This document shows positions 1 to 64,000 of a stretch of DNA of 64,000 bases, in pieces; positions within the stretch are counted from its first letter, which is position 1, and each line of letters starts with the position of its first letter. The DNA is taken from NCBI GenBank assembly GCA_913063165.1, contig CAJXZL010000006.1:1-64000 (forward strand), in the 5' to 3' direction. The notes beneath the pieces were generated by a model, which worked only from the letters and a program-made list of their open reading frames with translations, did no database searches and was not told the DNA's origin. Position numbers and translations under genes: made by a program. This stretch comes from an uncultured Saccharospirillaceae bacterium (GTDB taxonomy: Bacteria; Pseudomonadota; Gammaproteobacteria; Pseudomonadales; Natronospirillaceae).

Positions 1-780
1 TACCCGACCATTGGCATCAATACCAAAAATAGGGGCGTTCGCGGTGTCAATCAGGGTGGTGAGGTCTTCTGCGATCTCTTTCTGACTCTGTCGAGCCTGA
101 AGCAGTTCAATCGAAATAAGCGCCTGTTTTTTATTGTCTCTCCTACCGGCAATGACGAGTACCGCATTACCAATACCAAGTGATACAAGCACTAGCAGTG
201 AGATAGTATCTAATATTAGGGTGTATACAGCGTTACTACGTATTACAGATTGATTATGCGTTTGGATACGCACTAGGGCAGTCTCAATAAATTTAATGGT
301 TGCATCAAACTCAATGTCTAAGTCACTACCGGCCTTATGCAATTGGGTAAATTCAACACGTACTTGCGCGACTTCATCTAGTATCTCTATATTTTTTACT
401 ATTAATGCTAATTCATTTCGCACTGGTTCGGGAAGCTCTATAGCTATAAATTTTCCTTTATATTCTCCACCATTAAGCAACGTTTTTACTAGATAGTTAG
501 CCCGATGGCTGCGTTCCAATATGCTTGTTATGTCAACTGTTCGGTCACCCGCTATATGCTCCTCTAGCCCTACATGAAATCTAGAAATATTCAAATCAAC
601 ATCATCGATTATCTCCAACATAGGATAAAAGTTACGATTTATGTTCATCGTATTCAATGCAGAAAAACCTATTGCGCTAGTTGCAATAAGAAAAAGAATA
701 ACAACAAGGACATTAGAGCGCGTTAGAAGCACTTCTTTTTTATCCGGTATGGTTTGAGTGTTTATATGATCACCTTTCAC
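1..780 (-). CDS. Membrane PAS-domain sensor protein, partial (C-terminus beyond the left edge)
   Basis: An open frame of 260 codons runs from a GTG at 780 to base 1 without a stop. A short cytoplasmic start is followed by a hydrophobic segment at about residues 22-41, a roughly 120-residue helical, probably periplasmic region, and a second membrane segment at about 163-187. A charged linker (about 188-218) leads into what looks like the start of a PAS domain, with the motif IDTANAPIFGIDANGRV near the edge. This order is typical of hybrid sensor histidine kinases and of some diguanylate cyclases, and the output domain is not visible. The GTG is one base beyond the stop of the upstream HTH-receiver gene, so the two are probably translationally coupled and cotranscribed. 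The start is uncertain: no ATG precedes the first membrane segment, and the ribosome site is weak. Confidence 0.75.
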   Translation of the reverse strand, partial: MKGDHINTQTIPDKKEVLLTRSNVLVVILFLIATSAIGFSALNTMNINRNFYPMLEIIDDVDLNISRFHVGLEEHIAGDRTVDITSILERSHRANYLVKTLLNGGEYKGKFIAIELPEPVRNELALIVKNIEILDEVAQVRVEFTQLHKAGSDLDIEFDATIKFIETALVRIQTHNQSVIRSNAVYTLILDTISLLVLVSLGIGNAVLVIAGRRDNKKQALISIELLQARQSQKEIAEDLTTLIDTANAPIFGIDANGRV

Positions 781-781
781 G

Positions 782-1393
782 TTAATTAGCCAAGTTATCA
801 ACAAATTTTAAGAGTTTTCTAGCTTGCATTGGCTTGAACATTAGCTTCACGTTGTCAGGCAATCCACCGCGCGCGCTGATTTCCTTTTTATTAAGTCCAG
901 TAATAACGACCGTGACCTTGGGTAACTCGATATCAGCGTTGTAAAGCGCCCGAAGCATTTGAATTCCGTCCATTTCTGGCATATCAATATCGGTGACTAA
1001 AATGTCAGGTGAAAAATGGCCAATTTCAAGCAATGCCTGAAACCCGTTTGCAACTAATTTCACCTCTGCATCTGGGTGCCTCTGTTTTAGGATGCTTTCG
1101 TAAAGTGCAGACAGTGCTACATTGTCTTCAGCAATTAAAATTCTAACATTGCTCATTCTTGCGTTTTTAATTTTGCGAGGTTTAATTGCCTGACTTTGTG
1201 CCAATTTTTCAGTCTGAAACACATCTAGCGCTTCTTGGGTTATCCTAATGTGACCGCCGGCTGTTCTGACTGCAGGAATAATGCCATCCGTAACCCAGTT
1301 TTGAACTGTCCGTCCAGTGACACCCATTTGCTGAGCTGCGCCACGACTGGTATAGACTTTTGGGCGGCGATTTTCATTTTGTGTTGTACTCAT
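782..1393 (-). CDS. HTH (MerR/excisionase-like) plus response-regulator receiver fusion
   Basis: The product has 203 residues. Residues about 13-58 form a MerR/excisionase-type winged HTH (SRGAAQQMGVTGRTVQNWV, then TAGGHIRI). A basic linker follows, and residues about 83-203 are a CheY-like receiver. The receiver has the acidic pair E89-D90, the likely phospho-acceptor D135 in VTDIDMPEMDG, T165 and K187 (FKP), so it looks phosphorylatable. Most response regulators carry the receiver at the N-terminus, so this order is reversed. The gene sits directly ahead of the PAS sensor with a 1-base gap, which suggests that sensor or its kinase output is the partner. The ATG is preceded by GAGAAGCTGGA. 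The DNA target is unknown. Confidence 0.85.
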   Translation of the reverse strand: MSTTQNENRRPKVYTSRGAAQQMGVTGRTVQNWVTDGIIPAVRTAGGHIRITQEALDVFQTEKLAQSQAIKPRKIKNARMSNVRILIAEDNVALSALYESILKQRHPDAEVKLVANGFQALLEIGHFSPDILVTDIDMPEMDGIQMLRALYNADIELPKVTVVITGLNKKEISARGGLPDNVKLMFKPMQARKLLKFVDNLAN

Positions 1394-1430
1394 TCCAGCT
1401 TCTCATTATTTCCGAATTTTCTTTGATTTT

Positions 1431-1458
1431 ATTATCCACTTTTTCCGATGCGTGTCAA
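1431..1458 (-). promoter_or_regulatory. Sigma70-type promoter of the HTH-receiver/sensor operon
   Basis: Reading the minus strand, a consensus -35 TTGACA (1453-1458) is separated by 16 bases from GATAAT (1431-1436). The start codon at 1393 lies about 38 bases beyond the -10. The match is strong, but activity is inferred only. Confidence 0.6.
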
Positions 1459-1654
1459 TTTTCAATACTTAGGTGTTTTTGTGCGAATGAACTCTTGCGA
1501 AATAGGGAGCCGATCGGTAGGGGCGTGTAGTATTGTTGTATGAAATAATGTTGCGTTCATATATTATTCTTATCTAATATACAGCAGCAAGCATGACGCT
1601 CTCCGTTTTTTCACATTCGGTGACTATTCAAATTTGTAGGCTTGGAAGATCGAA

Positions 1655-3361
1655 ATGAAATGGTTTTTGAATAACCTAACAATTTTACATTGGCTGCCCC
1701 ATTATCAACGTTCTGATTTCAGAGGTGATTTGACGGCTGGTTTAACCGTAGCAATGATGCTGATTCCGCAGGCGATGTCTTATGCGATGTTAGCTGGTCT
1801 GCCAGCAATTCATGGTCTTTATGCAGGTATATTGCCCATCTTTGCCTATGCTATTTTTGGAACGTCTAGGCAATTGGCGGTAGGACCTGCCGCCATGGTG
1901 GCTTTGTTGGTGAGTAGTGGAATTGGAGGCCTAGGGGCATTAACGACAGAGAATTATATTTATCTGGCGATAATTTTGGCCGGTATGATCGGTGTTATAC
2001 AGTTGGGTATGGGTTTGTTTCGGTTAGGGTACTTAACTAACTTTTTGTCACATCCAGTCATCAGCGGTTTTACTTCAGCGGCTGCACTCATCATCATCGT
2101 TTCACAAACTGGCCTGCTGCTGGGTATTCAAATTCCAAGATCAGAAAGTTTAATAACACTGTTGTCGGCGTTATATGATCAAGTGAATCATACCCACGCG
2201 ATGACACTGATAATCTCGACGTTGTCATTAGGCCTTATGTTGTCGCTGAAATATTGGGCCAAAGGGTTACCAAATTCTATGATACTGCTGTTGGTGGCTA
2301 CTGCAGTAGTGTGGTTTTTCCGACTAGATTTGGTAGGGGTTTCCGTTGTTGGGAACATCCCGCAGGGCTTTCCAGATTTTATTGTTCCCAGTGTATCTTT
2401 GACCCAAATACAACAATTAATTCCAACCGCGTTGGCCATAGCCTTTATTGGTTTTATTGAATCTATTGCCGTTGCCAAGAAAATGGCACGCGAAAATCGA
2501 TATGAGTTGGAACCCAATAAAGAACTGATTGGACTGGGCATGGCCAACATAGTCGGCTCGCTGTTTCAATCAATGCCTGTTGCAGGCGGTCTGGGCCGCA
2601 GTGCGGTTAATAATGCAGCTGGAGCTCGCACGCAATTGGCCTCGATCATCACCGCAGTGTGTATCACATTGGCCTTGTTGTTTTTAACACCGATGTTTTA
2701 TTTCATTCCCAAAGCTGTTTTGGGCGTTGTGATTGTAGTAGCAGTATATGGGCTCATTGATTTCAAAGAAGTGACGCATTTATGGCGGGTAAAAAAGGAA
2801 GACCTTGCGTTATTAGCACTCACTTTTGTGTCCACCCTGATCGTTGGTGTGAAAGAAGGTATTTTAATTGGCATCGCGGTGTCTTTATTGTGGTTTTTAG
2901 CGAAAACAACACGACCACATTTTGCGGTGATGGGGCGCGTAGGCCAAACCACTGACTTTCGGAATATTAAGCGATTTGCTGTCGAAACTGATCCAACAGT
3001 CTTGATATTGAGATTCGACTCACAGTTCTATTACGGAAACGTGTCCTTTTTGAAGGAAAAGATCCGTGAATATCAGAACATAAAAGGTAGTGAATTGAAG
3101 GCGATTGTAATTGACGCCTGTTCCGTCAATCAGTTGGATTCTTCTGCTGACACTGCATTGCATGAGTTGATTGAAGAGGGGCGGCTAGAGGGTATCGAAT
3201 ATTTCTTTGCTTCTGTAAAGGGTCCGGTATTAGACGTTATGAAGCTTTCTGGTTTCTATGATCTGTTAGGTCCGCAGTTTTTCTTTTTCAATGTCCATGA
3301 TGCGGTCACTGGCGCAAAAAATTGGATAGACAAAAAAAACGAGGTTATTGATGAAAGTTGA
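1655..3361 (+). CDS. SulP (SLC26) family inorganic anion transporter with C-terminal STAS domain
   Basis: This 568-residue inner-membrane protein has the normal SulP length. Residues about 20-420 contain many hydrophobic helices and the family signature near residue 70 (SRQLAVGPAA). Residues about 440-555 form a cytoplasmic STAS domain with the conserved VIDACSVNQLDSSA stretch. The family moves sulfate, bicarbonate, dicarboxylates or similar anions, and sequence alone does not fix the substrate. The next gene, a persulfide-dioxygenase-like enzyme, overlaps its last 11 bases, which suggests sulfite or sulfate as cargo. That is an inference. A GGAAG ribosome site precedes the ATG. Confidence 0.9.
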   Translation: MKWFLNNLTILHWLPHYQRSDFRGDLTAGLTVAMMLIPQAMSYAMLAGLPAIHGLYAGILPIFAYAIFGTSRQLAVGPAAMVALLVSSGIGGLGALTTENYIYLAIILAGMIGVIQLGMGLFRLGYLTNFLSHPVISGFTSAAALIIIVSQTGLLLGIQIPRSESLITLLSALYDQVNHTHAMTLIISTLSLGLMLSLKYWAKGLPNSMILLLVATAVVWFFRLDLVGVSVVGNIPQGFPDFIVPSVSLTQIQQLIPTALAIAFIGFIESIAVAKKMARENRYELEPNKELIGLGMANIVGSLFQSMPVAGGLGRSAVNNAAGARTQLASIITAVCITLALLFLTPMFYFIPKAVLGVVIVVAVYGLIDFKEVTHLWRVKKEDLALLALTFVSTLIVGVKEGILIGIAVSLLWFLAKTTRPHFAVMGRVGQTTDFRNIKRFAVETDPTVLILRFDSQFYYGNVSFLKEKIREYQNIKGSELKAIVIDACSVNQLDSSADTALHELIEEGRLEGIEYFFASVKGPVLDVMKLSGFYDLLGPQFFFFNVHDAVTGAKNWIDKKNEVIDES

Positions 3362-4232
3362 ACATTTTTATGACCAAGAAACCAACACACTCACCTATGT
3401 GGTTTGGGATACGCAAACGCGAGATGCAGTCCTGATAGATCCAGTGTTGGGATACAGCCCAATTACAGGAAAAATTGACATCAACCAGTTTGACGCTGTT
3501 TGTTCGCTAATAGCGGAAAAAGGGCTTCAATTACGTTGGATTTTTGAGACCCATGCACACGCTGACCATATCAGTGCATCGCAACTGTATAAGCAGCGAT
3601 TTCCGCAGGCTATATTGGGTATTAGTGAGCATATTGTAGCCGTTCAACAGGTATTCAAGATTGTACTGTCTTTGGATGCAGCCTTTGATACCAGTGGCTC
3701 ACAATTTGATGTGCTCATTAAAGACGGTGAATGTCTATCTGCAGGTACGCTCCAAATTCAAGCGCTGCCTACGCCCGGCCATACACCAGCTTGTTTATCC
3801 TTCCATATTGGTGACCATGTTTTTACCGGTGATGCGCTCTTTATGGAAGATTATGGTACTGGCCGTTGTGATTTTCCTGGTGGCAATGCGGCGGCGCTGT
3901 ATCATAGCGTCCACGAAGTGCTATACAGCCTTCCTGACGAGACCCATGTTTGGGTAGGGCACGACTATCAACCAAACGGACGTGAAATGCTGTGCCAAAC
4001 CACTATTGGCGCGCAAAAGAAGGCTAACATCCAATTGTCTGAGGCAACGACAGAAGACACATTTGTTGCTTTTAGGCAGGGTCGTGATGCTGGTTTATCT
4101 ACGCCACGATTGTTATACGCTAGCATACAGGTGAACATCGCTGGTGGGCATTTACCTGAGCCGGATGATTCCGGTAAACGATATCTCAAAATGCCATTTA
4201 ATGCTGATGCATGGGTCAGTGTAGCGGGTTAA
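3351..4232 (+). CDS. MBL-fold metallohydrolase, persulfide dioxygenase-like (ETHE1/Blh group)
   Basis: The product has 293 residues. The metallo-beta-lactamase motif THAHADHIS gives H68, H70, D72 and H73. Further metal ligands are expected in PTPGHTPAC, FTGDALF and VGHDY. The stretch DYGTGRCDFPGGNAAALY is characteristic of the ETHE1-like persulfide dioxygenases, which oxidise glutathione persulfide to sulfite using mononuclear iron. The protein is longer than ETHE1 (about 250 residues), which fits the bacterial type II/Blh groups. The ATG at 3351 lies inside the end of the SulP gene, giving translational coupling. A TTG immediately upstream (3348) is possible but less likely. Enzyme class is well supported; the exact substrate is inferred. 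Confidence 0.8.
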   Translation: MKVEHFYDQETNTLTYVVWDTQTRDAVLIDPVLGYSPITGKIDINQFDAVCSLIAEKGLQLRWIFETHAHADHISASQLYKQRFPQAILGISEHIVAVQQVFKIVLSLDAAFDTSGSQFDVLIKDGECLSAGTLQIQALPTPGHTPACLSFHIGDHVFTGDALFMEDYGTGRCDFPGGNAAALYHSVHEVLYSLPDETHVWVGHDYQPNGREMLCQTTIGAQKKANIQLSEATTEDTFVAFRQGRDAGLSTPRLLYASIQVNIAGGHLPEPDDSGKRYLKMPFNADAWVSVAG

Positions 4233-4261
4233 ACAGCAGCCCTAGAGTTGAGCTGCTGTTT
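4231..4261. terminator. Hairpin between convergent genes
   Basis: A perfect 10-bp stem, AAACAGCAGC / GCTGCTGTTT with an 11-base loop, begins at the stop codon of the metallohydrolase gene and ends 11 bases before the transaldolase stop. It probably ends transcription from both sides. The T tract is short. Confidence 0.65.
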
Positions 4262-4272
4262 AACTGGTTCGC

Positions 4273-5229
4273 TTACAAGAATCGCGCGGTAAGTAAGGAT
4301 TCAAGGGCGACTTGGTCTTGAATAAAGCCGCGAATACCATGCGCCAACTTTTCTGTCGCCATTGCATTACTATTCATACCCAATCTGAAATCTGCTTCAA
4401 CCTGTGCATCTAGTGCTTCAGCAGGAGCAGTGGACGGGGTCAATTGGCGTGTCAGTGCACCATTGTCTTGCGACAGCGCATCGATCAACGCAGGGCTGAT
4501 GGTCAATTTGTCACAACCTGACAGGCATTCAATTTCTTCTGCGGTTCTGAAGCTTGCACCCATCACAACTGTCGAAACGCCATGTTGTTTGAAATAGTGG
4601 TAAATTTCAGTTACGGATATGACGCCGGGATCTTGCATGCCAGTGAAGTCAGCTTCTGGCGACGCCGCTTTATACCAGTCTAGAATTCGACCGACAAAGG
4701 GGCTGATTAAGGTGGCGTTAGCATGTGCGCAAGCCAGTGCCTGTTCAAAAGCAAACAATAACGTCAGGTTGCAATGTATGCCTTCCTTTTCAAGCACTTT
4801 GGCTGCCTGTATGCCTTCCCAAGTTGACGCTATTTTTATCAATATTCGATCTTTACCGATGCCCGCTTTTGCATATAAGGCAATAAGGTCATGGGCCTTA
4901 TCGATGGTTTTGGCAGTGTCAAAGGACAATCGGGCATCAACCTCTGTACTCACAAAACCTGGCACATGCTGGAGAATGTCCACACCAAGGCTCACAGCTA
5001 ATGCATCAGCGATATTACCAGCAGTGAGCGCCTCATTATTGCCGTCTTTGGCCAGCAATAATGCCTTTTCTATGACGGCTTCATATTTACCAGACTCGAT
5101 GGCCTTTAATACCAGGGTTGGGTTGGTAGTCGCATCAATTGGTTTTAAACGTGCAATTGAATCGATGTCTCCTGTATCCGCAACGACGGTGGTCATTGTT
5201 TTTAACTGGTCTAGTTTTGACAGTGTCAT
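4273..5229 (-). CDS. tal: Transaldolase
   Basis: The 318-residue product matches TalB in length and sequence. It transfers a dihydroxyacetone unit between sugar phosphates in the non-oxidative pentose phosphate pathway in the cytosol. Recognisable blocks are DATTNPTLVLKAI near the N-terminus, the Schiff-base lysine in ILIKIASTWEGI, NLTLLFAFEQALACA, and SPFVGRILDWY. I chose the ATG at 5229, which is preceded by AAGGA, over an in-frame start 21 bases upstream, because it reproduces the usual TalB N-terminus. It lies downstream of dusA in the same direction, 34 bases away, so readthrough is possible. Confidence 0.95.
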   Translation of the reverse strand: MTLSKLDQLKTMTTVVADTGDIDSIARLKPIDATTNPTLVLKAIESGKYEAVIEKALLLAKDGNNEALTAGNIADALAVSLGVDILQHVPGFVSTEVDARLSFDTAKTIDKAHDLIALYAKAGIGKDRILIKIASTWEGIQAAKVLEKEGIHCNLTLLFAFEQALACAHANATLISPFVGRILDWYKAASPEADFTGMQDPGVISVTEIYHYFKQHGVSTVVMGASFRTAEEIECLSGCDKLTISPALIDALSQDNGALTRQLTPSTAPAEALDAQVEADFRLGMNSNAMATEKLAHGIRGFIQDQVALESLLTARFL

Positions 5230-5263
5230 GGGTTTTATCCTTAGGTTCACAATGTTAAGCAGG

Positions 5264-6241
5264 TTACGCCGTGGTCAGGTGGCTAGAAATTGCTTCGAGT
5301 AATAAGTCACTCGTCGTGTCGGGCTTGTGCATGTTTTCGCTTAGATGTCTTCTGAATCCACGTGCGCCTGGCACACCTTGAATAAGACCTAAGCAATGCC
5401 GTAATACGAATTTGGCTTGTCCAGAATGCGCAACCACATTATCGATATAGGGTACGAGGTCGTGTAGCAAGTCGACAGCAGACTCATAGTCTGTGTTGCC
5501 CCCAAATAATTCTCGGTCTACCTGAGATAGTATCATTGGGTTCTGATAGGCTTCGCGGCCAATCATAACACCGTCCACATGCCGCAGGTGTTCTTGCGAC
5601 TCGCCAAGGGTTTTTATACCGCCATTAATGACGATTTCTGCGTCTGGAAAATCTCGTTTTAGTTGGTATACCGATTCGTATTTAAGTGGGGGTATTTCTC
5701 GATTTTCTTTAGGGCTCAGTCCATTCAGTATGGCTGACCTGGCATGCACAATGAATACGCGACACCCTGCATTGTATAAGGTGCTGACGAAATCCTGTGT
5801 ATAGCCATAATCGTCTTTGTCGTCGATACCTATGCGGTGCTTAATGGTCACGGGCATATTGGCAACGTCAGACATGGCTTTAAACACATCGGCTACTAAT
5901 GGGGCGTGCCCCATCAATACTGCGCCTATCATACCCTGTTGTACGCGGTCACTTGGGCAGCCAACATTGAGGTTGATCTCGTCATAACCCCATCGATTTG
6001 CACACTGCGTAGCCGTCACCAGCTCGTTGATTTGAGAGCCGCCTACCTGCAAGGCTATAGGGTGTTCTTGATCAGAATAATCAAGAAATCGGTCAATGTT
6101 GGGTGCATGACAAATTGCAGCACTGGTAACCATTTCTGTATAAAGCAGGGTGTTTTTACTTAACAAGCGCCACATATACCGACAATGTCGATCGGACCAA
6201 TCCATCATGGGGGCGGTTGAAAATGTTCTGTCTAGTGTCAT
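5264..6241 (-). CDS. dusA: tRNA-dihydrouridine(20/20a) synthase DusA
   Basis: This 325-residue FMN enzyme reduces uridine to dihydrouridine in the tRNA D-loop. DusA-type sequence is clear from the start: STAPMMDWSDRHCRYMWR, then LLYTEMVTSAAI. The catalytic cysteine is in NLNVGCPSDRVQQG, and phosphate-binding blocks include VIKHRIG-like and GGIKTL stretches. I favour the ATG at 6241 over a TTG nine bases upstream. The gene heads a minus-strand pair with transaldolase. Confidence 0.95.
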   Translation of the reverse strand: MTLDRTFSTAPMMDWSDRHCRYMWRLLSKNTLLYTEMVTSAAICHAPNIDRFLDYSDQEHPIALQVGGSQINELVTATQCANRWGYDEINLNVGCPSDRVQQGMIGAVLMGHAPLVADVFKAMSDVANMPVTIKHRIGIDDKDDYGYTQDFVSTLYNAGCRVFIVHARSAILNGLSPKENREIPPLKYESVYQLKRDFPDAEIVINGGIKTLGESQEHLRHVDGVMIGREAYQNPMILSQVDRELFGGNTDYESAVDLLHDLVPYIDNVVAHSGQAKFVLRHCLGLIQGVPGARGFRRHLSENMHKPDTTSDLLLEAISSHLTTA

Positions 6242-6335
6242 GTGTTTCAATGGGTAGGGATTGTGGCGCGCACTTTATCAAATTTCTAGCAATCTGTATA
6301 TTCAACGGAATCTGAAGCTGATACGACTTGGGGCA

Positions 6336-6359
6336 TAAAAAAGCCCCGGATTCGGGGCT
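6336..6359 (-). terminator. Rho-independent terminator of nhaB
   Basis: On the minus strand, the 7-bp stem AGCCCCG / CGGGGCT with a 4-base loop is followed by six T residues. It lies 25 bases after the nhaB stop. Confidence 0.85.
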
Positions 6360-6384
6360 GATGTCATTCAATGGCAACCATTGG

Positions 6385-7932
6385 CTACAGTAGATACATG
6401 ACTGCCAAAAGGCCAGTGGTGGTCATCACGATGGTGTAAGGCAATGCCATAATCACCATGCGGCCGTAGGACAAGCGTACCAGAGGCGCAATTGCAGAGG
6501 TCAGCAGGAATAGAAATGCAGCCTGGCCATTGGGTGTCGCGACAGACGGTAAGTTTGTTCCGGTATTGATGGCAACAGTCAACAGATCAAACTGTTCACG
6601 AGAAATGGTGCCATGCTCTAAAGCCAATGCAGCTTCGTTGATATATACCGTAGCAACAAACACGTTATCACTAATGGAAGACAATAATCCGTTAGCCAAG
6701 AAAAACATCGCTGGCTGAATGCTAGCATCCAATGTCAATACGTAATTAATGACCGGTGTGAACAAGTGCTGTTCATGAATGACGGCCACAACAGCAAAAA
6801 ATACGACCAACAAAGCAGTAAACGGCAGTGCTTCAGTGAATGCTTTGCCTATGGCATGTTCATCAGTAACACCGTTGAACGTCGTCAATAACACAATAAC
6901 TGATAGACCGATGAGACCTACTTCAGCCACATGGAAAGCCAAACCGAGGATTAACAACACGGCAGCTATGGCTTGAACCACTAGGTGAACGCGGTCTTTG
7001 ATATCTCGTTTCGCTACTTGTTGCGCTTCAAAATCATTGAGAATCCTTCTCACTGACTCAGGCATTTCTGCGCCATAGCCAAACCAACGGGTCTTTTCCA
7101 ATATAACGACTGTTATCAGACCCATAACGAGTACAGGCATGGTCACTGGAGCCATGTGGATAAAGAACTCAAGGAAGTCCAAGCCGGCTTTTTTAGCGAT
7201 CAGCAAGTTTTGAGGTTCCCCAACCAGCGTTGTTACGCCGCCCAGTGCAGTTCCTACCGCGCCATGCATGAGCAATGAGCGTAAGAAAGCACGAAACTGC
7301 TCTAAATCAGTCTTGTGATTGGCACTCATTTGCTCATCAGAGCTTTGATCATGATCATGATCATGATCTTTTCCGTCGGAGGCAACCCGGTGATATACCG
7401 AATAAAATCCGACCGCCACGCTGATCAATACAGCCGTTACCGTTAGCGCGTCTAAGAATGCCGATAGAAATGCCGCCATAATTGAAAATAACAAAGACAG
7501 CAAGGCTTTGGATTTAACCCGAAGAAAGATTTTCGTGAACACGAATAACAATAAATCTTTCATGAAATAGATGCCGGCTACCATGAACATCAATAGTAGT
7601 ATGACTTCAAAGTTAGCCAATGTTTCATGAAATACATTCGCAGGACCGGCTAGCTGCCCCTGTTCGTTGACGCCCTTTCCCGCGAGGCCCAGTACAACTG
7701 CTTCGATTGCCAACAGGCCACCTGGGAGCAGTGGGTAACACTTTAGAGCCATGGCTAGGGTAAAGATGAATTCACCGATTAAGAGCCAACCGACCAATGT
7801 AAAACCAGCGTCGCCTAGCGCAAGTACCAGGACGAAGTTGAGGATTAAGAATCCTATGATCGTTTTTTTGTACCAAGCGGGAGAGTTCCCCATAAAATTG
7901 GAAATTAGCGCTTGGCCAACGGTAGTTGCCAT
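6385..7932 (-). CDS. nhaB: Na+/H+ antiporter NhaB
   Basis: The 515-residue product aligns from memory with E. coli NhaB along its length. Shared blocks include [73 protein letters not shown] and [16 protein letters not shown]. It is an inner-membrane electrogenic antiporter that expels Na+ in exchange for protons. A soluble loop after about residue 220 carries the unusual run DHDHDHD. The frame stays open upstream, but the ATG at 7932 has a good AGGAG site and gives the family N-terminus. Confidence 0.96.
7347..7368. repeat. Microrepeat of GATCAT inside nhaB
   Basis: The 6-base unit GATCAT is repeated about 3.7 times in frame and encodes alternating His and Asp in the cytoplasmic loop of NhaB. 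It packs four GATC (Dam) sites into 22 bases. Confidence 0.85.
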
Positions 7933-8353
7933 AAACTGCTCCTGAAAAGCGTTTGAATAAAAGGAATTAGTGCCTAACTCATGCCTCAAAATGCGCTGTT
8001 TTAGGTGGCATAGGAGGGTGCTGAGTCTGCGACTATAAATTTTGCGCGGCATTATAGACCAATAAGACGCAGGTTCGAGGATAATTTACGTATTCGATGT
8101 AATTTTTCAGTAATTTAACCGTCAACTTTTCTGCATTGGTGAATTTATTGTTGTTTTTGATTGCCATTTCTCGTTACCTTTGAAATGAATAAAGCAGAAT
8201 TGCAGTTAAGGCTTGCGTGGGCCATTTATATATCAGTCGCTTGTTGTTAAATCTCGGGTTGATTGGTAGCTTTAAAGGCATCATCGTAAAGTAAACAAAT
8301 GATTTACCGTGCCATGGACTAGGCACTGCCGCTAACATTTCAGGATAAATAGC
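7933..8353. promoter_or_regulatory. Divergent intergenic region, nhaB and ChpA-like gene
   Basis: These 421 bases between divergent genes hold no convincing ORF. On the minus strand a TATAAT at 8051-8056 could be the -10 of nhaB, but its -35 is poor. This would give a leader of about 110 bases. The plus-strand half is AT-rich, with no clear promoter that I can defend. Confidence 0.35.
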
Positions 8354-10039
8354 ATGGGCAACACCTCAACGCTTAAATACGTCACACAGGAATTAGAGAA
8401 AACGGTTCAAGAAGCCCAGAATGATTTCAATGCTTTTCTGGTCGATATGAGTCAGTTTTCGTCTTTGGCAAGCACCATAGAAGCGGTGAATCAGATCCGT
8501 GGCATTTTTATTGTTTTAGAGGATAGAGCTGCGCAGCTATATTGTGAGGAATTGGGAAAATTACTCAATGAATTCCCTACGGATGAGGCGAACCATCAAA
8601 CAGAAAAGGGCCAGCGAATCAGCGAGGCCATAGTTCAGTCATTGGCATTTATTAGCCGTTATTTGGAATTCCTTGATGTTACTGTCCAAGTGTATCCTGA
8701 AACATTGATTTCAGAGATCAATCGGATTCGAAGGGCGCGAGGAGTCAGTCACCTTCCGGACAGTCACTTTTATACCTATGTCGTGCCGCAACTTAAAAAG
8801 CCAAAGGCCGCTAATGACTTCAAATGGAATGATACTGTTGAATTGGAACTCAAACGACTCCGAGGTCTTTTTCAAAAATCACTGTTAAATTTAATGCATG
8901 GAAAGCCGGTCAAACCAGCTCTTACCAATATGCGCTTTGCACTGGTAAAAATTGATCGTATCGCCGCCAACACATCAATTGCTGGGTTATTTTGGCTAGC
9001 TTCTGTGGCTGTGCACGCGATGATCTTGGTTGAAGCGACAGTGCATGCCAATCGGCTGCTGCTATTTTTTAAGTTAGACAAACAAATTAAACGGTTAATC
9101 GACACGGGTAAACCGGGATTCAACAAGCGTCCAGCCAAGGACTTGGTACGTGAAATTCTTTACATCATTGCCCTGTGCCAGCGGGCATCGCCGCAGATTC
9201 AAAGAGTAGCCATGTGGTATGGCATGCCAGTGCCTGAAGCATTAGAAAATATGCTCGCTGAACAAAGCCGCATTTTGACCAGTCCTGGCCGCTCGGTAAT
9301 GCGGTCGGTATCTACGGCAATAAAAGAAGAGCTAGAAGTGATAAAGACCCAAATAGATGCTGCGGGTTTTGGGGCTTCTGATTCTCGCTTTCATGCGCCA
9401 ACCTTACACATAGGTATTCGGAAAATATCCGATATTCTTATGGTCATTGGACTTACCTCTGCCAGCAAATTGTTGGGCGTTCAAGCGCAGAAATCAGTTG
9501 CTTGGGTTGACAGCACCATGCCAACGAACGTTCAGCTAAATGCCATTGCTGATGCCATCATGTATGCTGAAAGTGCAGTGAATAGATTGCTGATGGGTCA
9601 AAAGCAGTCAACAAATAATGATATTTTGCAGGGTATTGGCCAATCTCATGTGCAAGCCGCACGGGTGGTGTTGCTAGAAGAATCAGAAAATGGCGTGGCA
9701 CTGTGTCGAAGAGCTGTCACTGCCTTTGTCGATTCCAATTACGACTACGAGCACCTAGCCGAGGTCTTGACTACTTTAGATGCCGTGAGGGGTGGTTTGA
9801 TATTTTTAGAGTATGCGGAAGCAGAGACGGTGATCGAGCGCTGTATGTTGTTTGTCGAAAAACGGTTGTCTACGAATGCAACGGCTTTCAACAGCAAGAT
9901 GCTGGAAAATTTTGCTGAAGCATTATCACGAATCGAAATGTACTTAGGCAACATGCTAAATGGATCCAAAGAACATGATAATTTACTAGAGGGAGCAACA
10001 TTGGCTGCAGGTAATCTACCGATGTCTGGTATCCACTAG
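8354..10039 (+). CDS. Stand-alone protein resembling the N-terminal scaffold of ChpA/PilL, without kinase domains
   Basis: The 561-residue protein is largely helical. Several parts recall the N-terminal Hpt-like repeats of the type IV pilus chemosensory kinase ChpA/PilL: an N-terminal unit with EAVNQIRGIFIVLEDRAAQLYCEELGKLL, and two later segments ending in IADAIMYAESAVNRLL and FAEALSRIEMYLGNML. I see no phosphorylatable Hpt histidine motif in the first unit, and no HATPase, CheW or receiver domain. No frameshifted continuation follows the stop. It may be a scaffold or a truncated paralogue. Neighbours are not chemotaxis genes. Homology is by recall and should be tested by profile search. Confidence 0.7.
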   Translation: MGNTSTLKYVTQELEKTVQEAQNDFNAFLVDMSQFSSLASTIEAVNQIRGIFIVLEDRAAQLYCEELGKLLNEFPTDEANHQTEKGQRISEAIVQSLAFISRYLEFLDVTVQVYPETLISEINRIRRARGVSHLPDSHFYTYVVPQLKKPKAANDFKWNDTVELELKRLRGLFQKSLLNLMHGKPVKPALTNMRFALVKIDRIAANTSIAGLFWLASVAVHAMILVEATVHANRLLLFFKLDKQIKRLIDTGKPGFNKRPAKDLVREILYIIALCQRASPQIQRVAMWYGMPVPEALENMLAEQSRILTSPGRSVMRSVSTAIKEELEVIKTQIDAAGFGASDSRFHAPTLHIGIRKISDILMVIGLTSASKLLGVQAQKSVAWVDSTMPTNVQLNAIADAIMYAESAVNRLLMGQKQSTNNDILQGIGQSHVQAARVVLLEESENGVALCRRAVTAFVDSNYDYEHLAEVLTTLDAVRGGLIFLEYAEAETVIERCMLFVEKRLSTNATAFNSKMLENFAEALSRIEMYLGNMLNGSKEHDNLLEGATLAAGNLPMSGIH

Positions 10040-10131
10040 GTCAATGTATTGGGTAAACCTAATTGGGGCGCCAGTGAACTGAACTATACTGGTAGTCTGG
10101 TGGGTGAGACTGGTAACAAAAGAGGTGTGAT

Positions 10132-10770
10132 ATGTCATTAATGATCATCATGGTTGTCATGGGTGCATTGGCACTTGTGATGGCACTATTTGCGTTAAAG
10201 CTGTTGTTTCGATCAGGTTGGTTTTTTGGCTGGTTAAAGGGCACTTTTGGATTGCTGTTGTTGGCTTGTACCGCCATTTTGGGTGTATTGGTATTCCAAT
10301 TAAAAGATTTTAATGTGCAAAAAGGCGATCTATCTTTGGGCCACGTTGCGATATCAAAGGTGAGCGGACAACAATATCAATTGAATGTCTCCGTGGCTAA
10401 CCAAGCAGCTGAAGGCTATCCCGTTGAAGGGGATTTTTGGACCACCAGTTACCGCATTATTGATTTTACCGGTCTGCCTGGGGGTGAAAAGCTGCCCATT
10501 CTATTTCAGCTTGAAGGCGCTTCTGGCCGTTACATGACCCTTGAGCAAGAGCTTAAGGCAAAGGTCAAACCACCCGTTATCGGTACCATGAGTCAGAGAA
10601 TCTGGCCTGCTATGGTGTTGCTCGATTCGATTGGACTCATTGACGCCTATATCGCTGAGCTTGAATTTGTACCCTTAATGGACGGGTCTTTGTTTGATGT
10701 GCACCTGACGGCTGGTGAAATTGGACTATCTCCATTAAATGAACCTGCAGAGGCGGCGTTACAACCCTAG
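10132..10770 (+). CDS. Conserved two-helix membrane protein of unknown function
   Basis: The 212-residue protein starts with two hydrophobic segments (about residues 3-24 and 35-57), followed by a soluble domain of about 155 residues. Similar Pseudomonas and Oceanospirillales proteins have been loosely labelled multidrug transporters, but nothing here resembles a transporter core, and I assign no function. A good AGAGGTG ribosome site precedes the ATG. It follows the ChpA-like gene by 92 bases in the same direction and is convergent with the SCP2 gene. Confidence 0.75.
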   Translation: MSLMIIMVVMGALALVMALFALKLLFRSGWFFGWLKGTFGLLLLACTAILGVLVFQLKDFNVQKGDLSLGHVAISKVSGQQYQLNVSVANQAAEGYPVEGDFWTTSYRIIDFTGLPGGEKLPILFQLEGASGRYMTLEQELKAKVKPPVIGTMSQRIWPAMVLLDSIGLIDAYIAELEFVPLMDGSLFDVHLTAGEIGLSPLNEPAEAALQP

Positions 10771-10793
10771 GGAGTAAGCCGCCACAGCGACAA

Positions 10794-11108
10794 TTACAGG
10801 CCAAATAATGCGCTCAAACGGGTAGCCAACATGATATTGCCTTCTGCCTTGAGTTTGCCCGTCATAAAGGCTTGCATACCGTTAAGCTCGCCATTCGCTA
10901 CCTGTGACAATGTCTCTTCAGACATTTTCAAGGTAACGGTCGGGTCGTCGTATTCACCTTCTATCAATTCACATTGCTTGTCAGCCACTTTCAAAGTGAA
11001 AAAAGCATCGTCATCAATGCAGAACTGAAATACAACATCTAAGTCTGCTGCCGCTTCTGGGTTAAATCGACCATGAATGGCGTTGAGAATTTCTGCTACA
11101 GTGCTCAT
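10794..11108 (-). CDS. SCP2 sterol-binding domain protein
   Basis: The product is 104 residues, essentially a single SCP2 domain. Typical features are the alternating FQFCIDDDAFFTLKV and DPTVTLKMSEETL strands and the C-terminal GELNGMQAFMTGKLKAEGN block. Bacterial single-domain SCP2 proteins are thought to bind lipids or acyl-CoA in the cytosol, and their substrate is usually unknown. It is transcribed alone. The upstream 209 bases to sohB form a divergent promoter region. Confidence 0.85.
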   Translation of the reverse strand: MSTVAEILNAIHGRFNPEAAADLDVVFQFCIDDDAFFTLKVADKQCELIEGEYDDPTVTLKMSEETLSQVANGELNGMQAFMTGKLKAEGNIMLATRLSALFGL

Positions 11109-11317
11109 ATTATTTCCTTTAATTCAAAGTGGTAAAGGCAGTCTCTAGGGGTTTTAATCAGTAGAAAAACCCTTATATACAGTCTACAACCAGAGTGTAG
11201 ATACATAGTTCATTTTAGGCATGGAAACCCAGTATGCAATCATTGCTTAATATTATTGATTTTTAGTCATAAAAGACTCTAAATCGACGCATAATACCAA
11301 TTCGAGAGGATAATCAC

Positions 11318-12322
11318 TTGGCAGAATACGGACTATTTTTATTAAAAACTGTGACCATCGTACTGGCTATCTTAATTGTGATCGGGGTTTCTGCGGCGCT
11401 GAGTATGCGGCAGAAGAAAAGCGACAAAGGTCATATTGAGATCTCCAAAATAAACGATCGTTTTCGCCAATATCAGAATTTGATGTCAGGCTTCTTTGTC
11501 AATAAGGCCACGTTGAAACAGCAGGCTAAAGCTGAGAAGAAGGCACGCAAAGCGAAAGAAAAGGCCGGTGATCATTCTGATAACAATGTCTTCGTTTTGG
11601 GGTTTAAAGGCGATATGCAAGCCAGCGCAGTCGCGTCACTTCGCGAGGAGGTGACTGCAATATTGTCCGCACCTGAGCTGCCTAAAGAAGTGGTATTGCG
11701 ACTAGAAAGTCCAGGAGGCGCAGTCCACGGCTACGGATTAGCGGCCTCGCAGTTAGTGAGACTGAAAAACAAGAACATCCCACTCACTGTCTGTATCGAT
11801 AATGTGGCTGCCAGTGGCGGCTATATGATGGCGTGTGTGGCGGATAAAATATTAGCGGCGCCATTCGCTTATGTCGGTTCGATCGGCGTATTGGCGCAAG
11901 TCCCCAATATTCATCGCTTGTTGAAAAAGCATGATGTGGACGTGGAGTTGCATACCGCTGGTGAATATAAGCAGACGTTGACCCTAATGGGCGAAAACAC
12001 CAAGAAAGGTCGCGAGAAATTTAAACAAGAGCTCGGTGAAATACACGAACTGTTTAAAGGGTTCGTGTCTGAAAATAGACCCAATCTCGACATTGAGGCA
12101 GTAGCTACTGGAGAGTTCTGGCTGGGACTAGAAGCCAAAAAACGCCATTTGGTGGATGACATTATCACCAGTGACCAGTATTTACAGGATCTCAGTGAAG
12201 AAGCCACCCTTTACGAATTATCGTACAAAGTGAAAAAGACTTTGGTAGAAAGAATGGGAAAAACGGCGAGCCAAAGTATGAGTAGTGCGTTTGAGTCGGT
12301 GGCCAATCGACTACCTTTCTAA
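11318..12322 (+). CDS. sohB: Inner-membrane serine peptidase SohB
   Basis: The 334-residue S49-family peptidase has an N-terminal membrane anchor (about residues 7-27) and a charged, lysine-rich linker (about 67-85). The protease domain contains RLESPGGAVHGYGLAA and the catalytic-serine region NVAASGGYMMACVAD. It is predicted to be periplasmic. The start is TTG, supported by GAGAGGA just upstream and by agreement with the SohB N-terminus (AEYGLFLLK). It is divergent from the SCP2 gene. Confidence 0.9.
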   Translation: MAEYGLFLLKTVTIVLAILIVIGVSAALSMRQKKSDKGHIEISKINDRFRQYQNLMSGFFVNKATLKQQAKAEKKARKAKEKAGDHSDNNVFVLGFKGDMQASAVASLREEVTAILSAPELPKEVVLRLESPGGAVHGYGLAASQLVRLKNKNIPLTVCIDNVAASGGYMMACVADKILAAPFAYVGSIGVLAQVPNIHRLLKKHDVDVELHTAGEYKQTLTLMGENTKKGREKFKQELGEIHELFKGFVSENRPNLDIEAVATGEFWLGLEAKKRHLVDDIITSDQYLQDLSEEATLYELSYKVKKTLVERMGKTASQSMSSAFESVANRLPF

Positions 12323-12340
12323 TCTACATCACTAGAACCC

Positions 12341-12367
12341 ATCCGACACTGTCAGTTAGTGTCGGAT
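12341..12367. terminator. Inverted repeat between sohB and a convergent small gene
   Basis: A perfect 10-bp stem, ATCCGACACT / AGTGTCGGAT, encloses a 7-base loop. The stop codon of the minus-strand gene lies in the loop, so one arm is coding. There is no T tract on either strand, so terminator function is only likely. Confidence 0.45.
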
Positions 12368-12600
12368 TCGGAGCTGGCGTCAATAGCATTAGGATTGACG
12401 CTTTCTAATGACTTTTGATAGGCCGACTTTAGCCGGTGCTTGTGTTTAGCAAGTTTGTTTTTACTCGGAATTTTTCCCATGTCATTGTCCAGGATGAAAT
12501 TCTTTTTGGATCCCGTTTTTACGTTTAATTTGCCTTTTAATCGGCGGGTTTTCTTATCACGACTCATGTCGATTCCAAATGGTATGGGTTTTGCGGGCAT
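12352..12600 (-). CDS. Small basic protein of unknown function
   Basis: This 82-residue lysine- and arginine-rich product (71 residues if the ATG at 12567 is used) has a basic N-terminal half (SRDKKTRRLKGKLNVKTGSKK) and an acidic tail (ESDTN). I do not recognise the family. The 12567 start has a better GGA site. The frame continues upstream of 12600, but that part overlaps the aldo/keto reductase gene. Composition suggests nucleic-acid or ribosome binding, which is a guess. Its start overlaps the promoter area of the divergent reductase gene. Confidence 0.5.
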   Translation of the reverse strand: MPAKPIPFGIDMSRDKKTRRLKGKLNVKTGSKKNFILDNDMGKIPSKNKLAKHKHRLKSAYQKSLESVNPNAIDASSESDTN

Positions 12601-12638
12601 TATATGTGAGGTTGGGACCAAGAACCAATGGAGAGCGC

Positions 12639-13676
12639 ATGAAATATAAAAAATTAGGTACCTCTGAACTATCAGTAAGTGAGATTTGCTTGGGTACGAT
12701 GACGTGGGGAGAACAAAACTCCGAAGCAGAAGCCCACGCGCAAATGGACTACGCCTTGGCACAGGGTGTCAATTTTTTTGATACTGCTGAGCTATATCCA
12801 GTGCCGCCTAAGCCTGAGACTCAGGGTCTAACCGAAGCGTACATTGGTACCTGGTTTAAACGCACTGGGCGGCGTGAAGATGTTGTGTTGGCGACTAAAG
12901 TCGTTGGCAGGTCTGACATGGCGTGGTTCCGTGGAGAGCAGGCTCGGTTATCCGAGCGGCATATATTTGAAGCTGTTGATAGCTCGTTAAAAAAATTGCA
13001 GACCGATTATATCGATCTTTACCAATTACATTGGCCTGATAGACAAACCAATACCTTCGGAAAATTAGGGTACGAACATCAGGTGCAGGAAGATGAAATT
13101 GCGCTTGAAACCACACTCGCTGCCTGTAAAGCTTTAGTTGCAGCGGGCAAAATTCGGGAAATTGGTGTCAGCAATGAAACGCCCTGGGGCTTAACAGAAT
13201 ATTTGCGGTTGTCAGCCCAATTGGATTTACCCCGGGTACAGTCGATTCAAAACCCCTACAACCTTTTGAACCGTACATTTGAAATTGGTCTTGCTGAAGT
13301 GGCTTGCCGATCAAATGCTGGGTTATTGGCTTATTCACCATTGGCGATGGGCATGTTATCCGGAAAATACGCTACCAAGCCTTGGCCGCCGGAAGCCCGA
13401 CTGTCTATATATAAGCGGTTTTCGCGGTACTCATCGCCAATCGGTCAGGCCACAGCACAGCGCTATGTCGATGTGGCGTTACATCATGGCCTAGACCCAT
13501 CACAAATGGCATTGGCGTGGATTAATCGCCAGCCGTTTGTGACCTCGAATATAATTGGCGCCACTAATCTGACTCAGCTGAAGGCCAATATAGACTCAGT
13601 AGATCTGCAGTTATCAGACGATGTGATTCGGGATATCCAAGCGATTCACGATAGCCAATCTAATCCCTGTCCTTAA
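12639..13676 (+). CDS. tas: Aldo/keto reductase, Tas-like
   Basis: The 345-residue product matches E. coli Tas in length and motifs: MKYKKLGTSELSVSEICLG, the catalytic region FFDTAELYPVPPK, and a C-terminal NADP-binding block including IIGATNLTQLKAN. It is a cytosolic NAD(P)H-dependent oxidoreductase with a TIM-barrel fold, and its physiological substrate is unclear. The ATG at 12639 has GGAG 7 bases upstream. The open frame extends 60 bases further upstream without support. It is convergent with gloB, with only 4 bases between the stops. Confidence 0.9.
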   Translation: MKYKKLGTSELSVSEICLGTMTWGEQNSEAEAHAQMDYALAQGVNFFDTAELYPVPPKPETQGLTEAYIGTWFKRTGRREDVVLATKVVGRSDMAWFRGEQARLSERHIFEAVDSSLKKLQTDYIDLYQLHWPDRQTNTFGKLGYEHQVQEDEIALETTLAACKALVAAGKIREIGVSNETPWGLTEYLRLSAQLDLPRVQSIQNPYNLLNRTFEIGLAEVACRSNAGLLAYSPLAMGMLSGKYATKPWPPEARLSIYKRFSRYSSPIGQATAQRYVDVALHHGLDPSQMALAWINRQPFVTSNIIGATNLTQLKANIDSVDLQLSDDVIRDIQAIHDSQSNPCP

Positions 13677-13680
13677 AGGG

Positions 13681-14454
13681 TTACCATTGGTCGCGTAAGT
13701 GACGTAATGCACGAAATACATCAGCGGGAGTGTCGAGAGAGGCTGCCGTTTTTTTATTGAGTTCCCGCTTTAAAGTGCTGCTATCCAGTCTCAAGAAGGG
13801 ATTGATTTCTTTTTCTAATCCCCAGTGAGTGATCGCTCTTTGCTCTGGCAATACAGACGCATTGTCTGCTAAAACGTCTGAAATGCGTTGGTTATCAGGT
13901 TCTAATAAAGCGGCAAACCCTAGATTGTGACATAGGTAGTCATGCGCGGGATAAATTGCCGTGTCATCCGACAACAGCGTATGCAGGCGACAGATGCTGT
14001 TATACAGCTGTCCAACATCGCCGCTGCGGCAATTGCCCACACCCCCATTAAATAGTGTGTCTGCACAGATTAGAAACGGCCCAGATTGGGCAGATTGCCC
14101 TAAAAAACAAAAATGTTGGAATGTGTGGCCGGGTGTGAAAAGTGCAGTAAGCTGGTGGTTCCCAAGCGCGATTGGATCGCCATCTGCGATGGGATTGCTG
14201 ACACCGGGTATGTCCTTGTGCCCCCACACTGGCACATTATGCACGGCCAATAGATCGGACAGGCCTCGAATATGATCGCCGTGTTCGTGTGTGATTAAAA
14301 TGCCAACCAGGGTCGCGTCCAATTCAGATAGCCATCGGGTTGCCAATGTCGCGTCAAACGGATCGACAATTAAGGCCTGCCGAGTATCAGGGCATAGTAA
14401 AATATGATTGTAGTTTTCATAGGAGCCGGGAACATAAAATCTTATAACGTTCAT
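13681..14454 (-). CDS. gloB: Hydroxyacylglutathione hydrolase (glyoxalase II)
   Basis: The 257-residue product is a metallo-beta-lactamase-fold thiolesterase that hydrolyses S-lactoylglutathione in methylglyoxal detoxification. The metal motif THEHGDHI gives H56, H58, D60 and H61. Other blocks are FTPGHTFQHFCF, ICADTLFNGG and YPAHDYL. The C-terminal region ends in the usual GloB helices (NPFLRLDSS, then VFRALRHLRDQW). The length is right for the family. Confidence 0.94.
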   Translation of the reverse strand: MNVIRFYVPGSYENYNHILLCPDTRQALIVDPFDATLATRWLSELDATLVGILITHEHGDHIRGLSDLLAVHNVPVWGHKDIPGVSNPIADGDPIALGNHQLTALFTPGHTFQHFCFLGQSAQSGPFLICADTLFNGGVGNCRSGDVGQLYNSICRLHTLLSDDTAIYPAHDYLCHNLGFAALLEPDNQRISDVLADNASVLPEQRAITHWGLEKEINPFLRLDSSTLKRELNKKTAASLDTPADVFRALRHLRDQW

Positions 14455-14669
14455 GGTAAAAGATTCCTACAGGTATCTGGATGGTGGGCAATTTATTTTG
14501 GGCAACAGTCTAACCTGTTCGCAAGCTGAATGGATAGCCAACTATTAGCCTATATTCAACGGCTGAGGTTGCTATATCGTCTGCGGCACACTAATTTAGG
14601 TGGTATCTTCGAACTGTCATTTTTCGGGTTATGCACAGAATGACGTCAAATACATGTAGGAGCATTATT

Positions 14670-15233
14670 GTGAAGTATATTTTGGCATTGTCCTTGGCGT
14701 TGTTGTTGGCTGGTTGTGCGAAATCGCCACAGCAAGTTACTTTTGATGCTCAGGTGTCGGAAGGGTCTGTATGGGTAGGTAAAGGTAAGCGCGCTGAATT
14801 ACAGGTGGTTGATGCTCGGTCAAGCACCAATATCGGCAGCCGTGGGGGCATCTATCAATCGACTAGCACATTGTCGTTGGATAATCGTGCTACAGAAGAT
14901 ATGAGTATTTATTTGCAAACCCGCTTACTGACGGCTGGGTTTAAGCTGAGTAATACCGAACCTTTCAGCAAGTGGACGGTTAAACTAACTGACCTTACTT
15001 ATGACTATAAAAAGGTCAAGGGTATGAGGGATCAAGTTGAGATCACTAGTGGGATTTCGGTTGAGATCGTTAGCGGTTTGTCTACCTATACCAATGAGTA
15101 TTCAGCCTCTAGTGTCAACGAGTTGGTGACCTTAGCGTCTGATGCCCAGAACCAAGAATGGATTAATACAACGTTGAATGCGGCATTGGATCAATTGTTT
15201 GCCGATGCAGGGATTAACGATTTCTTGAAATAG
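14670..15233 (+). CDS. YajG-family lipoprotein
   Basis: The 187-residue product begins with a short signal peptide ending in a lipobox (LALLLAGC, Cys about 16), so it should be lipid-anchored, probably in the outer membrane. The mature region resembles YajG (GKRAELQVVDARSSTNIGSR, and DAQNQEWINTTLNAALDQLF). Its role is unknown. I chose the GTG at 14670 because AGGAG lies just upstream and the signal peptide then starts correctly. A longer frame from 14631 would bury the signal. Confidence 0.82.
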   Translation: MKYILALSLALLLAGCAKSPQQVTFDAQVSEGSVWVGKGKRAELQVVDARSSTNIGSRGGIYQSTSTLSLDNRATEDMSIYLQTRLLTAGFKLSNTEPFSKWTVKLTDLTYDYKKVKGMRDQVEITSGISVEIVSGLSTYTNEYSASSVNELVTLASDAQNQEWINTTLNAALDQLFADAGINDFLK

Positions 15234-15253
15234 CCATAGCGTTCTGTCTATCG

Positions 15254-15283
15254 TAAAAAAACCGCTCTCAGGCGGTTTTTTTT
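15254..15283. terminator. Bidirectional rho-independent terminator
   Basis: The stem AACCGC / GCGGTT is flanked by an A run on the left and eight T residues on the right. It lies between the convergent YajG-like and LysR genes and can serve both. Confidence 0.88.
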
Positions 15284-15322
15284 CATCTGGGCTTTTTGGA
15301 TCTCTGTCGTCACATTTATAAG

Positions 15323-16225
15323 CTATAAATTGAGTTCGTTGGCGGTAAAGTACTCGGCCATAAAATCGACAAAAGCGCGGCTTTTCGCTGATAGATACCG
15401 ATTTTCTGGATACACCACATGAATGGTTCGGCTCGGAAAATTAACCTCGGGTAATACGTGTTCCAACAAACCATTTTCAATGTGGCTTTTGACCATATAT
15501 AAGGGCAGTGCCGCAATACCCATGTTGTTTACTGTTGCTTCACACATGGTGTCTAAATCATTCACCTTAAATCGTGGCTCTTTGTTTTGTAGCCCAGCCT
15601 CTTTAATAAACCGTTTGATCCAGCGCGGTTCTGCATAGTCAATTCCAGAAACCATTAGCATGTGGTGGGTGGCGAGCTCCGCCAAATTTTCTGGTCGCCC
15701 AAATTCGTCCAAGTAGGCTTTGGTAGCCGTTAGGATGACTTTCTGACGTGCGACGGGGCGTGCAACGAGACGCGAGTCTTGCAGTGAACCCAGGTGAATG
15801 GACAGGTCGATGCCTTCCTTGACCAAATCAAGGTTTTTTTCAGCCAAAACCAAATCAAAATTCACATCAGGATAATCGCGTAAAAAGGCAGCAAATATTT
15901 TCATCAGCATACTGCGACCGAAAGTCGGCGTTGCCGTGATGCGTAAAACTCCACGAGGTGTAGTTTCTAAGTCGCGCACCATGTGCTCGGTTTCTTCTAA
16001 ATCTTCTAATATCCGACTGCAGCGGTTGTAAAACAACTGACCTGCTTCGGTAGGACTGACTGATCGAGTTGTTCGGTTCAATAAGCGAATACCGAGTCGG
16101 TCTTCTAACAAAGAGATTTGCTTGCTGACAGCAGAGGGCGTGAGGCCCAGTGAATGCGCCGCATTGGTGAAATTATTGGCTTTTACAACACTTGTAAAAA
16201 TCACAAGAGAGTCGAGTCTTGCCAT
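15323..16225 (-). CDS. LysR-family transcriptional regulator
   Basis: The 300-residue product has the standard LTTR layout. An N-terminal winged HTH (about residues 1-60) contains NAAHSLGLTPSAVSKQISL and LLNRTTRSVSPTEAG. A linker helix and a substrate-binding-like effector domain (about 90-295) follow. It resembles the CrgA/AaeR-type subgroup that often controls aromatic or oxidoreductase genes. The regulated gene is not evident: the divergent neighbour is a small glutaredoxin-like gene 175 bases away. AGGA precedes the ATG. Confidence 0.9.
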   Translation of the reverse strand: MARLDSLVIFTSVVKANNFTNAAHSLGLTPSAVSKQISLLEDRLGIRLLNRTTRSVSPTEAGQLFYNRCSRILEDLEETEHMVRDLETTPRGVLRITATPTFGRSMLMKIFAAFLRDYPDVNFDLVLAEKNLDLVKEGIDLSIHLGSLQDSRLVARPVARQKVILTATKAYLDEFGRPENLAELATHHMLMVSGIDYAEPRWIKRFIKEAGLQNKEPRFKVNDLDTMCEATVNNMGIAALPLYMVKSHIENGLLEHVLPEVNFPSRTIHVVYPENRYLSAKSRAFVDFMAEYFTANELNL

Positions 16226-16400
16226 GGTTCTGTCCTAATTGCTGGGGATGGGTGAACATGATTATCTATGATAACCCACATAATGCGCTATATACGAATG
16301 CAGCTGTGAGATAATTTCTCAAAACGAAGCAAGCTTGATGTCGGACAATTACTTATAATGGCCCAATCAACCCGTGTTTATATAACCAAAAGGATTCGTG

Positions 16401-16652
16401 ATGCCAATCCAGGTCGTTTTTTACCACACAACAGATTGCCACCTCTGCGATCTTGCTGAAGCCATGGTGACGCCATTGTTAACGCACTATGGATTAATCG
16501 CGGAAGCTATTGATGTTGCAGAAGATAGCGATGCTTTCGCGGCCTATGGAGAGCAAATTCCTGTGCTGTATTTTCCCGCCACCAATGTGGCGATTACGTG
16601 GCCATTTGACCCCTCAGACATCGCCGCTCGCTTTGAATTGTTAGCCACATAG
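16401..16652 (+). CDS. Glutaredoxin-like protein (DUF836)
   Basis: The 83-residue product has a thioredoxin fold of the DUF836 type. The N-terminal strand is followed by the redox motif CHLC (residues about 15-18, in TTDCHLCDLAEAM), and the cis-proline strand is QIPVLYF. The family is presumed to act in thiol redox chemistry, but no function is established. ATG at 16401 is favoured over the GTG just before it, with AAGGA upstream. Confidence 0.8.
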   Translation: MPIQVVFYHTTDCHLCDLAEAMVTPLLTHYGLIAEAIDVAEDSDAFAAYGEQIPVLYFPATNVAITWPFDPSDIAARFELLAT

Positions 16653-16837
16653 GTAGCCTAGATTGTATTGCTGTCGACAGTAATGGCGTGCGACGCGGTT
16701 CCATGTAAAGCCACGAATACATGGAATTATCGGCAAACAAGATCGGGCCTATTTAAAGGTAAATTCCTACTCTATAATCGCGACAAAATTTATTCCTGTG
16801 ACTGCCTTCACCTCAGTGGTAAGGCGACATCCGAGTG

Positions 16838-17170
16838 ATGGCCATGACGCATTCTCACCAGGTTCAACAACACAGCTACTGGCTGCATTCATTTTGGATG
16901 GTGTTGGTCTTGCTGTTGGTCATGAGTTTCTCGTCACGACAGTCAGTTCCGCCCTCAGATACGCCCATCAGCATTGAATACGCGACACTCTTTAGCCCTA
17001 GTATTGAAAGCGTCGATGATGTTGATTTGGATATGCTGTCTTTTGAATCCTATACTGATAAATGCCGCTGTGTTGACCTGGTGTATTCTGGTCTGAAGCC
17101 GCATCCGCTGGTGTATGTTCGCAGTCATACTGCGATCCGGGCACCGCCAGCATGGCATAGATCTGCTTAG
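16838..17170 (+). CDS. Small putative membrane protein, unknown
   Basis: This possible gene of 110 residues has one hydrophobic segment (about residues 20-32, WMVLVLLLVMSF) and a polar C-terminal part. It contains a CRC motif and a final HPLVYVRSHTAIRAPPA stretch. I recognise no family. Support comes from a TATAAT at 16772-16777 at a sensible distance and from its placement 63 bases before nhaD in the same direction. Against it are a weak ribosome site and an equally long open frame on the other strand. It may be an nhaD leader region instead. Confidence 0.4.
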   Translation: MAMTHSHQVQQHSYWLHSFWMVLVLLLVMSFSSRQSVPPSDTPISIEYATLFSPSIESVDDVDLDMLSFESYTDKCRCVDLVYSGLKPHPLVYVRSHTAIRAPPAWHRSA

Positions 17171-17233
17171 ACCTATTGCCCAGCGGTTTTCTATGGGTAA
17201 GTTTCGACTACATTTCTTTTTGGAGACATTTCC

Positions 17234-18592
17234 GTGTCGATAGAACTCATTATTATCAGCATCATTTTCGTTTTCGGATACATCGCGATTGCGACTGAAC
17301 ACAGCATTCATATAGACAAGACCGCTTCTGCGTTACTTACAGGCGTTTTGGTTTGGACCGTTTACATTCTTTCGTCTAGCACGCTTGTAGATATTTCGAG
17401 TTTGCCACAGTGGTTTTTGGACGAGCATAGCCTAAAAGACGCTACCGAAATCGCAACGACTTGGGTGAGTCACCATCAGTTAATTGAATCCTTGGGCGAG
17501 ATATCTAGTATTTTGTTCTTCTTGATGGGTGCGATGACCATTGTAGAGCTGGTGGATACCTATGGGGGCTTTTCAGTTATCACTGACCGCATCAAATCAA
17601 CAAGCACCGTAAAATTATTGTGGATTGTGGGACTCATTGCATTTTTCCTATCAGCTGCATTGGACAACCTGACTACCACCATCGTCATGATTTCTTTGTT
17701 GCGCAAGCTAGTTTCCTCTAGAGAAGACCGACTGTTTTTTGCGGGCATTATTGTGATTGCAGCAAATGCTGGTGGTGCATGGTCTCCTATCGGTGATGTC
17801 ACCACCACCATGTTGTGGATCGGCGGGCAAATTAGCTCCCTGAACATCATGAAAGCCCTGATTTTGCCAAGTTTAATTACCATTATAGTACCCTTGGTAT
17901 TCTTGTCATTTACCCTACGGGGTAAGCGGGTGACTACTCCTGAAGCGTTGCCAGAGAACATCCATTATCAGGTGAGCGCTGGTCAGAGAAACCTGATTTT
18001 TTCGATGGGAATGTTGGGTTTGTTGTTTGTTCCGGTGTTTAAGACCATTACACACCTGCCGCCGTTTATGGGCATGCTATTCAGTATGTCTGTGCTATGG
18101 GTGGTCAGTGAGCGTATGCACAAGAAAAACTGTGAAGAAGTGGTGAGTGCCGGCCTTCACTTTGTGACTGTCTTGAAGCGTATTGATACGGCCAGCGTGT
18201 TGTTTTTCCTAGGTATCTTGTTGGCAGTTTCTGCCTTGCAGGCCACAGGATTATTGGCGTCAGTTGCACTTGGGTTAGACAAATCTGTTGGCAACATGGA
18301 CATTATCATCTTTTTGATTGGCCTGTTGTCTTCTGTCGTAGACAACGTGCCATTGGTTGCGGCCGCAATGGGCATGTATGACATGGTGACATTCCCAATG
18401 GACCATGAAATGTGGGAATTTTTGGCCTATGCAGCTGGTACTGGAGGTAGCGTACTTATTATTGGTTCTGCAGCTGGCGTTGCTGCTATGGGCATGGAAC
18501 GCATCAACTTCTTTTGGTACATGAAAGTGATGTCGCCACTTGCCCTGATTGGGTATGTAGCAGGTGCGGTGTTCTACCAATTCGTGTTATAA
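17234..18592 (+). CDS. nhaD: Na+/H+ antiporter NhaD
   Basis: The 452-residue polytopic inner-membrane protein is of the NhaD type in the ion transporter superfamily. Recognisable blocks are HIDKTASALLTGVLVW, FFLMGAMTIVELVD, ALDNLTTTIVM, NAGGAWSPIGDVTTTMLW and SSVVDNVPLVAAAMGMY. It exchanges cytosolic Na+ (or Li+) for protons at alkaline pH and is common in marine and halophilic bacteria. The start is GTG with GGAG upstream. Confidence 0.95.
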   Translation: MSIELIIISIIFVFGYIAIATEHSIHIDKTASALLTGVLVWTVYILSSSTLVDISSLPQWFLDEHSLKDATEIATTWVSHHQLIESLGEISSILFFLMGAMTIVELVDTYGGFSVITDRIKSTSTVKLLWIVGLIAFFLSAALDNLTTTIVMISLLRKLVSSREDRLFFAGIIVIAANAGGAWSPIGDVTTTMLWIGGQISSLNIMKALILPSLITIIVPLVFLSFTLRGKRVTTPEALPENIHYQVSAGQRNLIFSMGMLGLLFVPVFKTITHLPPFMGMLFSMSVLWVVSERMHKKNCEEVVSAGLHFVTVLKRIDTASVLFFLGILLAVSALQATGLLASVALGLDKSVGNMDIIIFLIGLLSSVVDNVPLVAAAMGMYDMVTFPMDHEMWEFLAYAAGTGGSVLIIGSAAGVAAMGMERINFFWYMKVMSPLALIGYVAGAVFYQFVL

Positions 18593-18603
18593 CAAAGCGT
18601 GAT

Positions 18604-18630
18604 TAAAAAGGGCCCTAGGGCCCTTTTTTT
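18604..18630 (+). terminator. Rho-independent terminator of nhaD
   Basis: The self-complementary stem AAAGGGCCC / GGGCCCTTT has a very short loop and is followed by a T run, 12 bases after the nhaD stop. Confidence 0.88.
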
Positions 18631-18677
18631 ATGGTTAACTGCCTGTGTAGAAACGCATTATCCGTTGCCGCGATTGT

Positions 18678-18768
18678 CATGGTTGAACGACATGGTTGAA
18701 CGACATGGTTGAACGACATGGTTGAACGACATGGTTGAACGACATGGTTGAACGACATGGTTGAGCGA
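18678..18768. repeat. Tandem array of seven 13-bp units
   Basis: Seven head-to-tail copies of CATGGTTGAACGA start at 18678, 18691, 18704, 18717, 18730, 18743 and 18756. Six are identical, and the last has one A-to-G change. The unit is not a multiple of three, and all frames meet stops, so it is non-coding. It lies between the nhaD terminator and the convergent RND gene. It has no spacers, so it is not CRISPR. Confidence 0.95.
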
Positions 18769-19085
18769 CCCCGCCGGCCACCCATTAATTGATCCTAGAA
18801 TGAATTAAGCGATATCTGATTCTTTAATAAAGCACATTTTCCGGGTAGAACGACTCAGGCCCCTTACTGCCAATGAATCACACAAACAGGTAGGAACGGG
18901 ATGCATTGATCGGGTGGTCTAAGCCAAGCATGTGGGTAATCAGTAAGGGCGGTCGGATTTGGGCTGCCTGCTTTGCTGGCTTCCATGCCCTACCTACGGC
19001 AGGCAACCCGTTTAAGACGAGGAGATAGGTCATTGAAATGACTGGAGGCGTAGGGTGGCCATTAAGGCGCACCCTAGCTCCGAGA
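18769..19085. repeat. Non-coding region with REP-like palindromes downstream of the RND gene
   Basis: No convincing gene lies here. Two larger inverted repeats are visible: arms GGGCTGCCTGC / GCAGGCAACCC at 18961-18971 and 18999-19009, and TAGGGTGGCC / GGCGCACCCTA at 19051-19075 with a 5-base loop. A small one, GTCATT / AATGAC, lies around 19030-19043. The 19051 hairpin sits 11 bases past the RND stop and may protect or end that transcript, though no T tract follows. It resembles dispersed REP palindromes. Confidence 0.5.
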
Positions 19086-22000
19086 TCAGCTATGCCTTGC
19101 TTGCGCGAGCCGCTTGTCCTTGCGACGCTCCTTTAACACCAACAGGGTTGGGGTCAAAAATAGGGTAAGTATCGTGGTGTAGGTGAGTCCACCGGCAATG
19201 GCAGTTGAGAGCTGTGTCCACATTTCTGAGGATGGTGCACCCACTGTAAAGTCGCGGGATACTAAATCAATGTTCCATTGCAGCACCATGGGTACCAAAC
19301 CGAGAATGGTGGTGATCGTGGTCAGGAAGATTGGACGTAAGCGCTGCGCACAGGTGAGCAATGCCGCCTCAAATGCCGGTACATTCTGACGTCTGATAAC
19401 GTTAAAGGTATCGATCAATACAATATTGTTATTGACGACAATGCCGGCCAAGGCGATTAAGCCAACACCGCTCATCACCACGCCAAATTGGTCGCCAGTG
19501 ATTAAGATGCCAAGTAATACACCTGCTGAAGAAAACAGAATAGCCGATAATATCAGGGTCGTTTGATACAGGCTGTTAAATTGTGTCACTAGCACAATGA
19601 TCATTAAGAAAATCGCGACACCAAATGCCTTGCCGAGGAAGGCACCTGTTTCAGCTTGTTCTTCTTGGTCGCCTACAAATGACACGCCCACGTTTTCAGG
19701 AATCTCGCCATTGGCATACGATTTTTTAAACGCTTCAGTGAGTTCGACAATGACCTTATCAATCTTCATCCCTTCTTTGACGTTCGCATCTATCTTGAAG
19801 CTAAGTTTGCCGTCAACCCGATAAATTTCGCCCTGCTTGTCCCGTGCATTACGGGTAATAAAGTTGGATAGCGGAATCTGCTGTCCACGAACGGTCAGGC
19901 TGAGGTCATCAATTTGGTCAAGATCGCGCTCGTTGTAGGGATACCGTAGCCGAATATCCAATTCATCATCTGTGTCATCTGGACGATAAGTGCCGACCTT
20001 TAAGCCATTGGTAATCATGCGAATAGATGACCCTACTGATGCAACGTCGGCTCCGTAGCGACTGGCAGCTTCACGATCAACAGTGATTTGCCATTCAATA
20101 CCATCGAGGGGTAAGTTGTCAGAAACATCTACCAAAGAGGGGTGGTCTCGCAATTTTTGACTAACCATCAAAACCGTATCGTGCAAGACTTCTAAATTGT
20201 TAGACACAAACTGCAATTGTATGTCGATACCTGATGTAGGGCCCATAGCGGCTTCGGATTTCTCGATAAAGATGCCCGGAATATCTGCCGTTTTGGCAAC
20301 AATTTCTTCTAAAATCGGCCCACTCTTACGTCTGAATTTCCAGTCAACCAATTCAACCTGGATCACACCGATCGCGTCGGCTGCATAATCGCGTAAGGGT
20401 GTGGCTGAGGTCTTGGTAAATACAGTGCGCACTTCTGGCAAACCGAGAATCCGCGCTTCTACCGTTTTCATGATGACGTCTTTTTCTTCAAGCGACAGGT
20501 TGCCACGTGCGCGCACAGCAACACTGCCGAAGTCGGCGCCCATGTCTGGGAAAAACAAAACGCCACGATCGGCTTGGATGAACAATCCCAATACGGAGGC
20601 AGCGAATGCCAATACCAACATAATGGTGGTAATGGGGTAGGTAAGTGCAATCCGCAAGACACGAATATAAGTTTTGGTAGAGCCAGTTAGCTTGGTTAGG
20701 TCACCATGGGCTGTGCCAGTCAATGCTGCTCTTTCTTTAACGCTCAACGGTGATGGCTTGCCGAAGTAGAAGCCAAGTGTGGGTACCACTACCAATGAAA
20801 TGATGAGCGAAGAACCTAGCGTAGCGATGACGGTGATGGGTAGGAATTTCATAAATTCCCCCATGATTCCTGGCCAGAAAAGCAACGGCAGGAATACGAC
20901 CAGCGTAGTCACGGTTGACGAAATGATCGGCCAAGCCATGCGAATTGCCGCTTCGCGATAGGCTGACTTGCGGTCTGCCCCTTCGTTCATGCGCCGGTCG
21001 GCAAATTCAGTCACAACAATCGCCCCATCGACCAACATCCCAACCGTGAGGATCAAGGCAAAAAGTACGACCATGTTGAGGGTGTATCCCATTGACGACA
21101 GTATCAAGATACCGGCAAGGAAGGACGAGGGAATGGCGATACCCACCAAAAAGGCGGAGTTAGGACCCAATGCCCAAATGATGACCACAAATACCAATAC
21201 GGTAGCAAATAGAACATTGTTAAACAGATCTCTGAGCTGCGATTTCACAGAGATAGACTGATCTTGGAAATAACTGACTTGAATACCATCAGGCCAAAAG
21301 GGTGCCACTTCGGTGATGACTGCCTTCACAGAGTCGACAGTGTCGATGATGTTTTGACCTACGCGTTTTTTGATTTCCAAGGTAACCGCTTGTTTGCCTT
21401 GAACCCGGGAAATCACCGTTTTGTCGAAATACGCACGCTGTCCGTATGCCACATCTTTAAAGCGGACAACGGTGTTGCCATCCACCTTGATGGGGAGGTT
21501 TAGAATATCTTCCTCAGACTCTAGTAAGCCTGGCACTTTGACCGAAAAGCGGCCTGCTCCCGAGTCCAGATTACCTGCTGTCACTAACTGGTTATTGCGG
21601 GACACCAAGTTGATTAGGTCAGATTGCGAAAGATTATAGGAGGCCATTAATTGTGGGTTTACTACAATTTCGGCTACTTCTTGACGGGTGCCACTGATAG
21701 TGGCCTCAAGTACCCCGGGCAACGCCTCCAGTCGGTCTTGCAAATCTTCTGATACCGCCTTGAGTACGCGTTCATCTATGTCTCCAGCCAGTGCGATACC
21801 AAGGATCGGGAATAGCGCGACGTTGATTTCGTTTACTTTCGGATCCTTTGCGTCAGCAGGTAGCTGTCCTTTGGCGGCATCCACAGCAGTCTGTGTATCG
21901 GCCAATGCGGTATCGATATCGACATCGGTATTGAATTTCAGCATCAATGATGCATGACCTTCACTGGCTGTCGACGTTAATTCATCTAAGCCATCAATCC

Positions 22001-22220
22001 CTTTAAGCTCTTTTTCTAACGGGCTCACCAGCATGGAGTCAGCGTCGTTTGGAGAGATACCTTCAAGTGATACAGATACATAAGCCATGGGAATCGTGAC
22101 ATCAGGAAACGATTCTTTAGGAATGGAATTCAGTGAAAAAATACCGGAAGCCACTAGCAAGAAAAACAAAAGCAATACGGTACGTGAACGTGATAGCAGA
22201 GCCGTAATTAATGCATTCAT
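19086..22220 (-). CDS. RND-family efflux permease (HAE1-like)
   Basis: The 1044-residue inner-membrane pump has the twofold RND layout: a first helix near residues 12-30, a large periplasmic porter domain, helices about 330-530, a second porter domain and C-terminal helices. The proton-relay helix reads GMLVDGAIVVTEFADR, so the second of the two aspartates found in AcrB is replaced by glycine. The helix equivalent to the AcrB lysine site reads GIVVNNNIVLID. The substrate is unknown. It starts 10 bases after the adaptor stop, clearly one operon. No outer-membrane channel gene is adjacent. Confidence 0.92.
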   Translation of the reverse strand: MNALITALLSRSRTVLLLFFLLVASGIFSLNSIPKESFPDVTIPMAYVSVSLEGISPNDADSMLVSPLEKELKGIDGLDELTSTASEGHASLMLKFNTDVDIDTALADTQTAVDAAKGQLPADAKDPKVNEINVALFPILGIALAGDIDERVLKAVSEDLQDRLEALPGVLEATISGTRQEVAEIVVNPQLMASYNLSQSDLINLVSRNNQLVTAGNLDSGAGRFSVKVPGLLESEEDILNLPIKVDGNTVVRFKDVAYGQRAYFDKTVISRVQGKQAVTLEIKKRVGQNIIDTVDSVKAVITEVAPFWPDGIQVSYFQDQSISVKSQLRDLFNNVLFATVLVFVVIIWALGPNSAFLVGIAIPSSFLAGILILSSMGYTLNMVVLFALILTVGMLVDGAIVVTEFADRRMNEGADRKSAYREAAIRMAWPIISSTVTTLVVFLPLLFWPGIMGEFMKFLPITVIATLGSSLIISLVVVPTLGFYFGKPSPLSVKERAALTGTAHGDLTKLTGSTKTYIRVLRIALTYPITTIMLVLAFAASVLGLFIQADRGVLFFPDMGADFGSVAVRARGNLSLEEKDVIMKTVEARILGLPEVRTVFTKTSATPLRDYAADAIGVIQVELVDWKFRRKSGPILEEIVAKTADIPGIFIEKSEAAMGPTSGIDIQLQFVSNNLEVLHDTVLMVSQKLRDHPSLVDVSDNLPLDGIEWQITVDREAASRYGADVASVGSSIRMITNGLKVGTYRPDDTDDELDIRLRYPYNERDLDQIDDLSLTVRGQQIPLSNFITRNARDKQGEIYRVDGKLSFKIDANVKEGMKIDKVIVELTEAFKKSYANGEIPENVGVSFVGDQEEQAETGAFLGKAFGVAIFLMIIVLVTQFNSLYQTTLILSAILFSSAGVLLGILITGDQFGVVMSGVGLIALAGIVVNNNIVLIDTFNVIRRQNVPAFEAALLTCAQRLRPIFLTTITTILGLVPMVLQWNIDLVSRDFTVGAPSSEMWTQLSTAIAGGLTYTTILTLFLTPTLLVLKERRKDKRLAQARHS

Positions 22221-22230
22221 GTGTTTGGTC

Positions 22231-23313
22231 CTATCGCGACTGTGCTGGTTTGGCACCAGCAACGGCAACCGCTTTCTGACCGGTTGTTACAAATCCTTGT
22301 CCAACGGTTATCAGATGAACCCGCTCTGGGAGACCCGCTACCCAAATACCCTGAGGTGTTGACTCGATAATGTCGATGTTATGGAACATGACAAAGCCAT
22401 CGTCACTTAATGCCTTGAGCCCAAGCTCACCGTCATCATCCAGTATCAATAACGCAGGTGACACGAAATGAGCGAATTTTGGTTTGAGTGGCAGTTTCAC
22501 AACAGCTGAGGCACCCGCAAGTGGGCGGTCAACCGGTTGGTTGATTTCAAATTCAACAGAGAATGTTCGGGTTGCCGCATTTGCCATCGTGTCTATATAG
22601 GTAGCAATACCGACCAGTTGCTCGCCCTGTACCAGTTCGATGGAGGCAGTCTGACCGATGGCAATATAGGCAATGTCGTTTTCAGACACATCGGTAATGA
22701 CCTTCAATGTTGAAAAATCAACCAACTCGACAACTGGGTCTCCATTTCTGATGACACTGCCGGCTTCTACCAATGAACGATTGATAACGCCGTCAAATGG
22801 TGCCCGAATATCGGTGTACGCGAGCTGGTATTCAAGACCCAGTGTTTGCGCCTTGGCTTGTTCTAATTGTGCTAACGAAGCGGCTGATTGGCTCGCGTTT
22901 TGAAAGCCTTGCTTCACCAATTTTTCAGTGGACAAGTATTCTTGTAACCGCTGTTTTTCGAGTGCTTTTGATGCGGCGATACGCGCAGGTAAATCGGTAG
23001 TGTCCAATCGGGCAAGTAGGTCGCCACGCTCGACACGTTCCCCTTTAGCAAAAGGCACCTTGAGTACCTTTCCGCCAGTTTCTGATTTGACGGTAATACT
23101 GCGTTTGGCTGCTGTTTGGGCATTCAGAGTAAGGTATTGTATTACCGATTCAGCGTGCATTATCTCGGTCTGTACGCGAGGTAGCAAAGCGGTGGGGGCT
23201 GAAGCGCCGACTTCAGGCGCGATTTCGCCGCGCAAAAAAACGCCCGACCAGATCCATGCAGTAACAGATAATGTGAGCACCCAGGCTAAAACAACACCGA
23301 TTCTAATTTTCAT
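22231..23313 (-). CDS. RND efflux periplasmic adaptor (membrane fusion protein)
   Basis: The 360-residue protein has an N-terminal membrane or signal helix (about residues 5-25), a lipoyl/barrel-sandwich half (SETGGKVLKVPFAKGERVERGD), a coiled-coil hairpin (about 110-160) and the second lipoyl half (YTDIRAPFDGVINRSLVEAGSVI). A beta-barrel follows. It bridges the RND permease encoded downstream to an outer-membrane channel encoded elsewhere. The hairpin is short. There is no lipobox, so it is probably anchored by its N-terminal helix. Confidence 0.92.
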   Translation of the reverse strand: MKIRIGVVLAWVLTLSVTAWIWSGVFLRGEIAPEVGASAPTALLPRVQTEIMHAESVIQYLTLNAQTAAKRSITVKSETGGKVLKVPFAKGERVERGDLLARLDTTDLPARIAASKALEKQRLQEYLSTEKLVKQGFQNASQSAASLAQLEQAKAQTLGLEYQLAYTDIRAPFDGVINRSLVEAGSVIRNGDPVVELVDFSTLKVITDVSENDIAYIAIGQTASIELVQGEQLVGIATYIDTMANAATRTFSVEFEINQPVDRPLAGASAVVKLPLKPKFAHFVSPALLILDDDGELGLKALSDDGFVMFHNIDIIESTPQGIWVAGLPERVHLITVGQGFVTTGQKAVAVAGAKPAQSR

Positions 23314-23492
23314 TGACGACTTCTTATTCTCTATGTGCGGCTAGGCGTAATGAATTTTGGCCTAATCTCGTTGAAAGTGATTATTCGTTCTAGCAAGTTA
23401 TTGTACGGTTATTATGGTAAAAAGGGTTAAATTAATTCTCATTTTAAAGACTTTGACAGAGATTAACCTGTCACCTTGTAGCTAGGTATCCC

Positions 23493-25424
23493 ATGTCCCA
23501 ATTAATATTAGAAAACCTGTCGTTGTCTTATGGCAATAGTGTGTTATTAGATCGTGCCAATCTGGTTGTTGAATCTGGAGAACGGCTCTGTTTGGTCGGA
23601 AGAAATGGCGCCGGTAAGTCGACATTGTTGAATCTCATCGCAGGTAAAATCCAAGCAGACCACGGTGTGGTCGGCCGATCCGAATCGTTGCGTTTGAGTT
23701 TCCTTGAGCAGCAAGTGCCTCAGGGAATTGATTTGTCAGTCAGAGCGGTTGTCGAGCAGGGGCATGAGATTTTATATCCTGTACTGACCCAGTGGCATGC
23801 ACTTATCGAGTCACACAGTGAAGACTATGACCAAATTGATGTATTGCAGCGGCAAATTGAAGCCCATGATGGCTGGCGTTTTGAGCAACAGGTCGATCGG
23901 GTGCTGTCGCAATTACAATTAGATGGCAATCGGTCATTTAAAGATCTGTCTGGTGGCTGGCGCCGCCGTGTGCTGTTGGCGCGCGCGTTGGTTAAGCAGC
24001 CCCATATACTATTATTAGACGAGCCCACCAACCATTTGGACGTCGAGGCCATTGTTTGGTTAGAGCAGTTTGTAAAAGACTATGATGGATCTGTCATTTT
24101 TATATCGCACGATCGCTCGTTTATTGATGCTATTGCTACCCGCATAGTCGAATTGGATCGCGGTGTTATTAGGAGCTTCCAAGGCGATTACCAACACTAT
24201 TTAGACCAAAAGGAAATGCTATTAGAGCAAGAGGCCGTCCAGAATCGATTATTTGATCAACGGTTGGCTCAAGAAGAAGTGTGGATACGTCAGGGCATTA
24301 AAGCCCGCAGAACCCGCAACGAAGGGCGTGTAAGAGCACTAGAGGCAATGCGTCTGCAACGCAGTCAACGCCGCGTCAGACAAGGCAGCGCGGGATTCTC
24401 TATCAGTCAAGCTGAACGTTCAGGAAAATCGGTATTGGAAGTGACCAACCTTAATTTTGGATATCCTGACGCAGCGCCATTGGTAACCGATTTTAATTGT
24501 TTGGTAGAGCGCGGCGATAAAATTGCATTGATCGGCCCTAACGGGGTTGGCAAAACCACTTTGATCAAGTTGATCTTAGGCGAGATTGCGGCAAACAGCG
24601 GTGAGATCGTGCAGGGCACCAAGTTACAGGTGACCTATTTTGACCAAACCCAAGAAACCCTTGATCCAGAGCGTAGCGTGTTAGATACCGTGGCTGAAGG
24701 CAATGATCAGGTTCAGTTGGGCGACCGTAGTATGCATATCTACAGTTATTTACAAGAGTTTTTGTTTACGCCTGAACAAGCAAGAGCGCCAATAAAGTCT
24801 TTATCGGGCGGTGAGCGTAATCGCGTGATGTTGGCCAGACTTTTCACCAAGTCATTTAACTTTTTGGTGATGGATGAGCCGACCAACGACCTCGATTTGG
24901 ATACCCTTGAGTTGCTCGAAGAACAGCTCAGTAACTACACCGGCACATTGTTATTGGTCAGTCACGATCGACATTTCATCGATGACGTGGTGACACAGTC
25001 TTGGGTCTTTGAAGGGGGTGGCAAAATCACTGAGTGGGTAGGGGGCTATACTGATTGGCAGCAACACAATTTATCCAGAAATGTGATTCAATCGAAAACA
25101 GCTGATGCGATTAAGGCAGACAATAAAGCCGGTAAAAAATCCCATGCGCAGGCACCTGCATCGGTGCCTGAAAAAGCGTTGGGTAAAGCGACAAAAGCTA
25201 AAAAGCTCAGTTACAAAGATCAGCGAGAATATGACCAGTTACCGGGTGACATTGAAAAGTTGGAAGCCGCGATTGCCGAGATTGAAGCAGCGATTGCTGC
25301 GCCCGATTTCTATGATCAGTCGAGCGAAGTGACCATGGACAAGCTCAATGCGCTCTCTGCAGCCCAGCGTCAGTTAGATGTCAAAGTAGAGCGTTGGTTA
25401 GCAATAGAATTACTACTAGAATAG
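23493..25424 (+). CDS. uup: ABC-F ATPase Uup
   Basis: The 643-residue soluble protein has two ABC cassettes. The first has Walker A GRNGAGKST (36-44), signature LSGGWRRRV and Walker B LLLDEPTNHLD. The second has GPNGVGKTT, LSGGERNRV and LVMDEPTNDLD. A linker between them carries the arginine-rich stretch seen in Uup, and a basic C-terminal coiled coil (about 560-640) suits DNA or ribosome binding. ABC-F proteins act on ribosomes; Uup also affects transposon excision and replication-intermediate stability in E. coli. It has no membrane segments. Confidence 0.95.
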   Translation: MSQLILENLSLSYGNSVLLDRANLVVESGERLCLVGRNGAGKSTLLNLIAGKIQADHGVVGRSESLRLSFLEQQVPQGIDLSVRAVVEQGHEILYPVLTQWHALIESHSEDYDQIDVLQRQIEAHDGWRFEQQVDRVLSQLQLDGNRSFKDLSGGWRRRVLLARALVKQPHILLLDEPTNHLDVEAIVWLEQFVKDYDGSVIFISHDRSFIDAIATRIVELDRGVIRSFQGDYQHYLDQKEMLLEQEAVQNRLFDQRLAQEEVWIRQGIKARRTRNEGRVRALEAMRLQRSQRRVRQGSAGFSISQAERSGKSVLEVTNLNFGYPDAAPLVTDFNCLVERGDKIALIGPNGVGKTTLIKLILGEIAANSGEIVQGTKLQVTYFDQTQETLDPERSVLDTVAEGNDQVQLGDRSMHIYSYLQEFLFTPEQARAPIKSLSGGERNRVMLARLFTKSFNFLVMDEPTNDLDLDTLELLEEQLSNYTGTLLLVSHDRHFIDDVVTQSWVFEGGGKITEWVGGYTDWQQHNLSRNVIQSKTADAIKADNKAGKKSHAQAPASVPEKALGKATKAKKLSYKDQREYDQLPGDIEKLEAAIAEIEAAIAAPDFYDQSSEVTMDKLNALSAAQRQLDVKVERWLAIELLLE

Positions 25425-25470
25425 AAACAGACGCGTTGTTGTCTCAACCCCATTTAGGATATGTCGTTTT

Positions 25471-26178
25471 ATGTTAATTGAATATCGTTTTGAATTTGAT
25501 GGTGACCAAGATGCTTTGGCCTATACCATTGACACCGAAAACCCCGAAAACGGTACGACACAGAGCAAGGTGGCAGCCGATTGGACGTTGCTCAGTAACT
25601 GCCAATGCAGTAATTGTCCGTTGAAGAAGTCCACCGAAAATCGCTGTCCTGCTGCCGTCGATATGCAACAAGTCATCGAAGATTTCGGTGAGCGCCCTGG
25701 GTTGTCTCAAGTAGACGTCTACGTTATTACTTCAGACCGTGATTATCATAAAAAGACCGGTGTTGAAGAAGGGCTACGTTCACTGATGGGCTTGATTATG
25801 GCCAACAGTGAATGTCCTATTTTGACTGAGCTGAAGCCGATGGCCTATACACATTTGCCGTTTTCGAGTCAGGCAGAATTTATCCTGCGGTCGGTGGGGA
25901 GCTATTTGGTCAAACAGCATTATCTCAGTCAGAACATTAAACAACCCGATTGGGAGCTAAAGGGATTGATTGCGCTGAATCAAGAGCTGCGTTTGGTTAA
26001 CCAAGCGATGTGGCAGCGCATTCACGGTGCCTGTAAAAAGGATTCCAACCTCAAAGCATTGTTGAGCTTTTTTGCTATGTCGTCGTCGGTGTCCTATAGC
26101 CTTGAGGCGCAATTGTCGAAAATCAAACACGCCTTCCTACCGGCAGCCCAAATTGATGACTTTGAAGGGTTTCGTTAA
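25471..26178 (+). CDS. Conserved protein of unknown function, DUF6901-like, cysteine-rich N-terminus
   Basis: The 235-residue soluble protein starts with a short beta-rich region (MLIEYRFEFDGDQD) followed by a cysteine cluster, LLSNCQCSNCPLKKS, then C about 10 residues later. This suggests a metal site. The rest is mainly helical and lacks membrane segments or a known catalytic motif. I recall it as a DUF6901-type protein but assign no activity. It follows uup by 46 bases and overlaps the next gene by one base (TAATG), so these two are translated together. Confidence 0.75.
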   Translation: MLIEYRFEFDGDQDALAYTIDTENPENGTTQSKVAADWTLLSNCQCSNCPLKKSTENRCPAAVDMQQVIEDFGERPGLSQVDVYVITSDRDYHKKTGVEEGLRSLMGLIMANSECPILTELKPMAYTHLPFSSQAEFILRSVGSYLVKQHYLSQNIKQPDWELKGLIALNQELRLVNQAMWQRIHGACKKDSNLKALLSFFAMSSSVSYSLEAQLSKIKHAFLPAAQIDDFEGFR

Positions 26179-26657
26179 TGGCATTTGGTATTGTCATTTT
26201 GTCAATTTTAATGGTCTATGGCACGGTGATGTGGGTGAAGCCAAGCGCCAAAGACCGTCGTTTGGCTGAATTGCGAATGAATGCGCTGAAAGACGGCATC
26301 AAAGTTCAGCAAGGGCACATTGACGATCTGTCTATTGACGGCCGCGTTAATCGCGCTTCTCGCCAAGTGTTTTTCTATCGGTTGTTGAAAAATAGCGCTG
26401 ACCGGCCGACGGTTACCCTATTAAGAACCACGGGCGAATCGGGTATCTATTTGCCAGATGGTTGGGCGTGGGAACAAAACAAACGGTTACCGCCTGAACG
26501 GATTCAGCCGATGACACCGTTTTTGCTGTCATTACCAGAATCAGTGTTTGGCATCGAAATGTCGCCCGGTTACGTCGGAATCGCATGGGATGAGCGTGAC
26601 CCCAGTCAATTTGATCAAGTGAAGCAAGACTTAAGCACTTTGCTTACATTAGGTTAG
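26178..26657 (+). CDS. Single-pass membrane protein of unknown function
   Basis: The 159-residue product has one N-terminal membrane helix (about residues 2-19) and a cytosolic domain with a basic stretch (SAKDRRLAELRMNALKDG). The layout resembles YajC-like translocase accessory proteins, but I do not claim homology. Its ATG shares a base with the stop of the DUF6901-like gene. Together they look like a membrane anchor and a soluble partner. No other recognisable motif is present. Confidence 0.7.
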   Translation: MAFGIVILSILMVYGTVMWVKPSAKDRRLAELRMNALKDGIKVQQGHIDDLSIDGRVNRASRQVFFYRLLKNSADRPTVTLLRTTGESGIYLPDGWAWEQNKRLPPERIQPMTPFLLSLPESVFGIEMSPGYVGIAWDERDPSQFDQVKQDLSTLLTLG

Positions 26658-26803
26658 TACAGGGGGTTTTTTGGATCCTATTGCCCCCGTTAATGACCGT
26701 AATCCCTGCAACATCACAGTGATTTTTTCCAAATGAGAAACAGACGGCTAAATTTGATGAAATGCTTGCCTGTTTCTTTGTAAGGCGTTAGTTTTAACAA
26801 AAA

Positions 26804-26821
26804 TTCAAACAACTGTTTGAA
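26804..26821. promoter_or_regulatory. PsrA-type operator upstream of fadBA
   Basis: A perfect palindrome, TTCAAAC-AACT-GTTTGAA, lies 58 bases before the fadB start. It contains CAAAC-N4-GTTTG, which fits the published PsrA consensus; in Pseudomonas, PsrA is a fatty-acid-responsive repressor of fadBA. The site is seen directly. Binding is inferred, and no psrA gene is in the window. Confidence 0.7.
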
Positions 26822-26879
26822 ATGGTTTCTTATGTCCTTAGGGATGTAATTCTTGTCACCCTTTATGGAGGCTCATTGG

Positions 26880-29033
26880 ATGATATTCCAGAGTGAAGCG
26901 TTTTCAGTCACCCTTGGTACCGAAGGTATAGCGGAACTGAAATTCGATTTTCAAAATGAATCCGTCAACAAGTTTAACAAGCGTGCCATCCTCGATTTAA
27001 AGGCAGCCGTGGAAGTTATCGGCGCCAATAGCGAGATCAAAGGCTTGGTTATTTCCAGTGGAAAATCAACCTTTGTGGTAGGCGCAGACATTACCGAGTT
27101 TGGTGAAATGTTCGCTGGCCCTGAAGATGCGTTGATCGCTGACATTTTGACGACCAATGAAATCTTCTCATCTCTTGAAGATTTGCCAATTCCAACAGTA
27201 GCCGCGATTAACGGTATTTGCTTGGGTGGTGGTTTTGAATTTGCACTGGCTGCTGACTTTCGCGTGATGTCGACGTCTGCTGTAGTAGGCTTACCTGAAA
27301 CCAAACTGGGTCTATACCCAGGATTTGGCGGTACCGTGCGCTTGTCGCGACTAATTGGTGCTGATAATGCCATCGAATGGATTGCATCTGGTTCAGAAAA
27401 ACGTCCTGACGCTGCATTTAAAGATGGCGCAGTTGACGCGGTTGTAGCGCCGGAGGCTTTGGCTGACGCAGCGTTCAATCTGGTGAAATCAGCCATTAAC
27501 GGCAAGTTTGATTTTCTAGCCCGTAAGGCTGAAAAGAAAGGCCCTCTTGATATCAACAGTATCGAAAGCATGATGACCTTTGAAACGGCTAAAGGCTTTA
27601 TCGCTGGCAAAGCGGGTCCTCATTACCCGGCCCCCGTTGAAATGGTTAAGACCATTCAAAAGCATGCGACCCTCACTCGCGATAAGGCGTTGGCGGTTGA
27701 AGCTAAGGGTTTTGCCAAGTTGGCAAAAACCAAAGCAGCTAGTAACTTGATTGGCTTGTTCTTGAATGACCAGTTATTGAAAAAGACTGCTAAGCAGTGG
27801 GAAAAATCAGCCAAGCCAGTCAATATGATCGGCGTATTGGGTGCCGGTATTATGGGTGGCGGTATAGCCTATCAGTCAGCATCTAAGGGCATTCCTATCT
27901 TGATGAAAGACATCAATGAAGGTGGTATTTCTCTAGGTTTGGCGGAAGCCGCTAAGTTGACCGTCAAGATGGTTGAAAGTGGTCGTATGAAGCCTGAAAA
28001 AATGGCTAAAATTCTAAACGACATTCGTCCAACACTAAATTATGGTGATTTCAAAAACGTTGACGTGGTGATTGAAGCCGTTGTTGAAAACGTTAACGTG
28101 AAGAAAGCCGTATTAGCGGAAGCAGAAACCATGCTGCGCGACGATGCCATTTTAACGTCAAACACCTCGACCATCTCGATTACGGAATTGGCTACGGCCG
28201 TGAAGCGTCCTGAGCAATTCTGTGGTATGCACTTTTTCAACCCAGTACACCGTATGCCGTTGGTAGAAGTCATTCGTGGTGAACACACCAATGATGAAAC
28301 GGTTGCCACGGTAGTAGATTTAGCCCGCAAAATGGGTAAGTCACCTATTGTTGTGAACGACTGCCCAGGATTTCTGGTCAACCGCGTGTTATTCCCATAC
28401 TTTGGTGGATTCGCCCGCTTGCTACATGACGGTGTGGACTTCCAGAGAATTGATAAGTTATTAGAGCGTTTTGGCTGGCCAATGGGCCCTGCCTACCTGA
28501 TGGATGTTGTCGGTATTGATACCGGTGTTCATGCGCAGGCGGTCATGGCGGCTGGTTTCCCTGACCGTATGGCTGAAGATTTCAAATCTGCCGTTCAGGT
28601 GATGTTTGAAAATCAACGTTTTGGTCAGAAGAACGCGGTGGGTTTCTATCGTTATGAAACTGACAAAAAGGGTAAGCCTAAGAAAGTCGTAGATCAGGCA
28701 ACCTATGATCTCATCGCGCCTGTGCAGGGTGAATCGGTAGAATGCAGTGATGACGACATTGTCAATCGCATGATGATTCCGCTGTGTTTAGAAACGGTCC
28801 GTTGTTTAGAAGACAACATCGTGGCGTCAGCGGCTGAAGCAGACATGGGCTTGATCTACGGTATTGGCTTCCCTCCACATTTGGGTGGCGCGTTGAAATA
28901 TATCGACGATATGGGCGTGGCAGCATTTGTTGCCCTAGCAGATGGCTATAAGGACTTGGGTGCGTTGTATCACCCTACTGAGAAGCTACGTGACATGGCC
29001 AAATCTGGCGCAACATTTTTCGGCAAGAAATAG
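26880..29033 (+). CDS. fadB: Fatty acid oxidation complex alpha subunit FadB
   Basis: The 717-residue multifunctional enzyme is close to E. coli FadB in length. The N-terminal enoyl-CoA hydratase/isomerase domain (about residues 1-190) contains [26 protein letters not shown] and [15 protein letters not shown] with the two catalytic glutamates. The 3-hydroxyacyl-CoA dehydrogenase part (about 310-700) starts with the NAD-binding [14 protein letters not shown] motif. It works with FadA in aerobic beta-oxidation. The ATG at 26880 has GGAGG upstream. It is cotranscribed with fadA and likely controlled by the palindrome at 26804. Confidence 0.96.
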
Positions 29034-29036
29034 TAG

Positions 29037-30224
<1,188 letters not shown>

Positions 30225-30265
30225 GCCTCATAGGCTGCGCGAATGTGCGCCGTCTTATGAACATG

Positions 30266-30305
30266 ATCAGGTGCTGGTGCATACCAGACACCTGATTTTT
30301 TTTTG
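30266..30305 (+). terminator. Rho-independent terminator of fadBA
   Basis: Arms ATCAGGTG / CACCTGAT, extended by an inner TGG / CCA pairing with small bulges, are followed by nine T residues. Confidence 0.85.
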
Positions 30306-30626
30306 GTGCTTGTTTCCCAATCTAAGCCACTTATTGGGATTGTTTCTTATTGTGATACCCGCTTGGTATTGGTTCAAACCGCGCGACTGATTGTTGCTAT
30401 CGGATAGACTAAAAATTTTGTGTCGGGATGACATCCGATCTAAGAGCAGTCATTTTTGAGCATCTGAGTAAATGGCATTTGGTTGCGATAGTGCAATAAA
30501 TTGCGTTTTATCAAAGGGTTAACGCCAATAGTGGTTGACTAACCTTGGGTTGATCGGGCATAACATGAGGCGAGGGCGATGTTGGTAATTGATGACATTC
30601 AACCCAGCAATTAGGTTTTGCTTCAC

Positions 30627-30655
30627 TTGACCTGCTGCTGTCAACGCGATATACC
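30627..30655 (+). promoter_or_regulatory. Probable topA promoter
   Basis: TTGACC (30627-30632) and TATACC (30650-30655) are separated by 17 bases. The topA ATG is 61 bases further on. Confidence 0.45.
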
Positions 30656-30715
30656 TGCCCCGCATTCGCAGTCTCACTGTACCGTTTTTCTTAATTATCT
30701 TCAGGACATCTAAAC

Positions 30716-33331
30716 ATGGGCAAAGCATTGGTCATTGTGGAATCACCCGCAAAAGCCAAAACGATCAACAAGTATCTCGGCTCTGATTTCGTGGTCAAAA
30801 GTTCAATTGGTCACATTCGAGATTTGCCGGTTAGTGGGCAAGGTAAAGTGGTTGACGCCAAAGCACGTGCTAAGGCAGCCGCAGAGACCCGCAAGTTGTC
30901 ACCTGAGCAAAAGATCGTTCAGAGGCAAAAAAACACCCGCAAACAGTTGATCGGTCGCATGGGCGTTAACCCAGAAAAGAATTGGGATGCGCGCTATGAA
31001 ATATTGCCTGGCAAAGAAAAGGTAGTAGATGAACTGCGCCGTCTAGCCAAGTCTGCTGACACCATATATCTCGCAACGGATTTGGACCGCGAAGGGGAGG
31101 CCATTGCTTGGCACCTGCAGCAGGCCATTGGTGGCGACGAAAAGAAATACCGCCGTGTGGTATTTAACGAGATTACCAAATCAGCTATTCAAGAAGCATT
31201 TAAGTCACCCGGTACCCTAGATATCAATCGCGTTAATGCCCAGCAAGCCCGACGATTCTTAGACCGCGTGGTGGGCTATATGCTGTCACCCTTGTTGTGG
31301 TCGAAAATTGCCCGAGGTTTGTCAGCCGGACGCGTACAGTCGGTAGCGGTGCGTATTGTGGTTGACCGAGAGCGCGAAATCCGTGCTTTCAATCCAGAAG
31401 AATTTTGGAAATTAGGCGCTCAAGTGTCTCATTCCGTTGGTGGTATGCAATTAGATGTCACCAAGTATCAGGCTAAAGAGTTCCGTCCTTCAGATAAGGC
31501 AGCGTCAGATGCGCACGTTCAACGGCTTCAAAATGCAACCTTTGTATTAGAATCTCGTGAAGACAAGCCGACGAGCAGCAAGGCGGCTCCACCGTTTATT
31601 ACATCGACACTGCAGCAAGCGGCCAGCACGCAATTGGGTTTCAGTGTTAAGAAGACCATGATGATGGCACAGCGTTTGTACGAAGCGGGTTATATCACCT
31701 ATATGCGTACCGACAGCACCAATTTGAGTGCAGATGCTGTCACCGCCGCAAGGGCCCTTATTGCTTCGCAGTACGGTGATTCGTACCTGCCCAAGGATCC
31801 AGTCCAATACGGCAGCTCCAAGTCCGCACAGGAAGCCCACGAAGCGATTCGTCCGTCAGATGCTGACGTTAAATCGACCCAGTTGGTAAATATGGAGCGG
31901 GATGCCGAGCGCATGTATGAGCTTATTTGGCGTCGATTTATCGCGTGTCAGATGGTGCCGGCACAATACAAGAGTACCAAAATAAAAGTCGCTGCCTCTG
32001 AATATCAGTTGTCGGCCAAAGGCCGTATCCTGGTATTTGATGGCTATACGCGAGTCAATAAAGACCTTAAAAAGCAGGGCGATGACCTAGACTTGCCCGA
32101 TATTCCGGTCGGTGCAGAGCTCATTCTCGATAAATTGAGTCCTGTACAACACTTCACCAAGCCGTCGCCACGATTTACCGAAGCCTCATTAGTGAAAGAA
32201 TTGGAGAAGCGGGGCATTGGGCGTCCGTCTACCTATGCGTCTATTATCTCCACCATTCAAGACCGTGGTTATGTTTCTCTAACCAATAAGCGTTTTTATG
32301 CCGAAAAGATGGGCGACATTGTTACCGAGCGATTGGTTGAAAACTTTGACGACTTGATGGACTACAATTTTACAGCGCACCTAGAAACCGACTTGGACGC
32401 AGTAGCGACTGGCAAAGCCGATTGGCTCAACGTTCTAAACGAATTTTACAAAGGTTTTAGTGCCAAGTTGGGTGCCGCCGATCAGAATATGCGGTTGAAT
32501 GATCCAGTTGAAACCGACATTGACTGTCCTTCTTGCGGCCGAAAAATGGGCATTCGCAATGGCAGCACCGGCGTCTTCTTAGGATGCTCTGGCTATGCAT
32601 TACCACCAAAAGAGCGTTGCAAAACTACCATTAATTTGGTGCCCGGCGATGAAGTCATCAGTGCCGATGCAGACGACGAGGCGGAATCACGCTTATTGAT
32701 TACCAAAAAGCGTTGTACGATTTGTGACACTGCAATGGAAAGCTACTTGCTCGACGAATCGCGTAAGCTGCATATCTGTGGTAACAACCCAGATTGCGGT
32801 GGCTATGCAGTCGAAAAGGGCGAATTCAAGATTAAGGGTTATGACGGCCCTGTCTTGGAATGTGATAAGTGCGGCGACCAGATGCAGTTGAAAACGGGTC
32901 GATTCGGCAAATATTTTGGCTGCATGAGTGACGACTGTAAGAACACCCGTAAACTGTTGCGGAGCGGTGAGCCTGCGCCACCAAAGGCAGATCCTATCCA
33001 CATGCCTGATCTAAAGTGTCAGCGTGTTGATGACTACTATGTATTGCGTGATGGCGCTTCTGGCATATTTTTGGCCGCCAGTAAGTTTCCGAGAAATCGC
33101 GAGACGCGTGCGCCGTTTGTGAAAGAATTGGTGCCAGTGCGCGATCAGTTAGACCCAAAGTTAACCTATTTGGCCAGTGCGCCACTCAAGGATAATGACG
33201 GCAATGACGCCCAAATTCGCTATAGTAGAAAGACCAAAGAACAATACGCCATGACAGAAAATGAAGCAGGTAAGCCTACGGGCTGGCGTGCGTTCTATGA
33301 CAATGGTAAGTGGGTCGTAACCGGCAAGTAA
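30716..33331 (+). CDS. topA: DNA topoisomerase I
   Basis: The 871-residue type IA enzyme relaxes negative supercoils. The Toprim domain opens with [20 protein letters not shown]. The active-site tyrosine lies near residue 320 in [14 protein letters not shown]. The C-terminal third carries three zinc-ribbon-like CxxC modules ([33 protein letters not shown]), as in E. coli TopA. Length and order are normal. Confidence 0.97.
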
Positions 33332-33353
33332 GCTGGTTTAGAATCTACAGCAG

Positions 33354-33379
33354 AAGCCGTGCGTGTCACGGCTTTTTTG
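33354..33379 (+). terminator. Rho-independent terminator of topA
   Basis: The stem AAGCCGTG / CACGGCTT with a 5-base loop is followed by a T run, 22 bases after the topA stop. Confidence 0.88.
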
Positions 33380-33533
33380 TGCCTACAGAAAACGTATCAT
33401 ACCTTGGTAGTCTGGCGTTACGCCTACGTGGATTGTATAAATAAGCATCAATGTAATGGGTCGCAGATTTTTATTAAGCCGTTGTGAGTGAGGCTCATTG
33501 AATTATCAGTCTATATGGCCAGGGGCGACAGTC

Positions 33534-35165
33534 ATGCTACAAAAATACCGCGGTGACTTATTGGGTGGTGCTACGGCCGCTATTGTCGCCCTGCCGTTGG
33601 CATTGGCTTTTGGTGTCGCATCTGGCGCGGGTGCTGCAGCTGGTATGTATGGTGCTATCTTTGCTGGATTTTTTGCGGCGCTATTTGGTGGTACTCCCGC
33701 TCAGGTAACTGGTCCCACTGGTCCCATGACCGTGGTCATGGCCTTGGTGATTACCCATTTCTCGCCGAATATCACTGCGGCTTTTACGGTCGTCATGCTA
33801 GCGGGCTGTCTCCAAATTCTATTCGGTAAAATGGGCTTCGGCCGGTTTATCAAATTGATGCCACAGCCGGTTATTTCGGGCTTTATGAGTGGCATTGGCA
33901 TTATCATCATTCTACTGCAAATGGGTGCGTTGACCGGAAATACGTTGCCTGATGGCAGTGTTTTGACTCAGGCGTTGGCCATTCCAAATATGGTGGCCCA
34001 TATTAATGTTGAAGCCTTGCTGTTGGGGCTGGTGACCCTGAGTGTGATGTTTTTCTCACCTAAAAGGCTCACACACTATGTGCCGCCACCGTTGCTGGCC
34101 ATTGTGGTTGGCTGGCTATTAGCGGCTTTATTTGCGCCCAATGCACCAGTGATTGGGCAGATACCAAGCGGTCTTCCGGTCTTTCATTGGCCGGCCATCT
34201 CAATCGCAGATCTGCCGTACATTCTGCGGTTTGCATTGGTGCTCGCATTTCTAGGTGCAATCGACTCCCTGTTGACCTCATTGGTGGCTGATGCGGTAAC
34301 GCGCACCTCGCATGACTCTAATAAAGAGTTGGTTGGTCAGGGTCTTGGCAATATTGCCTCAGGTTTAATGGGTGGTTTGCCGGGAGCCGGTGCCACCATG
34401 CGGACCTTAATAAACGTCCGATCTGGTGGTAATAGTAGACTAAGTGGCGTGGCCCATTCGCTAATTTTACTGTCTATATTGTTGGCCTTTGGTGATGTGG
34501 CGGGATCGATTCCGCTTGCCGTATTGGGTGGTATTTTGGTGAAAGTGGGCATCGATATTATCGATTGGCGTTATTTGTTGCGCATTCATCAGTTACCCAA
34601 GTCGGGTGTGGTGATCATGCTGACCACGTTGGTAATGACCGTGTTTGTCGACTTGATTACAGCGGTTGCCGTGGGCTTTGTGATGGCATCCGTGCTATTT
34701 GTGTCCCGCATGGCGGATGCCCAAGTCAAAAGTGCTAAGTTCATCTATGGCGCTGATCAAATGCAAGACGCGTTACCTGAAGAGGGGCAGTTGTTGGAAG
34801 CTCTTGAGGGCCGTGTGGTCTTGTTTTCAATAGAGGGCCCGCTCAGCTTTGGATCTGCAAGAGACGTTGTGAAGATGATTCAGAACGACGTTCATAAAGA
34901 TGTGTTAATCCTCGACTTTTCGCACATTCCCTTCATTGACAGCTCTGCGTCAGCCGCGCTTCGGGATATCATTCAGCGGCTAAACGACGCAAAAGCGAGT
35001 GTGATTGTTTTTGGGGTTAAGGAAGACGTATTAGCGGTGTTACGAAAGGTCGACGTTATTCGCATACTGGGAGAGGGTCATGTTACTCAAACACGTTTAG
35101 AAGCGCTGAGATTGGCTCATGTTCTCTGTACGGGAGCCTTGTATGAAACCCCACCATCCATTTAA
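33534..35165 (+). CDS. SulP family transporter, BicA-like, with STAS domain
   Basis: The 543-residue membrane protein resembles the cyanobacterial Na+-dependent bicarbonate transporter BicA more than sulfate permeases. Shared blocks are RGDLLGGATAAIVALPLALAFG, FFAALFGGTPAQVTGPTGPM, ISGFMSGIGIIIILLQ and SNKELVGQGLGNIASGL. A C-terminal STAS domain (about residues 420-535) contains LDFSHIPFIDSSASAAL. Bicarbonate uptake coupled to Na+ is plausible but not proved. An upstream TTG at 33498 is an alternative start; the ATG at 33534 has AGGGG at good spacing. It is convergent with gltA. Confidence 0.88.
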   Translation: MLQKYRGDLLGGATAAIVALPLALAFGVASGAGAAAGMYGAIFAGFFAALFGGTPAQVTGPTGPMTVVMALVITHFSPNITAAFTVVMLAGCLQILFGKMGFGRFIKLMPQPVISGFMSGIGIIIILLQMGALTGNTLPDGSVLTQALAIPNMVAHINVEALLLGLVTLSVMFFSPKRLTHYVPPPLLAIVVGWLLAALFAPNAPVIGQIPSGLPVFHWPAISIADLPYILRFALVLAFLGAIDSLLTSLVADAVTRTSHDSNKELVGQGLGNIASGLMGGLPGAGATMRTLINVRSGGNSRLSGVAHSLILLSILLAFGDVAGSIPLAVLGGILVKVGIDIIDWRYLLRIHQLPKSGVVIMLTTLVMTVFVDLITAVAVGFVMASVLFVSRMADAQVKSAKFIYGADQMQDALPEEGQLLEALEGRVVLFSIEGPLSFGSARDVVKMIQNDVHKDVLILDFSHIPFIDSSASAALRDIIQRLNDAKASVIVFGVKEDVLAVLRKVDVIRILGEGHVTQTRLEALRLAHVLCTGALYETPPSI

Positions 35166-35210
35166 TGTCCGCACCTTACAGCTGGGCTGATTCAGGTAAA
35201 AATTGCGCAA

Positions 35211-35238
35211 AAAAAATCCCCGATACGTCGGGGATTTT
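35211..35238 (-). terminator. Rho-independent terminator of gltA, probably bidirectional
   Basis: The stem AATCCCCGA / TCGGGGATT with a 4-base loop is flanked by an A run and a T run. It lies between the convergent transporter and gltA genes. Confidence 0.88.
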
Positions 35239-35256
35239 TGTGTTACCGAAAAGGGC

Positions 35257-36537
35257 TTAGCCTTTCTTTGGATAAGAACGCAGAGTCTCACCCGTATACA
35301 GCTGGCGTGGACGGCCAATCTTGTAAGATTCGCTGACCATTTCTTTCCAATGTGAGATCCAGCCTGGTGTACGTCCTAAGGCGAAGATCACAGTAAACAT
35401 TTCTACTGGAATGCCAATCGCTTTTAGGATGATGCCCGAATAGAAGTCGACGTTGGGGTATAGTTTCTTCTCAATGAAGTAGGGGTCTTCAAGAGCGATT
35501 TGCTCAAGACGACGTGCAATTCTAAATAATGAGTCGTTTTCAACACCCATGATTGGCAAGACTTCATCGCATGCCTTTTTCATTACGGTAGCGCGCGGGT
35601 CATAGTTCTTATAAACCCGGTGGCCAAAGCCCATAAGACGGAACGGATCATCTTTGTCTTTTGCGCGCGCAATGAATTCTTCGATGCGAGACTCGTCGCC
35701 AATTTCATTCAGCATGGTCAATACTGCTTCGTTCGCGCCGCCGTGTGCAGGACCCCACAACGCAGCAATGCCGGATGCGATACATGCAAATGGGTTGGCA
35801 CCAGACGAACCAGATAGACGTACTGTAGACGTTGAAGCGTTTTGCTCATGGTCTGCATGCAATAAGAAGATGCGGTCCATAGCTTTGGCTACGACAGGAT
35901 TGGGTACATAGTCTTCGGCTGGTGTGCCAAACATCATATATAAGAAGTTTGATGCATAATCGAGATCATTACGCGGATGCATAAAAGGTTGGCCAATAGA
36001 GTACTTGTATACCATGGCAGCCAAAGTAGGCATTTTAGAGATCAAGCGGTGTGCGGTAATATCGCGGTGACGCTCGTTGGTAATGTCCAGTGAGTCGTGA
36101 TAGAACGCAGACAGTGCACCGACTACACCGACCATCACAGCCATTGGGTGTGAATCACGGCGGAAGCCTTTGAAGAACTGGTGGATTTGCTCATGCACCA
36201 TGGTGTGGTGCGTGATGAGGTCTACGAATTTGGCCTTTTCGGTAGCGTTTGGCAACTCTCCATACAGAAGCAAGAAGCAGGTTTCCAAGTAGTCAGAATT
36301 TTCTGCCAAGTCGTCAATCGCGTAGCCACGGTGTAACAGCTGTCCCTTGCCGCCATCAATATAGGTAATTTTAGATTCACAAGCGGCGGTAGATACAAAC
36401 CCGGGGTCGTACGTAAAATAGCCTTGGGCTGTTAAACCAGATACATCGATGACATCAGGACCTAAAGTTCCTTGATAAATCGGAAGATCGATAGGGTCTT
36501 TGCCTTCGATGATTAACGTAGCCTTTTTATCAGCCAT
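35257..36537 (-). CDS. gltA: Citrate synthase (type II)
   Basis: The 426-residue hexameric-type citrate synthase condenses acetyl-CoA and oxaloacetate. Key regions are [17 protein letters not shown], the catalytic histidine in [29 protein letters not shown] and [13 protein letters not shown] with the conserved histidine, and the aspartate near NVDFYSG. The ATG at 36537 has a perfect AAGGAGG site. The frame extends 28 codons further upstream without support. It is divergent from sdhC, as in many gammaproteobacteria. Confidence 0.97.
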
Positions 36538-36991
36538 ATAGCCTCCTTTAAGTGTTTTTTCCCACAACAAAGGGATCCTTTTGCTGGGAACATAATGCTC
36601 AGTACGGAATTTATTCACCAATCCCTTAAAACCTAGAGCAAACTATAGAGTCTTAAGAACTTTTGTCAATTTAACCAAGGTATTAGGTGATGCAATAGCG
36701 AGTTTACAACACCAGAAATTGGCCTAAATCAATCTTATAGAAAAAAAACGATAATCGGCAGATTTTGGGGTTCATTGATTTGTAATTGAAACCACTGGAC
36801 TTTATAATCTCCGCCCGATTTCCCGCAGTTAGCGCATGCGTGACAAATGCTTGAAAACCGCCGCTTATATTGATGACAAAAACTCATTAATAGCAGTGGT
36901 TTGCATTTAACTTTTGTCTACTGTAATTGAAATCAAGGGAAACGTAAGATTACCTTTCATTCGGGCTAATACTTAAAAAGAGTGCACTGCT
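36538..36991. promoter_or_regulatory. gltA-sdhC divergent control region
   Basis: These 454 AT-rich bases contain no gene. They hold the sdh promoter described separately. The gltA promoter must lie in the left part, but I could not fix a good match. Confidence 0.5.
36780..36808 (+). promoter_or_regulatory. Promoter of the sdh operon
   Basis: TTGTAA (36780-36785) and a perfect TATAAT (36803-36808) are separated by 17 bases. Transcription would start near 36815, giving a leader of about 175 bases before sdhC, long enough to hold sRNA target sites as in E. coli sdh. Confidence 0.65.
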
Positions 36992-37369
36992 GTGAACAGA
37001 AAAAGACCTGTTAATTTAGATATTATGACCATTAAGCAGCCGCTAGCGGCTATTACGTCCATATTGCACCGGGCGTCGGGCATTTTCCTATTGGTCGGTG
37101 TTGGCTTCCTAATCTGGATGCTGAATCAATCATTGGACTCTCGTCAAGGTTTTGAGGCCGTGCGTAACCTGCTCCAAGAGCCGTTTGCACAGTTCTCACT
37201 GTGGGTGACGTTGTCCGCTGTTATCTATCATTTTGTGGCTGGCATTAAGCACTTGGTGATGGACATGGGCATTGGTGAAACCAAAGAAGGCGTCAAAATG
37301 ATGTCAATTGGTGTTATTGCGATTGCAGGTGTATTGATTGTTCTTACGGGAGTTTGGATATGGGCATGA
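36992..37369 (+). CDS. sdhC: Succinate dehydrogenase cytochrome b556 subunit SdhC
   Basis: The 125-residue membrane anchor subunit has three predicted helices. The N-terminal RPVNLDIMTIKQPLAAITSILHRASG region is typical and includes the quinone-site Ser/Arg. The haem-ligand histidine is in the IYHFVAGIKHLVMD stretch. The start is GTG. Its last bases overlap sdhD. Confidence 0.94.
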   Translation: MNRKRPVNLDIMTIKQPLAAITSILHRASGIFLLVGVGFLIWMLNQSLDSRQGFEAVRNLLQEPFAQFSLWVTLSAVIYHFVAGIKHLVMDMGIGETKEGVKMMSIGVIAIAGVLIVLTGVWIWA

Positions 37370-37713
37370 TGGTGCGTAGCGTGACCAATTGGGGTCGCAG
37401 TGGTTTGTCAGACTGGCTCGTTCAGCGCATGTCTGCAGTGGTATTAGCCGCCTATACACTTTTTATGGCGTCTATATTTGTACAAAATCCGGACCTGACA
37501 TTTTCTGAATGGCAGGCCTTTTTCGACGTGACGTGGGTGAAGCTCTTTACATTGCTTACTGTTTTGTCAGTCGTCGGACACGCCTGGGTAGGTTTGTGGA
37601 CAGTTGCCACAGACTACATTAAGCCAGCGATTATACGGTTTTTCTTTCTTATCGTGGTGGGTGTTACGTTATTCGTATACCTCGTCACCACAGCTACAGC
37701 ATTGTGGGGATAA
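37360..37713 (+). CDS. sdhD: Succinate dehydrogenase membrane anchor SdhD
   Basis: The 117-residue three-helix anchor is identified by VTNWGRSGLSDWLVQRMSAV at the start and HAWVGLWTVATDYIKP, which holds the usual haem/quinone-site residues. The ATG at 37360 overlaps the sdhC stop by 10 bases, so coupling is likely. A TTG 6 bases earlier is an alternative. Confidence 0.93.
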   Translation: MGMMVRSVTNWGRSGLSDWLVQRMSAVVLAAYTLFMASIFVQNPDLTFSEWQAFFDVTWVKLFTLLTVLSVVGHAWVGLWTVATDYIKPAIIRFFFLIVVGVTLFVYLVTTATALWG

Positions 37714-37719
37714 CATAGC

Positions 37720-39492
37720 ATGTCGAATATGAAGACTATGAATTTTGATGCCATCGTTATTGGCGGTGGTGGTGCAGGTATGCGTGCATCGGTGCAGCTT
37801 GCACAGTCGGGCTTACAAACAGCCGTTATCTCTAAAGTATTCCCAACCCGTTCACACACGGTCTCTGCACAGGGTGGTATTACCTGCGCAATCGCCAGTG
37901 ATGACCCGAATGATGATTGGCGCTGGCACATGTATGACACCGTAAAGGGTTCAGACTTTATTGGTGATCAAGAAGCCATTGAATACATGTGTTCTGTTGG
38001 CCCTGAAGCGGTCTATGAGCTTGATCACATGGGTATGCCGTTTTCTCGTACAGAAGCGGGACGTATCTATCAACGTCCTTTTGGTGGTCAGTCAAAAGAT
38101 TTTGGTAAGGGTGGTCAAGCTGCTCGTACCTGTGCTGCTGCTGACCGAACGGGTCACGCATTGTTGCACACCCTATATCAAGCAAACTTGAAAGCTGGCA
38201 CCAAGTTCCTGAACGAATGGTTTGCTGTCGATTTGGTGACTAATGCTGATGGTGCAGTAGTGGGTGTTATCGCTATTTGCATGGAAACGGGCGAGACCGT
38301 TCACATTAAAGCCAAAGCAACCGTATTTGCAACGGGTGGTGCAGGCCGTATTTACGCTTCCACTACCAATGCCCATATTAATACCGGTGACGGTGTTGGT
38401 ATGGCGTTGCGCGCTGGCTTGCCTGTACAGGACATCGAAATGTGGCAGTTCCACCCAACCGGCATTGCTGGCGCGGGTGTATTGGTTACTGAAGGCTGTC
38501 GTGGTGAAGGTGGTTATTTGGTCAATAAAGACGGTGAGCGTTTCATGGAGCGTTATGCGCCGAACTTTAAAGATTTGGCGGGTCGTGACGTTGTTGCCCG
38601 TTCAATGATTCTTGAAATTCTGGCTGGCCGCGGCTGTGGACCAGACGGCGATCATGTTTATCTGAAGCTCGATCACTTGGGTGAAGATGTGTTGAACTCG
38701 CGCCTACCTGGTATTTGTGAGTTGTCCAAGACCTTCGCACACGTCGACCCAGTTAAAGACTTGGTACCGGTTGTTCCAACCTGTCATTACATGATGGGTG
38801 GTATTCCAACCAATATCAGTGGTCAAGCATTGACGCTAGACGACAAAGGCAATGATAAAGTCATTGAAGGCTTCTATGCCTGTGGCGAAGCCGCTTGTGT
38901 ATCGGTACACGGTGCTAACCGTCTAGGTGGTAACTCATTGCTTGACTTGGTTGTATTTGGTCGTGCGGTGGGCATTCAGATTGAAAAGGCAATCAAGGGC
39001 GGCGTAGAGCACCTTGAAGCAACAGAATCTGATGTAGAACGTGCCATGGCCCGTTTGAACCGTTTGAATAATTCTACCGGTGGTGAATCGGTTGATCAGG
39101 TCCGTAAAGACCTTCAGAGCTGCATGCAGTTACACTTCGGTGTTTTCCGAAGTGGCGACAGTATGCAAGACGGTATGAAGAAGTTGGTCGACATTCGTGC
39201 ACGTGTAGAAAATCTGCATTTGCAGGATAAGAGCCAAGCATTTAATACCTCACGTATTGAAGCATTAGAACTTGAAAACCTTCTGGAAGTGGCAGAAGCG
39301 ACAGCGGTTGCTGCTGAAAAGCGCGAAGAAAGCCGCGGCGCGCACGCCCGTGAAGATTTCCCAGAGCGCGATGATGAGAATTGGTTGTGTCACTCTGTTT
39401 ACTTCCCTGCAGACAAGTCTGTTGTGAAGCGTTCAGTGAACGTCACCCCCAAAACTGTTGAAGCTTTCACACCTGTTAAGCGTAGCTACTAG
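37720..39492 (+). CDS. sdhA: Succinate dehydrogenase flavoprotein subunit SdhA
   Basis: The 590-residue subunit carries covalently bound FAD. It has the Rossmann motif [15 protein letters not shown], the flavinylation region [13 protein letters not shown], the substrate-site stretch [13 protein letters not shown], and [18 protein letters not shown]. It oxidises succinate on the cytoplasmic face of complex II. It starts 6 bases after sdhD. Confidence 0.97.
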
Positions 39493-39505
39493 GAGAGAAC
39501 CTGTA

Positions 39506-40213
39506 ATGAAAGTCAGTATTTATCGTTACAACCCAGAAACTGATAAGAAGCCTTATATGCAGGATTACGATGTAGTCATGCCTGAAGGTAAAGACTTGAT
39601 GGTTCTCGACGTCATGCATTTGGTAAAAGAAGCGGACACCACAGTTTCTTTCCGTCGCTCATGCCGTGAAGGCGTGTGCGGTTCCGACGGCGTGAACATG
39701 AACGGCATTAATGGTTTGGCTTGTATTACCCCTGTTTCAGAAATCGTGAAGCCAGGTGGTAAATTGGTCATTCGTCCACTACCGGGTCTGCCTGTCGTGC
39801 GTGATTTGGTCGTTGATATGTCTGTGTTCTACAAGCAGTACGAGAAGATCAAACCTTATTTGATCAACGATTCATTGCCTCCAGCGACTGAACGTCTTCA
39901 GTCACCTGAAGAGCGTGAGAAGTTGGATGGTTTGTATGAATGTATTCTGTGTGCTTGTTGCAGTACCGCCTGTCCTTCATTTTGGTGGAACCCTGACAAG
40001 TTTATTGGGCCATCAGGCTTGTTGCAGGCGTACCGTTTTCTTGCGGATAGCCGAGATACAGCCCAGGCAGAGCGATTGGCTGACCTAGATGATCCATTTT
40101 CAGTGTTTCGTTGCAGAGGCATTATGAACTGTGTTGCGGTATGTCCTAAGGGTCTAAACCCGACAAAGGCCATTGGTCACATCAGAAACATGCTGTTATC
40201 GACCGCAACCTGA
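39506..40213 (+). CDS. sdhB: Succinate dehydrogenase iron-sulfur subunit SdhB
   Basis: The 235-residue subunit has the plant-ferredoxin-type 2Fe-2S motif (CREGVCGSDGVNMNG, with a later Cys) and the C-terminal clusters CILCACCSTACP and CRGIMNCVAVCPKGLNP for the 4Fe-4S and 3Fe-4S centres. The ATG at 39506 has AGGAGAG upstream. The open frame upstream overlaps sdhA and is rejected. Confidence 0.97.
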   Translation: MKVSIYRYNPETDKKPYMQDYDVVMPEGKDLMVLDVMHLVKEADTTVSFRRSCREGVCGSDGVNMNGINGLACITPVSEIVKPGGKLVIRPLPGLPVVRDLVVDMSVFYKQYEKIKPYLINDSLPPATERLQSPEEREKLDGLYECILCACCSTACPSFWWNPDKFIGPSGLLQAYRFLADSRDTAQAERLADLDDPFSVFRCRGIMNCVAVCPKGLNPTKAIGHIRNMLLSTAT

Positions 40214-40236
40214 TACACTGAGCACATAAAGCGAGC

Positions 40237-40263
40237 GAAACTGGGCGCTCTTTGCCCAGTTTC
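40237..40263 (+). terminator. Strong hairpin between sdhB and sucA, possible attenuator
   Basis: A perfect 10-bp stem, GAAACTGGGC / GCCCAGTTTC, has a 7-base loop. The downstream T content is modest (TTCTTC). It may end part of the sdh transcription or protect the sdh mRNA 3' end. Confidence 0.6.
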
Positions 40264-40367
40264 TTCATTGATATCTTGATGAAGCCGAGGCTCAAGAGTT
40301 GTTATTGCAGATGTTACCGGGCATCGCAATCGACTCAAGCATAGGCGGAGTAGTTAGGAAACACACC

Positions 40368-43214
40368 ATGCACGAAAGTATCATGGAACAGCTTTGGGGT
40401 ACGTCGCATCTCGATGGTACCAATTCTGCCTATTTGGAAGAATTATACGAAGCCTACCTGAAGGATCCAAATTCAGTCTCTGAACAATGGCGTAGCGAGT
40501 TTGATCGGCTGCCACGGGTGAACGATTCCGTTCATTCTGAAACACCCCATTCCCCCATTCGCGATCACTTTTTGTTGTTGTCTAAATCGCAAGCCAAAAT
40601 TTCTGGCGCAACTGTGGCTCCTGTCATCAGTAATGAACACGAACGCAAGCAAGTGCGGGTTCATCAATTGGCGACAGCCTACCGGTTCAGAGGCCACCAA
40701 AAAGCCCAGTTAGATCCTTTAGGGCTAGTGCAGCGCCCTGAAGTGCCCGACTTGGCATTGGGATATCATGAACTTTCAAAGGCAGACGAAGATACCGTTT
40801 TCTCTGCTGCTTCTTTATATTTTGGCAAAGACAATGCACCACTCAAAGAGCTGGTGGCCAACTTAGAAAAGACCTATTGTTCGAGCGTTGGTGCTGAATT
40901 TACGCATATCGTTGATACCGGCGAGCGTCGGTGGATCGAACAGCGCATGGAATCAGTGAAGTCGCACCCAGATTACAGCCCGGCAGCAAAGCTACATATT
41001 TTGGAGCGTCTGTCTGCAGCTGAAGGTTTAGAAAAGTATCTACAAAACAAATACCCTGGGACCAAACGATTCGGTCTTGAGGGAGCAGAGTCGTTAATTC
41101 CTTTGATGGATGAGTTGATTCAGCGTGCTGGTTCTTATGGCACCAAGGAAATCGTGGTGGGCATGGCACACCGTGGTCGACTGAATATGCTGGTTAACAT
41201 TCTGGGTAAAAATCCGCGAGAGCTGTTTGACGAGTTTGAAGGTAAATCTATCTTCGCTCAGGGCTCTGGCGACGTAAAATACCATCAGGGTTTTTCATCT
41301 AACGTGATGACAACCGGTGGTGAAGTACACTTGGCTATGGCGTTTAACCCAAGCCACCTCGAAATTGTTTCCCCAGTTGTTGAAGGCTCTGTGCGAGGTC
41401 GCCAAGACCGTCGTAACGATACAACGGGTGATTTGGTGATCCCAGTTTCTATTCACGGTGACGCGGCATTTGCAGGCCAAGGCGTGGTAATGGAAACGTT
41501 CCAAATGTCTCAAACCAACGGTTTTAAGACTGGTGGTACCATCCATATCATCATCAACAACCAAGTCGGTTTCACCATCAGCAAGCAAGAAGATGCGCGC
41601 TCGACTGAATACTGTACCGATATTGCGAAGATGGTTCAGGCACCTATTTTCCATGTGAATGGTGATGATCCAGAAGCGGTTGTCTTTGTTACTCAGCTAG
41701 CAGTCGACTACCGTCAGCAGTACAAAAAAGACGTGGTTATCGACCTCATGTGTTATCGCCGTCGCGGCCATAATGAAGCCGATGAACCGGCTATGACCCA
41801 GCCTGTCATGTATGAAAAAATCCGCCGCCAAAAGACCACGGTTTCCCTGTATGGAGACGCGTTGGTTGAACAGAAAACCCTGACGCAAGATATTGTGAAT
41901 CAGGTGGCAGAAGATTATCGCACGGCGTTGGAAGCTGGCAAGCATGTAGCTAAAGCCTTGGTTTTAGAGCCGAATCGTACGCTGTTCGTTGACTGGTCAC
42001 CCTATTTGAATCAGCCCTTTGTTGATGAATTCGACACATCAATGGACATGAAGCGTTTGCAGGAGTTGGCGGTACAGATCAACTCAATTCCAGACGGTTT
42101 TGTGCTGCAGCGTCAGGTGTCTAAAATCATCGACGATCGCCTCAAAATGGCCGCTGGTGCTATGCCTGTGAATTGGGGTTTTGCTGAAATGTTGGCATAC
42201 GCCTCAGTCTTAGACAATGGCAACCCGCTGCGTATTACCGGTCAAGATGTCGGTCGCGGTACCTTCGTGCACCGTCATGCTGTCTTGCACCATAATAAAG
42301 ATGCATCAACCTATACACCACTGTCGCACTTGAGCCCTGATCAGCCGCGTTTTTCTATGTACGATTCGTTTCTGTCAGAAGAAGCGGTATTGGCATACGA
42401 ATATGGTTACGCCACGACATCGCCAGAAACCTTGGTGGTGTGGGAAGCGCAGTTTGGTGATTTCGCCAACGGCGCTCAGGTGGTCATTGACCAGTTCATT
42501 ACCAGTGGTGAGCACAAATGGGGCCGTCTCTGTGGCCTGACCATGTTATTACCACATGGCTATGAAGGTCAGGGTCCAGAGCACTCATCTGCGCGTCTTG
42601 AACGCTACTTACAGTTGTGTGCTGAACAGAATATTCAAGTCTGTGTCCCAACAACACCGGCGCAGGTCTATCATATGATTCGCCGCCAAGCGCTACGCAA
42701 TCTGCGTAAGCCGCTTATCGTCATGTCACCTAAGAGCCTGTTGCGTCATAAAGATGCAACCAGCAGCCTAGATGAGTTGGCAACGGGACAATTTCAGACA
42801 GTTATTGGTGAAACCAAGGCCGACATCGCTGCAAGTAAAGTGGATCGCGTGGTGTTGTGTAGCGGTAAGGTTTACTACGAGCTGGTAGAACGTCGTCAAA
42901 AGGAAAGCATTGAAAACGTTGCTATAGTGCGTATTGAACAGCTTTATCCGTTCCCGGAAGCTGCATTGGATGCCGCGTTAGCGCCATACAAAAACGTGAA
43001 AGATATCGTGTGGTGTCAGGAAGAGCCAATGAACCAAGGTGCTTGGTATAGCAGTCAACACCATATTCGTCGTTCATTGCATCGCATTTCTCCTACATTG
43101 TACTTAGGTTACGCAGGCCGTGAAGCATCTGCTGCACCGGCTGCAGGTTATATGGCGTTGCACGTGTTGCAGCAAAATCAATTGATTGAAGAAGCCCTGT
43201 TTTACAAGCCGTAA
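40368..43214 (+). CDS. sucA: 2-oxoglutarate dehydrogenase E1 component
   Basis: The 948-residue thiamine diphosphate enzyme decarboxylates 2-oxoglutarate in the OGDH complex. The N-terminal E2-binding helix region ([24 protein letters not shown] cut at its middle here) is present. Core motifs include [11 protein letters not shown], the ThDP-binding [15 protein letters not shown] with downstream NNQVGFT, and [18 protein letters not shown] chose the ATG at 40368, with TAGGAA upstream. A longer frame from 40299 lacks support. Confidence 0.96.
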
Positions 43215-43248
43215 ACAGGTCCGCACTGAGAAGATTAAGGAATACATC

Positions 43249-44445
43249 ATGGCCATTGAAATAAAAGCACCCCAATTTCCTGAGTCCGTTGCGGACGGCA
43301 GTATCGCTACGTGGCACAAACAGCCAGGCGAGGCGGTCAAACGCGACGAGTTGTTGGTTGATATCGAAACTGACAAGGTCGTACTTGAAGTTGTCGCACC
43401 AGAAGACGGTGTCTTGGTGAGCTGTTTAAAAGGCGAAGGCGATACCGTGCTGAGCTTAGAAGTGATAGCAACATTTGAAGCAGGCGCCGCAGCGGCACCT
43501 GCACCAGCGGCAGCTCCCGCTGTTGAAGCGGCAGCCGATTCTGGCGATGCTGCCATTAGCCCAGCTGCCCGTCGTTTGGTTGACGACAACCAAATAGACG
43601 TAAGCAAGGTTGCTGGATCAGGTAAGGGCGGTCGTATCACCAAAGAAGATATCGTTGCCTTTATCGATAAGCGTGAAACTGCAAAGCCAGTGCAGGCTGA
43701 AGTTTCTAGCCCTGCAGTAGTGGCAGTACCTTCTGCCAACGGCAAGATTGAAAAGCGCGTGCCAATGACTCGCATGCGTAAGAGCATTGCTAAGCGTTTG
43801 CTAGATGCGCAAAGTACGGCTGCCTTGTTGACCACTTTTAACGAAGTGAACATGAAGCCAGTTATGGATTTGCGTACCCAGTATAAAGACCTATTTGAAA
43901 AGACCCACAATGGCACACGCCTAGGCTTTATGTCCTTTTTCGTTAAGGCCGCCAGCGAAGCATTGAAACGTTTCCCAGATGTTAACGCATCCATTGATGG
44001 TGATGATGTGGTCTACCACGCTTACCAGGATATCGGCATTGCGGTGTCTTCAAACCGTGGATTGGTTGTACCGGTATTGCGTAACTGCGAAAGCATGAGT
44101 TTGGCTGAAACTGAGGCTCAGATTCGTGATTTTGGTGGCCGTGCTCAGAAAGGCTCATTGGGCCTAGAAGAATTGCAGGGCGGTACATTCACGATCACCA
44201 ACGGTGGTGTGTTTGGTTCTTTGATGTCGACGCCTATTTTGACGCCGCCACAAACCGCTATCTTGGGTATGCACAAGATTCAAGATCGCCCAATGGCTGT
44301 CAATGGCAAGGTTGAGATCTTACCAATGATGTACTTGGCGCTAACCTATGATCACCGTTTGATCGATGGTAAAGAAGCAGTGCAGTTCCTGGTAACGATC
44401 AAGGACTTGCTGGAAGATCCAGCCCGTATCCTGTTAGAAATATAA
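43249..44445 (+). CDS. sucB: Dihydrolipoyllysine succinyltransferase (OGDH E2)
   Basis: The 398-residue E2 has a lipoyl domain with the lipoyl lysine K43 ([11 protein letters not shown]), an Ala/Pro linker at about 80-100, a peripheral-subunit-binding domain at about 103-140 ([18 protein letters not shown]), and a catalytic domain ending in [11 protein letters not shown] with the active histidine. It forms the core of the OGDH complex. It starts 34 bases after sucA. Confidence 0.96.
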
Positions 44446-44486
44446 TGATTCGTCTGTCCAGACTCTCGGGGTCTGGGCTAATTTGA

Positions 44487-45950
<1,464 letters not shown>

Positions 45951-46030
45951 AAGTTTTAGAAATTTAGCGTTAAGGTGATGTAAGTAGGTCCTTGTTTCAA
46001 GAAAAGGGTGTATAACGCCCCTTCTTGCAC

Positions 46031-46058
46031 AAAGGCAGACCCAATTGCCTTTATTTTA
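46031..46058 (+). terminator. Terminator-like hairpin between lpd and sucC
   Basis: The stem AAAGGCA / TGCCTTT with an 8-base loop is followed by ATTTTA. A second, imperfect hairpin (CAAGAA / TTCTTG arms, 45998-46027) lies just before it. sucCD may therefore have its own promoter in the next 75 bases. Confidence 0.6.
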
Positions 46059-46133
46059 CCCAACCGTTGTCGTTCGAATGTGTATGTGCATATTCAATTA
46101 TGAACGACTGACATGCAGTGAGCGGAACAGAAG

Positions 46134-47300
46134 ATGAACCTTCACGAATACCAAGGAAAATTCCTTTTTAAGCAATATGGCTTACCAGTATCTGATGGTA
46201 TTGCTTGTGATACGCCAAAAGAAGTTGTCGAAGCTATGAAAAGCATCGGTGGCGATACATGGGTTGTTAAAGCCCAGGTACACGCAGGCGGACGCGGCAA
46301 AGCTGGCGGAGTAAAGTTGGTTAAGTCAGCTGAAGAAGGCAAAGACTTCGCTAAGAAATGGTTAGGTCAGCGTTTAGTGACTTACCAGACCGACGAAGCA
46401 GGTCAGCCTGTTTCTAAGATCCTAGTTGAATCTTGCACCGATATTGCCCAGGAATTATACCTCGGAGCGGTCGTTGACCGTGCAAGCCGTCGCGTTGTCT
46501 TTATGGCATCTACCGAAGGCGGTGTTGAAATCGAGAAAGTTGCTGAAGAAACACCTGAGAAAATCTTGCGCGCAATCATCGATCCTATGGTTGGCCCACA
46601 GCCTTTCCAAGGCCGTGAATTGGCATTCCAGTTGGGTCTTGAAGGCGAACAAATTAAGCAATTCACCAAGATCTTTATGGGCTTGGCGAAATTGTTCCTA
46701 GAAAAAGATTTGGCATTGGTTGAAGTGAATCCATTGGTGATCACAGAGCAGGGTAACCTACACTGCCTAGACGCCAAAATCTCTCTAGATAGCAATGCGT
46801 TGTACCGTCATGCCGATTTGGTTGCCATGCGCGATCATAGCCAGGAAGATGTACGTGAGTCAGAAGCCGCTAAGTGGGAACTGAACTATGTCGCATTGGA
46901 AGGCAATATTGGTTGTATGGTAAACGGCGCTGGTTTGGCAATGGGTACCATGGACATCATTAAGTTGTCTGGTGGCCAACCTGCTAACTTCTTGGATGTA
47001 GGCGGCGGTGCGACAAAAGAACGTGTTGCTGAAGCATTCAAAATCATCTTGTCTGACGACAATGTGAAAGCGGTTTTGGTTAACATTTTCGGCGGCATCG
47101 TACGTTGTGACATGATTGCTGAAGGCATCATCGGCGCAGTGGAAGAAGTCGGCGTTAAAGTACCTGTCGTTGTACGTTTAGAAGGTAACAATGCTGAGCT
47201 AGGTGCACAGAAATTGGCTGAAAGCGGCCTAAACATCATTGCACCTAAGTCATTGGCGGAAGCTGCTCAGGCAGTTGTTAAAGCAGCGGAGGGCAAATAA
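46134..47300 (+). CDS. sucC: Succinyl-CoA synthetase beta subunit
   Basis: The 388-residue ATP-grasp subunit starts [19 protein letters not shown]. It has the nucleotide-binding [17 protein letters not shown] and the C-terminal [16 protein letters not shown] and [11 protein letters not shown] blocks. It couples succinyl-CoA cleavage to ATP or GTP formation. The final base of its stop is the first base of sucD. Confidence 0.97.
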
Positions 47301-48172
47301 TGAGCGTCTTAATTAATAAGGATACCAAGGTTATTTGTCAGGGCTTTACCGGCTCACAGGGTACTTTCCATTCGCAGCAAGCGATTGATTACGGTACGCA
47401 AATGGTAGGTGGTGTTAGTCCTGGTAAAGGCGGCACAACACACCTAGGCTTGCCTGTATTTAATACAGCCAAAGAAGCTGTTGCAGCTACTGGCGCCACT
47501 GCCTCTGTGATCTATGTTCCAGCACCTTTCTGTAAGGATGCCATCATTGAAGCGGCTGATTCAGGTGTTGAATTGGTTGTCTGTATCACTGAAGGTATCC
47601 CGACGTTGGATATGCTTGAAGCCAAAGAATATGTCGACCGCAAAGGCGTTCGCATGATTGGTCCTAACTGCCCAGGTGTGATCACACCGGGTGAATGTAA
47701 GATTGGCATTATGCCTGGTCACATTCACCAGCCAGGCCGTGTCGGTATCGTGTCGCGCTCAGGCACTTTGACCTATGAAGCCGTAAAACAGACAACTGAC
47801 TACGGTTTCGGCCAGTCTACTTGTGTGGGTATCGGTGGCGATCCAATCCCAGGTGCTAACTTCATTGATATCTTAGAATTGTTCCAGAACGATCCTAAGA
47901 CTGAAGCAATTGTCATGATTGGTGAAATTGGTGGCACAGCTGAAGAAGAAGCAGCTGCTTACATCAAAGCCAATGTAACCAAGCCTGTTGTGTCTTACAT
48001 TGCTGGTGTGACTGCACCTGCTGGTAAGCGTATGGGTCATGCTGGTGCGATCATTTCAGGTGGCAAGGGTACTGCAGATGAGAAATTTGCGGCATTGAAC
48101 GATGCGGGTGTTAAAACCGTTCGTAGCTTGGCTGATATCGGTGCAGCATTGAAAGAAGTGACTGGTTGGTAA
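47300..48172 (+). CDS. sucD: Succinyl-CoA synthetase alpha subunit
   Basis: The 290-residue subunit binds CoA ([18 protein letters not shown]) and carries the phosphohistidine in [34 protein letters not shown] is the family signature. The ATG overlaps the sucC stop by one base, so it is translationally coupled. Confidence 0.97.
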
Positions 48173-48187
48173 GTCCAACTGGAATGT

Positions 48188-48215
48188 AAAAAGGCAGCCA
48201 ATGGCTGCCTTTTTT
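48188..48215 (+). terminator. Rho-independent terminator of sucCD
   Basis: The stem AAAAGGCAGCC / GGCTGCCTTTT has a 3-base loop and a T tail. Confidence 0.9.
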
Positions 48216-48310
48216 GTCTACATCGGGCGAGCAAACCCAGTGATCGCGAAGCGTCGCTGGGATGAGTCGCTATCCTTGTTCCTCGATATACTGCCTCATA
48301 GTATCGGCTG

Positions 48311-48772
48311 TTATTGGGCTAATGCGCGTTTTACCGACAACGTTTTTATTGCCTGTGCCACCAACACACCCTGTGTATCGATGATATCGACGGTAAATAC
48401 AGGTTCACAACGCTGGTTCTGAGCCATCGTCTCCTTAATATCGTCAATTTCCTTTTGGGATACCCGAAATTCAGCGATTACGTGGGCTCGGCCAGGAGTA
48501 ATAAAGCGTATCTCACCATGCTTGTCCCACACCACATAGTCTCGCCCTAGTGATTTCATCACCATCAGTGCAAAGAACGGATCGATCATAGAATACAGAG
48601 ACCCACCGAATGCGGTATTAAAGTAATTGCTGTTATACCAGCGTTTCTTTAACGAAACCTGCACATACCGCCAGTCTTTACTGATGGTATTCACGTGAAT
48701 GCCCGCGCCAAGATAGGGCGGCCAAAAATTCAAAAACCATTTGATGGCATTGTGGTTGAGCCGATGTTTCAT
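48311..48772 (-). CDS. DUF4442 hotdog-fold protein (thioesterase-like)
   Basis: The 153-residue product resembles the DUF4442 branch of hotdog-fold acyl-CoA thioesterases. Features are FNFWPPYLGAGIHV-type N-terminal sequence, YFNTAFGGSLYSMIDPFFAL (the long hotdog helix) and beta strands around EPVFTVDIIDTQG. The substrate is unknown. It is a single gene, convergent with sucD. Confidence 0.8.
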   Translation of the reverse strand: MKHRLNHNAIKWFLNFWPPYLGAGIHVNTISKDWRYVQVSLKKRWYNSNYFNTAFGGSLYSMIDPFFALMVMKSLGRDYVVWDKHGEIRFITPGRAHVIAEFRVSQKEIDDIKETMAQNQRCEPVFTVDIIDTQGVLVAQAIKTLSVKRALAQ

Positions 48773-48789
48773 GGGGAAGGGTTACTCTC

Positions 48790-48825
48790 GAACAAAACAA
48801 TAACCGCCAGTGGCCTACTGGCGGT
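48790..48825 (-). terminator. Terminator of kdsA
   Basis: On the minus strand, the 9-bp stem ACCGCCAGT / ACTGGCGGT with a 5-base loop is followed by a T-rich stretch. It lies about 9 bases after the kdsA stop. Confidence 0.75.
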
Positions 48826-48833
48826 ATACGGGA

Positions 48834-49709
<876 letters not shown>

Positions 49710-49760
49710 TCATTATGGCATATCAGTGGAAATTCGAGAATAAGAGGTTCAGAAAGAATC

Positions 49761-51896
49761 GTGGCAATTGATGAAGGTTTGCGTCAAGACATACAGACTG
49801 CGTACAGCACGTTTTTACAACAGAAATCGTTAACGGCCCGGTATGGCCAGAAATTAATGATTGCTGAAATTGCGCGCGCGTTGTCTGCCATTAAGCCCGA
49901 TGAACAAGGGCTACGAAGTAATGACGCAGGCTTCGCCGCGATCGAAGCAGGTACGGGTACCGGTAAAACCGTCGCCTATATCATCGGTGCATTGCCTTTT
50001 GCACGGCATTTTAAGAAAACCATTATCGTGTCGACTGCAACGATAACCTTGCAAAGCCAGATCATTGAGAAAGATCTACCCGATATCCTTAAGCACTCTG
50101 GGATGTCATTTAAGTTCGGATTGGCCAAAGGGCGTGGCCGATACCTCTGTCTGAGTAAGCTAGATACGCTGCGTGAAGCACAGCGTGGCGTGTTAGCCTC
50201 GCTGCCCCTATTTGAAGAGGGTCTTAGCGCAGACCAGCAAGCCCTGAAGTTTTTTGACACCCTAGAAGACGATTTTAAAAACGGCGTTTGGAGCGGTGAC
50301 AAGGATTTACTTGAAGGCGACGTTGATGACCGCCTTTGGTCAATGGTAACCGCAACCCACCGTGAATGCAGTAACCGCCGTTGCCCTCATTTCAAAGACT
50401 GTGCCTATTTTAAATCTCGGCAGGCTTTAGAGGATGTCGAAATTATTGTGGCGAACCATGACTTGGTACTCGCCGATTTGGCCCTTGGTGGCGGTGCGGT
50501 TTTGCCATCTCCGGGCGACAGTATCTATATTCTTGACGAAGCGCACCACCTTGCCGATAAGGCGCTATCCCATTTTTCTACCGCAGCGGACATCAAAGGG
50601 TCATTGCAGTGGCTAGAGCAGTGGCGAAAGACCCAACGTCGATTGGAAACGGATCTGAGTGCAGCCAGTTCTTTGACAGCAGTTTACGTTAAAAACGAAC
50701 AGTTGATGACCGAAGCTGAAGCCAGACTGCGTGACCTATGGCTGTTAGTCCAACAGGTGGCAGTGTTCGATGTGGGCAATGGATCGCAATATGACCAACC
50801 ACAGTTTCGGTTTCCACACGGGAAAATACCAGAGCCAGTGCGTGAATTGGCTGCAGTTCTTCAAATATTGTTTGCGTCATTGTTATCCGGTTTTGACACC
50901 TTAGATCAGGCGCTCAAAAAAGGCTTAGCGGATGATCATCAGGAGATTACCAAAGACATTGCAGAGCGTTGGTTTGCCATTGTCGGCACCTATCATCTGC
51001 GGTGCGAAGGTATTCTGGGATTATTTCGGAGCTTTGCAGCGCGTGATGACCAGAAGGCCTTGCCCATGGCGCGATGGGTAGAACAGCGACTCCATAATGG
51101 CGATGAGGACTTGCGGTTGCAGGCATCACCCATATTGGCCGCTTCAACCCTGCAACAGAATTTTTGGCGTTCTGCATTTGGCGCTATTTTGACGTCAGCC
51201 ACGCTCACCGCTGCCTCTTCATTTGATCGATTAAAAATGCAGGCGGGTGTGCCAGACTGGGCGCTATTTAAGCAGGTGCCCAGTCCGTTTAAATTCTTTG
51301 AATGTGCCAAATTTATCGTACCCGATGACGCAGTGGATGCCAGTCATCCGATTCTGCACACCAAGAGCATTATCAAGCTGCTACCGGAGTTGATGAATGA
51401 GTCAAAGGGCACCCTGGTGCTGTTTTCGTCGCGGCGTCAAATGAATGAGGTGATGGAAGCGGTTGATATTGCCACCCGTGATCGTTGTTTGGTCCAGAAC
51501 CAAGCGGCACGTCATCGACTCATTCAGCAGCATAAAGACCGTATTGATGCCGGCAAACCGAGTTGCTTGGTAGGTCTGGCCAGTTTTGCTGAGGGGGTGG
51601 ACTTACCTGGGGATTATTTGCAGACCGTGATCATTGCAAAATTACCCTTTGCGACGCCTGACAACCCCATCGACGCAGCATTGGCCGAGTGGATTGAAAC
51701 CAAGGGTGGCAATCCTTTTATGCAAATTACGTTGCCAGACGCGAGTGTGAAATTGGTTCAAAGTTGTGGCCGTTTGATTCGGACCGAAACGGATGAAGGC
51801 ATCATTTATTTGCTCGACAACCGCGTTTATACCAAGCGGTATGGGCAAATATTACTCGATGCCTTACCTCCTTTTCGAAGACAAGGACAAGATTGA
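49761..51896 (+). CDS. dinG: ATP-dependent DNA helicase DinG
   Basis: The 711-residue protein is an XPD-like superfamily 2 helicase. Walker A is GTGTGKT (64-70), the DEAH box is LDEAHHLADKA, and four cysteines for the iron-sulfur cluster lie around RYLCLSK and CSNRRCPHFKDC. C-terminal helicase motifs include LVLFSSRRQMNEV and VQSCGRLIRTETDEG. It unwinds forked, D-loop and R-loop structures. I chose the GTG at 49761; the frame upstream overlaps the kdsA promoter side. No LexA box is visible, unlike in E. coli. Confidence 0.92.
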   Translation: MAIDEGLRQDIQTAYSTFLQQKSLTARYGQKLMIAEIARALSAIKPDEQGLRSNDAGFAAIEAGTGTGKTVAYIIGALPFARHFKKTIIVSTATITLQSQIIEKDLPDILKHSGMSFKFGLAKGRGRYLCLSKLDTLREAQRGVLASLPLFEEGLSADQQALKFFDTLEDDFKNGVWSGDKDLLEGDVDDRLWSMVTATHRECSNRRCPHFKDCAYFKSRQALEDVEIIVANHDLVLADLALGGGAVLPSPGDSIYILDEAHHLADKALSHFSTAADIKGSLQWLEQWRKTQRRLETDLSAASSLTAVYVKNEQLMTEAEARLRDLWLLVQQVAVFDVGNGSQYDQPQFRFPHGKIPEPVRELAAVLQILFASLLSGFDTLDQALKKGLADDHQEITKDIAERWFAIVGTYHLRCEGILGLFRSFAARDDQKALPMARWVEQRLHNGDEDLRLQASPILAASTLQQNFWRSAFGAILTSATLTAASSFDRLKMQAGVPDWALFKQVPSPFKFFECAKFIVPDDAVDASHPILHTKSIIKLLPELMNESKGTLVLFSSRRQMNEVMEAVDIATRDRCLVQNQAARHRLIQQHKDRIDAGKPSCLVGLASFAEGVDLPGDYLQTVIIAKLPFATPDNPIDAALAEWIETKGGNPFMQITLPDASVKLVQSCGRLIRTETDEGIIYLLDNRVYTKRYGQILLDALPPFRRQGQD

Positions 51897-52066
51897 GGAG
51901 CGGTAGAACGCCAGTGTCCTGCCTACACTGTCCCCTTTACGGTGTCTTTTCATAGCAATGGCTTCCGCGCCATCTGTTTCTGTTTACAATGTACATAATT
52001 GTCATTTAGCCAACCTACAGAGAGGCATTCAGTGCTCTGTGGCTTTGTATATATAAGGAACAGGTA

Positions 52067-52480
52067 ATGGCATATAAGACTCAAGGGATCGCATTGGTAT
52101 TGCTCATGTTGGTAGCCGGTATGAGTATCGCTAACCACCAAAATGGCCACGTAGATGTCACTGTTGATACGGATCAGCTGTCAGACAGAGCGCTAAAGGG
52201 GCAGGAAGTTTTTAACATCCGATGTGCCGTCTGTCACGGCACTAACGGTTCTGGAACGCCTGCAGGTCCGCCGTTGATTCATACTATTTATAATCCCAAT
52301 CACCATGACAACAATTCGTTCTCGCGCGCCGTAACCAAAGGTGTGCAGCAGCACCATTGGTCTTATGGCAATATGCCCGCTCAGGCAGGGGTCGGATTTT
52401 CAGAATTGTCAGCGATTTTAGCCTTTGTGCGAGAGGTTCAGGTGTTCAATGGTGTACTGCCCGCAGCGCACAGCATGTAA
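52067..52480 (+). CDS. Periplasmic monohaem cytochrome c
   Basis: The 137-residue class I cytochrome has an N-terminal signal or anchor helix (about residues 6-20), a single CxxCH haem site (C53, C56, H57 in CAVCHGTN), and a likely methionine ligand in YGNMPAQAG. It is exported and probably shuttles electrons. No oxidase or dehydrogenase partner is adjacent in the same direction. Confidence 0.88.
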   Translation: MAYKTQGIALVLLMLVAGMSIANHQNGHVDVTVDTDQLSDRALKGQEVFNIRCAVCHGTNGSGTPAGPPLIHTIYNPNHHDNNSFSRAVTKGVQQHHWSYGNMPAQAGVGFSELSAILAFVREVQVFNGVLPAAHSM

Positions 52481-52502
52481 TACGCGCGTGGCGTTCGCAA
52501 TA

Positions 52503-52530
52503 AACGGGCCGTTCCCTTCAGCGGCCCGTT
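52503..52530. terminator. Bidirectional hairpin terminator
   Basis: The 9-bp stem AACGGGCCG / CGGCCCGTT lies between the convergent cytochrome c and FAD-oxidoreductase genes. The minus strand continues into TTTATT. Confidence 0.75.
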
Positions 52531-52549
52531 AAATAACCTATCTAATCGA

Positions 52550-53803
52550 TCAAAATCGTTGGGCCAGGAAAGGGTCCAAGGCAATTTCAGTTGGCCTATT
52601 AAATACCAACTGTTCAATTAGCCGCGCTGTGATCGGGCCTAATGTTATACCCAAATGCTGATGCCCAAAACCAAGAATCACATTCTTTAGTGCAGGCGAC
52701 CGCCCAATGACTGGCAGAGAATCGGGCAGTGATGGCCGATTGCCCATCCAAATGCTTTGTTCTCTCACATCTATTCCTGGTGCAAATTGCTTTACCAAGG
52801 GCAGTAAATGACGGTGCAGCACATAATTAGGTTTTGCGTCAGTTTTTGCCAATTCCACCTGTCCCGTCATACGGATACCCTCTGTCATGGGGCATAGCAG
52901 AAAAGACCGTTCGCCAAAGGCGACTGGACGCTTGAAGCCGCCAACCTCAAGGGATGGCAGCATAATGTGATAGCCTCGTTCAGCAATGAGGGGTAGGGTG
53001 CGGGACACACCGCATTGGGTCGCTAGTCCCTTGGACCATACCCCCGCGGTAATGATGTACTGATCAGCAAAGTAATTTCGGTCGTTAGACTTTACCGATT
53101 GGCACATACGTCCGGACGGATCGGTCACCACCGTGGTGATGCGGTCTTGAATAATCTGACCGCCAGCTGCGGCAAACAAATCGGCTAAACCAGATACCAC
53201 CGCATGCGGGTTACTGAGACTAAGTGCATCGTTCTGCAGCGATCCGCCCACAAAACAACGTGCCAGATCAGGCTCAAGGTCTGCAACGAGCTCAGCAGAA
53301 AGCACATCAATGTCTATTCCCTGTGAGCGCATAAAGGCCACTTCTTTTTTATGCTCAATGAACATTTTTTGGGTTTCAAAAACGTGTAGCCAACCCGTGG
53401 TTCGGACAAACCGGTCTAGCTCTGTGCCAGCAATAAGATCCTGCCATCCATCGACAGCCAATCTTGATAGGGAGTGCAGGTTTTTTCCATTGGCTTCAGC
53501 CCGCTTTGGTAAGGCCTCGAAAGCAAATTTCATTAGCCAAGGGAGGGTAGTGGGGAGTTGTGACCACTGAATCGATAGCGGACCGGTCTTTTCAAACAGC
53601 ATCTGGGGTACTTTTTTGAAAATACCGGGCTGTGCGTTGGCCGAGCAATAGCCCTGCGCGATCAGGCCGGCATTGCCAAATGAGGTTTCCATACCTGGTG
53701 GTTTTGGGTCAATAAGGGTGACTTTGCATCCTTTTCGCTGCAACCTGAGTGCAGTACTGACGCCTACAATGCCAGCCCCAATAACCACTATTTTATATGA
53801 CAT
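52550..53803 (-). CDS. FAD-dependent oxidoreductase, D-amino acid dehydrogenase-like
   Basis: The 417-residue protein starts with the FAD-binding motif VIGAGIVGVSTALRLQRKG and has the DadA-type layout, including FGNAGLIAQGYCSANAQPGI, ITAGVWSKGLA and a C-terminal GFGHQHLGITLGPITARLIE. DadA enzymes oxidise D-amino acids and pass electrons to the respiratory chain; the true substrate here is unknown. It may form a unit with the GFA gene 29 bases upstream. Confidence 0.85.
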   Translation of the reverse strand: MSYKIVVIGAGIVGVSTALRLQRKGCKVTLIDPKPPGMETSFGNAGLIAQGYCSANAQPGIFKKVPQMLFEKTGPLSIQWSQLPTTLPWLMKFAFEALPKRAEANGKNLHSLSRLAVDGWQDLIAGTELDRFVRTTGWLHVFETQKMFIEHKKEVAFMRSQGIDIDVLSAELVADLEPDLARCFVGGSLQNDALSLSNPHAVVSGLADLFAAAGGQIIQDRITTVVTDPSGRMCQSVKSNDRNYFADQYIITAGVWSKGLATQCGVSRTLPLIAERGYHIMLPSLEVGGFKRPVAFGERSFLLCPMTEGIRMTGQVELAKTDAKPNYVLHRHLLPLVKQFAPGIDVREQSIWMGNRPSLPDSLPVIGRSPALKNVILGFGHQHLGITLGPITARLIEQLVFNRPTEIALDPFLAQRF

Positions 53804-53832
53804 CATGATCTCCGTGCGATGCCCTTGTTGAC

Positions 53833-54186
53833 CTACAGTGCTTTGCCGTTAAAAACCGTTGTGGGCAACGAGAAAGCGTCTACTGAATCAACGCATCCAA
53901 TGTTGACTCGGCAATGCCCCGGCATGCGCATGGTTTCGTGAAACGTATAGATACCGCATGTCTTACAAAAATAATGTTTGGCTACGGAGGTTCCAAATTG
54001 ATAGGTGGCCATGGCGTCATTTTTAATCGTCGTTTTGATGTCTTCAAATGCCACAGTAAATGGTGTCATTAAGGCACCTTTGCGTTTACAGAGCGAACAA
54101 TTGCAGTGCAACCCCTTATCGATAGCTGGACCATCAAATGTAAATGCAATGTCACCGCAGTGACAGCTTCCATGGTAAGTCTGCAT
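53833..54186 (-). CDS. GFA-family zinc-binding protein
   Basis: The 117-residue product has the zinc pattern of the GFA (glutathione-dependent formaldehyde-activating) family: C8 and C10 (GSCHCGD), C28, C30 and C33 (HCNCSLCKR), and C74 and C77 (FCKTCGIYTFH). Most family members have unknown activity, and no formaldehyde gene is nearby. The ATG at 54186 matches the family start. The frame continues upstream with a low-complexity Lys/Gln run that I do not include. Confidence 0.85.
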   Translation of the reverse strand: MQTYHGSCHCGDIAFTFDGPAIDKGLHCNCSLCKRKGALMTPFTVAFEDIKTTIKNDAMATYQFGTSVAKHYFCKTCGIYTFHETMRMPGHCRVNIGCVDSVDAFSLPTTVFNGKAL

Positions 54187-54350
54187 ACGCTTGCCTCTAT
54201 TTTGTTTTTGTTTTTGTTTATCCATCAATCTGAATCAGAATCTGTTATTGCACCATTAAAATCAAGTGCGTTTTTTGAAATTGTTACACACTTCCAGCAT
54301 GAGACGGTTTATAGTCTAGGGCGCATAAAATATCCCAACGGTGAACGAAT

Positions 54351-54986
54351 ATGACTAAGGCACCAACGACTGTTCGACTCTATTATGTCCACGATCCTAT
54401 GTGCAGTTGGTGTTGGGGATATCGGCCTACGTGGGAAGCGATAAAAGCTGCTTTACCCTCAGATATTGAAGTGGTTTATGTTGTGGGCGGGCTCGCACCA
54501 GATTCAGACAGTCCCATGCCTGAAACCATGGCGTCGGGACTTCAATCTACTTGGCATCGTATTGAAGCCATGTTGGGCACTCCCTTTAATCATGCATTTT
54601 GGACGGAAAATACCCCTAGGCGATCAACCTACCCAGCCTGCCGGTCAGTGATCGCGGCTGAAGCCATTGCGGGTAAGGGTGTAGAGATGATTGTTGCTGT
54701 GCAACAGGGCTATTATTTGCATGCGAAAAACCCGTCAAATCTGTCGGTGCTATCGGACATGGCCAATAGCATCGGCGTAGACGGTGATCGTTTATTAGAG
54801 TGGATGCGCGTACCAGAGCATGAGCAACGCTTTCAGCAAGAGCTGGCGTTTGCCCATTCATTGCCAATTTCAGGCTTTCCATCGTTGGTTTTAGAGGTGG
54901 ATGGTCTGCGGTATCCCATCGCGTTAGATTACCAAGTGCCGCAGGTAGCCTTGGATGATATCAAACGCGTACGTGCCGACTATTAA
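54351..54986 (+). CDS. DsbA-family thioredoxin-like protein
   Basis: The 211-residue protein has an N-terminal CSWC redox motif (C18, C21 in DPMCSWCWGYRPTW) and the helical insertion of the DsbA/FrnE group. The cis-proline strand is in ISGFPSLVLEVDG. No signal peptide is present, so it is probably cytosolic, like FrnE-type disulfide oxidoreductases. It is convergent with the MFS gene, with 7 bases between. Confidence 0.85.
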   Translation: MTKAPTTVRLYYVHDPMCSWCWGYRPTWEAIKAALPSDIEVVYVVGGLAPDSDSPMPETMASGLQSTWHRIEAMLGTPFNHAFWTENTPRRSTYPACRSVIAAEAIAGKGVEMIVAVQQGYYLHAKNPSNLSVLSDMANSIGVDGDRLLEWMRVPEHEQRFQQELAFAHSLPISGFPSLVLEVDGLRYPIALDYQVPQVALDDIKRVRADY

Positions 54987-54993
54987 TGCTGGG

Positions 54994-56280
54994 TTAAGAC
55001 GGTTTCACTGTAAATCGCTTGAATCTTACCGACCCGTGCGCCCACAGCGCAGCCACTATCTGCAGGCCGATGACGCATAAAAAAGCCGTTTGAAAGGCAT
55101 CCAAGGGATATTGGTCAAGGCTGTTTTTACCCCATAGGTTTATGATCGCCCCCATCCCCCATTGCAACGCAAAAGACATCACAAAGATGAGCAAATTGTA
55201 ACTGGTGGTGACCATGCCACTGTTGTGTTTGGGATAGTGTGTTACCAGACCGGCAAATACCAAGGTTCCCGAGGTGCCAAAAAAGCCAAACAAAAGCCAC
55301 AACCAACTCTGGTTAAGACTGGGGACCAAGAACAATGTTGCTTGGATTCCGATGAATATCCAGGCGCCAATTTGACTGAGGGTAATGGTGCTTATCCCGC
55401 GAATTTGTAGCCAGGTACTGAGTTTACCTAAGGTCAAAAACCCCAGCATCATGCCAAAAGATGAATAGAACAGCAGCTCAGACAGGTGTTGAGAGTTCAA
55501 ACCAACGCCTTGTTGTAACCAGGGGCCAGCCCAAAGCCCTTGTATTGATGCGAAACTGGCTTGGGACAATACTGAAAACGGCACAATGGACAAAAATAAC
55601 GGTGACTTAAAAACGGCGGATGTGCCTTTCATTGCTGCTTTGAAACTCGGTTGTGCTGTAGCACCCGATGGTGGCGTTAAATCAAATGAGGGTACGCGGT
55701 ATCGAATAACGACACTGGCCACGACTGTGAGGATGGCCAATCCCATAAACAAACCACGCCAACCCAAGGCCTCCAAAGCGAGCGCTGAGGGTGTTGTCGC
55801 CAACAACGCACCCAGGCCACCGGCTGCCAGTTGCATGCCATTGGCAAAGGGGAGTTGATCGGTAGGCAGTTTGATAACAAAGGCTTTAAATGCGGCCATA
55901 AGGCACGCCGATACGCCCAAGCCAATGAGTGCGCGACCTATCAGAAGTCCCGTCATTCCGGTGCTCATTGAAAAGACTGCGGCGCCAACAGCCGCAATGA
56001 GCAGCAATCTAGATGTAATCACATGAGGCTGATAACGATCCAATAGGGCTCCGAGCGGAATTTGAAATGCAGCAAATGCAATAAAATAGGCACTGCTTAT
56101 CAATCCGAGTTCAGAGGCGCTCAAGTCAATGTCTTTCAAAATAGCAGGTGCCGCAACCGCATTGACGATGCGAAAGAGATACGAAACCAAATAGCCCAAT
56201 GCAAAAGGCAATATCAACTTGATGTAACGAGAGAACGGTGTTTTTGGGCTCTGGTTATCGACTGGTGGCGATGCTTGCAT
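54994..56280 (-). CDS. Major facilitator superfamily transporter
   Basis: The 428-residue protein has about 12 predicted helices. An MFS motif A-like stretch is seen in IPLGALLDRYQPHVITSR after helix 2. The two halves are separated by a cytosolic loop near residues 205-225. The substrate is unknown. It ends 7 bases from the convergent DsbA-family gene. Confidence 0.88.
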   Translation of the reverse strand: MQASPPVDNQSPKTPFSRYIKLILPFALGYLVSYLFRIVNAVAAPAILKDIDLSASELGLISSAYFIAFAAFQIPLGALLDRYQPHVITSRLLLIAAVGAAVFSMSTGMTGLLIGRALIGLGVSACLMAAFKAFVIKLPTDQLPFANGMQLAAGGLGALLATTPSALALEALGWRGLFMGLAILTVVASVVIRYRVPSFDLTPPSGATAQPSFKAAMKGTSAVFKSPLFLSIVPFSVLSQASFASIQGLWAGPWLQQGVGLNSQHLSELLFYSSFGMMLGFLTLGKLSTWLQIRGISTITLSQIGAWIFIGIQATLFLVPSLNQSWLWLLFGFFGTSGTLVFAGLVTHYPKHNSGMVTTSYNLLIFVMSFALQWGMGAIINLWGKNSLDQYPLDAFQTAFLCVIGLQIVAALWAHGSVRFKRFTVKPS

Positions 56281-56563
56281 GTGGCGTTCTCAGGTTTGTG
56301 TGGTGCAGCCTCAAGCCTGTCTACTGAGCTGCTGTGTGCAAGTCTGCAGGCACAAATGCGCCATTGATATGCCATGATTTTGCGTAACATCCTATTCGGT
56401 TTGGGCAGGGGATTCAATTCTGAATGCACTGAGCTGCACCGAGAGTATTCAATACACAAATCCTGTGTGGATGACTGGTGATAAGGTCGGTTAACCGTTA
56501 GTATGTTTCGGTGCTTTTATATCGCTCATTTGCTGTGGCAAACGTCATCAAGGACATCAAAAC
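56281..56563. promoter_or_regulatory. Divergent intergenic region, MFS and EamA genes
   Basis: These 283 bases must contain promoters for both neighbours. I find no strong match to a consensus, and no gene. Confidence 0.3.
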
Positions 56564-57469
56564 ATGCAATCAAGGTTACTCCTCACTGCCTTTCTTTTTG
56601 CCCTCGGTGCGAATTTTTTCTGGGCTGGTAATGCTGTCGTAGGCAAACTCGTTGCTACTACAGTGCCTGCTTTTTCCCTCAATTTTTGGCGATGGGTTAT
56701 CGCATTTTTGATTCTGCTACCGTTTGCTGGTCGACAGTTTATGCGGCACCGTCAATCGTTGTGGCAACTCAAGGGTTTAATAGCCTTATTGGCATTGCTC
56801 AGTGTTACGCTCTATAACGCGATGCAGTATTTGGCCTTGCATACGACCAGTCCGGGTAACGTGGGCATTGTGACTGCCACCATGCCGATGTTTATTTTGT
56901 TCTTATCGTTTCTCATTAACGGCACCACCATTCATGTTAAGGATGTTATCGGTATGTCACTGGCGCTCACCGGTATCATTTTTATGATGGTCTTTAGTGG
57001 GAAGTCGTTTTCAGGACCCAATGTCGGCGACATGGTGATGTTGTTTGCCGTTTTGGCATTTGCTGTGTATTCGGTAAAACTCAAACAGGTGCCGCACCAT
57101 ATTCCTACCCCTGCACTGTTGCTGTCGCTGATAGGTATTGGGGTTGCGTTTTCCTTGCCTTTTTACATCTGGGATTTGGCCCAAGGCAATACTGTAGATT
57201 GGTTTGCGGGTAATACGCCTTGGGCGTTAGGCTATGTCGCCATTTTCCCGTCACTTGGTAGCTATTTCTTATGGAATATAGCAGTCAAGCGCGGTGGGCC
57301 AATGGTGACTGCGACCGCCATTAATATGCTGCCGGTTTTTGCTTTGTTTTTATCCTACGTTTTTCTGGATACGGGCATTTTAATCGAGCAGATCATTGCG
57401 ATGCTGTTGGTGTTTACTGGCACCATGGTGTCGCTGTTTATGCCGCAAAGACAGTCCGCGGCAGTGTAG
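56564..57469 (+). CDS. DMT/EamA family transporter
   Basis: The 301-residue protein has ten predicted helices in two EamA repeats (about residues 10-140 and 150-295), with the typical GANFFWAGNAVVGK start and ALTGIIFMM. The family exports metabolites or amino acids. The substrate is unknown. Confidence 0.9.
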   Translation: MQSRLLLTAFLFALGANFFWAGNAVVGKLVATTVPAFSLNFWRWVIAFLILLPFAGRQFMRHRQSLWQLKGLIALLALLSVTLYNAMQYLALHTTSPGNVGIVTATMPMFILFLSFLINGTTIHVKDVIGMSLALTGIIFMMVFSGKSFSGPNVGDMVMLFAVLAFAVYSVKLKQVPHHIPTPALLLSLIGIGVAFSLPFYIWDLAQGNTVDWFAGNTPWALGYVAIFPSLGSYFLWNIAVKRGGPMVTATAINMLPVFALFLSYVFLDTGILIEQIIAMLLVFTGTMVSLFMPQRQSAAV

Positions 57470-57484
57470 CCTCAGATATAAGAC

Positions 57485-57516
57485 AAAAAAAATGGTGGCC
57501 AAGGCCACCATTTTTT
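57485..57516. terminator. Bidirectional rho-independent terminator
   Basis: The stem AAAATGGTGGCC / GGCCACCATTTT, with a 2-base centre (AA) and A and T flanks, lies between the convergent EamA and TRAP binding-protein genes. Confidence 0.9.
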
Positions 57517-57528
57517 GTGCTTTAACGA

Positions 57529-58611
57529 TTAACTGTCAGCACGTGCATTCAAGTAAGCACGCTCAGATACGTCATGCCACTTGATGGCTTGCGCACGGAA
57601 CTTATTGAATGACTCAAATACGCGCTTGCTCATGTCATCGTTAGCCGCAGTTTCCTTCAAGACTTCTTCAGAAGCTTTGCGGATGTCTTTCAGTACGACA
57701 TCTGGAAGGCGACGTAACTGTACATTGTGCTCATTAACCAAAGTTTCTAGTGCAGCGTTGTTACGCGCAGTGAACTCAGCCAACATGTCTTGGTTAGCAA
57801 CGCGAATGGCATTACGAACGATAGCCTGCAAGTGCTTAGGCAACTCTTCAAGTGCGGCTTTGTTGATCATGCACTCAAGGGTTGTACCTGGCTCATGCCA
57901 ACCTGGATAGTAGTAGAACTTCGCTACTTTGTGCAGGCCGAAAGCCATGTCGTTATATGGACCTACCCATTCAGTTGCGTCGATAGCACCTGACTGCAAT
58001 GCTGGGGCAATTTCGCCACCAGGCAAGCCAACAGGTGTGCCGCCTAGCTTTTTCAGAACGTCGCCGCCCAAGCCAGGTATACGCATTTTCAAACCTTTCA
58101 GGTCTGCACTGGTTTTGATTTCTTTGTTAAACCAACCAGCCATCTGAACACCGGTGTTACCCGCTGCGCCAGGAACCAAACCATACTTGGCATATTCTTC
58201 TTCCCATAGCTCCATACCGCCGCCATGGTACAACCAGCTATTCATTTCCTGTGCGTTCAGACCAAAAGGTACGGCAGCAAAGAACTGAGAAGCAACTGTT
58301 TTACCCTTCCAGTAATACGCAGCACCATGGCCCAACTGTGCAGTACCCTGAGATACGGCATCAAAGGTTTCCATTGCAGGAACCAATTCACCAGCACCAT
58401 AAACTTTAACGTTTACTTCGCCATTGGTGAGTTCTGTGATTAAGTTGGCTAGGTAGGTTGCACCGGTGCCTAGTCCAGGGAAGTTAGCAGGCCAAGTGGT
58501 TACCATTTTCCAGTTGTATACTTTGTGATTTGTTGCGGCTGAAGCCAAAGAGCTTGCGCTCAATGCTGCTGCGCCTAGACCTATCGTCTTTATGACGTCA
58601 CGACGTTTCAT
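57529..58611 (-). CDS. TRAP transporter substrate-binding protein, TakP/DctP-like
   Basis: The 360-residue periplasmic protein has a Tat-like leader (MKRRDVIKTIGLGAAAL) ending around ASA. The mature part matches the alpha-keto-acid (TakP) branch of DctP: YNWKMVTTWPANFPGLG, GAGELVPAMETFDAV, the anion-binding arginine in KMRIPGLGGDVLK, and ATEWVGPYNDMAFGLHK. It captures an organic acid, perhaps as a Na+- or Ca2+-bound keto acid. It is divergent from the dctQM-like genes, 245 bases away, rather than in their operon. Confidence 0.9.
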   Translation of the reverse strand: MKRRDVIKTIGLGAAALSASSLASAATNHKVYNWKMVTTWPANFPGLGTGATYLANLITELTNGEVNVKVYGAGELVPAMETFDAVSQGTAQLGHGAAYYWKGKTVASQFFAAVPFGLNAQEMNSWLYHGGGMELWEEEYAKYGLVPGAAGNTGVQMAGWFNKEIKTSADLKGLKMRIPGLGGDVLKKLGGTPVGLPGGEIAPALQSGAIDATEWVGPYNDMAFGLHKVAKFYYYPGWHEPGTTLECMINKAALEELPKHLQAIVRNAIRVANQDMLAEFTARNNAALETLVNEHNVQLRRLPDVVLKDIRKASEEVLKETAANDDMSKRVFESFNKFRAQAIKWHDVSERAYLNARADS

Positions 58612-58856
58612 CGATTCTTCACTCCTAGATATTTGTTTTTGTTATTAAAACGCTCATTTAGCAAATGCGAAAACAGGTGTCACATTGCATTTGTGGTATA
58701 TAAATTAATTGATACTGGTCATAATGGCTAGAGATTTTTTGCATTTTGGAATCGGGCTCACATTAGGTAGACGTAATATTCGCAATAGATTGAGAATCAG
58801 GGGCTTCTTTGCCACAATGTCGCTGCATTTTCATTTAATAATAAGAAGGGTTAACA
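58612..58856. promoter_or_regulatory. Divergent control region of the TRAP system
   Basis: These 245 AT-rich bases lie between the divergent binding-protein and permease genes, so one regulator could control both. I see no clear operator. Confidence 0.35.
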
Positions 58857-59378
58857 ATGCGTACTGTGTTTAGCACTCTGTCTCGGTTGATTGATTCATT
58901 AAACGACAAGGTGGGTAATCTGGTTTCATGGCTGTGCTTCTCTATGGTCATCGTTACCTTTGGTGTGGTGGTAGCTAGATATGCTTTTAATGAAGGTAGC
59001 ATTATGGTCCAAGAAACCGTGATCTATATGTATGCCTTTGTGTTCATGTTAGGTGCTGGTTATACCTATTTGAATGAAGGTCATGTGCGGGTCGATATCT
59101 TTTTTAAAAACCGAACAAGGAAGCAGCAAGCCAAAATTAACATCTTAGGTAATCTTTTGCTGCTGCTACCAATGGTGTCAGCTATTTTTTGGTACAGCTT
59201 TCCCTATGTGAAGTTTTCTTGGAGTCTTTTTGAAGGATCAAAGGAGGCGGGTGGTTTTGACTATGTCTATTTATTAAAATCTGCCATCCCAGCGTTATGT
59301 ATCTTGTTAGGCCTGCAAGCCATTTCTGAGATCATTAAAAACTACAACAAAATGATCGGTAAAAAATCGACTTCTTAA
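58857..59378 (+). CDS. TRAP transporter small permease (DctQ-like)
   Basis: The 173-residue protein has four predicted membrane helices, typical of the Q subunit. Features are ARYAFNEGSIMVQE and LNEGHVRVDIFF, the family signature. It pairs with the large permease that starts 14 bases downstream. AAGG lies upstream of the ATG. Confidence 0.92.
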   Translation: MRTVFSTLSRLIDSLNDKVGNLVSWLCFSMVIVTFGVVVARYAFNEGSIMVQETVIYMYAFVFMLGAGYTYLNEGHVRVDIFFKNRTRKQQAKINILGNLLLLLPMVSAIFWYSFPYVKFSWSLFEGSKEAGGFDYVYLLKSAIPALCILLGLQAISEIIKNYNKMIGKKSTS

Positions 59379-59392
59379 TTTAGGAACCCACG

Positions 59393-60775
59393 ATGGAATA
59401 TATGTCGTTAGTGCTGTTCGTCGCTGTATGTTTGGTGATTATGATTGGTTTTCCAGTTGCATTTTCACTTGCAGGTACGTCGCTTATAGTTGCAGGTATT
59501 GGTTATCTTACTGGGACCTTTGATGTCTCGATGTTGGGCTCAATACCCAACCGTATTTATGGCATTATGACCAACGAAACCTTGTTGGCTGTGCCACTGT
59601 TTGTTTTTATGGGCGTGATGCTTGAAAAGGCTAAGATTGCTGAGGAATTACTCGACACCATGGCGTCCTTGTTCGGACCCATGCGAGGTGGCATGGGAAT
59701 ATCAGTAGTCATTGTCGGCATGCTACTGGCTGCCAGTACCGGTATTGTTGGTGCTACCGTGGTGACCATGGGTCTATTGTCGATGCCAGCGATGATCAAC
59801 CGTGGCTACGACAAAGGCTTGGCTGCTGGTGTGATTTGCGCATCCGGCACGCTCGGACAAATTATTCCGCCATCTATCGTTTTGGTAATCCTAGGCGATG
59901 TGATGAGTACGGCATTCCAGCAAGCGCAGTTGAAGCAGGGTATCTTCTCGCCTGAAACCGTATCTGTAACCGATTTGTTCTTGGGAGCCATTGGCCCAGG
60001 CATGATGTTGGTGAGTCTTTATATTCTGTACATTGTGGGATTGGCTATTTTCAAACCAAAAATGGTACCAGCTATGGACAAAGCCGACCGTGCTGAAATT
60101 GCTGCACAGGGCATGCTGTCTAATATCTTGAAGGTTCTAGCACCACCTTTGCTGATGATTGTCGCTGTATTGGGTTCAATTTTAGCCGGTGTTGCCACAC
60201 CAACTGAAGCGGCTTCGGTCGGTGCTGTGGGTGCGATGGTGTTGGCGCTGTCAAAACGCCAGTTGAATTTGAGTCGTATCAAAGAAGTGTCTTTGGCTAC
60301 ACTCGAAGTCACCAGCATGGTATTTGTCATCTTTATTGGTGCCTCAATATTTGCAGTGGTATTTCGTGGCTTCGGTGGCGATGATATGGTACATGACCTA
60401 CTCACCAGTATCCCTGGTGGCACATTTGGTGCGGTATTTGCGGTCATGGCAGTGATGTTCTTGTTGGGCTTTATTCTCGACTTTATTGAAATCACCCTAG
60501 TGGTTGTACCACTCGTAGGCCCAGTGTTGTTGATGATGGGTCTTGATCCAGTGTGGTTGGGCATCATGATTGCACTGAATCTGCAGACATCGTTTTTGAC
60601 CCCTCCGTTTGGATTCGCTTTGTTCTACTTACGCGGTGTTGCGCCAGAGTCGGTCACCACCGGCCGTATCTACAAAGGCGTTATTCCCTTTATCATCATT
60701 CAGGTGTTCGTGATCTTTATCTTGGCGATGTGGCCTGAACTTGCCACTTGGTTGCCACATAAAGTCTATGGCTAA
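59393..60775 (+). CDS. TRAP transporter large permease (DctM-like)
   Basis: The 460-residue protein has about 12-13 helices and the TRAP-M signature blocks VPLFVFMGVMLEKA, AASTGIVGATVVTMG, ASGTLGQIIPPSI and GVATPTEAASVGAVG. It drives Na+-coupled uptake of the substrate supplied by the binding protein. AGGA precedes the ATG. Confidence 0.94.
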   Translation: MEYMSLVLFVAVCLVIMIGFPVAFSLAGTSLIVAGIGYLTGTFDVSMLGSIPNRIYGIMTNETLLAVPLFVFMGVMLEKAKIAEELLDTMASLFGPMRGGMGISVVIVGMLLAASTGIVGATVVTMGLLSMPAMINRGYDKGLAAGVICASGTLGQIIPPSIVLVILGDVMSTAFQQAQLKQGIFSPETVSVTDLFLGAIGPGMMLVSLYILYIVGLAIFKPKMVPAMDKADRAEIAAQGMLSNILKVLAPPLLMIVAVLGSILAGVATPTEAASVGAVGAMVLALSKRQLNLSRIKEVSLATLEVTSMVFVIFIGASIFAVVFRGFGGDDMVHDLLTSIPGGTFGAVFAVMAVMFLLGFILDFIEITLVVVPLVGPVLLMMGLDPVWLGIMIALNLQTSFLTPPFGFALFYLRGVAPESVTTGRIYKGVIPFIIIQVFVIFILAMWPELATWLPHKVYG

Positions 60776-60799
60776 TATCGATTAGTCAATTAGAAGGGT

Positions 60800-60828
60800 A
60801 AAGTGGTCGCTGATGCGGCCACTTTTTA
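60800..60828 (+). terminator. Rho-independent terminator after the TRAP permease
   Basis: Stem arms AAAGTGG / CCACTTT, with partly paired inner bases, are followed by a T tail 25 bases after the stop. Confidence 0.75.
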
Positions 60829-60872
60829 TTTGTAGCTACCTATTTCCCTTTCCCTAATGGCAACGGCTCTCC

Positions 60873-62090
60873 ATGAATTTTTTAGATCGTACGCGGCAAT
60901 TCACACCCTTGGTTTGGGTCATCATTTTTGGTACGTTTTTAACCCGTACCACATTCTTCATGGTGTGGCCTTTTTTAGCGATCATTCTGTATGAGAAATT
61001 TGCGCTGTCACCCGCACGCATCGGGTTGATTCTCAGTATGTCAGGTGCGTCTGGAACCCTGTTGGGCTTTTGGATTGGCCATCTGTCGGATCGAATCGGT
61101 CGCAAACGCATCATGTTGGTGGGTACAGCTATCAATATGTTGGGGTTCTCCGTAATGGCCGTAGCGGATACTGTCCCCTTGTATACCACTGCCGTTATCT
61201 TGGTCGGCATGGCACGGGCGTTCCTTGAGGCGCCAGGTAAAGCATTGATTTCCGATGCATTGCCCGAGCGGTCTGTGCGCGAACTGGCCTTTCACCTGCG
61301 GTATTTTATGTTGAACGTGGGTGCCGCCATTGGTCCACTGGCCGGGTTAAAGCTCGGTTTAACTGCACAGCAACATACCTTTTGGATAACCGCCAGCACC
61401 TATTTGTTGTTGGGATTTGCGTTGACCTGGGCTTTTCGTCGATTTGTGTCGACCAATAAAACCACCTTGGTGGTCGAGCGATTCTCAGATACTGTACGGA
61501 TTTTACGATCGGACAAAGCCTTCTTGGCTTTGATAATCGCTAACTTATTCATCATGCTGACCTACTCGCAAATTGAAGCTACTCTGGTGCAGTACATTCA
61601 GTTGTTGCATTTTGCGGATGCGAAAGTGCTCTATACCTGGTTAATCACCACCAATGCGGTCACTATCGTGGTATGTCAGTTCCCCGTGTTGCGCCTTATT
61701 GAACGCTTTGAGCTGCACGTCAGGGTCATCATGGGTGTCACTCTGTTTGGCGTCGCATTTTCGGCCTTTGCTGTCATACCCGGGGATGCTACTTGGCTTT
61801 GGATTGCCAACATGGTCGTGCTCAGTGTGGGCGAAACCATTTTATTTCCAACCCTGAATATCCAAATAGATCGCATGGCACCCAGCCACTTAAAGGGAAG
61901 TTATTTTGGCGCTGCTGCGCTAGCAGGCTTTGGCTTTTCATTAGGACCCCTTGTGGGAGGGCTATTATTGGGCTATTTCCAATCAGGGGTTATTTGGTGG
62001 CTCTTTGGTGCGACACAGGTCGGCGTCATCCTGCTGTACTTGAAAGCGGTACGAGTTGCCCGTGTTGAAACGTCAGTTGGCCACATTTAA
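60873..62090 (+). CDS. Major facilitator superfamily transporter, MdtH-like
   Basis: The 405-residue protein has 12 predicted helices and motif A after helix 2 (GHLSDRIGRKRIMLVG). It resembles MdtH-type drug-efflux facilitators, including the ARAFLEAPGKALISDALP stretch. The substrate is not known. The ribosome site is weak. Confidence 0.88.
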   Translation: MNFLDRTRQFTPLVWVIIFGTFLTRTTFFMVWPFLAIILYEKFALSPARIGLILSMSGASGTLLGFWIGHLSDRIGRKRIMLVGTAINMLGFSVMAVADTVPLYTTAVILVGMARAFLEAPGKALISDALPERSVRELAFHLRYFMLNVGAAIGPLAGLKLGLTAQQHTFWITASTYLLLGFALTWAFRRFVSTNKTTLVVERFSDTVRILRSDKAFLALIIANLFIMLTYSQIEATLVQYIQLLHFADAKVLYTWLITTNAVTIVVCQFPVLRLIERFELHVRVIMGVTLFGVAFSAFAVIPGDATWLWIANMVVLSVGETILFPTLNIQIDRMAPSHLKGSYFGAAALAGFGFSLGPLVGGLLLGYFQSGVIWWLFGATQVGVILLYLKAVRVARVETSVGHI

Positions 62091-62254
62091 TGACAATCCA
62101 ACACCCTAATGTCGGTAGTCTCCTACTATTTTACGTTGGGAATAAATGGATGTATTCGTTATATTAGTAATCACTGTTTACTTGGCATTTTATTGATAGG
62201 TCAGCCGACACGATTTAGCCCATACAATTTAGCCCATAGGATAGAGGTATTACA

Positions 62255-62662
62255 TTGGAATTCAGAAGGCATGGGGAATACGAAATCAAGGTAATGGATG
62301 ACCTACTGTTTATTGATGCGAAAGGCCCCTTCAACAGTGAAGCTGTTCACGACTTTCAAAAAAGCCTTCATCTGGCCACGATGACCCTCGAAAACCTGCC
62401 TCGCTGGTACCAACTAGCCGTACTGCATGAGGTCAGCATATTTACCCCAGATGCCATGGATGAGCTATTCAAGGTGACCCAATGGCGCATGACGAAGGGC
62501 CTTGCTGCCTCAGCGGTTGTTTTTGTTGGCACGATGAGTAAGCAATTGTCCCGAATCCAGATTGGCGCGATGTATCAAGAGCTGGGTCTTAAGCATGAGT
62601 TCTTCGACTCGGTTGAGGCGGCGACCAGTTGGATCGACAACCTGCGATCTGAGTCACCCTAA
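62255..62662 (+). CDS. Small STAS/SpoIIAA-like protein, unknown
   Basis: The 135-residue soluble product has alternating strands and helices (VMDDLLFIDAKGPFN, then YQLAVLHEVSIFTPDAMDEL) that look like the STAS/SpoIIAA fold. No phosphorylatable Ser motif is obvious. Function is unknown. The start may be TTG at 62255, with AGAGG upstream, or ATG at 62294. It precedes the aldo/keto reductase by 86 bases in the same direction. Confidence 0.6.
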   Translation: MEFRRHGEYEIKVMDDLLFIDAKGPFNSEAVHDFQKSLHLATMTLENLPRWYQLAVLHEVSIFTPDAMDELFKVTQWRMTKGLAASAVVFVGTMSKQLSRIQIGAMYQELGLKHEFFDSVEAATSWIDNLRSESP

Positions 62663-62748
62663 CGGGGTGTTATTCGCCTAAATCAATGGGATTTAGCCCG
62701 TTGCAGCAACGATAATCTACAGATGACTTTATAGTTGGGGACTGCACT

Positions 62749-62838
62749 ATGTCTGAACGATCAATGTCTGAACGATCAATGTCTGAACGATCAATGTCTG
62801 AACGATCAATGTCTGAACGATCAATGTCTGAACGATCA
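62749..62838 (+). repeat. Tandem array of six 15-bp units spanning the start codon of a reductase gene
   Basis: Six perfect copies of ATGTCTGAACGATCA begin at 62749, 62764, 62779, 62794, 62809 and 62824, followed by a degenerate seventh. Each unit encodes Met-Ser-Glu-Arg-Ser in frame, so each provides a possible start codon. A GGGG site precedes only the first ATG. Confidence 0.95.
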
Positions 62839-63732
62839 AAGTCAGCACAAGCAAAATGGCGCGATACCGAATTTGTCCAAGGCTATTGGCGTTTGGCTGA
62901 TTGGGGAATGTCTACGAGACAATTAATCGATTTTATCGAGGCACATATTGACCTTGGTATTACCACTGTTGACCATGCAGACATCTATGGTGATTACCGA
63001 TGTGAGGCACTATTTGGCGAGGCAATGCAGCAAGCGCCGCACCTGCGCAACCAATTGAAGCTAGTGACGAAATGCGGTATCGCATTGGTGTCTACTAACT
63101 ATCCCGACCGAATCGTCAACCACTACAACACCACACCTGAGCATATTCGGCAATCGGTTGAGAACAGCCTGCGTTTGCTAAGCACCGATCACATTGATCT
63201 GTTACTGATTCATCGTCCCGATCATTTGATGGATGCCGATGCTGTTGCTGAAGCATTTAATGCCATTCAGAAATCTGGAAAGGTTGGGCAATTCGGCGTG
63301 TCTAACTTCACGCCGATGCAATATGACTTGCTGCAGTCGCGCTTGGATACGCCACTTCACACCAATCAAATCGAAATAAACCCTTTGTCACTGGGCGTAT
63401 TTCAGGATGGCAGTCTTGAGCACCTACAGCTACATGGGGTTAGGCCGATGGCTTGGTCGCCACTTGCCGGTGGACGGATTCTGCACGAACAGAGCACACA
63501 AGCGCAGCGTGTCCGAGCTACGCTAGCCACTGTCGCGCACGAACTTGGTGACTTTAGTCTTTCCCAAATGGTGTATGCATGGATTCGACAGCTGCCTGTG
63601 AATCCTATGGTAGTGATAGGCTCTGGTAAAACGGCACGGATTGCGGAAGCGCTAGCGTCAAAAGATATCCAGTTGTCACCTGAACAGTGGTACCGTATAT
63701 GGGTGGCTGCAACCGGCACCAATGTACCCTAA
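62749..63732 (+). CDS. Aldo/keto reductase, YdhF-like, with repeated N-terminus
   Basis: The 327-residue product starts with a six-fold MSERS repeat (residues 1-30), then a standard aldo/keto reductase barrel. The barrel has TTVDHADIYGDYRCE (catalytic Asp and Tyr), LKLVTKCGI (catalytic Lys), LLLIHRPDHLMDAD (catalytic His) and a C-terminal VIGSGKTARIAEA NADP-binding region. It belongs to the YdhF-type branch with unknown substrate. Without the repeats, the protein would match the usual length of about 297 residues. Which repeat ATG is used is not known. Confidence 0.88.
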   Translation: MSERSMSERSMSERSMSERSMSERSMSERSKSAQAKWRDTEFVQGYWRLADWGMSTRQLIDFIEAHIDLGITTVDHADIYGDYRCEALFGEAMQQAPHLRNQLKLVTKCGIALVSTNYPDRIVNHYNTTPEHIRQSVENSLRLLSTDHIDLLLIHRPDHLMDADAVAEAFNAIQKSGKVGQFGVSNFTPMQYDLLQSRLDTPLHTNQIEINPLSLGVFQDGSLEHLQLHGVRPMAWSPLAGGRILHEQSTQAQRVRATLATVAHELGDFSLSQMVYAWIRQLPVNPMVVIGSGKTARIAEALASKDIQLSPEQWYRIWVAATGTNVP

Positions 63733-63812
63733 TTCGGCGGACGCATGAGGTTGCAGGCACGCGTTGTGGTGTGTTTGAATGCCGCTTAGTTATTCATCAA
63801 TGTGAGACCGCT

Positions 63813-64000
63813 ATGAGTTTACAGCAATCCCTGACCGATCAAATGCAGTCGTTATTTCAACCGCTCTATCTTGAGGTCGTCAACGAGAGCCACCGGCACA
63901 GTGGTCCGAAAGACGCCGAGTCTCACTTTAAGATCACCTTGGTGTCGGATGCCTTTGAAGGATTGCGACGCGTGCAGCGCCACCAAAAGATTTATGGTGT
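63813..64000 (+). CDS. bolA: BolA family protein, partial (right edge)
   Basis: The first 62 codons are visible. The sequence LYLEVVNESHRHSGPKDAESHFKITLVSD and the following FEGLRRVQRHQKIYG match BolA (class II KH-like fold). BolA proteins bind monothiol glutaredoxins and affect iron-sulfur metabolism and cell shape. GAG lies just before the ATG. The 3' part is beyond the window. Confidence 0.85.
   Translation, partial: MSLQQSLTDQMQSLFQPLYLEVVNESHRHSGPKDAESHFKITLVSDAFEGLRRVQRHQKIYG

Follow-up and report, generated by a model that had tools for sequence, protein, structure and literature searches.

A gene for a YdhF-like aldo/keto reductase from an uncultured Saccharospirillaceae bacterium opens with a tandem array whose 15-bp unit begins at the start codon itself, so that the array can grow or shrink in whole units with the used start held in place. 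We infer that it is a near-neutral coding minisatellite in which replication slippage multiplied the opening five codons of the gene (probability roughly 0.7), and that it is probably unstable. The features below are numbered along the window, that is, the whole stretch of 64,000 nucleotides that was analysed.

62737..62740, + strand: GGGG, the sole Shine-Dalgarno-like (SD-like) stretch, eight bases before the first ATG
62749..62838, + strand: 15-bp array, six perfect copies of ATGTCTGAACGATCA; unit ATG TCT GAA CGA TCA, encoding Met-Ser-Glu-Arg-Ser
62749..63732, + strand: YdhF-like aldo/keto reductase gene, 327 aa if the full array is counted and 302 aa from the last copy
62824..62826, + strand: ATG of the last copy, coinciding with the homologue N-terminus, 19 residues before the G of the GYWRL motif
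62839..62853, + strand: the 15 bases after the array, encoding KSAQA, identical to the unit at 10 of 15 positions

The array and the enzyme behind it

The perfectly periodic tract of the ATGTCTGAACGATCA array covers 62749-62839, 91 bp, and thus runs one base past the sixth copy. All six copies are in frame with the ORF 62749-63732, and the array has what defines an in-frame coding minisatellite, namely tandem units with a length that is a multiple of three, lying within an ORF (6 x 15 bp). The array is far above chance expectation: when the window was resampled 200 times under a first-order Markov model, perfect arrays with a period of 5-40 and three or more copies reached 20 bp at most. The original prediction of six perfect in-frame copies, each with an ATG, is therefore borne out by the sequence of 62749-62838, as is its corollary that a change of one unit alters the N-terminus by five residues. 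The 15 bases before the array match the unit at only 5 of 15 positions, and the KSAQA-encoding stretch after it is perhaps a decayed repeat copy or a chance likeness.

The ORF product scores 167.9 bits against the Pfam family Aldo_ket_red (PF00248; cut-off 24) over residues 44-317. Its closest solved structures are 7twz, 4r9o, 1ur3 and 1og6, with E values from 1.2e-102 to 5.1e-99, and the next group follows at 5.2e-61; 1ur3 and 1og6 are named YdhF, while 7twz and 4r9o are named putative reductases only. YdhF-type chains are thus the best solved relatives and stand apart from the next group, which places the protein with the YdhF type. With E. coli YdhF (PDB 1og6, 1ur3), 288 residues align at an E value of about 5e-99, and by this alignment the E. 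coli protein lacks the extra 25 N-terminal residues of the window protein. In addition, D75, Y80, K108 and H155, which we take to be the Asp-Tyr-Lys-His catalytic tetrad of aldo/keto reductases, are invariant across 27 aligned sequences (the window protein and 26 homologues). Judged by its sequence, the reductase domain looks intact. A search for viral relatives gave none. Directly upstream of the reductase gene lies a small ORF, 62255-62662 (135 aa, TTG start), with no Pfam or NCBIfam match.

We next compared the N-terminus with those of homologous genes. A first search gave matches in 45 of 57 genomes, the source genome included, and yielded 30 loci, of which L002-L022 were scored and the more distant L023-L030 omitted; a second gave matches in 51 of 390 genomes at E <=1e-60, again including the source genome, with loci taken from the best matches only. 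The 50 loci scored were reduced to 39 by removing four duplicates and seven without the motif as written (L031 included). In 33 of these 39 homologues the start with the best SD pairing lies 15-20 residues before the G-x-W motif; the count was 31 of 39 before L138 and L141, which a loose motif had first anchored five residues late, were re-anchored to a corrected distance of 17 each. In the remaining six the distances are 11, 12, 13, 13, 21 and 49 residues, and homologue L008 has its best-scoring start, a GTG, at 49 residues (-2.6 kcal/mol) and an ATG at 20. In the window gene, the distance to the motif is 44 residues from the first, SD-supported ATG and 19 from the last. Consistent with this, residue 15 of 1og6_A aligns with residue 40 of the window protein, gap-free over the 45 residues shown, so that residue 1 of 1og6_A extrapolates to Met26, the Met of the sixth copy, on the assumption that chain 1og6_A starts at its native Met.

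The tail had been described as unlike a normal aldo/keto reductase N-terminus. That description fits the extra 25 residues, to which nothing in the scored homologues corresponds, but does not fit the last copy, which sits at the normal N-terminus: two Pseudoalteromonas homologues (L031, L032) begin MSEGKSKR, showing that the last copy and the following KS are not foreign to the family.

One may ask whether the (MSERS)n tail has a function of its own: it might form a helix or a spacer for binding a partner, a membrane or another subunit, with its length under selection. AlphaFold2, run with the 27-sequence alignment, draws residues 5-38 as one helix, and the charge of the tail is balanced, with six Glu and six Arg, both of which would suit such a role. 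However, block pLDDT is 55-70 for residues 1-40, whereas past residue 40 the mean pLDDT is at least 95 in 23 of 29 blocks of ten residues, and the helix carries little weight because most aligned rows are gapped at residues 1-40. In the N-terminal region, none of the 39 scored homologues carries a peptide of 3-8 residues repeated exactly in tandem. We consider a selected tail function unlikely; most likely the array is tolerated as a tail extension outside the barrel.

Translation start and copy number

The anti-SD sequence pairs at -5.5 kcal/mol with the 20 bases upstream of ATG 1, a value equalled or beaten by 10% of 1500 random window positions, so the SD-like site before ATG 1 is modest. 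For ATGs 2-6 the value is +0.3 kcal/mol, which 85% of the 1500 random positions match or improve on. The single ribosome site of the original prediction is thus confirmed, in that SD-like pairing occurs at ATG 1 only. Above ATG 1 there is no other in-frame ATG, GTG or TTG, and from ATG 1 the frame runs without a stop into the gene body. The one promoter-like match, 62136-62165, is no better than chance and lies >500 bp upstream of the array. Translation most likely starts at ATG 1 and would then place an (MSERS)n tail ahead of the barrel. Since the homologue N-terminus falls at the last copy and the sole SD-like site lies before the first, the extra MSERS units appear to have come in behind the ancestral ribosome site, separating it from the rest of the gene.

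The coincidence of the last Met with the homologue N-terminus would also fit translation from the last ATG only, with the upstream copies serving as an untranslated leader. Yet the last ATG has no SD-like site before it, and ribosomes starting at ATG 1 would meet no stop and read through to it, which makes this alternative quite improbable.

Because the unit measures 15 bp from the first ATG, no change by whole units alters the reading frame, the distance from SD to ATG or the opening 15 bases of the ORF. The original prediction that copy number would move the start relative to the ribosome site is therefore not upheld: the unit begins at the ATG, and the spacing stays constant. We modelled mRNAs with 1-12 copies to look at local structure. 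Throughout this range, accessibility (the unpaired share) stays at 0.44-0.47 for the SD site and at 0.46-0.50 between -20 and +13. The first ATG is 0.70-0.92 unpaired, alternating between odd and even copy number, and the local 70-nt fold has a predicted energy of -13.1 kcal/mol with one copy, -9.7 with two and -9.0 with three or more. The alternation in ATG pairing and the shift in fold energy would allow small effects on expression, chiefly from the first expansions. Nothing like an on-off change with copy number appears in the models, and no expression switch is expected. RNA structure as a function of the region was rejected, as the start region 62700-62860 folds worse than 198 of 200 shuffles (z = +2.0).

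Spanning the start codon to the fifth codon, the unit leaves the array free to grow or shrink without touching the frame, the ribosome spacing or the first codons. This raises the idea of a start-codon minisatellite that buffers itself, its hypervariable tail of polymorphic length, possibly far above six units, adjusting some property of a housekeeping enzyme other than expression; we hold this to be quite unlikely.

We also weighed whether the array might be a contingency locus, its repeat number setting the amount of enzyme through a shift between start and ribosome site or a choice among ATGs. In favour of this, the array lies at the start codon and every unit has an ATG, perfect arrays of such a kind can be unstable, and in the models the pairing of the first ATG alternates with copy number. 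On the other hand, whole units leave the frame and the SD-ATG spacing unchanged, whereas a phase-variable contingency locus is defined by changes in frame, promoter spacing or ribosome-site spacing; the later ATGs lack an SD-like site; and the SD region is steady in the models. We therefore regard tuning of this kind as decidedly improbable. A DNA-level role for the one GATC in each unit, as a cluster of Dam/SeqA-type sites, is very doubtful indeed, given that the D12-class methyltransferase family PF02086 has 0 matches in the draft genome (98% complete; the same search found it in 4 of 14 control genomes, E. coli included) and that GATC occurs 247 times in the window against 247.0 expected.

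Copy number and the limit of the assembly

The figure of six must be read together with the way in which the contig was assembled. Two pairs among the 42 contig ends of the genome overlap by exactly 77 bases, which suggests a de Bruijn assembler run at k = 77. At this k, a repeat with a 15-bp unit stays free of cycles up to a tract length of 77+15-1 = 91 bp (k+p-1), precisely the length observed. Any copy number from 6 to 12 gives the locus one and the same set of 77-mers, whereas the 78-mers for six and seven copies differ by one. Six is thus a minimum copy number, though the true number may be six, and since an assembly at k=77 would show a longer array alike, the perfect identity of the copies is partly made by the method. 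As set out in the relevant part of a review (PMC6868369), de Bruijn assembly resolves a repeat only if the whole repeat is shorter than k, and newer assemblers such as SPAdes handle repeats better by using several k-mers; a multi-k assembler of that type could have counted six truly.

Other arrays in the genome were examined in the same light, including a second one in the window.

18678..18768, + strand: seven copies of the 13-bp unit CATGGTTGAACGA (last copy 12/13), non-coding, between convergent genes

This array lies shortly after a terminator-like hairpin behind the gene at 17234-18592 and before the convergent gene 19086-22268 (minus strand), and its perfect tract, at 87 bp, is likewise of a length at which assembly with k=77 does not resolve copy number. 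Its units each hold an ATG and are nevertheless non-coding, so an ATG within a repeat is by itself no sign of start-codon function. Both window arrays contain the core ATGNNTGAACGA, but a genome-wide repeat family built on it was rejected and the likeness judged a coincidence, with two matches outside both arrays against four for a reversed control. Nor is the genome unusually rich in repeats: its 16 arrays in 917 kb amount to 1.74 per 100 kb, and the 7 arrays in 400 kb sampled from three family members to 1.75, both small counts.

The sample of 917 kb, 36% of the genome, holds 16 perfect arrays. Seven of them are at least 58 bp long, a limit chosen after the list had been seen, the next shorter arrays being 57 and 51 bp. 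Six of these seven span 77 to 77+p-1 and the seventh equals 77+p; they are not independent, as three stand at contig starts, near k by construction, and two belong to one cluster in L108. The 400 kb from three related genomes contained four arrays of at least 58 bp, measuring 85, 104, 633 and 693 bp. Four of the 42 contig ends inspected lie in tandem arrays, at the starts of contigs C2 (L037 1-77), C10 (L044 1-90), C17 (L051 1-92) and C13 (L047 1-60). Three of the four arrays are perfect, and their units measure 10, 16 and 15 bp. Contigs thus seem to break at arrays, and arrays longer than those shown probably exist.

Two further repeats were noted along the way. At the end of contig C7, L075 1524-1563 holds CCCAAG x6.7, one frame of which gives Pro-Lys repeats within a 100-residue ORF that overlaps an ORF on the other strand. 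L108 4535-4740 (contig C4) holds 11-, 20- and 22-bp repeats clustered around GGCAGTT, between two minus-strand ORFs.

Origin of the array and its meaning

In the near-neutral minisatellite that we favour, the ancestral gene would have carried a single ATG-TCT-GAA-CGA-TCA behind its ribosome site. Slippage would then have duplicated exactly the first five codons, leaving every copy in frame, and each duplication would move the old start away from the ribosome site while an identical start takes its place. Translation from ATG 1 would yield an enzyme with an (MSERS)n tail ahead of the barrel, and each unit gained or lost would change the length of this tail by five residues; expression would hardly respond, and activity probably not much either.

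The array resembles bacterial in-frame coding VNTRs as they are presented in the part of the source cited (PMC3352902), which likewise have a short unit, a multiple of three, in an ORF, and change amino-acid repeats without a frameshift; isolates of Burkholderia pseudomallei are reported there to differ by such in-frame repeat changes. Unlike those repeats as described there, the unit of the window array begins at the start codon, and its variation is deduced. The GCAGA repeats of pil1 in Streptococcus gallolyticus, in the portion of the account cited (PMC3894217), are similar in that a tandem repeat early in a translated stretch alters peptide length. The pil1 repeats, however, are 5-bp units of a leader peptide that shift the frame and act on a terminator, whereas the window array has whole units in frame and lies in the enzyme gene itself; in-frame changes of the pil1 repeats kept the wild-type expression pattern, according to the same portion. 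The TAACTGA direct repeats of marine Beggiatoaceae also lie beside start codons, but, as far as the cited section describes them (PMC4679880), form a dispersed heptamer family upstream of starts, mostly over the expected ribosome site, in contrast to the single array downstream of the ribosome site here. No bacterial in-frame repeat spanning a start codon was recognised by title or abstract start among the literature matches listed, which cover few subscription journals.

Short-read assembly can give the same copy number for any array above its limit, so strain comparisons based on assemblies of that type could falsely read this array as fixed at six. The in-frame minisatellite at the start of the YdhF-like gene is real, striking-looking and ordinary. 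Its meaning lies in its geometry, which decides the effect that a repeat has: a start-codon repeat that looks like a switch is predicted to be near-silent for expression, because the start in use never moves.
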